Below are positions 1 through 35,105 of a stretch of DNA of 35,105 nucleotides, in pieces. The DNA is from an uncultured Lachnospiraceae bacterium. Its GTDB lineage: Bacteria > Bacillota > Clostridia > Lachnospirales > Lachnospiraceae. How positions within the stretch are numbered: the first letter of the stretch is position 1; every line of letters starts with the position of its first letter. The position numbers and the translations under genes are program-made. The notes beneath the pieces are model-generated. The model was given only the letters and a program-made list of their open reading frames with translations. It searched no databases and had not been told where the DNA came from. The stretch is taken from positions 1 to 35,105 of the forward strand of contig CATBDC010000042.1 of assembly GCA_949502235.1 (NCBI GenBank). The letters are read 5' to 3'.

Positions 1-2
1 GG

Positions 3-1058
3 GACATGAGAAATGGAGTGAGCCGAAGCACCAGTCGGGACATGGGCGGCGGAGTAAGCCGGAATACAGGTCCCCGTCGGGGTAATGTAACCGAAAATAT
101 GTCTGAGCGCGACCGGAAGCGCAGGCAGGCAGAGCGCAAAAAAGCAAAGCGGCGCAAAAGGACGGGATGTCTGTTGGTCTTGTTCTTAATCATTGCGGCG
201 ATTGCCGGAGGTATGGTCTATCTGTATATGAATTCCTATCAGGGAATTGTAAGCAGGGGAAACAAGGCGTTAAAGGCAGGAGAATTGAATCAGGCAATCG
301 CATATTTTGAGCGGGGCATCCGAAAAGACGAGGCGAAAAAGGATGCCTATGTGGGATTGTCCAAGGTCTATATTGCAAAGAAGGACTTAGACTGGGCAGA
401 ATCCATTTTCTCAGAGGCGATAAAAAAACAGCCGAAAAATGCGAATATATATCAGGCATATGTGGAATTCTATATGGATACGGAGCAGAAGGAGAAGATT
501 CCGCTGCTTCTTGAAGATGTGGACGGAGATGTGGCTGAGCGGCTGGCAGGCTACATTGTTGCCAGTCCCCAATTCAGCCTGGACGACGATGAGGTCTACG
601 AGGATGTCCAGGAGTTGTCCCTTACCACAGAGGAGGGTTACAGGATTTATTATACAGATGACGGAACCGAGGCGACAATCCGCAGCAAGGAATATACTGA
701 ACCAATTCAGCTTGGTGAAGGAGTAAACGAGATCTCTGCCCTTGCCGTTGACGATAAAGGAGTTCCAGGACTGCCGGTAAAGAAGACTTATACAGTAGAG
801 CTTCCTATTGTGGATGCTCCGGCCGTGTCCCCGTCTACCGGTCAGTACAGTTCGGCAGTCCAGATTGAGATTAAGGTACCGGAAGGGTATACGGCTTATT
901 ATACCACGTCCGGAGAGGAGCCTTCTACGGCGTCCAGTAAGTATATAGGACCTATAGACATGCCGGAGGGCGAGACTTTGTTCAAGGCAATCCTTGTAAA
1001 TGGAAAAGGAAGGTCCAGCGGAGTTACCACCAGGAATTATGTGCTTGAGACGCAGTAG
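3..1058 (+). CDS. membrane-anchored TPR protein with chitobiase-C-like domains (5' partial)
   Basis: The protein has a very basic cytoplasmic stretch (residues about 35-53, counting from the ATG at 6), one transmembrane helix (about 54-75), two TPR-like helical repeats (about 80-150, rich in A/G/Y/F at TPR positions) and two beta-sandwich repeats (about 185-350) with YYT/S-x-D/S-G motifs typical of the chitobiase/beta-hexosaminidase C-terminal fold. It is probably a surface or envelope protein; the substrate is unknown. The frame is open to the left edge, and the first 75 bases hold an imperfect direct repeat (GGGACATG... unit twice) with no ribosome binding site before the ATG at 6. The real start is therefore probably upstream and the N-terminal part, often a zinc ribbon in such proteins, is missing. 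No specific function can be assigned. Confidence 0.75.
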   Translation, partial: DMRNGVSRSTSRDMGGGVSRNTGPRRGNVTENMSERDRKRRQAERKKAKRRKRTGCLLVLFLIIAAIAGGMVYLYMNSYQGIVSRGNKALKAGELNQAIAYFERGIRKDEAKKDAYVGLSKVYIAKKDLDWAESIFSEAIKKQPKNANIYQAYVEFYMDTEQKEKIPLLLEDVDGDVAERLAGYIVASPQFSLDDDEVYEDVQELSLTTEEGYRIYYTDDGTEATIRSKEYTEPIQLGEGVNEISALAVDDKGVPGLPVKKTYTVELPIVDAPAVSPSTGQYSSAVQIEIKVPEGYTAYYTTSGEEPSTASSKYIGPIDMPEGETLFKAILVNGKGRSSGVTTRNYVLETQ

Positions 1059-1126
1059 ACATGGATTTTTCAGGAAACGAACGCTCTTTAACGGAGTGTT
1101 TATAGATAAGAAAGGAGAAAAAGCTT

Positions 1127-1282
1127 ATGAAGTATGTATGTGATGTATGTGGATGGGAGTATGATGAAGAAGTGGGTTATCCGGAGGGAAATATCGAGCC
1201 GGGAACTAAGTGGGAGGATGTGCCTGAGGATTTCCTGTGTCCGCTGTGTATGGTTGGAAAGGATCAATTTTCTGAGGTATAA
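1127..1282 (+). CDS. rubredoxin
   Basis: A 51-residue protein beginning MKYVCDVCGWEYDEEVGYPE. It has the two C-x2-C knuckles of rubredoxin (CDVC near residue 5 and CPLC near residue 38), the aromatic Gly-Trp/Tyr pattern after the first knuckle and the conserved P-G-T-x-W-E-D-V-P-x-D segment. Rubredoxins bind one iron in a Cys4 site and carry single electrons in the cytoplasm, commonly to rubrerythrin or superoxide reductase in anaerobes. AAGGAG at 1112-1117 lies 9 bases before the ATG. Length matches the family (about 52 residues). No redox partner gene is next to it; it is followed by its own terminator. Confidence 0.93.
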   Translation: MKYVCDVCGWEYDEEVGYPEGNIEPGTKWEDVPEDFLCPLCMVGKDQFSEV

Positions 1283-1345
1283 TATGGCACAGGGATCAGA
1301 GTAAGATAAGGCTGTTGTAGCACTGTAGATGTGAACAATCATCAG

Positions 1346-1389
1346 AAAAAGCAGGGGATAGGAGGTTTCGCTTTTGTCCCTTGCTTTTT
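1346..1389 (+). terminator. intrinsic terminator after rubredoxin
   Basis: AAAAAGCAGGGGA pairs with TCCCTTGCTTTTT around an 18-base loop, and the 3' arm ends in a T5 run. It lies between the rubredoxin stop and the promoter of the carboxypeptidase gene. Confidence 0.7.
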
Positions 1390-1431
1390 GCTGTTATTTA
1401 AGGTTGATTTCATGATCATCAGGCGAATGGA

Positions 1432-1460
1432 TTGTCATATTTCTTATAGATTCTTATTAC
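1432..1460 (+). promoter_or_regulatory. putative sigma-A promoter of the carboxypeptidase gene
   Basis: TTGTCA at 1432-1437 and TATTAC at 1455-1460 are separated by 17 bases. An overlapping TACAAT at 1458-1463 would need a 20-base spacer. Either choice puts the transcription start after the ATG at 1462, which supports the downstream start at 1498. Confidence 0.45.
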
Positions 1461-1497
1461 AATGATAGTAATAGAGCAAATTATGAGGAGTCAGTGT

Positions 1498-2823
1498 ATG
1501 AAATCTATTGTGGCAATGCTGCTTGCCGTCTTGCTGTTTGTACAGCCAGTGTATGGTATGGAGGCGAAGGAGACGATTCTGTATACGGATGTACAAAGAG
1601 ATGAGACGAAGGAGAGCGAAGACACAAAGGAGAAGATGGAGAGTCAGGAAGCTACTGAAGCCCAGAAGGAAGCAGAAGAAGCGGTTCAGAATGAAGATGA
1701 AGCTGCCCAGGAAGCAGGGGATTCGGGCAGCGCAGCGGCGGGGCAGGTGGAGGTTTCTGCGCCCTCCGCGATTCTGATGGAATCCTCCACAGGGCAGGTA
1801 ATTTATGAGAAAGACGCGGATACACAGCGCCCTCCAGCCAGTGTGACAAAGGTTATGACCCTTCTTCTGATTTTTGATGCGCTGGCGGATGGGAAGATTA
1901 AGCTGGAGGATTCGGTTACGACTTCTGAGTATGCGGCGTCTATGGGCGGTTCCCAGGTGTTTTTAGAGCCGGGGGAGGTGCAGACGGTGGATACATTGAT
2001 TAAGTGTATCTCTGTGGCAAGTGCGAACGACGCATGTGTGGCAATGGCAGAACACATCTGCGGCAGTGAAGATGAATTCGTGGCACAGATGAACAAAAGA
2101 GCCGAGGGTCTTGGAATGACGAATACCCATTTTATCAACTGCAACGGCCTTGATGCTGACGGACATCTGACAACGGCTAAAGATATTGCCCTGATGTCAA
2201 GAGAGCTGATTACAATGTACCCTCAGATTCATGATTACTGTACCATCTGGATGGAGAATATTACCCACACGACGAAAAAAGGGACGTCTGAATTCGGGCT
2301 GTCCAACACGAATAAACTGATTCGTCAGTATGAATATGCCACCGGTCTGAAAACAGGCTCTACCAGCAAAGCAAAGTTCTGTGTGTCAGCCACGGCAAAA
2401 AAGGATGATACGGAGTTGATTGCAGTTATCATGGCCGCGGACGACAGCAAGGCGCGTGTGAGAGACGCCATTGCCCTTTGCAATTATGGATTTGGGAAAT
2501 GCAACAAATACCAAGAGAAGGGGACAAAATCTGTAAAACCTGTGAAGCTTGCAAGAGGAGTAAAGGAGACGGTCAAGGCGACACAGGAAGAACCGTTTAC
2601 ATACATAGACACAACGGGGGCGGATTTGAAAGGAATGGAGCAGAAGGTAAAAGTCAGTAAGAAATTACAGGCTCCAATCAAAAAAGGCGATAAGGTAGGC
2701 GTTGTGAAATATTATCTGAATGGCCAGGAGGTAGGCAGCAGGGAGCTGATCGCCTCTGAGAATGTGGATGCAATCAGTTACCAGAGTGCGCTTGTAGATA
2801 CGATTGAGGAATGGCTGCTGTGA
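1498..2823 (+). CDS. D-alanyl-D-alanine carboxypeptidase (peptidase S11, PBP5/DacF-like)
   Basis: This is a penicillin-binding protein that trims the terminal D-Ala from peptidoglycan stem peptides outside the membrane. It has a signal peptide (MKSIVAML... to about residue 20), a Glu/Lys-rich linker (about 22-75), the serine-protease-like domain with S115-V-T-K118, S175-A-N177 and K285-T-G motifs, and a C-terminal PBP5-like beta domain (about 340-441). The start at 1498 is chosen because GAGGAG (1485-1490) sits 7 bases before it. Earlier in-frame ATGs at 1462 and 1483 lack a Shine-Dalgarno sequence and would put charged residues before the signal peptide. It is monocistronic between two terminators. 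DacF-like proteins in Firmicutes often act in sporulation, but vegetative homologues exist; the sequence does not decide. Confidence 0.93.
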   Translation: MKSIVAMLLAVLLFVQPVYGMEAKETILYTDVQRDETKESEDTKEKMESQEATEAQKEAEEAVQNEDEAAQEAGDSGSAAAGQVEVSAPSAILMESSTGQVIYEKDADTQRPPASVTKVMTLLLIFDALADGKIKLEDSVTTSEYAASMGGSQVFLEPGEVQTVDTLIKCISVASANDACVAMAEHICGSEDEFVAQMNKRAEGLGMTNTHFINCNGLDADGHLTTAKDIALMSRELITMYPQIHDYCTIWMENITHTTKKGTSEFGLSNTNKLIRQYEYATGLKTGSTSKAKFCVSATAKKDDTELIAVIMAADDSKARVRDAIALCNYGFGKCNKYQEKGTKSVKPVKLARGVKETVKATQEEPFTYIDTTGADLKGMEQKVKVSKKLQAPIKKGDKVGVVKYYLNGQEVGSRELIASENVDAISYQSALVDTIEEWLL

Positions 2824-2842
2824 TTTACAATTAGAAATGATG

Positions 2843-2900
2843 AAAAAGGGACGCCTGAAAAATGTTATAAAACAGCATTTTTTCAGACGCCCCCTTTTTT
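2843..2900. terminator. bidirectional intrinsic terminator
   Basis: An imperfect hairpin (left arm 2848-2864 starting GGGACGCCTG, right arm 2876-2893) is flanked by A5 on the left and T6 on the right, so it can act in both directions. It sits between two convergent genes, the carboxypeptidase and the AAA ATPase. Confidence 0.8.
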
Positions 2901-2936
2901 GTCATAGAATACGAAATATATTGACGGTATAGTCAG

Positions 2937-3971
2937 TTACTCCTGGGCTTCCTTCAAATAGCTATATTCCGGTTCCTCATGCTCGATATCAATGATTCGG
3001 ACGTCTTTTGCAGAGGCGATTAATTCCTGGGAATGTGTGGCAGCGATAAACTGAACATTGGGAAATACTCCGCGAAGTGCGTCGATCACTTTTCCCTGCC
3101 ACTGGGAATCTAAATGCATATCCAGCTCATCAATCAATACAATTCCTTTTGTCTTGGAAATCTCCTCCTGTTTATGGGGATTTAGCATAGCCATCCGGCA
3201 GGCCATATCAAAAACCATCCATATTAGGGACTGGAAGCCTGCGCTTTGATGTCCCACCGGCAGGATGCGCTGTCCATCCTGATACATGAAATCGTCTAAC
3301 TTTTTATCGTAAAAGAATTTACATGATTCTTTGCCGTTCATCCGGTTTGCGAAATCAGCCGCTGTATTCATGACTGCTTCATATTCTTTGGTATTTTCCA
3401 TCTTAGAGCACCAGTTAAACAGAAACCTTTGATTGGTTTCTTCCGATAAAGCATCCATATATCCCACTGTTCTTGCATATTTTTTACGAAATATATTTTC
3501 CGTCTTTTCTAATCTCAATGAGCAGGCCCTTCCCACTCCCTGAAAACTTAATAAAGGCAGGTCTAACTCCGCTTTCTTAGAAAGCCGCCGCAGGATGGCC
3601 GCAGTATCTTTGGGCTGAATCGAGCTTTTGGAGGCATGGATGCTGGTTCGGCTCATAATCCAGCGGACGGGTATATTAATTCCTTCGACACTCGCAACCA
3701 GAGTGACTTCAACCGGAACGGAGTAACTGCACTCTAATGTGCCCTCGGCAGATGTGCTGTATACTTTGCTGATCTCGTCTCTGGTAAAATGTGTGACGGA
3801 AAAGCCTTCGATTCCCGAAAGGATTGCAGTAAGGCCAGAGGACAGGGCATTGAGGATAGAGGTCTTCCCTTTTCCGTTCGTTCCTTTTATTAAATGAAAG
3901 CCTGGCTTAAATTCCAGACGCAACTGTTCAATTCCTCTAAAATTCGTTATCTGCGCATTGATGAAATGCAT
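2937..3971 (-). CDS. AAA ATPase, SMC/RecF/OLD-like (AAA_15/AAA_23 type)
   Basis: A cytoplasmic ATPase of the ABC/SMC superclass. Walker A is GTNGKGKTS (residues about 30-38), a signature-like HQSAGFQSLIW lies near residue 240, Walker B is IVLIDELDMHL (about 277-287) and an H-loop is ATHSQE (about 311-316). The compact 344-residue chain has no TOPRIM or nuclease domain, so it is not a complete OLD nuclease. Such stand-alone ATPases are found in defence and DNA-repair contexts, but no partner is visible here and no function can be named. The start at 3971 is chosen because AGGAGG lies 6 bases before this ATG; the longer frame to 4049 would overlap the gene's own -10 box. It is transcribed away from the polysaccharide operon, and the invertible promoter currently also points at it. 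Confidence 0.85.
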   Translation of the reverse strand: MHFINAQITNFRGIEQLRLEFKPGFHLIKGTNGKGKTSILNALSSGLTAILSGIEGFSVTHFTRDEISKVYSTSAEGTLECSYSVPVEVTLVASVEGINIPVRWIMSRTSIHASKSSIQPKDTAAILRRLSKKAELDLPLLSFQGVGRACSLRLEKTENIFRKKYARTVGYMDALSEETNQRFLFNWCSKMENTKEYEAVMNTAADFANRMNGKESCKFFYDKKLDDFMYQDGQRILPVGHQSAGFQSLIWMVFDMACRMAMLNPHKQEEISKTKGIVLIDELDMHLDSQWQGKVIDALRGVFPNVQFIAATHSQELIASAKDVRIIDIEHEEPEYSYLKEAQE

Positions 3972-4020
3972 GGTACACCTCCTGAAATGTTGCTGATTTA
4001 GTATTTTTGTACTAGACATA

Positions 4021-4049
4021 AGTATAATCTTTTTTTGGGGGTTTAGCAA
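4021..4049 (-). promoter_or_regulatory. promoter of the AAA ATPase gene
   Basis: Reading the minus strand, TTGCTA (4049-4044) and TATACT (4026-4021) are separated by 17 bases. The predicted start of transcription near 4014 gives a leader of about 45 bases. The spacer contains C5 followed by A7. Confidence 0.6.
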
Positions 4050-4078
4050 TGGATAAATCGGGAATTGGGGATTTTTAG

Positions 4079-4110
4079 GTAACAGTGAAGCCGGAAGGCT
4101 GAACTGTTAC
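4079..4110. repeat. long dyad (hairpin) between ATPase promoter and invertible element
   Basis: GTAACAGT (4079-4086) and ACTGTTAC (4103-4110) are perfect complements, and AGCC/GGCT pairs inside. It is flanked by the direct repeat ATTTTTAGGT at 4071 and 4111. It lacks a clean U-run on the leftward strand, so it is not an obvious terminator for leftward transcripts; it could be an operator or an RNA structure. Confidence 0.5.
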
Positions 4111-4154
4111 ATTTTTAGGTTATTTTGGGGACAAATCACAGAAGGTTTAAAAGC

Positions 4155-4187
4155 AAATTTCGCAGAGTATCATCCTCTGCGAAATTT
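4155..4187. repeat. left inverted repeat (IRL) of invertible promoter
   Basis: A hairpin with perfect 13-bp arms (AAATTTCGCAGAG and its complement) around the 7-base centre TATCATC. Bases 4159-4184 are an exact reverse complement of 4381-4406. The asymmetric centre (TATCATC here, GATGATA in the other copy) shows that the two copies are in inverted, not direct, orientation. Confidence 0.9.
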
Positions 4188-4406
4188 ATTTTAAAAAGAA
4201 CATTATTTATTGTAACTATCTAAGGCAAATAAGTCAATACCTAAAATATTTTTGTAATAATTTGGAGAAATTTTGTATGTAAAACATAGGATAAGTTCCA
4301 ATTATTTTATAAATTTATTGAGTAATTTAAGAAATTTATAGATTGAATCAGATAATTTTCCGGCCGAATAAACACAAAATTTTCGCAGAGGATGATACTC
4401 TGCGAA
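4159..4406. other. putative invertible promoter element upstream of polysaccharide operon
   Basis: Two 26-bp perfect inverted repeats bound 196 bp of A/T-rich DNA that contains a strong promoter and no open reading frame. This architecture (inverted repeat, promoter, inverted repeat, then capsule operon) is the established form of invertible promoters in gut bacteria. In the orientation shown the promoter faces left, so the operon would be OFF. Inversion would put the -35 at about 4328-4333 and the -10 at about 4351-4356 on the plus strand, with transcription starting near 4363 just before the right repeat. This also accounts for the 342-bp gap between the ATPase frame and the first antiterminator gene. 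Inversion itself is inferred; no recombinase gene is in the window. Confidence 0.8.
4209..4237 (-). promoter_or_regulatory. strong promoter inside the invertible segment, facing left (OFF for the operon)
   Basis: On the minus strand, TTGACT (4237-4232), a 17-base spacer and TACAAT (4214-4209) form a near-consensus housekeeping promoter, the best in the window. Transcripts would start near 4202 and run through the left hairpin toward the AAA ATPase gene. No comparable promoter was found on the plus strand of the segment. Confidence 0.85.
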
Positions 4407-4409
4407 GTT
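4378..4409. repeat. right inverted repeat (IRR) of invertible promoter
   Basis: It contains the exact reverse complement (4381-4406) of the left repeat. It folds into a stem of about 10 bp (TTCGCAGAG with CTCTGCGAA plus a T-G wobble) with loop GATGATA. The loop contains the ATG (4392) of the first antiterminator frame. In the ON state this hairpin would be in the 5' leader RNA, where it could also be a target of the NusG-like proteins (inference). Confidence 0.88.
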
Positions 4410-4922
4410 GGAGGGATTCATATCTGGTATTTATTTCCCTGCCGTAAGCAGGAAGAACAAAAGACTCTGAATTTGTGCAGAAGATGTTTTTCACAAGAAG
4501 CGTTACAGGACACATTTCTTCTAACCTATGACTGTATGCGCCGCTATCAAGGAACGTGGCATTTGGAGAAGAAGCTGATCTTTCCGGCAAATGTGGTTCT
4601 GGAGAGCAAAAATGAGAAACTTCTGGAATATGAGATTAGACAGGGTTGTGATGAGATTGGAAAAAGCAGAGAAATCCTCAAAATCAGTCCGGATGAAGAA
4701 AATTTTCTTAGATTTCTGTGCGGAGACAAAAAGCATGTGGGAATGTCCAGAGGCGTGATTTTTGAAGGAGTTACGAAAGTGACAGAGGGACCGCTTAAAG
4801 GGTTAGAAGCGCAGATTTGTAAGATTGACCGACATAAGCGGCTGGCAAGGCTTGAAACGCCGCAAGGTGAGAATGTCAGATACGTATTGGCTGGATTAGA
4901 GATTATGGAGAAGGTTGTATGA
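4392..4922 (+). CDS. NusG-family transcription antiterminator, LoaP-like (copy 1)
   Basis: Specialised NusG paralogues ride on RNA polymerase and let it read through terminators in long biosynthetic operons. The NGN domain starts at IWYLFPCRKQEEQK, with TYDCMRRYQG-WHLEKK then FPANVVLES where most relatives have FPGYVFLES. The KOW-like C-terminal segment is TEGPLKGLEAQICKIDRHKR. The start is doubtful. The only in-frame ATG (4392) lies inside the loop of the right inverted repeat with no properly spaced Shine-Dalgarno. GGAGG at 4410-4414 is 7 bases before an ATC at 4422, exactly where the paralogues have ATG followed by TGG-TAT. Either an 11-residue extension is made or ATC is used as a weak start. 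The gene overlaps the next by ATGA. Confidence 0.82.
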   Translation: MILCEVGGIHIWYLFPCRKQEEQKTLNLCRRCFSQEALQDTFLLTYDCMRRYQGTWHLEKKLIFPANVVLESKNEKLLEYEIRQGCDEIGKSREILKISPDEENFLRFLCGDKKHVGMSRGVIFEGVTKVTEGPLKGLEAQICKIDRHKRLARLETPQGENVRYVLAGLEIMEKVV

Positions 4923-5455
4923 CAGAGCGTATTAGCTGGTATGTAATGCGTACAGTTTTGGGGAAAGAGCAGGAAGCTTGCGCACTTGTGGAAAAGAAGA
5001 TTGACCAAAGCTTGTGGGAATGCTGCAGAATCCTTAAGAAGCAGCAGTTGTTCCGAACACAGGGAAGATATCTGCTTTGCAGAAAAGAGATGTTCCCAGG
5101 CTATATTTTTGTAGAGACAAGATTTCCTGGGGAGCTGGCAGAAGAATTGCAGAAAGCAAGGCAATTTCCGCAGCTAATTGGAAGCGGTAGAGCAGAGCTT
5201 GTATCCATAGAGCCGGAGGATTTGAGGTTTCTTATAAATGTATGCGGCAGGAAGCTTGCGCAGGATATGAAGCTGTCTACCGTGGAAGTAGATGAAAAAG
5301 GACAGGTGAAAAGCGCTGCCGGAGTGTTAGCGCCATATCTGAATCAGATTACCAGACAGAGACTTAGGCACCGGTATGTGATGGCGAGAGTGCAGCTATT
5401 TAATCGGCAGGAGGAGGTGCTGTTTGGGATTCGGATGGAGGGAGATCCGGCGTAG
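4919..5455 (+). CDS. NusG-family transcription antiterminator, LoaP-like (copy 2)
   Basis: 178 residues. The NGN domain has SWYVMRTVLGKEQEAC at the start and an intact FPGYIFVET, the usual core motif. The linker and C-terminal part (about 125-178) have an APYLNQITRQRLRHRY segment followed by a strand pair ending FGIRM, resembling the KOW-like end of LoaP-type proteins. The ATG overlaps the stop of copy 1 (ATGA), implying translational coupling. It is expected to act co-transcriptionally on this operon, although which of the three copies does so is unknown. It is much diverged from copies 1 and 3, so this is not a recent duplication. Confidence 0.85.
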   Translation: MTERISWYVMRTVLGKEQEACALVEKKIDQSLWECCRILKKQQLFRTQGRYLLCRKEMFPGYIFVETRFPGELAEELQKARQFPQLIGSGRAELVSIEPEDLRFLINVCGRKLAQDMKLSTVEVDEKGQVKSAAGVLAPYLNQITRQRLRHRYVMARVQLFNRQEEVLFGIRMEGDPA

Positions 5456-5545
5456 TGGCAAAGCAGAATCAGAAAATCAGGAATATCTCTTGAAGCATTG
5501 GCACTTGATGATATGAATGACGGACATAAAGGATCATGACTGTGG

Positions 5546-5600
5546 CTGTGCAGATCTGCACAGGTATGGATGGCGAAGCCTGCCTTATAGGATGGCGAAG
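5546..5600 (+). promoter_or_regulatory. perfect 18-bp palindrome and short direct repeats in the NusG2-NusG3 gap
   Basis: CTGTGCAGATCTGCACAG (5546-5563) is a perfect palindrome. It is followed by two copies of GGATGGCGAAG (5568-5578 and 5590-5600) spaced 22 bases apart. It lies in the only sizeable gap (5456-5636) in the first part of the operon, 73 bases before the start of the third antiterminator gene. It may be an operator or an RNA hairpin; the role is not shown by sequence. Confidence 0.45.
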
Positions 5601-5636
5601 TTTGGCAAGCTGTTTAAACATGTGTTGGGAGGATAT

Positions 5637-6209
5637 ATGTGGTATGTAATGCAGGTAATTTCTGGCAAGGAAAGAAAAACTGTTATGATGATGAAACAAA
5701 TTCTTTCCTGCGATGTTTTAGAAAATTGTTTTATTCCGATACGCAGACTTAAGAAAAAATATAAAGGGAAATGGCAGGAAATAACCGAAAAGCTGTTTCC
5801 AGGTTATGTTTTTTTAATCTCTGGACAGCCACAGTTATTGTACGATGAATTGGAGAAAATTCCGACGTTGACAAAGCTGTTGGGAAGCTGCGAGGAGTAT
5901 TTTACCCCATTGTCAAAATCGGATATACACTTTTTACAGAACACATTAGAAGAAAAGAATATTAATCTCAAAGAGTATCAAGAACAATCAGAGACACCTA
6001 CAGTTGAATTATCGAAAGTGGTTGTGAAAGATAACAGGCAAATACAGATTCTCTCTGGACCGCTTACGAATCTGGAGGGACAGATTAAAAAGGTAAACCT
6101 GCATAAGAGAATAGCAATAGTAGAAACAGAATTTATGGGAAGCCGGTCGATGATACATCTGGGGATTGAGATTGTAAATGAGGAAATAGTATTTCAGGAG
6201 AATAGATGA
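5637..6209 (+). CDS. NusG-family transcription antiterminator, LoaP-like (copy 3)
   Basis: 190 residues with a full NGN domain (MWYVMQVISGKERKTV, IPIRRLKKKYKGKWQE, LFPGYVFLIS) and a canonical KOW-like domain (ILSGPLTNLEGQIKKVNLHK, ending HLGIEIV). Of the three copies this one looks most like a functional LoaP/UpxY-type antiterminator. The start at 5637 is chosen over 5517 because GGGAGG (5627-5632) precedes it and MWYV is the normal NusG N-terminus; the upstream 40 codons cover the palindrome and repeats. Its stop overlaps the start of the aminotransferase gene, tying it to the biosynthetic operon it probably controls. Confidence 0.9.
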   Translation: MWYVMQVISGKERKTVMMMKQILSCDVLENCFIPIRRLKKKYKGKWQEITEKLFPGYVFLISGQPQLLYDELEKIPTLTKLLGSCEEYFTPLSKSDIHFLQNTLEEKNINLKEYQEQSETPTVELSKVVVKDNRQIQILSGPLTNLEGQIKKVNLHKRIAIVETEFMGSRSMIHLGIEIVNEEIVFQENR

Positions 6210-7573
6210 TGGAAAAAAAGGATGAATTTATTTCTGGTCAAAGATTTGCAGGTATAAAGCCATTCCCCGAAAAAGTTTGGCTGTCGTCACCCACCATGCA
6301 TGGAGACGAGCAGAGATGGGTAGATGAGGCAATCCTTTCCAACTGGGTGACGACACTTGGAGAGAATGTAGACGCTGTGGAAAGGATGACTGCTAAGAAG
6401 GTTGGAAGGCAGTACGCAGTTGCGCTCAGCGCCGGTACAGCTGCGCTTCATATGGCTGTTCGTCTTGCGGGTGAGAGGCTGTATGGACCGAAGCCTGCGA
6501 ATGTGGGGGTACTTAAGGGAAAGAAGGTATTCTGCTCTGACTGTACCTTTGATGCCACAGTGAATCCGGTGGCATATGAGGGAGGCGAAGCAGTTTTCAT
6601 TGATATGGAGATGGATAGCTGGAATATGAGTCCGAAGGCGCTTGAAAAAGCTTTTCAGATTTATCCGGATGTAAAGCTGATTGTGATGGCACATCTGTAT
6701 GGAACTCCAGGGAAAGTAGAAGAAATTCGGGCGATAGCCGATAGATACGGTGCGTTGATTGTGGAAGATGCGGCTGAATCGTTAGGTGCGTCTGTTCTGA
6801 TTCATCCTTCCTCAGCTTTTTATGGAGCATCCGATTGTGCAGATGGTAAAAAGAAATGGGTCCAGACAGGATGCTTTGGAGATTATTCGATTTTCAGTTT
6901 CAACGGCAACAAGATTGTGACAGGAAGTTCAGGCGGAATGTTGATGACAGACGACGAAGAAGATGCCCATAAGGTGCGGAAATGGTCTACCCAGGCAAGA
7001 GAAGCCGCTGCCTGGTATCAGCATGAAGAACTTGGATACAACTATAGAATGTCAAATATTGTTGCTGGTATTGTCAGGGGACAGCTCCCATATTTAGAGA
7101 AACATATTGAAGCCAAAAAGAAAATCTATTTCCGTTACAAAGAAGGGCTTTCAGACTTACCTGTGAGTATGAATCCCGTTCCGGAAAATGTGAATCCCAA
7201 CTACTGGTTATCCTGCCTTTTGATAGATGAAGATAGAATGTGTGCCCAAGTAAGGTCAGAAAAACATGCGCTTTTTCATACAGAATCCGGTAAGTCATGT
7301 CCAACAGAAATTCATACCGCCATTACCTCGTTTAACGCAGAAAGTCGTTATATATGGAAGCCGATGCATATGCAGCCAATTTACAGGAATAATGTGTTTG
7401 TGACTGTGGACGGGGTGGTCAGAGGAAGGAGCAACGCCTACATTGAGAAGGAAATAGCAGTTGCTCATGGCAAGGACGTCTTTAACAGAGGATTGTGTCT
7501 GCCCAGTGATAATAAAATGTCTGCCAGGGAACAGGATATGATTATAGATATTATCCATAGATGTTTCAGATAA
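6206..7573 (+). CDS. DegT/DnrJ/EryC1/StrS-family PLP sugar aminotransferase
   Basis: A fold-type I PLP enzyme that transfers an amino group, usually from glutamate, to a keto-sugar nucleotide. Features are the N-terminal LSSPTMHGDEQRWV segment, the phosphate-binding ALSAGTAALHMAV, the cofactor-binding Asp in VEDAAESLGA and the Schiff-base lysine K236 in SFNGNKIVTGSSGG. At 455 residues it is longer than PglE/EpsN-type enzymes (about 390) owing to insertions around residues 195-215 and 350-375. With the next gene (a PglD-like acetyltransferase) it resembles the aminotransferase/acetyltransferase pair of bacillosamine or legionaminic acid synthesis, giving a 4-acetamido sugar. The retaining 4,6-dehydratase normally needed is not in the operon. 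The ATG overlaps the stop of the preceding gene. Confidence 0.9.
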   Translation: MMEKKDEFISGQRFAGIKPFPEKVWLSSPTMHGDEQRWVDEAILSNWVTTLGENVDAVERMTAKKVGRQYAVALSAGTAALHMAVRLAGERLYGPKPANVGVLKGKKVFCSDCTFDATVNPVAYEGGEAVFIDMEMDSWNMSPKALEKAFQIYPDVKLIVMAHLYGTPGKVEEIRAIADRYGALIVEDAAESLGASVLIHPSSAFYGASDCADGKKKWVQTGCFGDYSIFSFNGNKIVTGSSGGMLMTDDEEDAHKVRKWSTQAREAAAWYQHEELGYNYRMSNIVAGIVRGQLPYLEKHIEAKKKIYFRYKEGLSDLPVSMNPVPENVNPNYWLSCLLIDEDRMCAQVRSEKHALFHTESGKSCPTEIHTAITSFNAESRYIWKPMHMQPIYRNNVFVTVDGVVRGRSNAYIEKEIAVAHGKDVFNRGLCLPSDNKMSAREQDMIIDIIHRCFR

Positions 7574-7588
7574 GGAGGATTGTCAGAA

Positions 7589-8281
7589 GTGAAAAAGCTA
7601 ACAATCATTGGCGCTTCTGGTCATGGAAAGGTCGTAGCGGATATTGCAAGTCTAAACGGATATGAGGAGATTGAATTTCTTGATGACGATAGGTCAATCT
7701 CATTGTGCGGCTTATATCCTGTTGTTGGCACGTGTATGAAGGCATCAGAGATTGAAAACGATATTTTTATTGCCATAGGTAACGCCAACCATAGGAAGAA
7801 GCTGTTTAGAATGAATAGAGATAAATATCTCCCAATCCTTGTTCATCCTGACGCAGTAGTGGCAAAAGATGCAAAGATAGGTGCAGGTACGGTTATTATG
7901 GCCGGAGCAGTGCTGAATCCAGGAATTAAGACGGGCGAGGGATGTATTATCAATACATGTGCCTCCGTCGATCATGATTCTTCGATAGGGAATTATGTAC
8001 ACGTAGCAGTGGGGGCTCATCTGTGCGGAACCGTTACGGTAGGCGATGAGACATGGATTGGCGCTGGTAGTATTGTTTCTAACAATGTCAGTATTTGCGG
8101 CGGATGTACAATAGGTGCCGGTGCCGTAGTGGTTAAAGATATAAAGGAGAAGGGGACTCATATAGGAGTGCCGGCAAGGATGATGAATGAACTACAAAAA
8201 TTGAGGGGGGGGGGTATCCTGCTGGATAGCTTTATATACAAGGTCCTCACTCTATACAGACAATTCCATACAGCGGCATAG
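7589..8281 (+). CDS. PglD/NeuD-family sugar acetyltransferase with G10 tract near its end
   Basis: The N-terminal Rossmann-like part (LTIIGASGHGKVVADIA) is followed by left-handed beta-helix hexapeptide repeats (about 90-190: HPDAVVAKDAKIGAGTVI, VDHDSSIGNYVHV, GAGAVVVKDI, GVPARMM), the form of PglD and NeuD acetyl-CoA-dependent N/O-acetyltransferases. The likely substrate is the amino sugar made by the preceding gene. GTG at 7589 is preferred; a TTG at 7580 would be only 1 base from AAGGAGG (7572-7578). The family normally ends near VPAR, but here a run of ten G (8205-8214) leads into a 24-residue tail unlike the family. With nine G the frame would end at a TGA overlapping the next ATG; with eight or eleven G it would stop after YPAG. 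The tail is thus frame-variable. Confidence 0.88.
   Translation: MKKLTIIGASGHGKVVADIASLNGYEEIEFLDDDRSISLCGLYPVVGTCMKASEIENDIFIAIGNANHRKKLFRMNRDKYLPILVHPDAVVAKDAKIGAGTVIMAGAVLNPGIKTGEGCIINTCASVDHDSSIGNYVHVAVGAHLCGTVTVGDETWIGAGSIVSNNVSICGGCTIGAGAVVVKDIKEKGTHIGVPARMMNELQKLRGGGILLDSFIYKVLTLYRQFHTAA
8205..8214 (+). repeat. G10 homopolymer tract in acetyltransferase gene
   Basis: Ten consecutive G in a gene of ordinary composition. Slipped-strand mispairing at such tracts is the established mechanism of contingency loci. A change of one base alters the C-terminal tail and the spacing or coupling to the next gene. Confidence 0.9.
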
Positions 8282-8290
8282 GAGGACAGC

Positions 8291-9877
8291 ATGAAGAAAA
8301 TCTTATTCACAGGAGTAGGAAGAAGGATTGAACTTCTTCAGGCTTTTAGGAACGCTGCTCTCGTTTTAAATAAGGATTTAAAAATCTATGGCGCAGATAT
8401 GACAGGGACAGCGCCGGCATTGGCATATTGTGATTACACAAGAAAAGTTACAGCTATGACGGAGCCTGGATACATAGACAATCTCTTAAGAATATGTAAA
8501 GAAGACAGGATAGATCTCCTAATCCCAACGATTGACACAGACCTTTTGATTCTATCTGAGAACAAGGACTTGTTTGAAGAAGCAGGTACTCAGGTGATGA
8601 TTTCATCTGCTGATAAAATTCGGATATGTAGAGATAAGACCCAAACATCACAATTTTTTTCGGACTGCGGGCTTAAAGCTCCAATGCCTGTGAATGAGTG
8701 GAAAAAGTATCAGGCAGGATATCCCGCTTTTATCAAAGAGAGAGATGGAAGCAGCTCAATCAATGCATTTAAGGTTATGAATGTAAGAGAGCTTGAAATT
8801 TTTGCCGCACAGATTAAGGATTATATTGTCCAGCCATTTGTCGAAGGCAGAGAATATACAATCGATATTTTCTGTGATTGGAAGGGAGAGCTTATTAGCA
8901 TCGTTCCCCGTGAACGGATTCAGGTCAGAGCAGGAGAAGTCCTAAAGACTCAGATATGCATGGATGAAAAGATGATTGCAGAGGCGAATATGATATGTAA
9001 GGCGTTTCGGCCATGCGGCGCCATAACGGTACAGTTGATTCGTGACAACCACACAGGGGAAGATTATTTTATCGAGATTAATCCTCGGTTTGGCGGAGGC
9101 GCACCCCTATCCATGAAGGCTGGTGCAAGAAGCCCAGAAGCTGTGCTTAAGATGCTGGACGGAGAAAAGACTGAGTATTATAAAAAAATAGAGGACAAAG
9201 CTATCTACAGCAGATTTGACCAATCTGTATGCATTACAGAGGAACAAAGCAAGGTGAAGGGCGTTATCTTTGATTTGGATGATACGTTGTATTCAGAAAA
9301 GGATTATGTGAAGTCAGGATACAGGGCAGTGGCGGAATATTTAGGAAACCTGTCTTACGCAGAGTGTTTATGGGAGTATTATGAGAGTGGATTACCTCCT
9401 ATTGATGAGCTGCTAAAAACACTTAAAAGAGAAGATGAAAAAGAGTCTGTATTGAATGTATATCGTACACATAAGCCGGATATTCACCTCTATGAAGGGG
9501 TTGTAGAATTGCTTACAAAGCTGAATCAAAAAGGTATAAAGACAGGGATTATCACTGATGGCAGGCCAGAGGGGCAGAAGATGAAAATTGCAGGCCTCGG
9601 CCTTGGGAAGCTTGTTAATGATATCATCATAACAGACGAATTAGGCGGGATACAGTTCCGCAAGCCCTGTGATATCGCATTCCGTATCATGCAGACACGC
9701 TGGAGGCTGCCTGCGGAACAAATGGTATATGTAGGAGACAATTTCGCAAAAGATTTTCAGGCGCCCAGGCAGTTAGGTATGAAAAGTATTTACTTCAAAA
9801 ATAGTGACGGATTGTATCCACGTCATCAGTCAGCTCAATGGACTATAAACAATATCAATGAACTAAAGTTTTTATAA
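8291..9877 (+). CDS. ATP-grasp ligase fused to a HAD-family hydrolase
   Basis: The first 315 residues or so are a CarB-like ATP-grasp domain: N-terminal KILFTGVGRRIELLQAF, ATP-binding FIKERDGSSS, VQPFVEGREYTIDIF and the metal-binding FIEINPRFGGG. From about residue 322 a HAD phosphatase follows, with nucleophile and acid/base D328-L-D330 in IFDLDDTLYSE, motif II IITDGRP, a lysine in FRKP and motif IV YVGDNFAKDF. ATP-grasp enzymes join a carboxylate to an amine through an acyl phosphate. The HAD part would remove a phosphate from a sugar or acyl donor. The two activities may run in sequence to add a carboxylate-derived group to an amino sugar (inference). AGGAGG precedes the ATG closely. No frameshift separates the two parts. 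Confidence 0.85.
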   Translation: MKKILFTGVGRRIELLQAFRNAALVLNKDLKIYGADMTGTAPALAYCDYTRKVTAMTEPGYIDNLLRICKEDRIDLLIPTIDTDLLILSENKDLFEEAGTQVMISSADKIRICRDKTQTSQFFSDCGLKAPMPVNEWKKYQAGYPAFIKERDGSSSINAFKVMNVRELEIFAAQIKDYIVQPFVEGREYTIDIFCDWKGELISIVPRERIQVRAGEVLKTQICMDEKMIAEANMICKAFRPCGAITVQLIRDNHTGEDYFIEINPRFGGGAPLSMKAGARSPEAVLKMLDGEKTEYYKKIEDKAIYSRFDQSVCITEEQSKVKGVIFDLDDTLYSEKDYVKSGYRAVAEYLGNLSYAECLWEYYESGLPPIDELLKTLKREDEKESVLNVYRTHKPDIHLYEGVVELLTKLNQKGIKTGIITDGRPEGQKMKIAGLGLGKLVNDIIITDELGGIQFRKPCDIAFRIMQTRWRLPAEQMVYVGDNFAKDFQAPRQLGMKSIYFKNSDGLYPRHQSAQWTINNINELKFL

Positions 9878-9887
9878 GGAGTAACCT

Positions 9888-10550
9888 ATGAATGTTCTTG
9901 TGATAGCACCTCATCCGGATGATGAAATTCTGGGGACCGGAGGGACAATCGCTAAGAGAGCAGCCCAGGGGCATGATGTATACGTATGCATTGTTACTAA
10001 GGGCTGCGAGCCATTATTTCATGAGAAATATGTAGAAAAGGGTCGTTCGGAATGTAGGAAGGCAGATGAATATCTTGGTGTGAAAGAGACAATATTCCTG
10101 GATTTTCCAGCGGTGATGCTTGAAGAAGTTCCAAGATATGAATTGAATGATGGAATCCTTGGTGTTATACAGAGGATAAAGCCGGAGGAAGTATATGTGC
10201 CTCACCGCGGGGATATGCAGATTGACCATAAGATTGTGGTTGACGCGGCCATGGTCGCACTCAGACCTAAATATAGTCATAAGGTAAAGCGTATCTATGC
10301 ATATGAGACGTTGTCAGAGACAGGATGGGATATTCCGAATGTAATGAATGAGTTCATTCCCACAGTATATGAGGATATCAGTGATACCATCAATAAGAAG
10401 ATAGAAGCAATGAATATCTTCCAGTCTCAACTGGCTTCGTTCCCTAATGCCAGGTCTATTGGCGCCATTGAGGCATTGGCCAGATTCAGAGGAAGTACAG
10501 TCACTTTGGAAGCCGCAGAAGCATTTGGAATTGTGAGAGAGATTAAATAG
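9888..10550 (+). CDS. PIG-L/LmbE-family deacetylase
   Basis: 220 residues beginning MNVLVIAPHPDDEILGTGGT. The H-P-D-D-E zinc motif is at 9-13 and the second zinc-binding part is PHRGDMQIDHKIV (about 104-117). Members remove N-acetyl (or related acyl) groups from GlcNAc-containing molecules, for example in GPI, mycothiol and bacillithiol synthesis and in glycan pathways. Here it could free an amino group for the neighbouring ATP-grasp ligases to acylate. It is preceded by GGAG and sits 10 bases after the ATP-grasp-HAD gene. The substrate is not readable from the sequence. Confidence 0.9.
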   Translation: MNVLVIAPHPDDEILGTGGTIAKRAAQGHDVYVCIVTKGCEPLFHEKYVEKGRSECRKADEYLGVKETIFLDFPAVMLEEVPRYELNDGILGVIQRIKPEEVYVPHRGDMQIDHKIVVDAAMVALRPKYSHKVKRIYAYETLSETGWDIPNVMNEFIPTVYEDISDTINKKIEAMNIFQSQLASFPNARSIGAIEALARFRGSTVTLEAAEAFGIVREIK

Positions 10551-10558
10551 GAGATGGC

Positions 10559-11179
10559 ATGTACGCAAAATACATAAAACGGATCATAGATTTTATTCTG
10601 TCTTTTATTGCTGTCATCGTTTTTTCACCGCTGCTTCTCGTAATCGCCGTTTTGGTGAAAATCAATCTTGGGGCGCCAGTAATATTCAAACAAGAACGTA
10701 TAGGGCTTAATGAAAAGATTTTCACGATGTATAAGTTTCGGACTATGAATGACAAAAGAGATAAAAATGGAGAACTGCTGCCTGACATTTACAGACAGAC
10801 AAGGTTAGGCGATTTTCTCAGATCAACAAGCCTTGACGAGCTGCCTGAATTGATAAATATCCTTAAGGGTGACATTGCGATTGTAGGTCCGCGGCCTCTG
10901 TTAGTATCTTATCTTCCCTACTATACGGAAGAAGAAAGGCTTAGACATTCTGTTAGAGGCGGACTTACGGTGCCGGAGGTGGTATATGGAGATGTGGCGC
11001 CTACATGGGAGGAGCAGTTTTCTTATGAGGTAGATTATACAAAAAACATCAGCTTCTTGCTGGACATAAAAATTATCTGGAATACTGTGAAAATCATCTT
11101 CAAAAGGGTAGAAAATGACTATGGCTCGCAAGTTCGTAATCCCTTGAATGTAGAACGCAGCGATTGGGTAAGGAAGTGA
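10559..11179 (+). CDS. initiating phosphoglycosyl transferase, PglC/WcaJ-type sugar transferase
   Basis: 206 residues, the size of the minimal monotopic (PglC-like) class. It has one membrane-embedded helix at the N-terminus (about 8-32), then VIFKQERIGLNEKIFTMYKF-RTM, the catalytic LDELPELIN and VGPRPLL motifs. These enzymes move a sugar-1-phosphate from UDP-sugar to undecaprenyl phosphate on the inner face of the membrane, starting each repeat unit. By analogy with PglC, with aminotransferase and PglD-like genes upstream, the first sugar may be an amino-acetamido sugar; FucNAc or another HexNAc is also possible. Confidence 0.92.
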   Translation: MYAKYIKRIIDFILSFIAVIVFSPLLLVIAVLVKINLGAPVIFKQERIGLNEKIFTMYKFRTMNDKRDKNGELLPDIYRQTRLGDFLRSTSLDELPELINILKGDIAIVGPRPLLVSYLPYYTEEERLRHSVRGGLTVPEVVYGDVAPTWEEQFSYEVDYTKNISFLLDIKIIWNTVKIIFKRVENDYGSQVRNPLNVERSDWVRK

Positions 11180-11183
11180 AAAA

Positions 11184-12404
11184 ATGATTGGATTATCAGC
11201 ACAGCAAATCGAAGAAATAGAATCAAAGTTTGGAGTTCCGGTATACATCTTCCACAGTGATGAGTTCGTGGAAAACTACAAGGAATTAGAAAACACATTT
11301 CAAAAGATTTATCCTCAATATCAGATTTGTTACTCTTATAAGACAAACTATACGCCAACTATTTGCCGTATGGTTAAGCAGCTAGGCGGGTATGCTGAGG
11401 TTGTTTCTGATATGGAATATGAACTTGCAAAAAAATTAGGATATTCTGCAAAAAAGATTGTTTATAACGGTCCCTGCAAAGGAAAATATCTTGAAGTGCA
11501 TCTGCTTGAGAATGGCATAAACAATGTTGACCGTGTGGAAGAAGCAGAGAGAATCTGTAGGTTTGCAGATGAGAATCCTGACAAAAATATAAAAACAGGA
11601 ATACGAGTCAATTTTGACCTTGATGCAGGTTATACATCGAGATTTGGTATTGATCTTAATCTTCTGGGAGAATTGCTGCTCCTGTTTCAGACACATCATG
11701 TCACGGTAAATGGACTTCATTGTCATATGAGCAGAGCAAGAGGAATAGAGCCTTGGAGGCTTCGGGCAAAGACAATGTTAGGATTGGTGGAACGATACCA
11801 TTTATATGAATTAGAATACATTAGTCTTGGCAGCGGTATGTTTGGCAAAATGGATTGTGAATTGCAGGTTCAGTTTCCTTGTGATATTCCTGATTATACA
11901 GAGTATGGAAATGGAGTGGTTGGGCAGTTTGCTGAGTTCTACAAGGATAAGGAGATTAAGCCAACACTTTTTACCGAGCCGGGAACAACGTTAATATCAA
12001 AATACGTAGATTTTCTGGCAAAGGTGGAAGGAATCAAGACAGTGCGGGGCAGAGAGTTTGTCTTACTGAATTGTAGTTTTCATAATCTTGGCGAAACATG
12101 CCAGATGAAGAATTTACCAATTAGGGTGTTCCACCAGGGAGGGGGTCTGACGTCCCTTACAAATGCCAGATTGGTTGGTTACACATGCTTAGAGCAGGAT
12201 GTTCTCTACAGAGATTTTTGTGGAGAGCTATCCGTAGGCGACTACATTGAATTTGGAAATGTTGGAGGATATTCCCTGGTTGACAAGCCTCCTTTCATTC
12301 AGCCTGATTGTCCGATGATTGCCATAAAGGAAGGAAAACAAGAGTTAATCAAACGTGCAGAGACGTTTGAGGATATTTTTAAGACTTTTAGGTGGGAGAT
12401 ATGA
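11184..12404 (+). CDS. PLP-dependent decarboxylase, diaminopimelate decarboxylase-like (fold type III)
   Basis: An alanine-racemase-type TIM barrel plus C-terminal beta domain. The PLP lysine is K53 in CYSYKTNYTP, followed by YAEVVSDMEYELAKKLG, LHCHMSR, the phosphate-binding SLGSG and EPGTTL. NLGETC is in the region that carries the active-site Cys in this group. Its 406 residues fit DapDC relatives. True lysine-pathway DapDC usually has KAN rather than KTN, and the capsule setting suggests a specialised decarboxylase that makes an amine or amino-acid-derived substituent, perhaps used by the ATP-grasp ligase encoded directly after it with overlapping stop and start. The substrate is unknown. 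Confidence 0.85.
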   Translation: MIGLSAQQIEEIESKFGVPVYIFHSDEFVENYKELENTFQKIYPQYQICYSYKTNYTPTICRMVKQLGGYAEVVSDMEYELAKKLGYSAKKIVYNGPCKGKYLEVHLLENGINNVDRVEEAERICRFADENPDKNIKTGIRVNFDLDAGYTSRFGIDLNLLGELLLLFQTHHVTVNGLHCHMSRARGIEPWRLRAKTMLGLVERYHLYELEYISLGSGMFGKMDCELQVQFPCDIPDYTEYGNGVVGQFAEFYKDKEIKPTLFTEPGTTLISKYVDFLAKVEGIKTVRGREFVLLNCSFHNLGETCQMKNLPIRVFHQGGGLTSLTNARLVGYTCLEQDVLYRDFCGELSVGDYIEFGNVGGYSLVDKPPFIQPDCPMIAIKEGKQELIKRAETFEDIFKTFRWEI

Positions 12405-13471
12405 TGCGAAAAGATTTGACAATATTATTATCTGCTTCCGGCTCTCCTTCCATGCCCGGACAACTAGAGTGTTTCCGCAGGAATGGTGAACGGAATATCA
12501 GGATTGTGGGTATGGATATGAGTGACGAGCCAAGCGCCAGATATTTGGTAGATACGTTTTATCAAGTGCCTGCGGCATCAGAGAAATGTTACTGTGACAT
12601 TGTGCTTGATATATGTAAAAAAGAAGGAATTGATATCTATTTTCCCAACATTTCGGCTGAGGTGAGCGCAGTTGCTGAGAGGCTTGGCGAATTTGAAGCG
12701 ATAGGGACGATTGTTTCCATTGCAGATCAAAAGGCTGTGGAAATTACAAATAATAAATTGTCCGCTTATCGTTTTTTGAAAACAAGAGGCATAGGGGTTC
12801 CTGATTTTTATCCGGTATATAGTGCAAAGGATTTTGTGAAAGGATGCCGAAAATTAGGCTATCCAAACCGCCCCGTATGTTTGAAGATTACAGAAGAAAG
12901 CGGGAGCAGGGGCGTAAGGATTATAGATGCCGCAAGGAACCGATATCAAATCTTTGCACATGAAAAGCCCAATAGTTTTTTTACCTCTTATGATGATATG
13001 CTAAGCATCCTAAGCAGTACGGAGGCTCTCGATGAAATGATGCTTGTTGAGTATATGTCCGGAAATGAATATACGGTTGACCTTCTTGCCGACCATGGAA
13101 ATATTTTATATATGGCAGGTAGGGAAAATGTAGTCAGTATGATGAGTATAGCCCAGGAAAGCGTTGTGTCCAAGATAGATTCTGCTTATGAAATGTGCCG
13201 AAAAATCGTCAAAGCCTTAGAACTTGACGGTAACATTGGTTTTGACTTCATGAAGGATGCAAATGGCAATCCGGTACTTATGGATATTAATCCGAGAATT
13301 ACGGCAACAGTTTCTGTAATCGCGGCAGCAGGGGTGAATCTGCCATACCTGAGAGTAAAGCAGTTGTTAGGGGAGACATTACCAGAGTGTCAGATTGATT
13401 ATGGGACGAGACTGAAAAGACGATACGGAGAAATCTATACCAATTCCAAAGGGGAGCTAATTAACATCTGA
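12401..13471 (+). CDS. ATP-grasp carboxylate-amine ligase (CarB-like)
   Basis: A 356-residue single-domain-set ATP-grasp protein. It has N-terminal TILLSASGSPSMPGQLE, an ATP-binding CLKITEESGSRGVRII, VEYMSGNEYTVDLL and the metal-binding MDINPRITATVS. ATG 12401 overlaps the stop of the decarboxylase gene; the GTG at 12392 is too far upstream. It is related to, but shorter than, the ATP-grasp half of the earlier fusion gene. It probably forms an amide between an acid and an amine, and the adjacent decarboxylase suggests that one partner is derived from a diamino or keto acid (inference). Confidence 0.85.
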   Translation: MMRKDLTILLSASGSPSMPGQLECFRRNGERNIRIVGMDMSDEPSARYLVDTFYQVPAASEKCYCDIVLDICKKEGIDIYFPNISAEVSAVAERLGEFEAIGTIVSIADQKAVEITNNKLSAYRFLKTRGIGVPDFYPVYSAKDFVKGCRKLGYPNRPVCLKITEESGSRGVRIIDAARNRYQIFAHEKPNSFFTSYDDMLSILSSTEALDEMMLVEYMSGNEYTVDLLADHGNILYMAGRENVVSMMSIAQESVVSKIDSAYEMCRKIVKALELDGNIGFDFMKDANGNPVLMDINPRITATVSVIAAAGVNLPYLRVKQLLGETLPECQIDYGTRLKRRYGEIYTNSKGELINI

Positions 13472-13488
13472 TTTTGGGAGAACTGAAA

Positions 13489-14718
13489 ATGAACGTTCTT
13501 TTTTTGACAATCGACCATGTTACATCATTTTCCGACAGGTCTATTTATATAGATTTGGTTAATCAGTTTATAGAAAAAGGATGCTATGTAACCGTTTTAT
13601 CTGCCTGCGAGCAGAGGGAACAAAGACGAAACTCATCTGTTTATTTTGAAGTAGACGGGGGCGAGGTAATCAAAGTCCTGGTTCCTAATGTGACGAAAGT
13701 AGAAAACTATATTCAAAAGGGTATTTCTCTTGTCAGATTCAATTATTTGTTTCAGAAAGCAGCCGTAAAAGCAATGAAAAAACGGAAGTATGACCTGGTT
13801 CTCTATGGCTCTCCTCCGGTTACGGTTTATGGTGCTGTTGAGTTGGTGAAAAAAAGGCAGGGGGCGTACAGTTATCTTCTTCTCAAAGATATATGGCCCT
13901 ATGATTGTGTTTTTGGGAATGTTCTTACCACACACGGATGGAAGGGAATTGCATTTTATATTTTAAAATTAATGGCAAGAAGACTATATAGGGCTTCAGA
14001 TTATATTGGGTGTATGTCTCCTGCAAATATCCGATTTCTTCTTGATAACGAGCCATGGCTTTCTAAGAAAAAAATAGAGATTAATCCCAATAGTGTCAAA
14101 CCCTTTGGTTGGGCTCTTACAGATGAAAAAAGGGAAGCAATGAGGATACAAAACGGATTACCATGTGATAAGGTTATTTTCATTTACGGCGGTAATCTTG
14201 GGATTGCCCAGGGAATAGACTTTGCCTTAAAGGCGGTGAAAGCATCTGAAACGGTGGAGGAGGCCTGTTTTGTGTTTGTAGGAGGCGGTACGGCAAAGGC
14301 AAAGGTTAAGAAGGCTGAAAATTCTTCTGATTTTAAGAATCTCATTTTTCTTCCTGCAATGCCAAAGGATGATTATGAACAACTGGTATATGCCTGCGAC
14401 GTAGGATTGATTTTCTTAAATCATGAGTGTCTGGCGCCCAATTATCCCTCAAGACTGCTTTCTTATATGCAAGCTGCGCTTCCGGTAATCTGCGCCACAG
14501 ATACTTACACAGATGTGGGAAAGATTGGGGTGGAGAATGGATATGGATTATGGTGCGAGAGTAATCAAACAGATGATTTTGTGAAGTGCGTCCGTAAGCT
14601 TTGCGAAAAATCGCTGCGAAGTTCCATGGGCCGAGAAGCTCATTCCTATTTTGTAAATCATTACACAGTACAGACATCTTATGAGTTAATAGTCAGGCAT
14701 TTTCAAGAAAATAATTAA
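13489..14718 (+). CDS. glycosyltransferase, GT4 family (GT-B fold)
   Basis: 409 residues. The N-terminal domain starts MNVLFLTIDHVTSFSDRS and the C-terminal donor-binding domain has IFIYGGNLGIAQGIDFAL, FVFVGGGTAKAKVK and LAPNYPSRLLSYMQAALPVI, the GT4 pattern seen in WcaI/WbuB-like enzymes. It is a cytoplasmic, membrane-associated enzyme that adds a sugar to the lipid-linked repeat unit. ATG 13489 is chosen with GGGAG 8 bases upstream; the TTG at 13474 has no ribosome binding site. Donor and acceptor cannot be read from the sequence. Confidence 0.9.
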   Translation: MNVLFLTIDHVTSFSDRSIYIDLVNQFIEKGCYVTVLSACEQREQRRNSSVYFEVDGGEVIKVLVPNVTKVENYIQKGISLVRFNYLFQKAAVKAMKKRKYDLVLYGSPPVTVYGAVELVKKRQGAYSYLLLKDIWPYDCVFGNVLTTHGWKGIAFYILKLMARRLYRASDYIGCMSPANIRFLLDNEPWLSKKKIEINPNSVKPFGWALTDEKREAMRIQNGLPCDKVIFIYGGNLGIAQGIDFALKAVKASETVEEACFVFVGGGTAKAKVKKAENSSDFKNLIFLPAMPKDDYEQLVYACDVGLIFLNHECLAPNYPSRLLSYMQAALPVICATDTYTDVGKIGVENGYGLWCESNQTDDFVKCVRKLCEKSLRSSMGREAHSYFVNHYTVQTSYELIVRHFQENN

Positions 14719-14747
14719 TATACAACATCTATGGGGGAGGTAAGGAT

Positions 14748-15923
14748 ATGGATGCAATTTTAAGACTCATAGGAAAGTATTGCATGAGAATTATATTATG
14801 TCCGTTTAAACTGATTCCGATTAAGCACAACAGAATCCTGTTGTTAAATAACCAGGCATTGAATTATTCAGACAGTCCGAAATATATTATTGAATATTTG
14901 CTTGCTCATTATCCAGGTAAATTTGAAATTGTTCTTGCGGTAGATGCTCCGGTGAAGTTTACTGATTTGGGTAAAAAGGGAATAAAAACGATTCGGTTTG
15001 ATTCATTACAGTATTTTTATTACATGATGACCACAAAGGTTTTTGTGACCAATAGCGGAGGCCACTCCTATATCCCGAAAAGAAAACAACAATTATTTAT
15101 TAATACTCATCATGGCGGCGGCGCGTATAAAACGAATGGAAGAGATATGTTTGAGGATACCTGGATATTCAGAAAAGATTTGATGCTTGCATCCAAACAG
15201 ACGGATTATTTTTTATCAACTTGCCACAGATTTACGAAGGTTAATGTCCAATCTATTTTGCTGCCAAAAGAAAAGTTTTGGGAGATTGGAATGCCTCGCA
15301 ATGATATGCTGCTCAATGGGAATGCCTCCTTACGGAATCATGTGAGAGAGAAACTGGGAATAAGGGAGGGAGACAAGCTGGTGTTATATGCCCCCACATA
15401 CAGAAAACCGGATGATAATTATTTTAAAGAGTCCATTGCAGTTTCCTATGGAATAGACTGTGAAAAGGTGCGCGAGGCGTTGCATGACCGCTTTGGCGGG
15501 AATTGGAAATTTGGTTTCAGGCTTCACCCTTGCGTGGTCAATCGGGACCAGCTTCCAAAGGGAAATGTCATAGATTTGTCAGATTATGAGGATATGCAGG
15601 AATTGCTGTTGGCTGCTGATGTAATGATTAATGACTTTTCTTCTTCCATGTGGGATTTTATGTTGACGGGAAAGCCCTGTTTTACCTTCGCATTAGATAT
15701 GGATCATTATGTAGAGACAACAAAGTTATATACGCCCCTTAATGAGTGGCCATTTTCAAAAGCAAGGTCTAATGAGGAATTGGCTGAGAATATTTTAAAT
15801 TTTGAAGAAAAGAGTTATATGGATGCTTGTAAGAAACACTATGAATTACTTGGAGGATGTGAGACTGGAAGGGCAACTGAATTAGTATGCAGGAAAATCT
15901 ATGACAGATGCTTTCAGCCGTAA
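14748..15923 (+). CDS. CDP-glycerol/CDP-ribitol phosphotransferase family protein (TagB/TagF-like)
   Basis: 391 residues with the family hallmarks: INTHHGGG (catalytic His region), IGMPRNDMLL, VLYAPTYR, FRLHP and the donor-binding VMINDFSSSMWDFM. Members transfer glycerol-phosphate or ribitol-phosphate from the CDP-activated polyol, as in teichoic acids and phosphorylated capsules. It lacks the long N-terminal extension of TagF polymerases, so it probably adds a single unit or builds a short chain. The TarI-like cytidylyltransferase further down could supply CDP-ribitol. GGGGGAGG lies upstream of the ATG. Confidence 0.9.
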   Translation: MDAILRLIGKYCMRIILCPFKLIPIKHNRILLLNNQALNYSDSPKYIIEYLLAHYPGKFEIVLAVDAPVKFTDLGKKGIKTIRFDSLQYFYYMMTTKVFVTNSGGHSYIPKRKQQLFINTHHGGGAYKTNGRDMFEDTWIFRKDLMLASKQTDYFLSTCHRFTKVNVQSILLPKEKFWEIGMPRNDMLLNGNASLRNHVREKLGIREGDKLVLYAPTYRKPDDNYFKESIAVSYGIDCEKVREALHDRFGGNWKFGFRLHPCVVNRDQLPKGNVIDLSDYEDMQELLLAADVMINDFSSSMWDFMLTGKPCFTFALDMDHYVETTKLYTPLNEWPFSKARSNEELAENILNFEEKSYMDACKKHYELLGGCETGRATELVCRKIYDRCFQP

Positions 15924-15940
15924 CGATAGGTGATGTTAAT

Positions 15941-17071
15941 ATGAGTGAATCAAAAAGCTGTTTTCTGTGCAGCACCACATTTCAGCTTATTACAGCTATG
16001 CAGATCTGCTATGGGAGAAGGGAAAAGGCGGATTTATATATTCTCCCTTTATGTCCCAATGGAAGTGTATATAGAGACAGAATCAGTGAGGTGAAACTGT
16101 TTCATAAAGTTTCTGTTATTGACGGTGACAGCTTGTCTTGTTTATATAAGAAACAGAGCGCTTTGCGATATAATATAAACTCCTTTTTGTGTTATCTGAA
16201 TATTAAAAAAATAGTAAGTAAGATGATATCTGTTGACGCTTCGTATGATAAATTTTATTTTTCTAGTGTTACGCCGTACTCTAAACTAATTCAGTTATAT
16301 TTTTATAGATATTCTAAAAAGACAGAAATTATTCTGTTTGACGATGGTGAGGGAAGTTATGATGACCCATATATTATAGGTAAATTGTCAAAAGCGGATT
16401 ATGTAGCAAGAAAAATTTTGTTTCATTATAGGATGAATACAAAACTTATTCTTAGATATTTATATTCTCCGTCATTATATACTGAGATTAATGGCCATGG
16501 ATATCGTGTAAAAAAAATTCAAAATAAACTTAGTAATGATGAGTTTGTTAATATGATTAATCATATTTTTGAGTTTAATGAGATAGATAAGATTTCAGAA
16601 AAATATATAATTTTGGATGTAATTAAAGAGATAAGATTCACACAGACAGGAAAAGAAAAATTGCTGTCCATATATAGAAAAATATCAGATATTGTTGGAA
16701 AGGAAAATTTAATCATAAAACAGCATCCTAGAGATAAAGATACATTAAGTGAAAGCTTTCAGGTCTATAATAATCAGAGTATTCCTTTAGAAATTATAGA
16801 ATTAAACTCCAATATTCAAAATAAAGTTATTATTACTGTTGCAAGTACAGCTATATTTACCACAAAAGTTTTACTTAATCAGGAACCCATTGTCATTTTA
16901 CTCAATAAATTATTTTTGGAAGATGATCTGTTGTACAATACCGAGGGAAGAAAAGACGGAAAAGTTCAACGGTTTAATTTGGAATGTTTTAACTTATATA
17001 ATGACAAAAATCGGTTTATGCTTCCGGATAGCATTGAAATACTGGAACATATGCTGAGATCAATACAGTAA
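15941..17071 (+). CDS. GT52-like glycosyltransferase (possible sialyl/nonulosonate transferase)
   Basis: 376 residues. It starts with CFLCSTTFQLITAMQICYGR, which matches the N-terminus of family 52 transferases. An acidic loop ILFDDGEGSYDD, then LIIKQHPRDKD and an STAIFTTKVLL segment follow, the layout of GT52 and polysialyltransferase-like enzymes that use CMP-nonulosonates and related donors. This fits the NeuB/NeuA genes a little downstream (inference). The start at 15941 has AGGTG 8 bases upstream; the ATG at 15908 overlaps the previous gene. The sequence is clearly more A/T-rich than its neighbours, as is the next gene, suggesting separate acquisition of these two. Confidence 0.65.
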   Translation: MSESKSCFLCSTTFQLITAMQICYGRREKADLYILPLCPNGSVYRDRISEVKLFHKVSVIDGDSLSCLYKKQSALRYNINSFLCYLNIKKIVSKMISVDASYDKFYFSSVTPYSKLIQLYFYRYSKKTEIILFDDGEGSYDDPYIIGKLSKADYVARKILFHYRMNTKLILRYLYSPSLYTEINGHGYRVKKIQNKLSNDEFVNMINHIFEFNEIDKISEKYIILDVIKEIRFTQTGKEKLLSIYRKISDIVGKENLIIKQHPRDKDTLSESFQVYNNQSIPLEIIELNSNIQNKVIITVASTAIFTTKVLLNQEPIVILLNKLFLEDDLLYNTEGRKDGKVQRFNLECFNLYNDKNRFMLPDSIEILEHMLRSIQ

Positions 17072-17094
17072 ATTTATAAGGGTAGTATATAACT

Positions 17095-18204
17095 ATGATT
17101 TATTTGATTACTTTTCTTCTTGCTTTTCTTGCATCTATTATGCTCCAAAATGCATTAGATAATGGAAAGAAAAAAAAAGTTATATTTTGGTCAACCGCAA
17201 TCATACTTATTTTGAGTGTTCTTGCAGGACTAAGAGATGTATCTGTTGGAACAGATAATTTTGCATACAGGAGAGACTTTTTAGCATTTTCCTCTTATAC
17301 ATCGTTTAGACAAATTACGACAACGGGTTCTTTAGAGATTTTATTTGATCTTCTCTTTTTTATAATAAGTCGTTTTACTCAAGACTACCATGTTGTATGT
17401 TTTGCGACCGAATTTTTGACGATGTTTTTTGTTATAAAGGGATTAATCTATTTTAGAAATAATGGATATTTAACATCTATTCCGCTAGGTATTTTAGTTT
17501 GGTTATTCTGTCAATATTGTAATTTCTATAATATTGTTCAACAGGGAATGGCAGTTGCCATTATTTTTTATGCATTAAAATACTTATTAGAAGATAAAAA
17601 AATAGTTTATCTGTTATTTGTATGTTTTGCAATGCTATTTCATATATCAGCTATTTTGGGAGTTGGACCGTTGTTGATATATATGATAGTAAAATCAAAA
17701 TTTTCAACTATAAAGCTTTTTCTATGGATTGGAATACTGATTATTAGCATGGCAGGAATTTCATATGTTGGGAATTTCGTAATTCGACTTGGATTATTAA
17801 GTGAAAGTTATGCTATTTTTTTAAATCGAAGTTTTGAGTTTTCCTTTAAACAGGTATTATATAGGCTTCCAGTTTTGCTTTTGTCCAGTTTTCATTATAA
17901 ATATATTGAACCGAAAGTGAAAGAGTATAAGTTTTGGGTTGCAATGCTCTGGGTAGAAGCAATATTGAGTCAATTAGCAATGCTTTATGGGCCGGCATAT
18001 AGAGTTAGTTTATACTGTTGGGTTTCAAATATGATAATTATACCTTCATTTACGGTTGCTTATAAAAAAGATAATAGGTTAATTATTGTGGCAGGTATCA
18101 TTGTATATTTAATACTGTATTGGAGTTATTTTTATATTTACAATGCGTATAATTTTCTATATCCTGTCTACCCATTTGTATCAGATATACTACAAAGTAT
18201 TTAA
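17095..18204 (+). CDS. EpsG/Wzy-like polysaccharide polymerase
   Basis: 369 residues, with about ten hydrophobic helices and the EpsG-family N-terminal pattern (helix, then GLRDVSVGTDNFAYRRDF). Wzy polymerases join lipid-linked repeat units on the outer face of the membrane. It is the only polymerase candidate in the operon, pairing with the Wzx at 21071. It is very A/T-rich, typical of wzy genes. An A8 run lies near its 5' end (17170-17177). No chain-length regulator is in the window. Confidence 0.85.
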   Translation: MIYLITFLLAFLASIMLQNALDNGKKKKVIFWSTAIILILSVLAGLRDVSVGTDNFAYRRDFLAFSSYTSFRQITTTGSLEILFDLLFFIISRFTQDYHVVCFATEFLTMFFVIKGLIYFRNNGYLTSIPLGILVWLFCQYCNFYNIVQQGMAVAIIFYALKYLLEDKKIVYLLFVCFAMLFHISAILGVGPLLIYMIVKSKFSTIKLFLWIGILIISMAGISYVGNFVIRLGLLSESYAIFLNRSFEFSFKQVLYRLPVLLLSSFHYKYIEPKVKEYKFWVAMLWVEAILSQLAMLYGPAYRVSLYCWVSNMIIIPSFTVAYKKDNRLIIVAGIIVYLILYWSYFYIYNAYNFLYPVYPFVSDILQSI

Positions 18205-18230
18205 TCAATTTAATCAAGGAGAATAAAAAG

Positions 18231-19100
18231 ATGTACAAAAAACCATTTATTATTGCCGAAGCAGGCTGTAACCATATGGGGCGGATGGAGATTGCAAAGG
18301 ATCTCATTGAAACGGCGGCACATTTCTGTAAAGCTGATTCCATCAAGTTTCAAAAACGCTGCCCAAAGGAACTGCTGACTTTAGAACAATACAATGCGCC
18401 CCACCCTAATCCTGCGAACTCCTATGGCGCAACCTACGGTGAGCACCGTGAGTTTTTGGAATTCGATGTGAAGCAGCACGCACAGTTAAAAAAGTGGTGT
18501 GAAGATGCAGGCATTATCTATTCAACTTCAGTATGGGATCTGACCAGCGCCAAGGAAATATCTTGTCTTCATCCTAAGTTTATTAAGATTCCGTCTGCAT
18601 GCAATACCCATTATGAGATGCTTCAGTGGTTATGTGATAACTATGAAGGAGAGATTCAGTTGTCCTTTGGAATGACGACAAAAGATGAAGAAGAAAAGAT
18701 TGTTCAGCTATTTGAAAAGAATGGCCGTGCAAAGGATTTGGTTCTCTATAATTGTATTTCCGGATATCCGGTGCCTTTTAAGGATGTCTGTTTACTTGAG
18801 ATTATTGGTATGAGAGAACGATACGAAGGGCGTGTCAAGGCAATTGGTTTTTCCGGTCATCATCTTGGGATTGCAGTGGATGTGGCAGCCTATACGTTGG
18901 GAGCTGAATATATTGAACGCCATTATACGCTTGACCGTACATGGAAGGGGACGGATCACGCCGCGTCCCTTGAGCCGGATGGAATCAGAAAGCTTGTCAG
19001 GAATCTGGAGGCAGTTTATGAATCACTTACTTATAAGAAAGAAGAAATTCTTCCGATTGAGCAGATACAGCGTGATAAGTTGAAATACAGGGAGAACTGA
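18231..19100 (+). CDS. NeuB-family nonulosonate (sialic acid-like) synthase lacking the SAF domain
   Basis: It condenses phosphoenolpyruvate with a six-carbon sugar to a nine-carbon alpha-keto acid. It has FIIAEAGCNHMGRME, ADSIKFQKR, IPSACNTHYEML, LSFGMTT, the metal-site GFSGHHLG and GAEYIERHYTLDRTWKGTDH followed by AASLEPDG. At 289 residues it contains only the TIM barrel and lacks the C-terminal antifreeze-like (SAF) domain of ordinary NeuB (about 345 residues), which normally contributes to the active site of the partner subunit. It stands first in a block with the CBS-isomerase fusion and the CMP-synthetase fusion. AAGGAG precedes the ATG. Confidence 0.88.
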   Translation: MYKKPFIIAEAGCNHMGRMEIAKDLIETAAHFCKADSIKFQKRCPKELLTLEQYNAPHPNPANSYGATYGEHREFLEFDVKQHAQLKKWCEDAGIIYSTSVWDLTSAKEISCLHPKFIKIPSACNTHYEMLQWLCDNYEGEIQLSFGMTTKDEEEKIVQLFEKNGRAKDLVLYNCISGYPVPFKDVCLLEIIGMRERYEGRVKAIGFSGHHLGIAVDVAAYTLGAEYIERHYTLDRTWKGTDHAASLEPDGIRKLVRNLEAVYESLTYKKEEILPIEQIQRDKLKYREN

Positions 19101-19102
19101 TT

Positions 19103-19861
19103 GTGGATGAGAGATTTAGAGATTACACGGTGTATGAATCTGACCGTGTTATAGAGGCGCTTAAAAAGATTGACGCAAACAGGCAAGGATTTGTCATTGT
19201 GGTTGATTTGGAGAAAACAGTTCTTGGAGTGTTGACGGACGGGGATTTAAGGCGTGCATTTATTCGAGGGTGCAATAAAGAAGCCTACGTTTCTGATGTA
19301 TATACAAAGGAGGCAAAGACTGTTTTTCTATCAGATGGATTCGAGACAGTATCGAGACTGTTCAAGAATCAAGCTATTAAATTCTTACCTGTGGTGGATG
19401 ATAACAACTGCTTAGTAAATATTATTACTAAAAATCAGATGCATACATTGTTATTGCAAGATATTCATGCGGATTTGGGATATGATTTTTTCTCCTTAGA
19501 TACAGGAGTTATTGATTATGAGATTTTTCAAAGACCGTGGGGTTTTTATAAGACAACTGTGTTGAATGATTACTATCAGGCAAAGGTAATCTGTGTAAAA
19601 CCCAAAAGTCAATTAAGTCTTCAATCCCATGAGCATAGAGAAGAACATTGGATTGTGGTTCATGGGACAGGCATAATTCATTTAGAAAAATCTGTTTTGC
19701 ATGTAAGCTGTGGAAGTTCTGTTTTTATTCCAAAAGGAGCCAAGCACAGGGTACTCAATACAGACGAACAGGAGTCGCTGATTATTACCGAAGTTCAAAT
19801 TGGAGATTATCTTGGAGAAGACGACATTATCCGCTATGAGGATATCTATGGAAGAATATGA
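19103..19861 (+). CDS. CBS-domain pair fused to type II phosphomannose isomerase cupin
   Basis: 252 residues. Two CBS repeats (about 10-60 and 65-118; GVLTDGDLRRAF, FLPVVDDNNCLVNIITK) may sense a nucleotide. The C-terminal cupin (about 140-250) matches the isomerase end of ManC/AlgA-type proteins: RPWGFYKT, QLSLQSHEHREEHWIVV, FIPKGAKHR and DYLGEDDIIRYEDIYGR. That cupin interconverts fructose-6-phosphate and mannose-6-phosphate. In ManC it is fused to GDP-mannose pyrophosphorylase; here that domain is replaced by CBS domains. GTG 19103 with GGGAG 8 bases upstream is the start. Its place between neuB and neuA suggests it supplies or gates the sugar substrate of NeuB (inference). Confidence 0.85.
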   Translation: MDERFRDYTVYESDRVIEALKKIDANRQGFVIVVDLEKTVLGVLTDGDLRRAFIRGCNKEAYVSDVYTKEAKTVFLSDGFETVSRLFKNQAIKFLPVVDDNNCLVNIITKNQMHTLLLQDIHADLGYDFFSLDTGVIDYEIFQRPWGFYKTTVLNDYYQAKVICVKPKSQLSLQSHEHREEHWIVVHGTGIIHLEKSVLHVSCGSSVFIPKGAKHRVLNTDEQESLIITEVQIGDYLGEDDIIRYEDIYGRI

Positions 19862-19889
19862 GATTGGGGCTTGAAATATAGGAGGAATT

Positions 19890-21074
19890 ATGAACGTAGC
19901 ATTTATTCCGGTCAGAGGCGGAAGTAAGTCGATTCCGCTAAAAAATATTAAATATCTTTGCGGCAGGCCATTGGTCTATTGGGTAATAAAAGCGGCATGC
20001 GGATGTGAGTATATTGATAAGGTTTATGTTGCAACTGACAGTGAGCAGATTAAAAGGACGGTAGAGTCCTTTCAGGCAGGGATGGAAGGGAGCCTTTTTG
20101 ACAAGGTAGAAGTAATCGGCCGTTCTGCAAAATCTGCTTCTGATACGGCATCCACAGAGTTTGCAATGCTGGAATTTGCTAAGAATTACGAGTTTGATCA
20201 TATTGTGCTTGTTCAGGCTACATCCCCTTTGCTTAGGAGTGATGATCTGAATCGCGGGTTTCAGATTTTCAATTCTGAGGGGACAGACAGCGTCCTCTCT
20301 GTCGTCCGGCAGAAGCGCTTCCACTGGGCAAATGATGAAAAAGGATATACATATCCGACGAATTATGATGTATTTTGCCGCCCCCGCAGGCAGGAGTTCG
20401 ACGGATATCTTGTAGAAAACGGTGCGTTTTATATCAGCTCAAAAAAAGCATTGTTGAAATCAAAGAATCGCGTTTCCGGAAACATAAAAGCAGTGGAGAT
20501 GAGTGAAGATACATTTTTTGAGATTGATGAACCCAGTGACTGGATTATAATTGAGGCTCTAATGAAAAAGAATGGTATCGCTGCGTTTGTTGAAGTACCT
20601 GAAATAAAAATGTTTTTGACGGATTGTGATGGATGTCTGACCGACGGAGGAATGTATTATTCAGAGAAGGGTGATGAACTAAAGAAATTCAATACCAGAG
20701 ACGGTATGGGCTTTGCGCTGCTTCGCAAGATGGGGATTATTACGGGTATTATCACGAGTGAAAACGTGGATTTAAACAGACGGCGTGGGAAGAAGCTAAA
20801 GCTTGACATTCTTGAAATGGGCTGTAAGAACAAACTAGAGAAGGTTACAAAAATTTGCTCACAGTACGGAATATCCCTTCAGAATGTCTGTTATATTGGA
20901 GACGATGTAAACGATCTTACAGTCATAGGGGCTGTAGGATACGGCTGCTGCCCAAAGGATGCTGTGCGGGAGGTCAAAGAGGCGGCGGATTACATCACAG
21001 AGGCAAAGGGTGGAAAGGGAGTAATTAGAGAAGTAGTTGAGATAATCAGTGGGCAGAGGAAGAACGCCGAATGA
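19890..21074 (+). CDS. CMP-nonulosonate synthetase (NeuA-like) fused to KdsC-type HAD phosphatase
   Basis: The N-terminal half (about 1-230) is a cytidylyltransferase with FIPVRGGSKSIPLKNIKYL, VYVATDSEQIK, LVQATSPLLRSDDL and FFEIDEPSDW. The C-terminal half (about 238-394) is a KdsC-like HAD phosphatase with D245-C-D247 in FLTDCDGCLTDGG, a TSEN motif II and YIGDDVNDLTVI. It would activate the nonulosonate as its CMP derivative. The HAD part suggests that the synthase product is a 9-phosphate that must be removed, although some CMP-sialate synthetases carry a HAD domain with other roles. AGGAGG precedes the ATG; the stop overlaps the flippase ATG. Confidence 0.9.
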   Translation: MNVAFIPVRGGSKSIPLKNIKYLCGRPLVYWVIKAACGCEYIDKVYVATDSEQIKRTVESFQAGMEGSLFDKVEVIGRSAKSASDTASTEFAMLEFAKNYEFDHIVLVQATSPLLRSDDLNRGFQIFNSEGTDSVLSVVRQKRFHWANDEKGYTYPTNYDVFCRPRRQEFDGYLVENGAFYISSKKALLKSKNRVSGNIKAVEMSEDTFFEIDEPSDWIIIEALMKKNGIAAFVEVPEIKMFLTDCDGCLTDGGMYYSEKGDELKKFNTRDGMGFALLRKMGIITGIITSENVDLNRRRGKKLKLDILEMGCKNKLEKVTKICSQYGISLQNVCYIGDDVNDLTVIGAVGYGCCPKDAVREVKEAADYITEAKGGKGVIREVVEIISGQRKNAE

Positions 21075-22354
21075 ATGGTGAGTTAAAGAAAATAGCTAAG
21101 AATATTGGATGGATGACTTTTGATAAGGTTTTTTATCTGATTCTTAATCTTCTTGTTACAGTGCGGGTAGCTAATTATTATGGTTCAGCAGACTATGGGC
21201 TGTATCAATATGCATTGAATGTTGTGGCTATCTTTGAAATTCTTGTAACGCTTACAGATGGGAGAGTAGTTAAAAAAAGATATAGTCAATATTTGCCGGA
21301 AGAAGTGGTAATCTCAGCAACTTTTTCCAGGTTTCTATTCTCTGGTATTTCCTGTATGGCAGGAGGAATATATCTTATTTTCGCCAGGCAAGGCAGAGAG
21401 TATAAAGAAATATTCCTGGTGTTACTGATGAATGCAGTGATATTAAATTGTAAATTTGGAATGGAGAATCGTTTTGAGTATCTTCTTCAATCCAAAAAGG
21501 TTGTGATCGCATCAGATATATCGGCTGCGGTTGGCTGCCTTTTTCAACTGGGGGCTGTCGCTGTACATTTGCCAGTTATTGCCATAGCTTTTATCGCCAC
21601 AATTACTGCCATCATTCAGTTTTTCATCATATTTGTTCAGTATAGAAGCGCATTTCATTCTGGGATTATTGGCAGGGTAGACAAGGGGTTATTAAAGGAA
21701 ATCATAGCGGAAAGTTTTCCTTTGGCTGTCGCTGCGTCCTGTGCGACAATTTATCAACGCTGCGATACCGTTATGCTTGGAAGTATGCTTTCAGTAGCAG
21801 ACGTAGGAGTATATGCAATCGCTGTAAAATTAATAGGGATTGTGCAGATCGCGATAATGCCTGTACAGAATTCTGTGTATCCCAAACTAATCACATTATT
21901 TAAAATCAACAAAGAGGAATATGAGAAGCTTTATATCCGTATATCCTCAATGCTTACCTGGCTTTACATAGCCGGCGTTATGGTTTCTTTTTTTGTACTG
22001 CCTGTTGCTTTCAAATACTTAAAGCCAGAATATGGGGCTGCTTTTGGAGTATATAAAATCTATGTTCTAGGTTCTTTTTTTATGTATAATGCCGTACTTA
22101 GAGCAGGACACTTTACACTGATTAACCGAGGAAATATTCTGATGTTTTCTCAAATAATCAGTGTGATTTTGAATATCATTCTGAATTATTTCGGAATCAA
22201 AATCATGGGTATGTATGGGGCGGCAATGGCTACAGTCATTACCCAAGGCGTTTCATTATTGCTTTGTAATCTGTTGTTTGGAAAGGACGGAAGAGAAGTA
22301 TTTTTATGGCAGATAAAAGCAATAAACCCAAGATATATTTTTATAAGGAGATAG
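21071..22354 (+). CDS. Wzx-type polysaccharide flippase
   Basis: 427 residues with about 12 transmembrane helices and the polysaccharide-transporter (PST/MOP superfamily) pattern: IGWMTFDKVFYLILNLLVTV at the N-terminus, NYYGSADYGLYQYALN, YQRCDTVMLGSM and QNSVYPKL. It flips the undecaprenyl-linked repeat unit across the membrane for the Wzy-like polymerase. The ATG overlaps the previous stop (ATGA). It is the only flippase in the operon. Confidence 0.9.
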   Translation: MNGELKKIAKNIGWMTFDKVFYLILNLLVTVRVANYYGSADYGLYQYALNVVAIFEILVTLTDGRVVKKRYSQYLPEEVVISATFSRFLFSGISCMAGGIYLIFARQGREYKEIFLVLLMNAVILNCKFGMENRFEYLLQSKKVVIASDISAAVGCLFQLGAVAVHLPVIAIAFIATITAIIQFFIIFVQYRSAFHSGIIGRVDKGLLKEIIAESFPLAVAASCATIYQRCDTVMLGSMLSVADVGVYAIAVKLIGIVQIAIMPVQNSVYPKLITLFKINKEEYEKLYIRISSMLTWLYIAGVMVSFFVLPVAFKYLKPEYGAAFGVYKIYVLGSFFMYNAVLRAGHFTLINRGNILMFSQIISVILNIILNYFGIKIMGMYGAAMATVITQGVSLLLCNLLFGKDGREVFLWQIKAINPRYIFIRR

Positions 22355-22359
22355 GAACG

Positions 22360-23076
22360 ATGAATATAGCAGTCGTAATTGCAGGTGGTTCTGGGAGCAG
22401 AATGGGACAGGACATTCCCAAACAATTTATCAACGTATTTGATAAGCCTGTGTTAATATACACCCTTGAAGGATTTCAGAAGCATCCTCAGATTGATGCG
22501 ATTGAGGTTGTTTGTATCGAGGGCTGGCATGATGTTCTCTGGGCGTATGTCAGGCAGTTTGGCATAGATAAGCTGAAATGGGTGGTTTCCGGAGGGGAAA
22601 CAGGTCAGGAGTCCATTAGAAACGGTATCTATAATCTGGAAGGAAAAGCTTCTGAGGAAGACATTATTATTATTCATGACGGAATCCGGCCGCTGGTTGA
22701 TGAGACGGTTCTTACAGATGTAATCGTAAAATGCCGGCAATATGGAAATGCTGTCACTTCTCTGCCTTATAATGAGCAGATTTTTGTAGCTGATGATGAG
22801 AAAAGTACTGTTAAATATATCCCTCGCGAAACCCTTCGGCGCGTTTCTACTCCCCAGGCTTACAAATTTGGTTTACTTGATTCAAAATACCATGAAGCGT
22901 ATGAAAAAGGAATCGGCATCTATGGTTCTTCTTATACGAATACAATGATGGTTGAGCTTGGAATTCGGCTGTATTTTGCAGCAGGTTCGGATAAAAACAT
23001 AAAGCTGACTACCAAAGATGATTTGGAGATGTTTAAAGCTTATCTGAGATCAGATAAGGATAACTGGTTAAAATAG
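22360..23076 (+). CDS. IspD/TarI-family cytidylyltransferase
   Basis: 238 residues. The CTP-binding glycine-rich loop is VVIAGGSGSRMGQDIPKQF, followed by IHDGIRPLVDE and a conserved LRRVSTPQAYKF. The family contains IspD (methylerythritol phosphate) and TarI (ribitol-5-phosphate) enzymes. In a capsule operon with a TagB/TagF-like transferase, CDP-ribitol or another CDP-polyol is the more likely product. A longer frame begins at 22306 but overlaps the flippase gene; ATG 22360 has AAGGAG 9 bases upstream. The housekeeping IspD role cannot be excluded from sequence alone. Confidence 0.85.
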   Translation: MNIAVVIAGGSGSRMGQDIPKQFINVFDKPVLIYTLEGFQKHPQIDAIEVVCIEGWHDVLWAYVRQFGIDKLKWVVSGGETGQESIRNGIYNLEGKASEEDIIIIHDGIRPLVDETVLTDVIVKCRQYGNAVTSLPYNEQIFVADDEKSTVKYIPRETLRRVSTPQAYKFGLLDSKYHEAYEKGIGIYGSSYTNTMMVELGIRLYFAAGSDKNIKLTTKDDLEMFKAYLRSDKDNWLK

Positions 23077-23085
23077 GGGATTGAA

Positions 23086-24147
23086 ATGAACTTATATCAA
23101 AGTAAACAATACATAGAAGATGTCGTAGCCGTAGCTGACTTAGACCTTTCATGGGAGAAATTAAGGGATAAATGCATGCTGGTATCCGGTGCAACAGGGC
23201 TTGTAGGCAGTTTTTTGGTAGATGTAATTTTAAGAAAGAATCAGGAGGATGACTTAAACTGTACGGTTTATGCTCTGAGCAGAAATGAAGAAAAAATCAT
23301 GGAACGGTTTGCCGGATATTGTGGTGATAAACATCTGGTTTTTATTCCTTATGATATCAGGCTCCCTTTGGCACGTAACGATATTGGTACTGTGGATTAT
23401 GTTCTTCACCTTGCGTCAAATACACATCCTATACAGTATTCTAAAGATCCCATTGGAACGATAACAACCAACATTATCGGTTTACAGAATATGCTTGAAT
23501 TTGCCGTGGCCCATCATGCGGCTCGTTTTGCATTTGCATCCTCAAATGAAATCTATGGTGAGAATCGGGGAGATGCAGAGTTCTTTGATGAGAATTACTG
23601 TGGTTATATTAATTGTAATACAATGAGAGCCGGCTATCCGGAAAGCAAAAGATGCGGAGAAGCGCTCTGCCAGGCATACAAAGCCCAGAAAGGATTGGAT
23701 GTGGTCATTCCTCGCCTGACCCGATCCTACGGTCCGACAATGTTAATGTCCGACACAAAAGCGATCAGTCAATTTATCAAGAATGGGATTGACAGTGAAG
23801 ATATTGTCTTAAAATCTGCTGGAATGCAATATTACTCATATGCATATGTGTCGGATTCTGTCAGCGGTTTGCTGACAATCCTTCTGAGTGGAAAAAGCGG
23901 GGAGGCGTATAATATTTCGGACGAAAGTTCGGATATTATGCTTAAGGAGCTTGCGGCGATTATTGCCGATTTGAATGGGAAAAAAGTTGTGTTTGAGGTA
24001 CCAGACTTTGTAGAGGCGGCCGGATACAGTAAGGCAACTAAGGCACGATTGGATGGACATAAGCTGCTTACATTGGGCTGGAGGCCGAGATATGATGTGA
24101 AGTCAGGAGTTGAGAGAACTATATCGATTTTACGGGAGATTAGGTAG
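23086..24147 (+). CDS. NAD-dependent extended SDR (sugar epimerase/dehydratase family)
   Basis: 353 residues. The Rossmann motif is VSGATGLVGSFLVD (G-x-x-G-x-x-G, about 34-40), with LHLASNTHP, FASSNEIYGE and the catalytic Y-x3-K in AGYPESKRCGE, followed by RLTRSYGPTM. It acts on a nucleotide-sugar or CDP-polyol. Its position directly after the TarI-like gene suggests that the two form one precursor pathway, in the place where TarJ (a different dehydrogenase family) would act in ribitol synthesis. The reaction is not known. Confidence 0.82.
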   Translation: MNLYQSKQYIEDVVAVADLDLSWEKLRDKCMLVSGATGLVGSFLVDVILRKNQEDDLNCTVYALSRNEEKIMERFAGYCGDKHLVFIPYDIRLPLARNDIGTVDYVLHLASNTHPIQYSKDPIGTITTNIIGLQNMLEFAVAHHAARFAFASSNEIYGENRGDAEFFDENYCGYINCNTMRAGYPESKRCGEALCQAYKAQKGLDVVIPRLTRSYGPTMLMSDTKAISQFIKNGIDSEDIVLKSAGMQYYSYAYVSDSVSGLLTILLSGKSGEAYNISDESSDIMLKELAAIIADLNGKKVVFEVPDFVEAAGYSKATKARLDGHKLLTLGWRPRYDVKSGVERTISILREIR

Positions 24148-24173
24148 GTGATAGGGTGGATAGGGAGGTTAAG

Positions 24174-25193
24174 ATGAATAGGAGAATTTTAAGAAAACAA
24201 TCTAACAGTCTGAATTTTATACGAATACTCGCGGCTTCTCAAGTGATGTTTGGACATTTAGTTGAACATTTGGAATTGCCGATCAAAGAAAATATTTTTC
24301 GAGCATCCTCTTTCTTAAGAGGCGTTCCTATTTTTTTTGCTATTAGTGGTTTTTTGATCTGGTTCTCCATTGAAAGTTCAAAGTCCTATTCACATTATAT
24401 TACAAAGAGGTTTTTGCGGATTTATCCTGAGCTTTGGGCTGCTGTAATGATAGAGCTGCTTTTTTTAATGATTTTCTATCATGGATGGGATATAAAGAGT
24501 CTTATTTTGTTTGGATTTGGCCAAGGAACTATTTTTCAATTCTGGACTCCTGAAGCGTTGCGGGGTTATGGTGTTGGGACTCCAAACGGTGCGTTGTGGA
24601 CGATTGGCGTGATGATTCAATTCTATATAATGGCCTGGATTTTCTATAAAATAATGAAGAATAGAAAAATGATTACATGGATGATCGGATTAATCATTTC
24701 TTTTATGGTTAGTTGTGTATTCAATTCTATTACGCATGAGTTTATAAGAATAGAGGTGATCGGTAAGCTATATGACCAAACTCTTATCCGATATTTTTGG
24801 ATTTTTTATATTGGTATGTTTATTGCAGAATTTCAGGAATTTCTGTTGCCAATTTGTAGGAAATATTGGTGGATGTCATTACTATTGAGTTATACTTTCT
24901 TTTGGTCGAAGATTGATATTTTATCGGGATATTATTTATTCTGGAGTTTGTTCCTGATTATTGGTGTTATTGGATTTGCTTACAGGTTCCCGCAGCTAAA
25001 TGTTCCATTAGATATTTCGTATGGGTTATTCCTATACCATATGACGGTTGTAAATGTTTTTGTTAATTTTAGATGGGGGGGGGGTAAATGGGAATATGCT
25101 TTGCTCATCGTTTTAATTACAGTTATACTTGCTTATATTTCCACTGTTACAGTTGGAAAACTATCGGTGAGAAAGAAACGTTTATTGACATAG
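24174..25193 (+). CDS. acyltransferase 3 family membrane O-acyltransferase with G10 phase-variation tract
   Basis: 339 residues with about ten membrane helices. N-terminal NFIRILAASQVMFGH and the FFAISGFLIWFS segment are typical of AT3 (OafA/WecH-like) enzymes, although R/K-x10-H is only loosely kept. It adds acetyl or another acyl group to the glycan. ATG 24174 has GGGAGG 5 bases upstream; the GTG at 24156 does not. Ten G at 25075-25084 lie just before the last membrane helix. With ten G the full protein is made. With nine it stops after 10 altered residues at TAA 25114; with eleven (or eight) it meets TAA at once. The window therefore shows the ON, full-length state. Confidence 0.88.
   Translation: MNRRILRKQSNSLNFIRILAASQVMFGHLVEHLELPIKENIFRASSFLRGVPIFFAISGFLIWFSIESSKSYSHYITKRFLRIYPELWAAVMIELLFLMIFYHGWDIKSLILFGFGQGTIFQFWTPEALRGYGVGTPNGALWTIGVMIQFYIMAWIFYKIMKNRKMITWMIGLIISFMVSCVFNSITHEFIRIEVIGKLYDQTLIRYFWIFYIGMFIAEFQEFLLPICRKYWWMSLLLSYTFFWSKIDILSGYYLFWSLFLIIGVIGFAYRFPQLNVPLDISYGLFLYHMTVVNVFVNFRWGGGKWEYALLIVLITVILAYISTVTVGKLSVRKKRLLT
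25075..25084 (+). repeat. G10 homopolymer tract in O-acyltransferase gene
   Basis: Ten consecutive G in an A/T-rich gene encode W-G-G-G. Loss or gain of one G truncates the protein before its last transmembrane helix, so the tract is a likely contingency switch. Confidence 0.92.
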
Positions 25194-25219
25194 GGAAAGA
25201 AGTTTGGAGGAGATGTGAT

Positions 25220-26284
25220 ATGTCATTGTTCAATAATTCAACTTTATTAATCACAGGAGGCACTGGTTCTTTCGGCCACACCGTCCTGAAACGCTTCCTG
25301 AATACAGACATTCGGGAAATCCGTATATTCAGCAGGGATGAAAAAAAACAGGATGACCTGCGCCATATGTTACAGGTGCATCATCCGGATACAGCGTCAA
25401 AAGTAAAATTCTATATCGGAGATGTTCGCAATCCACAGTCTGTGCATGACGCCATGCCAGGTGTGGATTTTATATTTCACGCAGCAGCCTTAAAACAGGT
25501 CCCTTCCTGCGAGTTCTTCCCTATGGAAGCCGTACATACGAATGTGGAAGGAACCAACAATGTTCTCCACGCTGCAATCGAAGCCGGAGTAAAACGGGTC
25601 GTTTGCTTAAGTACAGACAAAGCCGCATACCCTATCAATGCAATGGGAACGTCAAAAGCTATGATGGAGCACATTGTAAGGGCAAATGCACGTGTGGCGG
25701 CAGAGCGAGGCAAAACACTTATCTGCTGTACAAGATATGGAAACGTCATGTGCTCAAGAGGCTCTGTCATCCCGCTTTTTATTGAGCAGATTAAGAATGG
25801 GAACCCTATTACAATTACCAATCCAGATATGACAAGGTTTCTGATGAATCTTGACGAGGCGGTAGAGCTTGTAAAATTTGCTTTTGAACATGGGGATTCA
25901 GGAGATTTATTTATACAGAAAGCAGATGCCAGCACCATCGGCGTGCTGGCTGAGGCTGTACAGAGACTGTTTGGAAATACAGGGACTCACATCATCGGTA
26001 CGCGGCATGGGGAAAAACTGTACGAAACACTAATGACAAAAGAAGAACGCTTAAGGGCACAAGACATGGGGGATTACTATCGGGTATCTGCCGATCATAG
26101 AGATTTGAATTACGATAATTATTTTGTCAATGGACAGGTAGCCACAGAAGCAGACGAAGCATATACAAGCCACAATACAAAATTACTGAATGTGGAAGAA
26201 ACTGTACAAAAAATATTAACTACGGATTATGTGAAAGAGAAACTTAGGAGGCAGAAGGATGAAGATACTTGTAACAGGCTCTAA
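25220..26284 (+). CDS. capE: UDP-GlcNAc C4,C6-dehydratase/C5-epimerase, first step of UDP-L-FucNAc synthesis
   Basis: 354 residues. The NAD(P) motif TGGTGSFG (12-19) is followed by IRIFSRDEKKQDDLRHM, HAAALKQVP and STDKAAYPINAMGTSKAMM. The Met-x3-Lys arrangement, in place of the usual Tyr-x3-Lys, is typical of the inverting dehydratases CapE/FnlA/PseB. It converts UDP-GlcNAc to the 4-keto-6-deoxy-arabino sugar that CapF reduces. The upstream extension of this frame to 25088 is the frame-shifted tail of the acyltransferase gene, and GGAGGAG before 25220 sets the start. The stop lies 26 bases inside the next gene, showing close coupling. Confidence 0.93.
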   Translation: MSLFNNSTLLITGGTGSFGHTVLKRFLNTDIREIRIFSRDEKKQDDLRHMLQVHHPDTASKVKFYIGDVRNPQSVHDAMPGVDFIFHAAALKQVPSCEFFPMEAVHTNVEGTNNVLHAAIEAGVKRVVCLSTDKAAYPINAMGTSKAMMEHIVRANARVAAERGKTLICCTRYGNVMCSRGSVIPLFIEQIKNGNPITITNPDMTRFLMNLDEAVELVKFAFEHGDSGDLFIQKADASTIGVLAEAVQRLFGNTGTHIIGTRHGEKLYETLMTKEERLRAQDMGDYYRVSADHRDLNYDNYFVNGQVATEADEAYTSHNTKLLNVEETVQKILTTDYVKEKLRRQKDEDTCNRL

Positions 26285-27500
26285 GGGATTCGTTGGACGT
26301 AATCTGGTGGAGAATTTGAAAAACATTAGGGACGGAAAGAATCGGACAAGACCTGACCTTACCATTACAGAAATCTATGAGTATGATGTAGATACAGAAG
26401 AAATCCTCTTAGACCAATATTGCAGGGACTGTGATTTCGTATTTCATCTGGCAGGAGTGAACAGGCCGAAAAATATTTCTGAATTCATGGATGGAAATTA
26501 TGGCTTTACATCCCTTTTGCTGGATGCTCTTAAGAGAAATCAAAACACATGTCCGGTGATGCTTTCCAGTTCCATTCAGGCAAGCTTAAGCGGGCGGTTT
26601 GCAGCTTCAGAGTATGGAAAAAGTAAATTGGCGGGAGAGGAATTATTCTTCCGGTATGCAGAAGATATGGGAGTAAAAGTGTTGATTTACCGATTCCCGA
26701 ATCTGTTTGGAAAATGGTGCAGGCCCAATTATAATTCAGCGGTGGCAACGTTTTGCAGCGCTGTAGCCAATGGGAAGGAATATACGGTAAACGACCGTTC
26801 CACGGAATTAGAACTTGTTTATATTGACGACCTAGTAAGGGAATTTCTTGACGCATTGGAGGGACTTGAACACCATTGCGAATATGAAGGCCTGAAAACT
26901 GTTTTGGCAGACAATGGGCGTTATTGCTGCGTACCTGTTACCCATTGTGTGACGCTGGGAGAGATTGTAGATTTGCTTCAATCTTTCAGAGAAGCTTCAA
27001 AAACTCTTACAATGCCGGAAATGCCTCCGAATTCATTTGCAAAAAAACTGTACAGTACGTACTTGTCATATCTTCCGGAGTCTGAGATTTCCTGTAAGCT
27101 TACGTCCAATCAGGATGAAAGGGGCAGCTTTACGGAGCTGATTCGTACACAAAACTGCGGGCAGGTATCGGTTAATATTACAAAGCCAGGAATCACAAAG
27201 GGACAGCATTGGCACAATTCCAAATGGGAAATATTTATTGTGGTGTCAGGCCATGGGCTAATCCAGGAGCGCAGGATTGGCATAAATCCGGAGACTGGCA
27301 AGGAGTACCCTTTGGTCGAATTTGAGGTTACAGGCGAAGAAATGCGGGCGGTACGGATGCTTCCGGGATATACCCATAATCTCATCAATTTGTCTGATTC
27401 GGAGAATCTTGTTACAGTGATGTGGGCGAATGAGTGGTTTGATGAAAAAAATCCGGATACTTTTTTTGAACAGGTAACAGAAACGGGAGGGATTCAATGA
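26259..27500 (+). CDS. capF: CapF-type bifunctional epimerase/reductase of UDP-L-FucNAc pathway
   Basis: 413 residues. The N-terminal extended SDR domain (MKILVTGSKGFVGRNL, FHLAGVNRP, SEYGKSKLAGEE) is followed by a C-terminal cupin (about 280-413: SNQDERGSFTELIRT, GITKGQHWHNSKWEIFIVV, GYTHNLINLSD), the exact layout of CapF/FnlB. The cupin performs C3 epimerisation and the SDR part reduces C4 to give UDP-N-acetyl-6-deoxy-L-talosamine. AGGAGG is 7 bases before the ATG. It overlaps capE by 26 bases and capG by 4. Confidence 0.94.
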   Translation: MKILVTGSKGFVGRNLVENLKNIRDGKNRTRPDLTITEIYEYDVDTEEILLDQYCRDCDFVFHLAGVNRPKNISEFMDGNYGFTSLLLDALKRNQNTCPVMLSSSIQASLSGRFAASEYGKSKLAGEELFFRYAEDMGVKVLIYRFPNLFGKWCRPNYNSAVATFCSAVANGKEYTVNDRSTELELVYIDDLVREFLDALEGLEHHCEYEGLKTVLADNGRYCCVPVTHCVTLGEIVDLLQSFREASKTLTMPEMPPNSFAKKLYSTYLSYLPESEISCKLTSNQDERGSFTELIRTQNCGQVSVNITKPGITKGQHWHNSKWEIFIVVSGHGLIQERRIGINPETGKEYPLVEFEVTGEEMRAVRMLPGYTHNLINLSDSENLVTVMWANEWFDEKNPDTFFEQVTETGGIQ

Positions 27501-28693
27501 ACAGTGATTTTGGGAATATCACATGGCAAAACAATGGCAGAATTAAGCTGCTCATTATTGTCGGGACACGGCCTGAGATTATCCGTCTGTCGGCGGTGAT
27601 TAATAAATGCAGGAAATATTTTGACTGTATTCTTGCTCATACCGGACAGAATTATGACTATAATTTAAATGGGGTATTCTTTAAAGACTTGGGCTTGGAT
27701 GCTCCGGAGGTGTATTTGGAAGCAGTTGGGGAGGATTTGGGTTCTACAATGGGAAATATCATCAGTTCTTCTTATAAGTTAATGAAAACAATACACCCGG
27801 ATGCAGTACTTGTTCTTGGCGATACGAATTCCTGCCTGTCTGTGATTGGCGCAAAACGGCTTCACATTCCGATTTTCCACATGGAGGCGGGAAACCGCTG
27901 CAAGGATGAATGTCTGCCGGAAGAAACCAACAGGCGAATTGTGGATATCATCTCTGATGTGAATCTGGCATACTCGGAGCATGCCAGAAAATATCTTGCT
28001 GACTGCGGACTGCCAAAGGAGAGAACTTTTGTTACAGGTTCTCCTATGGCGGAGGTGCTGAATCATAATTTACGATCAATTTTAAAGTCGGATATCCACA
28101 GCCGGTTATCAGTAGAGACAGAAAAAGAGATTGAGAAGGGGAAATATATCCTCATGTCGGCCCACCGGGAAGAAAATATAGATACTGAGGAAAATTTTAC
28201 TTCATTATTTACAGCCGTTAATGCTATGGCAAAAAAGTATGATATGCCAATTTTATATTCTTGTCATCCGAGAAGCAGAAAGAGGCTGGAGAATACGGGT
28301 TTTCAGCTAGATTCTCGCGTGATTGCACACGAACCCTTAGGTTTTCATGATTATAATTGTCTGCAGGCATATGCTTATGCAGTTGTTTCAGATTCCGGAA
28401 CGCTTCCAGAAGAAAGTTCATATTTTACATCAGTTGGGATGCCGTTTCCAGCCGTATGTATCAGAACCTCCACAGAACGTCCGGAGGCGCTGGATAAAGG
28501 ATGTTTTATTCTTTCCGGTATCCATACGGAAGGGCTGCTTCAGTCAGTAGAACTGGCGGTACAGATGAATCAGGAAGGCGATTACGGTATTCCTGTACCG
28601 GATTATGTTGATTTAAATGTAAGTGGAAAGGTTGTGAAAATTATTCAGTCATATAAAGATACGGTGAATCGTTTTGTATGGCGGAAGGAATGA
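27497..28693 (+). CDS. capG: UDP-GlcNAc 2-epimerase family, CapG/FnlC-type (UDP-L-FucNAc forming)
   Basis: 398 residues of the non-hydrolysing WecB-like GT-B fold. It has IVGTRPEIIRLSAVI, LAHTGQNYDYNLNGVFF, LVLGDTNS, HMEAGNRC, SAHREENID, HEPLGFHDYN and SDSGTLPEES. Following capE and capF, it would epimerise C2 of UDP-N-acetyl-6-deoxy-L-talosamine to UDP-N-acetyl-L-fucosamine, completing the pathway. The ATG overlaps the capF stop (ATGA). It is the last gene of the operon, with a strong terminator 37 bases after its stop. Confidence 0.93.
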   Translation: MNSDFGNITWQNNGRIKLLIIVGTRPEIIRLSAVINKCRKYFDCILAHTGQNYDYNLNGVFFKDLGLDAPEVYLEAVGEDLGSTMGNIISSSYKLMKTIHPDAVLVLGDTNSCLSVIGAKRLHIPIFHMEAGNRCKDECLPEETNRRIVDIISDVNLAYSEHARKYLADCGLPKERTFVTGSPMAEVLNHNLRSILKSDIHSRLSVETEKEIEKGKYILMSAHREENIDTEENFTSLFTAVNAMAKKYDMPILYSCHPRSRKRLENTGFQLDSRVIAHEPLGFHDYNCLQAYAYAVVSDSGTLPEESSYFTSVGMPFPAVCIRTSTERPEALDKGCFILSGIHTEGLLQSVELAVQMNQEGDYGIPVPDYVDLNVSGKVVKIIQSYKDTVNRFVWRKE

Positions 28694-28730
28694 GAACAAA
28701 TAGATTTAACATCATAAAAATGTGAAAAGA

Positions 28731-28773
28731 GGAGATGTCAGGAAAATATCACATTCCAGACATCTCCTTTTTT
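28731..28773 (+). terminator. strong intrinsic terminator of the polysaccharide operon
   Basis: GGAGATGTC (28731-28739) pairs perfectly with GACATCTCC (28759-28767). The stem is extended inward by GGAA/TTCC after one A-A mismatch and followed by T6. It marks the 3' end of the operon of about 24 kb. Confidence 0.9.
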
Positions 28774-28827
28774 ATACCCTACACCATTTTTTCACATTTT
28801 TACCATATTTCTCCCACACTTTCTCCG

Positions 28828-28833
28828 TATAAT
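28828..28833 (+). promoter_or_regulatory. -10 box of the VTC operon promoter
   Basis: A consensus TATAAT lies 32 bases before the start at 28866. No good -35 is present at 17 bases (ATATTT only). The stretch upstream (28785-28826) is pyrimidine-rich, with repeated CACATTTTT/ACCATATTT-like words that could bind an activator. Confidence 0.45.
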
Positions 28834-28865
28834 AACCAGGTAATATTTCAGCAAGGAGAGAAAAT

Positions 28866-29570
28866 ATGAGTGACCAGAATGTATTTGAGCGAGTAGAGAA
28901 GAAATACCGCCTGAACCAGAAGCAGTACGATTCATTCCGAAATGCAGCAGCCAAAAAGCTTCATATGGATGAATACGGCCTGCATACCATCCGTAACATT
29001 TACTACGACACCCCCAATTACGAGCTAATCCGCCGTTCCATCGACAAACCGAAATACAAGGAGAAGCTTCGCCTGCGGGGGTACGGGGAGATTCAGGATG
29101 AAAGCGTCGTGTTTCTTGAGATTAAGAAGAAATACCAGGGTGTGGTCTACAAACGGCGGACGCAGTTGGCCTTTATGCAGGCGCAAGAATATCTGGAGTC
29201 AGGAAACATTACAAAGAAGAATCAGATTTTGAAGGAGATTGACTATTTTATCAAGTTTTACCGTCCAAAACCAAGAGTCTACCTTGCATACGACAGAGAG
29301 GCTTTCGTGGGAAATGAGGACGAAAATCTGCGAATCACCATAGACCAAAATATCCGAAGCCACCGGCTGGAATTGTCTTATGACGGGGAGTGTAAGATGC
29401 TGAATCCAGGAGAGTACTTGATGGAAATCAAGGTAAAAGAAGCATATCCTATGTGGCTTGCGGATTTGTTGGGAAAACTGGAGATTTACCCTGTCTCCTT
29501 TTCCAAATACGGAGCCGTATATGCCCAGGCAATGAGAAATGAAGCAGAAAGAGAGGAAAAAAGGATATGA
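28866..29570 (+). CDS. VTC-domain protein (polyphosphate polymerase-like)
   Basis: 234 residues with the tunnel-fold VTC/CYTH-like pattern: ERVEKKYRL, YDTPNYELIRRSI, KEKLRLRGYG, FLEIKKKYQGVVYKRR, RVYLAYDREAF, LMEIKV and SFSKYGAVYAQ. The charged residues correspond to those that hold phosphate chains and metal in Vtc4. Bacterial members in Clostridia are commonly encoded next to DUF4956 membrane proteins and surface proteins, as here, but their activity is mostly unproven. AAGGAGAG precedes the ATG. It overlaps the next gene by four bases. Confidence 0.9.
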   Translation: MSDQNVFERVEKKYRLNQKQYDSFRNAAAKKLHMDEYGLHTIRNIYYDTPNYELIRRSIDKPKYKEKLRLRGYGEIQDESVVFLEIKKKYQGVVYKRRTQLAFMQAQEYLESGNITKKNQILKEIDYFIKFYRPKPRVYLAYDREAFVGNEDENLRITIDQNIRSHRLELSYDGECKMLNPGEYLMEIKVKEAYPMWLADLLGKLEIYPVSFSKYGAVYAQAMRNEAEREEKRI

Positions 29571-30241
29571 TTACAAGTATACTAAATAACATGGAAGGAA
29601 GCCTCACTATTCAAAACGCGCTGCTGTGCGCCTTTGTATCCCTGGCTCTGGGGTTTGTGATTGCCTTAATTTATGGCCTGCAGGGAGCTGGCAGCAAGAA
29701 TTTTATGGTGACACTTGTGATGCTTCCCGTACTGGTGCAGATGGTTATTATGCTGGTAAATGGAAATCTTGGTACCAGTGTTGCAGTACTTGGCGCCTTC
29801 AGTCTGGTCAGGTTCCGGTCTGTTCCTGGTACATCGAAGGAGATGGCCGTTATCTTTTTTGCTATGGCAGTAGGCTTGGCCACAGGAACAGGCTTCTTAG
29901 GATTTGCCGCTGTCATGACCCTTGTGGTGGGAATGGTGCTTCTGGCGTTGGAGAAGTCTCGCTTCGGTGAATGGAAGCAGGAGAGAAAGGATCTTAGAAT
30001 CACCATTGCAGAGCATCTGGATTATACGGAGATTTTTGATGATATTTTCCAGAAATACACCAGCGCATGCTGTCTTCAGAAGGTGAAGACCACGAATCTT
30101 GGCAGTATGTATGAGCTGGATTATCATATTACGTTAAAAGACGTCAGACAGGAGAAGGAGATGCTGGATGAAATACGATGCAGAAACGGGAACCTGACCG
30201 TAATCTGCGGACGACGGGCGACGGGGCAGGAGGAGTTGTAG
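29567..30241 (+). CDS. DUF4956 membrane protein
   Basis: 224 residues. Three or four membrane helices in the first half (about 20-125) include a glycine-rich FSLVRFRSVPGTSKEMAVIF, the conserved core of DUF4956. A soluble C-terminal domain (about 130-224) follows, resembling a small ferredoxin-like fold. It is co-transcribed with the VTC gene by ATGA overlap; the pair probably forms a membrane complex (inference from conserved neighbourhood). The function is unknown. Confidence 0.9.
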   Translation: MITSILNNMEGSLTIQNALLCAFVSLALGFVIALIYGLQGAGSKNFMVTLVMLPVLVQMVIMLVNGNLGTSVAVLGAFSLVRFRSVPGTSKEMAVIFFAMAVGLATGTGFLGFAAVMTLVVGMVLLALEKSRFGEWKQERKDLRITIAEHLDYTEIFDDIFQKYTSACCLQKVKTTNLGSMYELDYHITLKDVRQEKEMLDEIRCRNGNLTVICGRRATGQEEL

Positions 30242-30318
30242 TGACAAAGGGCAGAGCGGAAAAGAATACTGGGAATGAAGGCAGGCAAAGAATCAAAAAA
30301 AGATTGGAGTTGGGAAAG

Positions 30319-32367
30319 ATGGAGACGGGAAAAAGGAAGATTTTGGCGGTATTACTTGGCGTGCTGCTTGTTTGCACCATGTCAGGATGCAGGCGGGACG
30401 GCGGTGAGACAGAAACCGGTATTGCCAAAGCAGCAGATACGTCTTCCCACGCGTCTGTAAGTACGGTGACCCTTACAGAAGGAAAATACAGTGAAGAAAA
30501 GCTGGATGATACTTGGGATGAAAACCAGGCAGTCTATTTATGCCTTGAAAATGATAAGATTACTATAGAGGAGCGTACTGGCTTGGAGAAGGGAGATGGG
30601 GCTGCCCTTAAAGATAAAGTGGAGATTACTAAGAGCACTGCTGTCATCAAAAGTGCAGGAACCTATGTTTTTTCTGGAACGCTAAAGGATGGTCAGATCA
30701 TTGTAGATGTGGATAAGGAGGAAACGGTCAGGCTGGTTTTTAACGGAGTCTCTCTGACCTGCACTAGTTTAGCGCCTGTTTACTTAAAGGGCGGCAACGT
30801 CATCATCACACTGACGGAGGGGACAGAGAATACTCTTGAGGACGGCAGTGTTTACGAGTTTGAAGATGAAGGGGCAAAAGAACCAAAAGCAGCGGTTTTT
30901 TCAAAAGACGATTTGACTTTTAACGGAACAGGGACGCTTCATGTAATCGGAAATTATTGTCATGGGATTCAGTGTAAGGACGATTTGAAATTTATCAGCG
31001 GCACTTACATCATCTCAGCAGTCAATGACGGGATTGTGGGAAAAGACAGCGTATCCATTCGGGATGGACATTTTACCATAGAAAGCGGTGACGACGGAAT
31101 CAAGGCTTCTAACACCGAAGATTCGGATAAGGGTTATGTTCTCATTGAAAATGGGTTTTTCCAGATAATGGCCGATGGCGATGGAATTCAGGCAGAGACG
31201 CTTCTTCGGATAAACGGCGGTGATTTTGAGATTACCACAGGAGATGGAGGCCAGAATGTGAAGACAGTCTCTGATATGCATAGCCCTGACGCCAGACAAG
31301 GAAGCAAAACTGGAATGTTGGGTGATAAAGGGGCAGAGATGGAGGGGCGAATACCAGAAGGGGGAATGGCACCGCCAGAAGGAGACATACCAGAAGGGGG
31401 AATGGCGCCGCCAGAAGGAGACATACCAGAAGGGGGAATGGCGCCGCCAGAAGGAGACATACCAGAAGGAGGAATGACGCCGCCAGAAGGAGACATACCA
31501 GAAGGAGGAATGACGCCGCCGAAAGGCGACATGCCGGCTCACGAAGATGGGGAATCTGAGACTGTCAGCACAAAAGGGTTAAAATCCTATGTAGAATTAA
31601 TTATTGCAGGAGGAGAATTTAATCTGGACACACAGGATGACGGAATCCACAGTAATCAAAATGTTATGGTTCAGGGAGGCTCAATCACCGTTTCCACCGG
31701 AGACGACGGAATTCACGCTGAGAAAACGTTGATTGTAGATGGCGGAAGTATAGACATTCAGAAAAGCTACGAAGGACTGGAGGGATTTGATATTGTCATT
31801 AAAGATGGGGATATAAAGATTGAAGCCTCAGACGACGGAATCAACGCTGCAGGAGACTCTGAAGCCGTTACGGAAGAAAAGAAGAAGGATTTTATGGCAG
31901 ACGAGGATCAGGGCGCCTCTATGACCATCAACGGAGGCATTATATACGTCAACGCCAATGGTGACGGACTGGACGCTAATGGAGACATTTTCATAGGCGG
32001 AGGCGAGGTCACGGTACACGGGCCGGCTGACGGTGGAAACGGTACCCTGGACTATGCGGCCTCCTGCAGGATAACAGGCGGCACATTGGTTGCCATCGGA
32101 AGCATTGGAATGGCTCAGAAGCCAAGCGAGGATTCCACGCAGGTGTCGCTGGTATTTCAAATGGACAAGGCAATCCAGGCGGGAGCCGTTATTTCCCTGA
32201 AAGACAAAGAGGGGAATACGCTTGCCGAGACGGTTACAGAGAAAACCGCCCAGTGGTTTGCAATATCATCTCCAAACCTGTCGGTAGGGGAGGAGTATAT
32301 ATTTTGTGCAGGAACGGCTGAAAAAGAAGTAAAACCAACCCAGATTGTCAGTCAATTTTCCTTTTAG
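30319..32367 (+). CDS. lipoprotein with Cthe_2159-like beta-helix carbohydrate-binding domain
   Basis: 682 residues. A lipoprotein signal ends in M-S-G-C24. The rest is a right-handed beta-helix with repeated turns such as DDGIKASN, DDGIHSNQN, DDGIHAEK, DDGINAAG and GDGLDANG, the Ca-binding acidic turns of the Cthe_2159 (polygalacturonate-binding) family. It is interrupted at about residues 345-404 by five tandem 12-residue repeats of the type IPEGGMAPPEGD. ATG 30319 is chosen because it gives the lipoprotein signal; the frame open from 30178 would overlap the DUF4956 gene. It probably sits on the outer face of the membrane and binds acidic glycan. The third gene of the VTC module; a CotH kinase gene, frequent in such modules, is absent here. 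Confidence 0.88.
   Translation: METGKRKILAVLLGVLLVCTMSGCRRDGGETETGIAKAADTSSHASVSTVTLTEGKYSEEKLDDTWDENQAVYLCLENDKITIEERTGLEKGDGAALKDKVEITKSTAVIKSAGTYVFSGTLKDGQIIVDVDKEETVRLVFNGVSLTCTSLAPVYLKGGNVIITLTEGTENTLEDGSVYEFEDEGAKEPKAAVFSKDDLTFNGTGTLHVIGNYCHGIQCKDDLKFISGTYIISAVNDGIVGKDSVSIRDGHFTIESGDDGIKASNTEDSDKGYVLIENGFFQIMADGDGIQAETLLRINGGDFEITTGDGGQNVKTVSDMHSPDARQGSKTGMLGDKGAEMEGRIPEGGMAPPEGDIPEGGMAPPEGDIPEGGMAPPEGDIPEGGMTPPEGDIPEGGMTPPKGDMPAHEDGESETVSTKGLKSYVELIIAGGEFNLDTQDDGIHSNQNVMVQGGSITVSTGDDGIHAEKTLIVDGGSIDIQKSYEGLEGFDIVIKDGDIKIEASDDGINAAGDSEAVTEEKKKDFMADEDQGASMTINGGIIYVNANGDGLDANGDIFIGGGEVTVHGPADGGNGTLDYAASCRITGGTLVAIGSIGMAQKPSEDSTQVSLVFQMDKAIQAGAVISLKDKEGNTLAETVTEKTAQWFAISSPNLSVGEEYIFCAGTAEKEVKPTQIVSQFSF
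31351..31530 (+). repeat. five 36-bp in-frame tandem repeats
   Basis: Units begin ATACCAGAAGGGGGAATG or a close variant at 31351, 31387, 31423, 31459 and 31495, each encoding 12 residues. They differ by a few bases, mainly A/T at the MAPP/MTPP codon and G/A in the glycine codons. The near identity points to recent expansion and probable copy-number variation without loss of frame. Confidence 0.95.
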
Positions 32368-32370
32368 GCA

Positions 32371-32392
32371 GATTCCGTTTCGGAAATCTTTT
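32371..32392 (+). terminator. weak terminator after the beta-helix lipoprotein gene
   Basis: GATTCCG/CGGAAATC can pair with one bulged base around TTT and is followed by TTTT. The stem is short, so readthrough is likely. Confidence 0.35.
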
Positions 32393-32399
32393 GAAAATC

Positions 32400-32428
32400 T
32401 TGCTGTCGGGAAATGAATGTGATACAAT
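32400..32428 (+). promoter_or_regulatory. promoter of the XpaC/TelA operon
   Basis: TTGCTG (32400-32405), a 17-base spacer and TACAAT (32423-32428). The transcription start is expected near 32435, about 70 bases before the ATG. Confidence 0.55.
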
Positions 32429-32448
32429 AATCCCATCCTGAACGAAAG

Positions 32449-32473
32449 AGTCTTATGTAATTTACATGGGACT
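32449..32473 (+). promoter_or_regulatory. 25-bp dyad in the leader of the XpaC/TelA operon
   Basis: AGTCTTATGTAA and TTACATGGGACT are complementary if two U-G wobbles are allowed, around a single central T. It lies just downstream of the predicted transcription start, a usual place for a repressor operator or leader hairpin. Confidence 0.4.
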
Positions 32474-32504
32474 TTGAATACGTACAGCAGATTTGGAGGA
32501 CAAG

Positions 32505-33800
32505 ATGATAAATCGGGATTGGGAGAAGTTTGGGGAGGATATCCGTAAGACGGTGCAGGATGCCATTGATGCCCAGGACTTCGGGAAATTGAATCAGACG
32601 ATTACGAATACGATTAATAATGCGGTTGACAGCGTTTCCAGAAATATCCGGAACGCTCAGGAAGCGCAGCAATTTCAGTCAAGAGGCAGGGGTCCTGTGA
32701 ACAGAAGCTTTGGTTCACAGGATACTGTTCGTGGGAGAGATAACAGAAGGAATGGACATTTGGGGCAGGAGTATGGCTATGGCAGCGGGAGGAAGAAGCA
32801 GCTTCCGGTGTTGTACCGCAAACCCGCCGGTGTGCAGGTGGGCGGCACGCTTACGACGGTATTTGGGGCAGTCGCAGGCAGTATGTTCTCCGTAGCCCTG
32901 GTGTTTTTCGTTATCACAGCATTGATGGCCGGAGCATTCGGGATTCCGGAGATTATGGTTACAGCGCTGTTTTTGATATTTGCAGTCGCGGGATTTGTGG
33001 CCTTTGGGTGCGGCGCCGGTATACAAGGCAGGGTGAAAAGGTTCCGCACATACGTGCAGGTTCTCGGTATGCGTGAGTATTGCAATATCCGTGAGCTTTC
33101 AGAGAAGGTTCATAAGAGCGTCAAATTTGTAGTCAAGGATTTGGAATATATGTTTGCCAAGGGATGGTTTCTGGAGGGGCATCTGGATGATGAAAAGACC
33201 TGTCTAATCACAAGCCATGGGATGTATCAGCAGTACAAGCAGATACAGGCGGACAGAAGGGTAGCTGAACAGGAAAAGGCGGCAAAGCAGCAGCGGGCAG
33301 AGGACGAGAGCATCCCGCAGAACAATCGGGGTACAGAAGGCGGACATTCTAAGCTGCCGCCAGAGGTACAGAAGGTGGTGGATGAGGGGGATGCCTATAT
33401 CCGGAAGATTCACGCCTGCAATGACGCTATCTCCGGCGCAGAGATATCTGCGAAGATTTCCCACATGGAGATGCTGGTGGATAAGATTTTCGACAGGGTA
33501 GAGCAGGAGCCTGAAGCTGTGGACGACATCCGCAGGCTGATGGAATATTATCTGCCCACCACCGTGAAGCTTTTGGAGGCGTACCGTGAATTGGACGCCC
33601 AGCCTGTGGACGGTGAAAATATTCGTTCTTCCAAAAGGGAGATTGAGGAGACGCTGGATACGCTTAACATGGCGTTTGAAAAGCTATTGGACGGGCTGTT
33701 TAAGGAGACGGCGTGGGATGTGTCTTCAGATATTTCGGTGCTGCATACCTTGCTTGCCCAGGAGGGGCTTATGGATGACGGTTTGCACAAGCCCAGGTAA
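32505..33800 (+). CDS. XpaC-like protein (5-bromo-4-chloroindolyl phosphate hydrolysis family)
   Basis: 431 residues. An N-terminal amphipathic part (about 1-50), a Gly/Arg-rich linker, two membrane helices (about 115-165) and a soluble alpha-helical C-terminal domain (RTYVQVLGMREYCNIRELSE onward) with coiled-coil character. The family is named for a weak phosphatase phenotype; no catalytic motif is evident. It is regularly encoded next to TelA, as here, and is thought to act at the membrane in toxic-anion or envelope-stress tolerance. ATG 32505 with GGAGGA 4 bases upstream is preferred to the TTG at 32493. Confidence 0.85.
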   Translation: MINRDWEKFGEDIRKTVQDAIDAQDFGKLNQTITNTINNAVDSVSRNIRNAQEAQQFQSRGRGPVNRSFGSQDTVRGRDNRRNGHLGQEYGYGSGRKKQLPVLYRKPAGVQVGGTLTTVFGAVAGSMFSVALVFFVITALMAGAFGIPEIMVTALFLIFAVAGFVAFGCGAGIQGRVKRFRTYVQVLGMREYCNIRELSEKVHKSVKFVVKDLEYMFAKGWFLEGHLDDEKTCLITSHGMYQQYKQIQADRRVAEQEKAAKQQRAEDESIPQNNRGTEGGHSKLPPEVQKVVDEGDAYIRKIHACNDAISGAEISAKISHMEMLVDKIFDRVEQEPEAVDDIRRLMEYYLPTTVKLLEAYRELDAQPVDGENIRSSKREIEETLDTLNMAFEKLLDGLFKETAWDVSSDISVLHTLLAQEGLMDDGLHKPR

Positions 33801-33834
33801 GAAGAAAGATTTATTGTGAAGGATGGGAGATAAG

Positions 33835-34968
33835 ATGAAGAACGAATTTGAGAACTTTCAGGCGACTCCAAAGTTGACGCTTAACCCTTTTCAGGACGAG
33901 CCAAAACCCCAGGCAGTAAAAGAAGAAAAAGGGCCTGTGCTGGATGAGAATATTTTATCAGAGGAGGAACGGCGGGCGGTGGATGCCTTTGCCGCACAGA
34001 TTGACTTGATGAACTCCAATGCGATCTTACAGTATGGGGCTGGGACCCAGAAGAAGATGGCGGATTTTTCCGAGGCGGCGTTGGAGAATGTGCGGACAAA
34101 GGATCTGGGAGAAGTGGGCGAGCTGCTTCAAGGAGTGGTGAAGGAGCTTCGCAGTTTTGACGAGGAGGAGGAAAAGGGCCTCTTTGGAATCTTCAAGAAG
34201 GGATCTGGCAGAATCCAGGCCATGAAAGCTAAGTATGCCAAGGCAGAGACGAATATCAACCAGATTTGCAGAGTACTGGAATCCCATCAGGTGCAGCTTC
34301 TTAAGGATGTTGCGGTGCTGGATAAGATGTATGAGCTGAATCTGACATATTTTAAAGAGTTGTCCATGTATATCCTAGCAGGAAAGAAGAAGCTTGCCGA
34401 GGTGCGAAGCACTAAGCTTCCCGAACTTCTTTCTAAGGCGTCGCGCTCAGGGCTTGCAGAGGATGCCCAGGCGGCAAGGGATTTAGATGCCATGTGCAAC
34501 CGGTTCGAGAAGAAGATTCATGATCTGGAGCTGACTCGAACGGTTTCCATGCAGACGGCTCCCCAGATACGGCTGGTGCAGGGCAACGATACTTTGATGG
34601 TGGAGAAGATTCAGTCTACCATTGTCAATACCATTCCTCTCTGGAAAAGCCAGATGGTGCTGACCCTTGGCGTAGAGCATTCTGCCCAGGCTGCCGCCGC
34701 TCAGCGTGAAGTGACGGATATGACCAATGAGCTTCTGCGAAGGAATGCAGATAAGCTCAAGCTGGCGGTCACAGAGACGGCCAGGGAGTCGGAGAGGGGC
34801 ATCGTGGAGATTGAGACTCTTAAGCATACCAACGAGACTTTAATCTCTACTCTTGATGAGGTGATGCAGATTCAGAGAGAGGGAAGAAAGAAGCGGGCAG
34901 AGGCAGAGCAGGAGATGGTGCGTTTGGAGCATGAGCTGAAGACAAAGCTTTTGCAGGTACAGGGCTAG
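33835..34968 (+). CDS. TelA-family toxic anion resistance protein
   Basis: 377 residues, mostly alpha-helical and coiled-coil, with the TelA/KlaA core: AKYAKAETNINQICRVLESH, QLLKDVAVLDKMYELNLTYF, ELTRTVSMQTAPQIRLVQG and NTIPLWKSQMVLTLG. Family members are linked to tellurite and other stress resistance; the mechanism is unknown. ATG 33835 has GGGAG about 5 bases upstream; the ATG at 33823 has no properly spaced site. It forms a two-gene operon with the XpaC-like gene. Confidence 0.9.
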   Translation: MKNEFENFQATPKLTLNPFQDEPKPQAVKEEKGPVLDENILSEEERRAVDAFAAQIDLMNSNAILQYGAGTQKKMADFSEAALENVRTKDLGEVGELLQGVVKELRSFDEEEEKGLFGIFKKGSGRIQAMKAKYAKAETNINQICRVLESHQVQLLKDVAVLDKMYELNLTYFKELSMYILAGKKKLAEVRSTKLPELLSKASRSGLAEDAQAARDLDAMCNRFEKKIHDLELTRTVSMQTAPQIRLVQGNDTLMVEKIQSTIVNTIPLWKSQMVLTLGVEHSAQAAAAQREVTDMTNELLRRNADKLKLAVTETARESERGIVEIETLKHTNETLISTLDEVMQIQREGRKKRAEAEQEMVRLEHELKTKLLQVQG

Positions 34969-35027
34969 TACGCTTTAGATAAAAACAAATAGGTCAGTGC
35001 ACGAAAGGAATTATTTAGAAAAAAGCC

Positions 35028-35056
35028 TTGATTTTACAGGGATTTGGTGCTATACT
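35028..35056 (+). promoter_or_regulatory. promoter-like sequence near the right edge
   Basis: TTGATT (35028-35033), a 17-base spacer and TATACT (35051-35056). It probably drives a gene beyond the window; no coding region is recognisable in the last 137 bases. Confidence 0.5.
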
Positions 35057-35105
35057 CCTGTCTTTGACAGTTAGTAGATTAAATAATCGCTGTATCCCTT
35101 GTGTT

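Follow-up and report, generated by a model that had tools for sequence, protein, structure and literature searches.

A very probable invertible promoter cassette upstream of LoaP-like genes and a polysaccharide operon in an uncultured Lachnospiraceae bacterium

The window analysed here, a 35,105-nucleotide stretch of DNA, is the entire contig C42 of a 3.78-Mb assembly of an uncultured Lachnospiraceae bacterium (G000; 101 contigs, 95.7% complete). We are confident that its positions 4184 to 4381 constitute a phase-variable promoter cassette that would be inverted by a tyrosine recombinase and would drive a LoaP-like antiterminator gene together with a polysaccharide operon. The segment is probably flipped by a site-specific recombinase, which would switch the surface-sugar cluster on and off. 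The initial annotation had proposed an invertible promoter caught in the OFF orientation, and this proposal held up: segments are flipped between relatives, spacers are identical within site pairs, the sites are helically phased, and a recombinase family co-occurs with them.

Two exact 26-bp inverted repeats at 4159-4184 and 4381-4406, as had been claimed from the sequence, enclose the promoter-bearing segment, and extended repeats of 32 bp (4156-4187 and 4378-4409) are 94% identical. They hold a left recombination site, TTCGCAGAG-TATCATC-CTCTGCGAA (4159 to 4183), and a right site, TTCGCAGAG-GATGATA-CTCTGCGAA (4382 to 4406), both listed without a strand, each with 9-bp arms around a 7-bp asymmetric spacer; the two spacers are reverse complements of each other. 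The invertible segment (4184 to 4381, likewise without a strand) measures 198 bp between the 25-bp sites and 223 bp from site start to site start. With up to three mismatches allowed, the 25-bp site pattern occurs in the window at these two places only, and 100 shuffles gave no match. Judged from their sequence, the window repeats have the arm-spacer-arm shape of a tyrosine-recombinase site. The features expected of such sites, inverted arms around an asymmetric spacer of 6-8 bp that is the same in both partners, were found in the window and in its relatives, where the 9-7-9 shape recurs in 66 pairs. Each window repeat contains a hairpin because the arms of such a site are inverted. The annotated hairpin is thus real (the RNA fold of 4376-4440 has −20 kcal/mol with a z of −3.07), but it is not the unusual detail it was taken for, being the expected shape of the site and common to the whole set of relatives.

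The inverted repeat pair surrounds a promoter in the window, as expected of an inverton. This promoter-like sequence, TTGACT-17-TACAAT, lies on the minus strand at 4209 to 4237, where it had been annotated; it matches the consensus at 10 of 12 positions and faces away from the operon (OFF), and the same promoter faces the gene in the related locus L165. Taken alone, TTGACT-17-TACAAT is not beyond chance: the scanned 3 kb contained 9 promoter-like sites, and shuffles gave 6.3 (sd 2.7). The support for the window promoter comes from the relatives. A comparable plus-strand promoter had been denied; the best match is indeed on the minus strand, but a weaker plus-strand match, TTAAGA-18-GATAAT (9/12), lies at 4327-4356. 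Mirroring the promoter about the spacer centres (4171 and 4394) would place the transcription start near 4363 after inversion. The OFF-oriented promoter points to an AAA/SMC-like ATPase gene (2937-3971, minus strand), which is PtuA-like, far below the cut-off (159.5 versus 500 bits).

Relatives were collected by scanning the LoaP1 alignment over named genomes and keeping the best 80 of 371. A 9-7-9 site pair lies upstream of 66 of the 75 LoaP-headed relatives that have at least 300 nt of upstream sequence (best 80 of 371), whereas such pairs turned up in none of 225 dinucleotide shuffles and, among control stretches, in 1 of 77 downstream and 1 of 69 upstream ones. The 9-7-9 finder gave no pair at the other nine of the 75 loci; L209 (the same locus as L060), pairless by this finder, has a shorter pair by another. 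The 66 pairs include L215, an unrelated sequence with a tied promoter call, and four pairs with GTCGCTTAA arms (L236, L239, L242 and L243). The finder did not require the spacers to match. They were nevertheless the same at 7 of 7 positions within all 66 pairs, as strand exchange across the spacer demands, with 43 distinct left spacers across the 66 pairs and all 110 mismatches falling within the 1188 arm positions. The idea that spacers serve as unique addresses was rejected, as they recur in one genome (TAATCTA three times in IMSAGC_019), so cross-locus exchange would be possible.

Among the 63 short segments (198-251 bp), the spacing from site to site clusters near 199, 210, 220, 231, 241 and 251 bp, which fits an integral number of 10.5-bp helical turns (R = 0.713 for a period of 10.5; the highest value, 0.715, is at 10.4). 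None of 5000 sets reached the observed maximum in a jitter test on 57 genome-distance pairs. Our first phasing p-values were too small because the segments partly share ancestry, and the clustered p-value is fairer: collapsing similar segments gave R = 0.73 for 36 clusters and 0.66 for 19 clusters (p = 2e-4), and the 27 distinct distance values alone gave R = 0.50. The phasing offers a mechanistic handle on the joining of two sites about 20 helical turns apart. When 397 genomes of the bacterial family were searched with the site pattern at up to one mismatch, there were 129 forward matches in 51 genomes among the matches listed, versus 19 in 18 genomes, also among the matches listed, for the reversed control pattern. 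From the matches listed, nine short or middle-sized pairs were examined: four precede a LoaP-like gene by profile, one more does so by eye, and four do not. A weak match at L005 (G032), sitting in a coding stretch, was rejected as chance.

By consensus matches, 55 of the 66 site pairs read OFF, their best promoter facing away from the gene, 10 read ON with the promoter directed at the gene, and one call is a tie. Segments more than 62% alike formed 243 pairs: 225 could be aligned directly, and the remaining 18, which involve only five ON loci, required one member to be flipped. Promoter calls agree with alignment orientation in 243 of 243 pairs, which is a check of the calls, not a separate proof, since both come from the same sequence. 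The comparison of L222 (Candidatus Mediterraneibacter intestinigallinarum) with L231 (Candidatus M. surreyensis) is proof of inversion among related genomes: the segments are 94% identical when one is flipped and 51% when aligned directly, and their flanks are 96% identical over 300 nt upstream and 99% over 400 nt downstream. The window segment and that of L165 (IMSAGC_019) are 70% identical flipped versus 55% directly, with the same spacer and the same promoter, in surroundings that share 77% identity downstream and no likeness upstream. This IMSAGC_019 switch, the closest other relative of the window switch among the best 80 of 371, is ON. The segment of Sporofaciens musculi WCA-9-b2 is 99.2% identical to that of the window and has the same OFF orientation, and all nine S. 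musculi LoaP1 loci in the set (best 80 of 371) are OFF in the assembly. A check of related strains for the flipped segment had been suggested with the initial annotation, and it thus returned opposite orientations among related loci in two comparisons, L222/L231 and window/L165. Given the relatives, inversion of window-type switches is very likely.

In the mechanism we propose, a tyrosine recombinase would bind the 9-bp arms of both sites, whose separation is close to a whole number of helical turns, and strands would be exchanged across the 7-bp spacer common to the pair, turning over the segment 4184-4381. In the orientation seen, the promoter would fire away from the operon. After inversion, transcription would begin near 4363, cross the right site and continue into the LoaP-like gene, whose product may help RNA polymerase through the long polysaccharide operon.

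Downstream of the switch, long genes of mostly polysaccharide type run on the plus strand from 4422 to about 28,690, which bears out the annotated capsule-type operon; we infer that this run of about 24 kb is one transcript. Three LoaP-like NusG paralogues come first (4422 to 4922, 4919 to 5455 and 5637 to 6209, all plus strand), followed by about 22 kb of predicted surface-polysaccharide biosynthesis genes (6206 to 28693, plus strand), namely a DegT aminotransferase, a PglD-like acetyltransferase, sugar transferases, a glycerophosphotransferase, an EpsG-type polymerase, NeuB, a cytidylyltransferase, a flippase and epimerases. LoaP proteins were defined by NCBIfam NF033641 with its curated cut-off of 125 bits, which only the third copy exceeded (148.3 bits); we call the first (98.4) and the second (78.0) LoaP-like because both fall below it. 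Against the UpxY model (cut-off 100 bits), the second copy scored 21.5 and the third 44.9, and the first had no match. Tandem LoaP-like genes are usual, with at least two on the strand in 57 of 80 loci (best 80 of 371), and three in a row recur (loci L164, L181, L218, L232, L237 and L155). Excerpts of PMC12691694 describe a UNCG-type RNA hairpin in the LoaP target leader of B. velezensis. No such hairpin with a stem of at least 4 was found in the window between 4300 and 6700, and there was no enrichment near the 80 related loci. The repeat hairpins were rejected as LoaP recruitment RNA, because UNCG loops characterise the known LoaP hairpins and show no enrichment here; an RNA element of another kind may reside in the leader hairpins.

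The first LoaP-like gene has ATC at 4422 as its apparent start codon, 7 nt behind a Shine-Dalgarno sequence GGAGG (4410 to 4414, plus strand). This ATC precedes a conserved Trp, where some relatives have ATG. At the start position, the 80 relatives (best 80 of 371; L164-L243) have ATC in 56 cases, ATT in 6, ATG in 17 and TTC in one gene that is cut short; with the window included, the count is 57 ATC of 81. Among the 63 ATC/ATT genes, 32 have no ATG, GTG or TTG downstream of the preceding in-frame stop and ahead of that codon, and 57 have no canonical start there preceded by a Shine-Dalgarno-like word; the other six have one. From these counts, the gene appears to start at AUC or AUU in the window and in 62 of the 80 relatives, with a Shine-Dalgarno sequence at its normal spacing. 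The right site contains an in-frame ATG (4392), which was rejected as the gene start: it has no Shine-Dalgarno sequence ahead and is absent from relatives. If true, an AUC start in a bacterial regulator family would be a rare non-canonical start kept across genera. Our literature search on AUC start codons with NusG or infC gave nothing on LoaP among the matches listed.

The recombinase family that co-occurs with these switches is set apart in a profile search, with at least 377 bits versus at most 178 bits for other integrases; the high scores of profile members arise by construction, as the profile was built from family members (L030, L262, L263 and L275 lie outside it). The family has a long type of about 372-400 aa, which has an extra N-terminal stretch and sits inside 1.4-kb inverted cassettes, and a short, arm-less type (about 316-345 aa) whose only domains are PF14659 and PF00589. 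The phage-integrase catalytic domain PF00589 is present in the six members scanned, short and long. The short recombinases of C. bilis, S. musculi and G018 are 58-66% identical and form one clade with a support of 1.000. We took a census of 31 genomes, comprising G000 and 30 of the 36 named genomes behind the 80 loci (the six left out are those behind L166, L194, L220, L221, L235 and L240). A short-type gene with at least 55% identity to the C. bilis one occurs in 19 of the 31, the G438 copy having an internal TGA; in G452, which has no site pair by the finder, the short-type gene is in two pieces. The short type was present in 19 of 24 genomes with a pair and in 0 of 7 without (Fisher p = 3e-4, with classes assigned by hand and kinship ignored). 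Besides G000, four pair-bearing genomes in the census (G427, G443, G450 and G451) have no short recombinase. Across 394 family genomes, six have the short type, and among the matches listed five of these have sites and the sixth, G230, has none. In G230, no site was found genome-wide at up to one mismatch among the matches listed, nor at two mismatches within 12 kb around its short recombinase. The only family recombinase of C. bilis is a short one, and all four sites of that genome lie in its two LoaP switches. A family recombinase lies within the examined flanks of 11 of 80 loci (best 80 of 371), 8 of the 11 with a site pair; in L222 and L231, about 11 nt separate the end of the gene from the left site. 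The enzyme acting on the LoaP switches is, from its distribution, likely to be the short-type tyrosine recombinase.

The short-type recombinase was not found in the G000 assembly, which is 95.7% complete. In S. musculi, its gene adjoins the rpsL-rpsG-fusA-tuf genes; the G000 neighbourhood of these genes is 87-88% identical to that of S. musculi and has other genes at the recombinase's place. These observations could mean that a once-active switch has been locked OFF in the window strain through loss of the recombinase, with the operon silent or otherwise driven. We consider this unlikely, as both window sites are perfect over 25 bp and G000 contains two family members of the long type. Moreover, identity to S. 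musculi is 98-99% along most of the 35-kb window contig (L313 and L316 comparison) versus 88% for the fusA region, so the contig may stem from an S. musculi-like cell with the enzyme or have moved recently. Either the contig comes from such a cell and was mis-binned, or it moved recently, or the switch uses another enzyme or is locked.

Such another enzyme could be one of the only two family recombinases of G000, both of the long type (contigs C1 and C84; 44% and 35% identical to the C. bilis one). The C1 gene lies in a 1.4-kb segment (L049, 6293-7713) between inverted TTCGCAATA-N7-TATTGCGAA sites. G000 contains three exact copies of TTCGCA-N13-TGCGAA, each belonging to the C1 or the window pair, and a fourth copy, with one mismatch, completes the C1 inverted pair. 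The C1 segment, which immediately precedes a small ORF, looks like a recombinase cassette that inverts itself, and 11 of 11 long pairs (1.06-1.5 kb) examined from the matches listed enclose a homologue of the C1 recombinase. Action of the C1 or C84 enzyme on the window sites would fit these shared site letters and the membership of long and short recombinases in one family, but we think it doubtful: the inner arm bases differ (ATA versus GAG), the genome of C. bilis, with its four sites, has no family recombinase other than one of the short type, and tandem TGAC[CG] repeats are found inside 9 of 13 long cassettes and inside none of the 63 short segments, segment length being uncontrolled in this comparison. 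The same repeats occur in 6 of 7 segments of 365-432 bp (the repeat loci examined were the L144-L158, L161 and L227 segments), and they are perhaps arm-type sites for the long recombinases. That the repeats are fixed, serving as a two-way terminator or RNA leader hairpin with no inversion or with rare homologous recombination between the 26-bp repeats, is very improbable: each repeat folds as an RNA hairpin and the right one has a terminator-like score on the minus strand, but in the operon direction the hairpin has no U-run, a 26-bp repeat offers little length for RecA-type exchange, spacers are the same within pairs yet varied between loci, the sites are helically phased, and opposite orientations occur between near-identical flanks.

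Phase-variable capsules are a classic of Bacteroides, where the Mpi/UpxY system has invertible promoters before a NusG-paralogue antiterminator gene heading a capsule operon, with several loci per genome that are mostly OFF. To our knowledge, capsule phase variation in gut Clostridia is far less described. The phase-variable cassette favoured here resembles the Bacteroides system, in that window-type switches precede a NusG-paralogue gene heading a capsule operon, number several per genome and are mostly OFF. It differs in phylum, in its recombination sites, in having LoaP-like genes instead of UpxY, and in its sigma-70-type promoter; the candidate enzyme is integrase-like and may also differ from Mpi. 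Capsule promoter inversion is known, and the Lachnospiraceae form with LoaP appears to be new; we add the site type, the family, the helical phasing, a candidate enzyme and the AUC start. In Clostridioides difficile, RecV reportedly controls switches for flagella, CwpV and signalling genes. By description, these are alike in that a tyrosine recombinase acts on multiple invertible segments ahead of surface genes in a member of the Clostridia, and unlike the LoaP-headed sugar operons in the genes controlled. UpxY-linked invertons are treated in PMC11892184, excerpts of which also link inverton group 139 with invertase group 35, a tyrosine-type recombinase (33 invertons, 32 in Clostridia), and describe a group 139 inverton of Clostridium sp. 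D5 with 26-bp repeats around about 205 bp and orientation shifts in reads. Its geometry matches the window switch. Identity of the window family with group 139 is a lead, and the family was possibly already sampled, unnamed, in that survey. In Eggerthella lenta, according to excerpts of a preprint (PMC13174815), inversions of about 2 Mb at 16-bp repeats move capsule clusters relative to LoaP, and its authors found no adjacent recombinase. Like the window switch, these involve inversion at short inverted repeats with LoaP near capsule clusters, but the repeats are 16 bp long and of other sequence, and the inversions are far larger. Our literature search on LoaP with phase variation found only this preprint.

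Similar switches stand before similar clusters in related gut bacteria. We see about an even chance that they constitute a Lachnospiraceae counterpart of the Bacteroides capsule switchboard, with LoaP-headed polysaccharide operons that number as many as nine or more in a genome and are each preceded by a helically phased invertible promoter of about 200 bp, and one dedicated recombinase without an arm-binding domain acting in trans. The conserved AUC start would keep the antiterminator low, so that only the operon with the flipped promoter makes enough for read-through. The site motif, the candidate enzyme and the named genomes (S. musculi with nine switches, C. bilis with two) make capsule switching directly testable.

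Our literature search on Sporofaciens and Ruminococcus gnavus gave nothing on a LoaP-headed switch system among the matches listed. The only long window stretch without an S. musculi match, 16927-18208, holds the EpsG-type polymerase gene (17095-18204), so the window and S. musculi loci probably make different polymers. The tandem repeats of a Cthe_2159-type protein gene at about 31351-31532 align with S. musculi in several registers, which suggests copy-number variation of these repeats.
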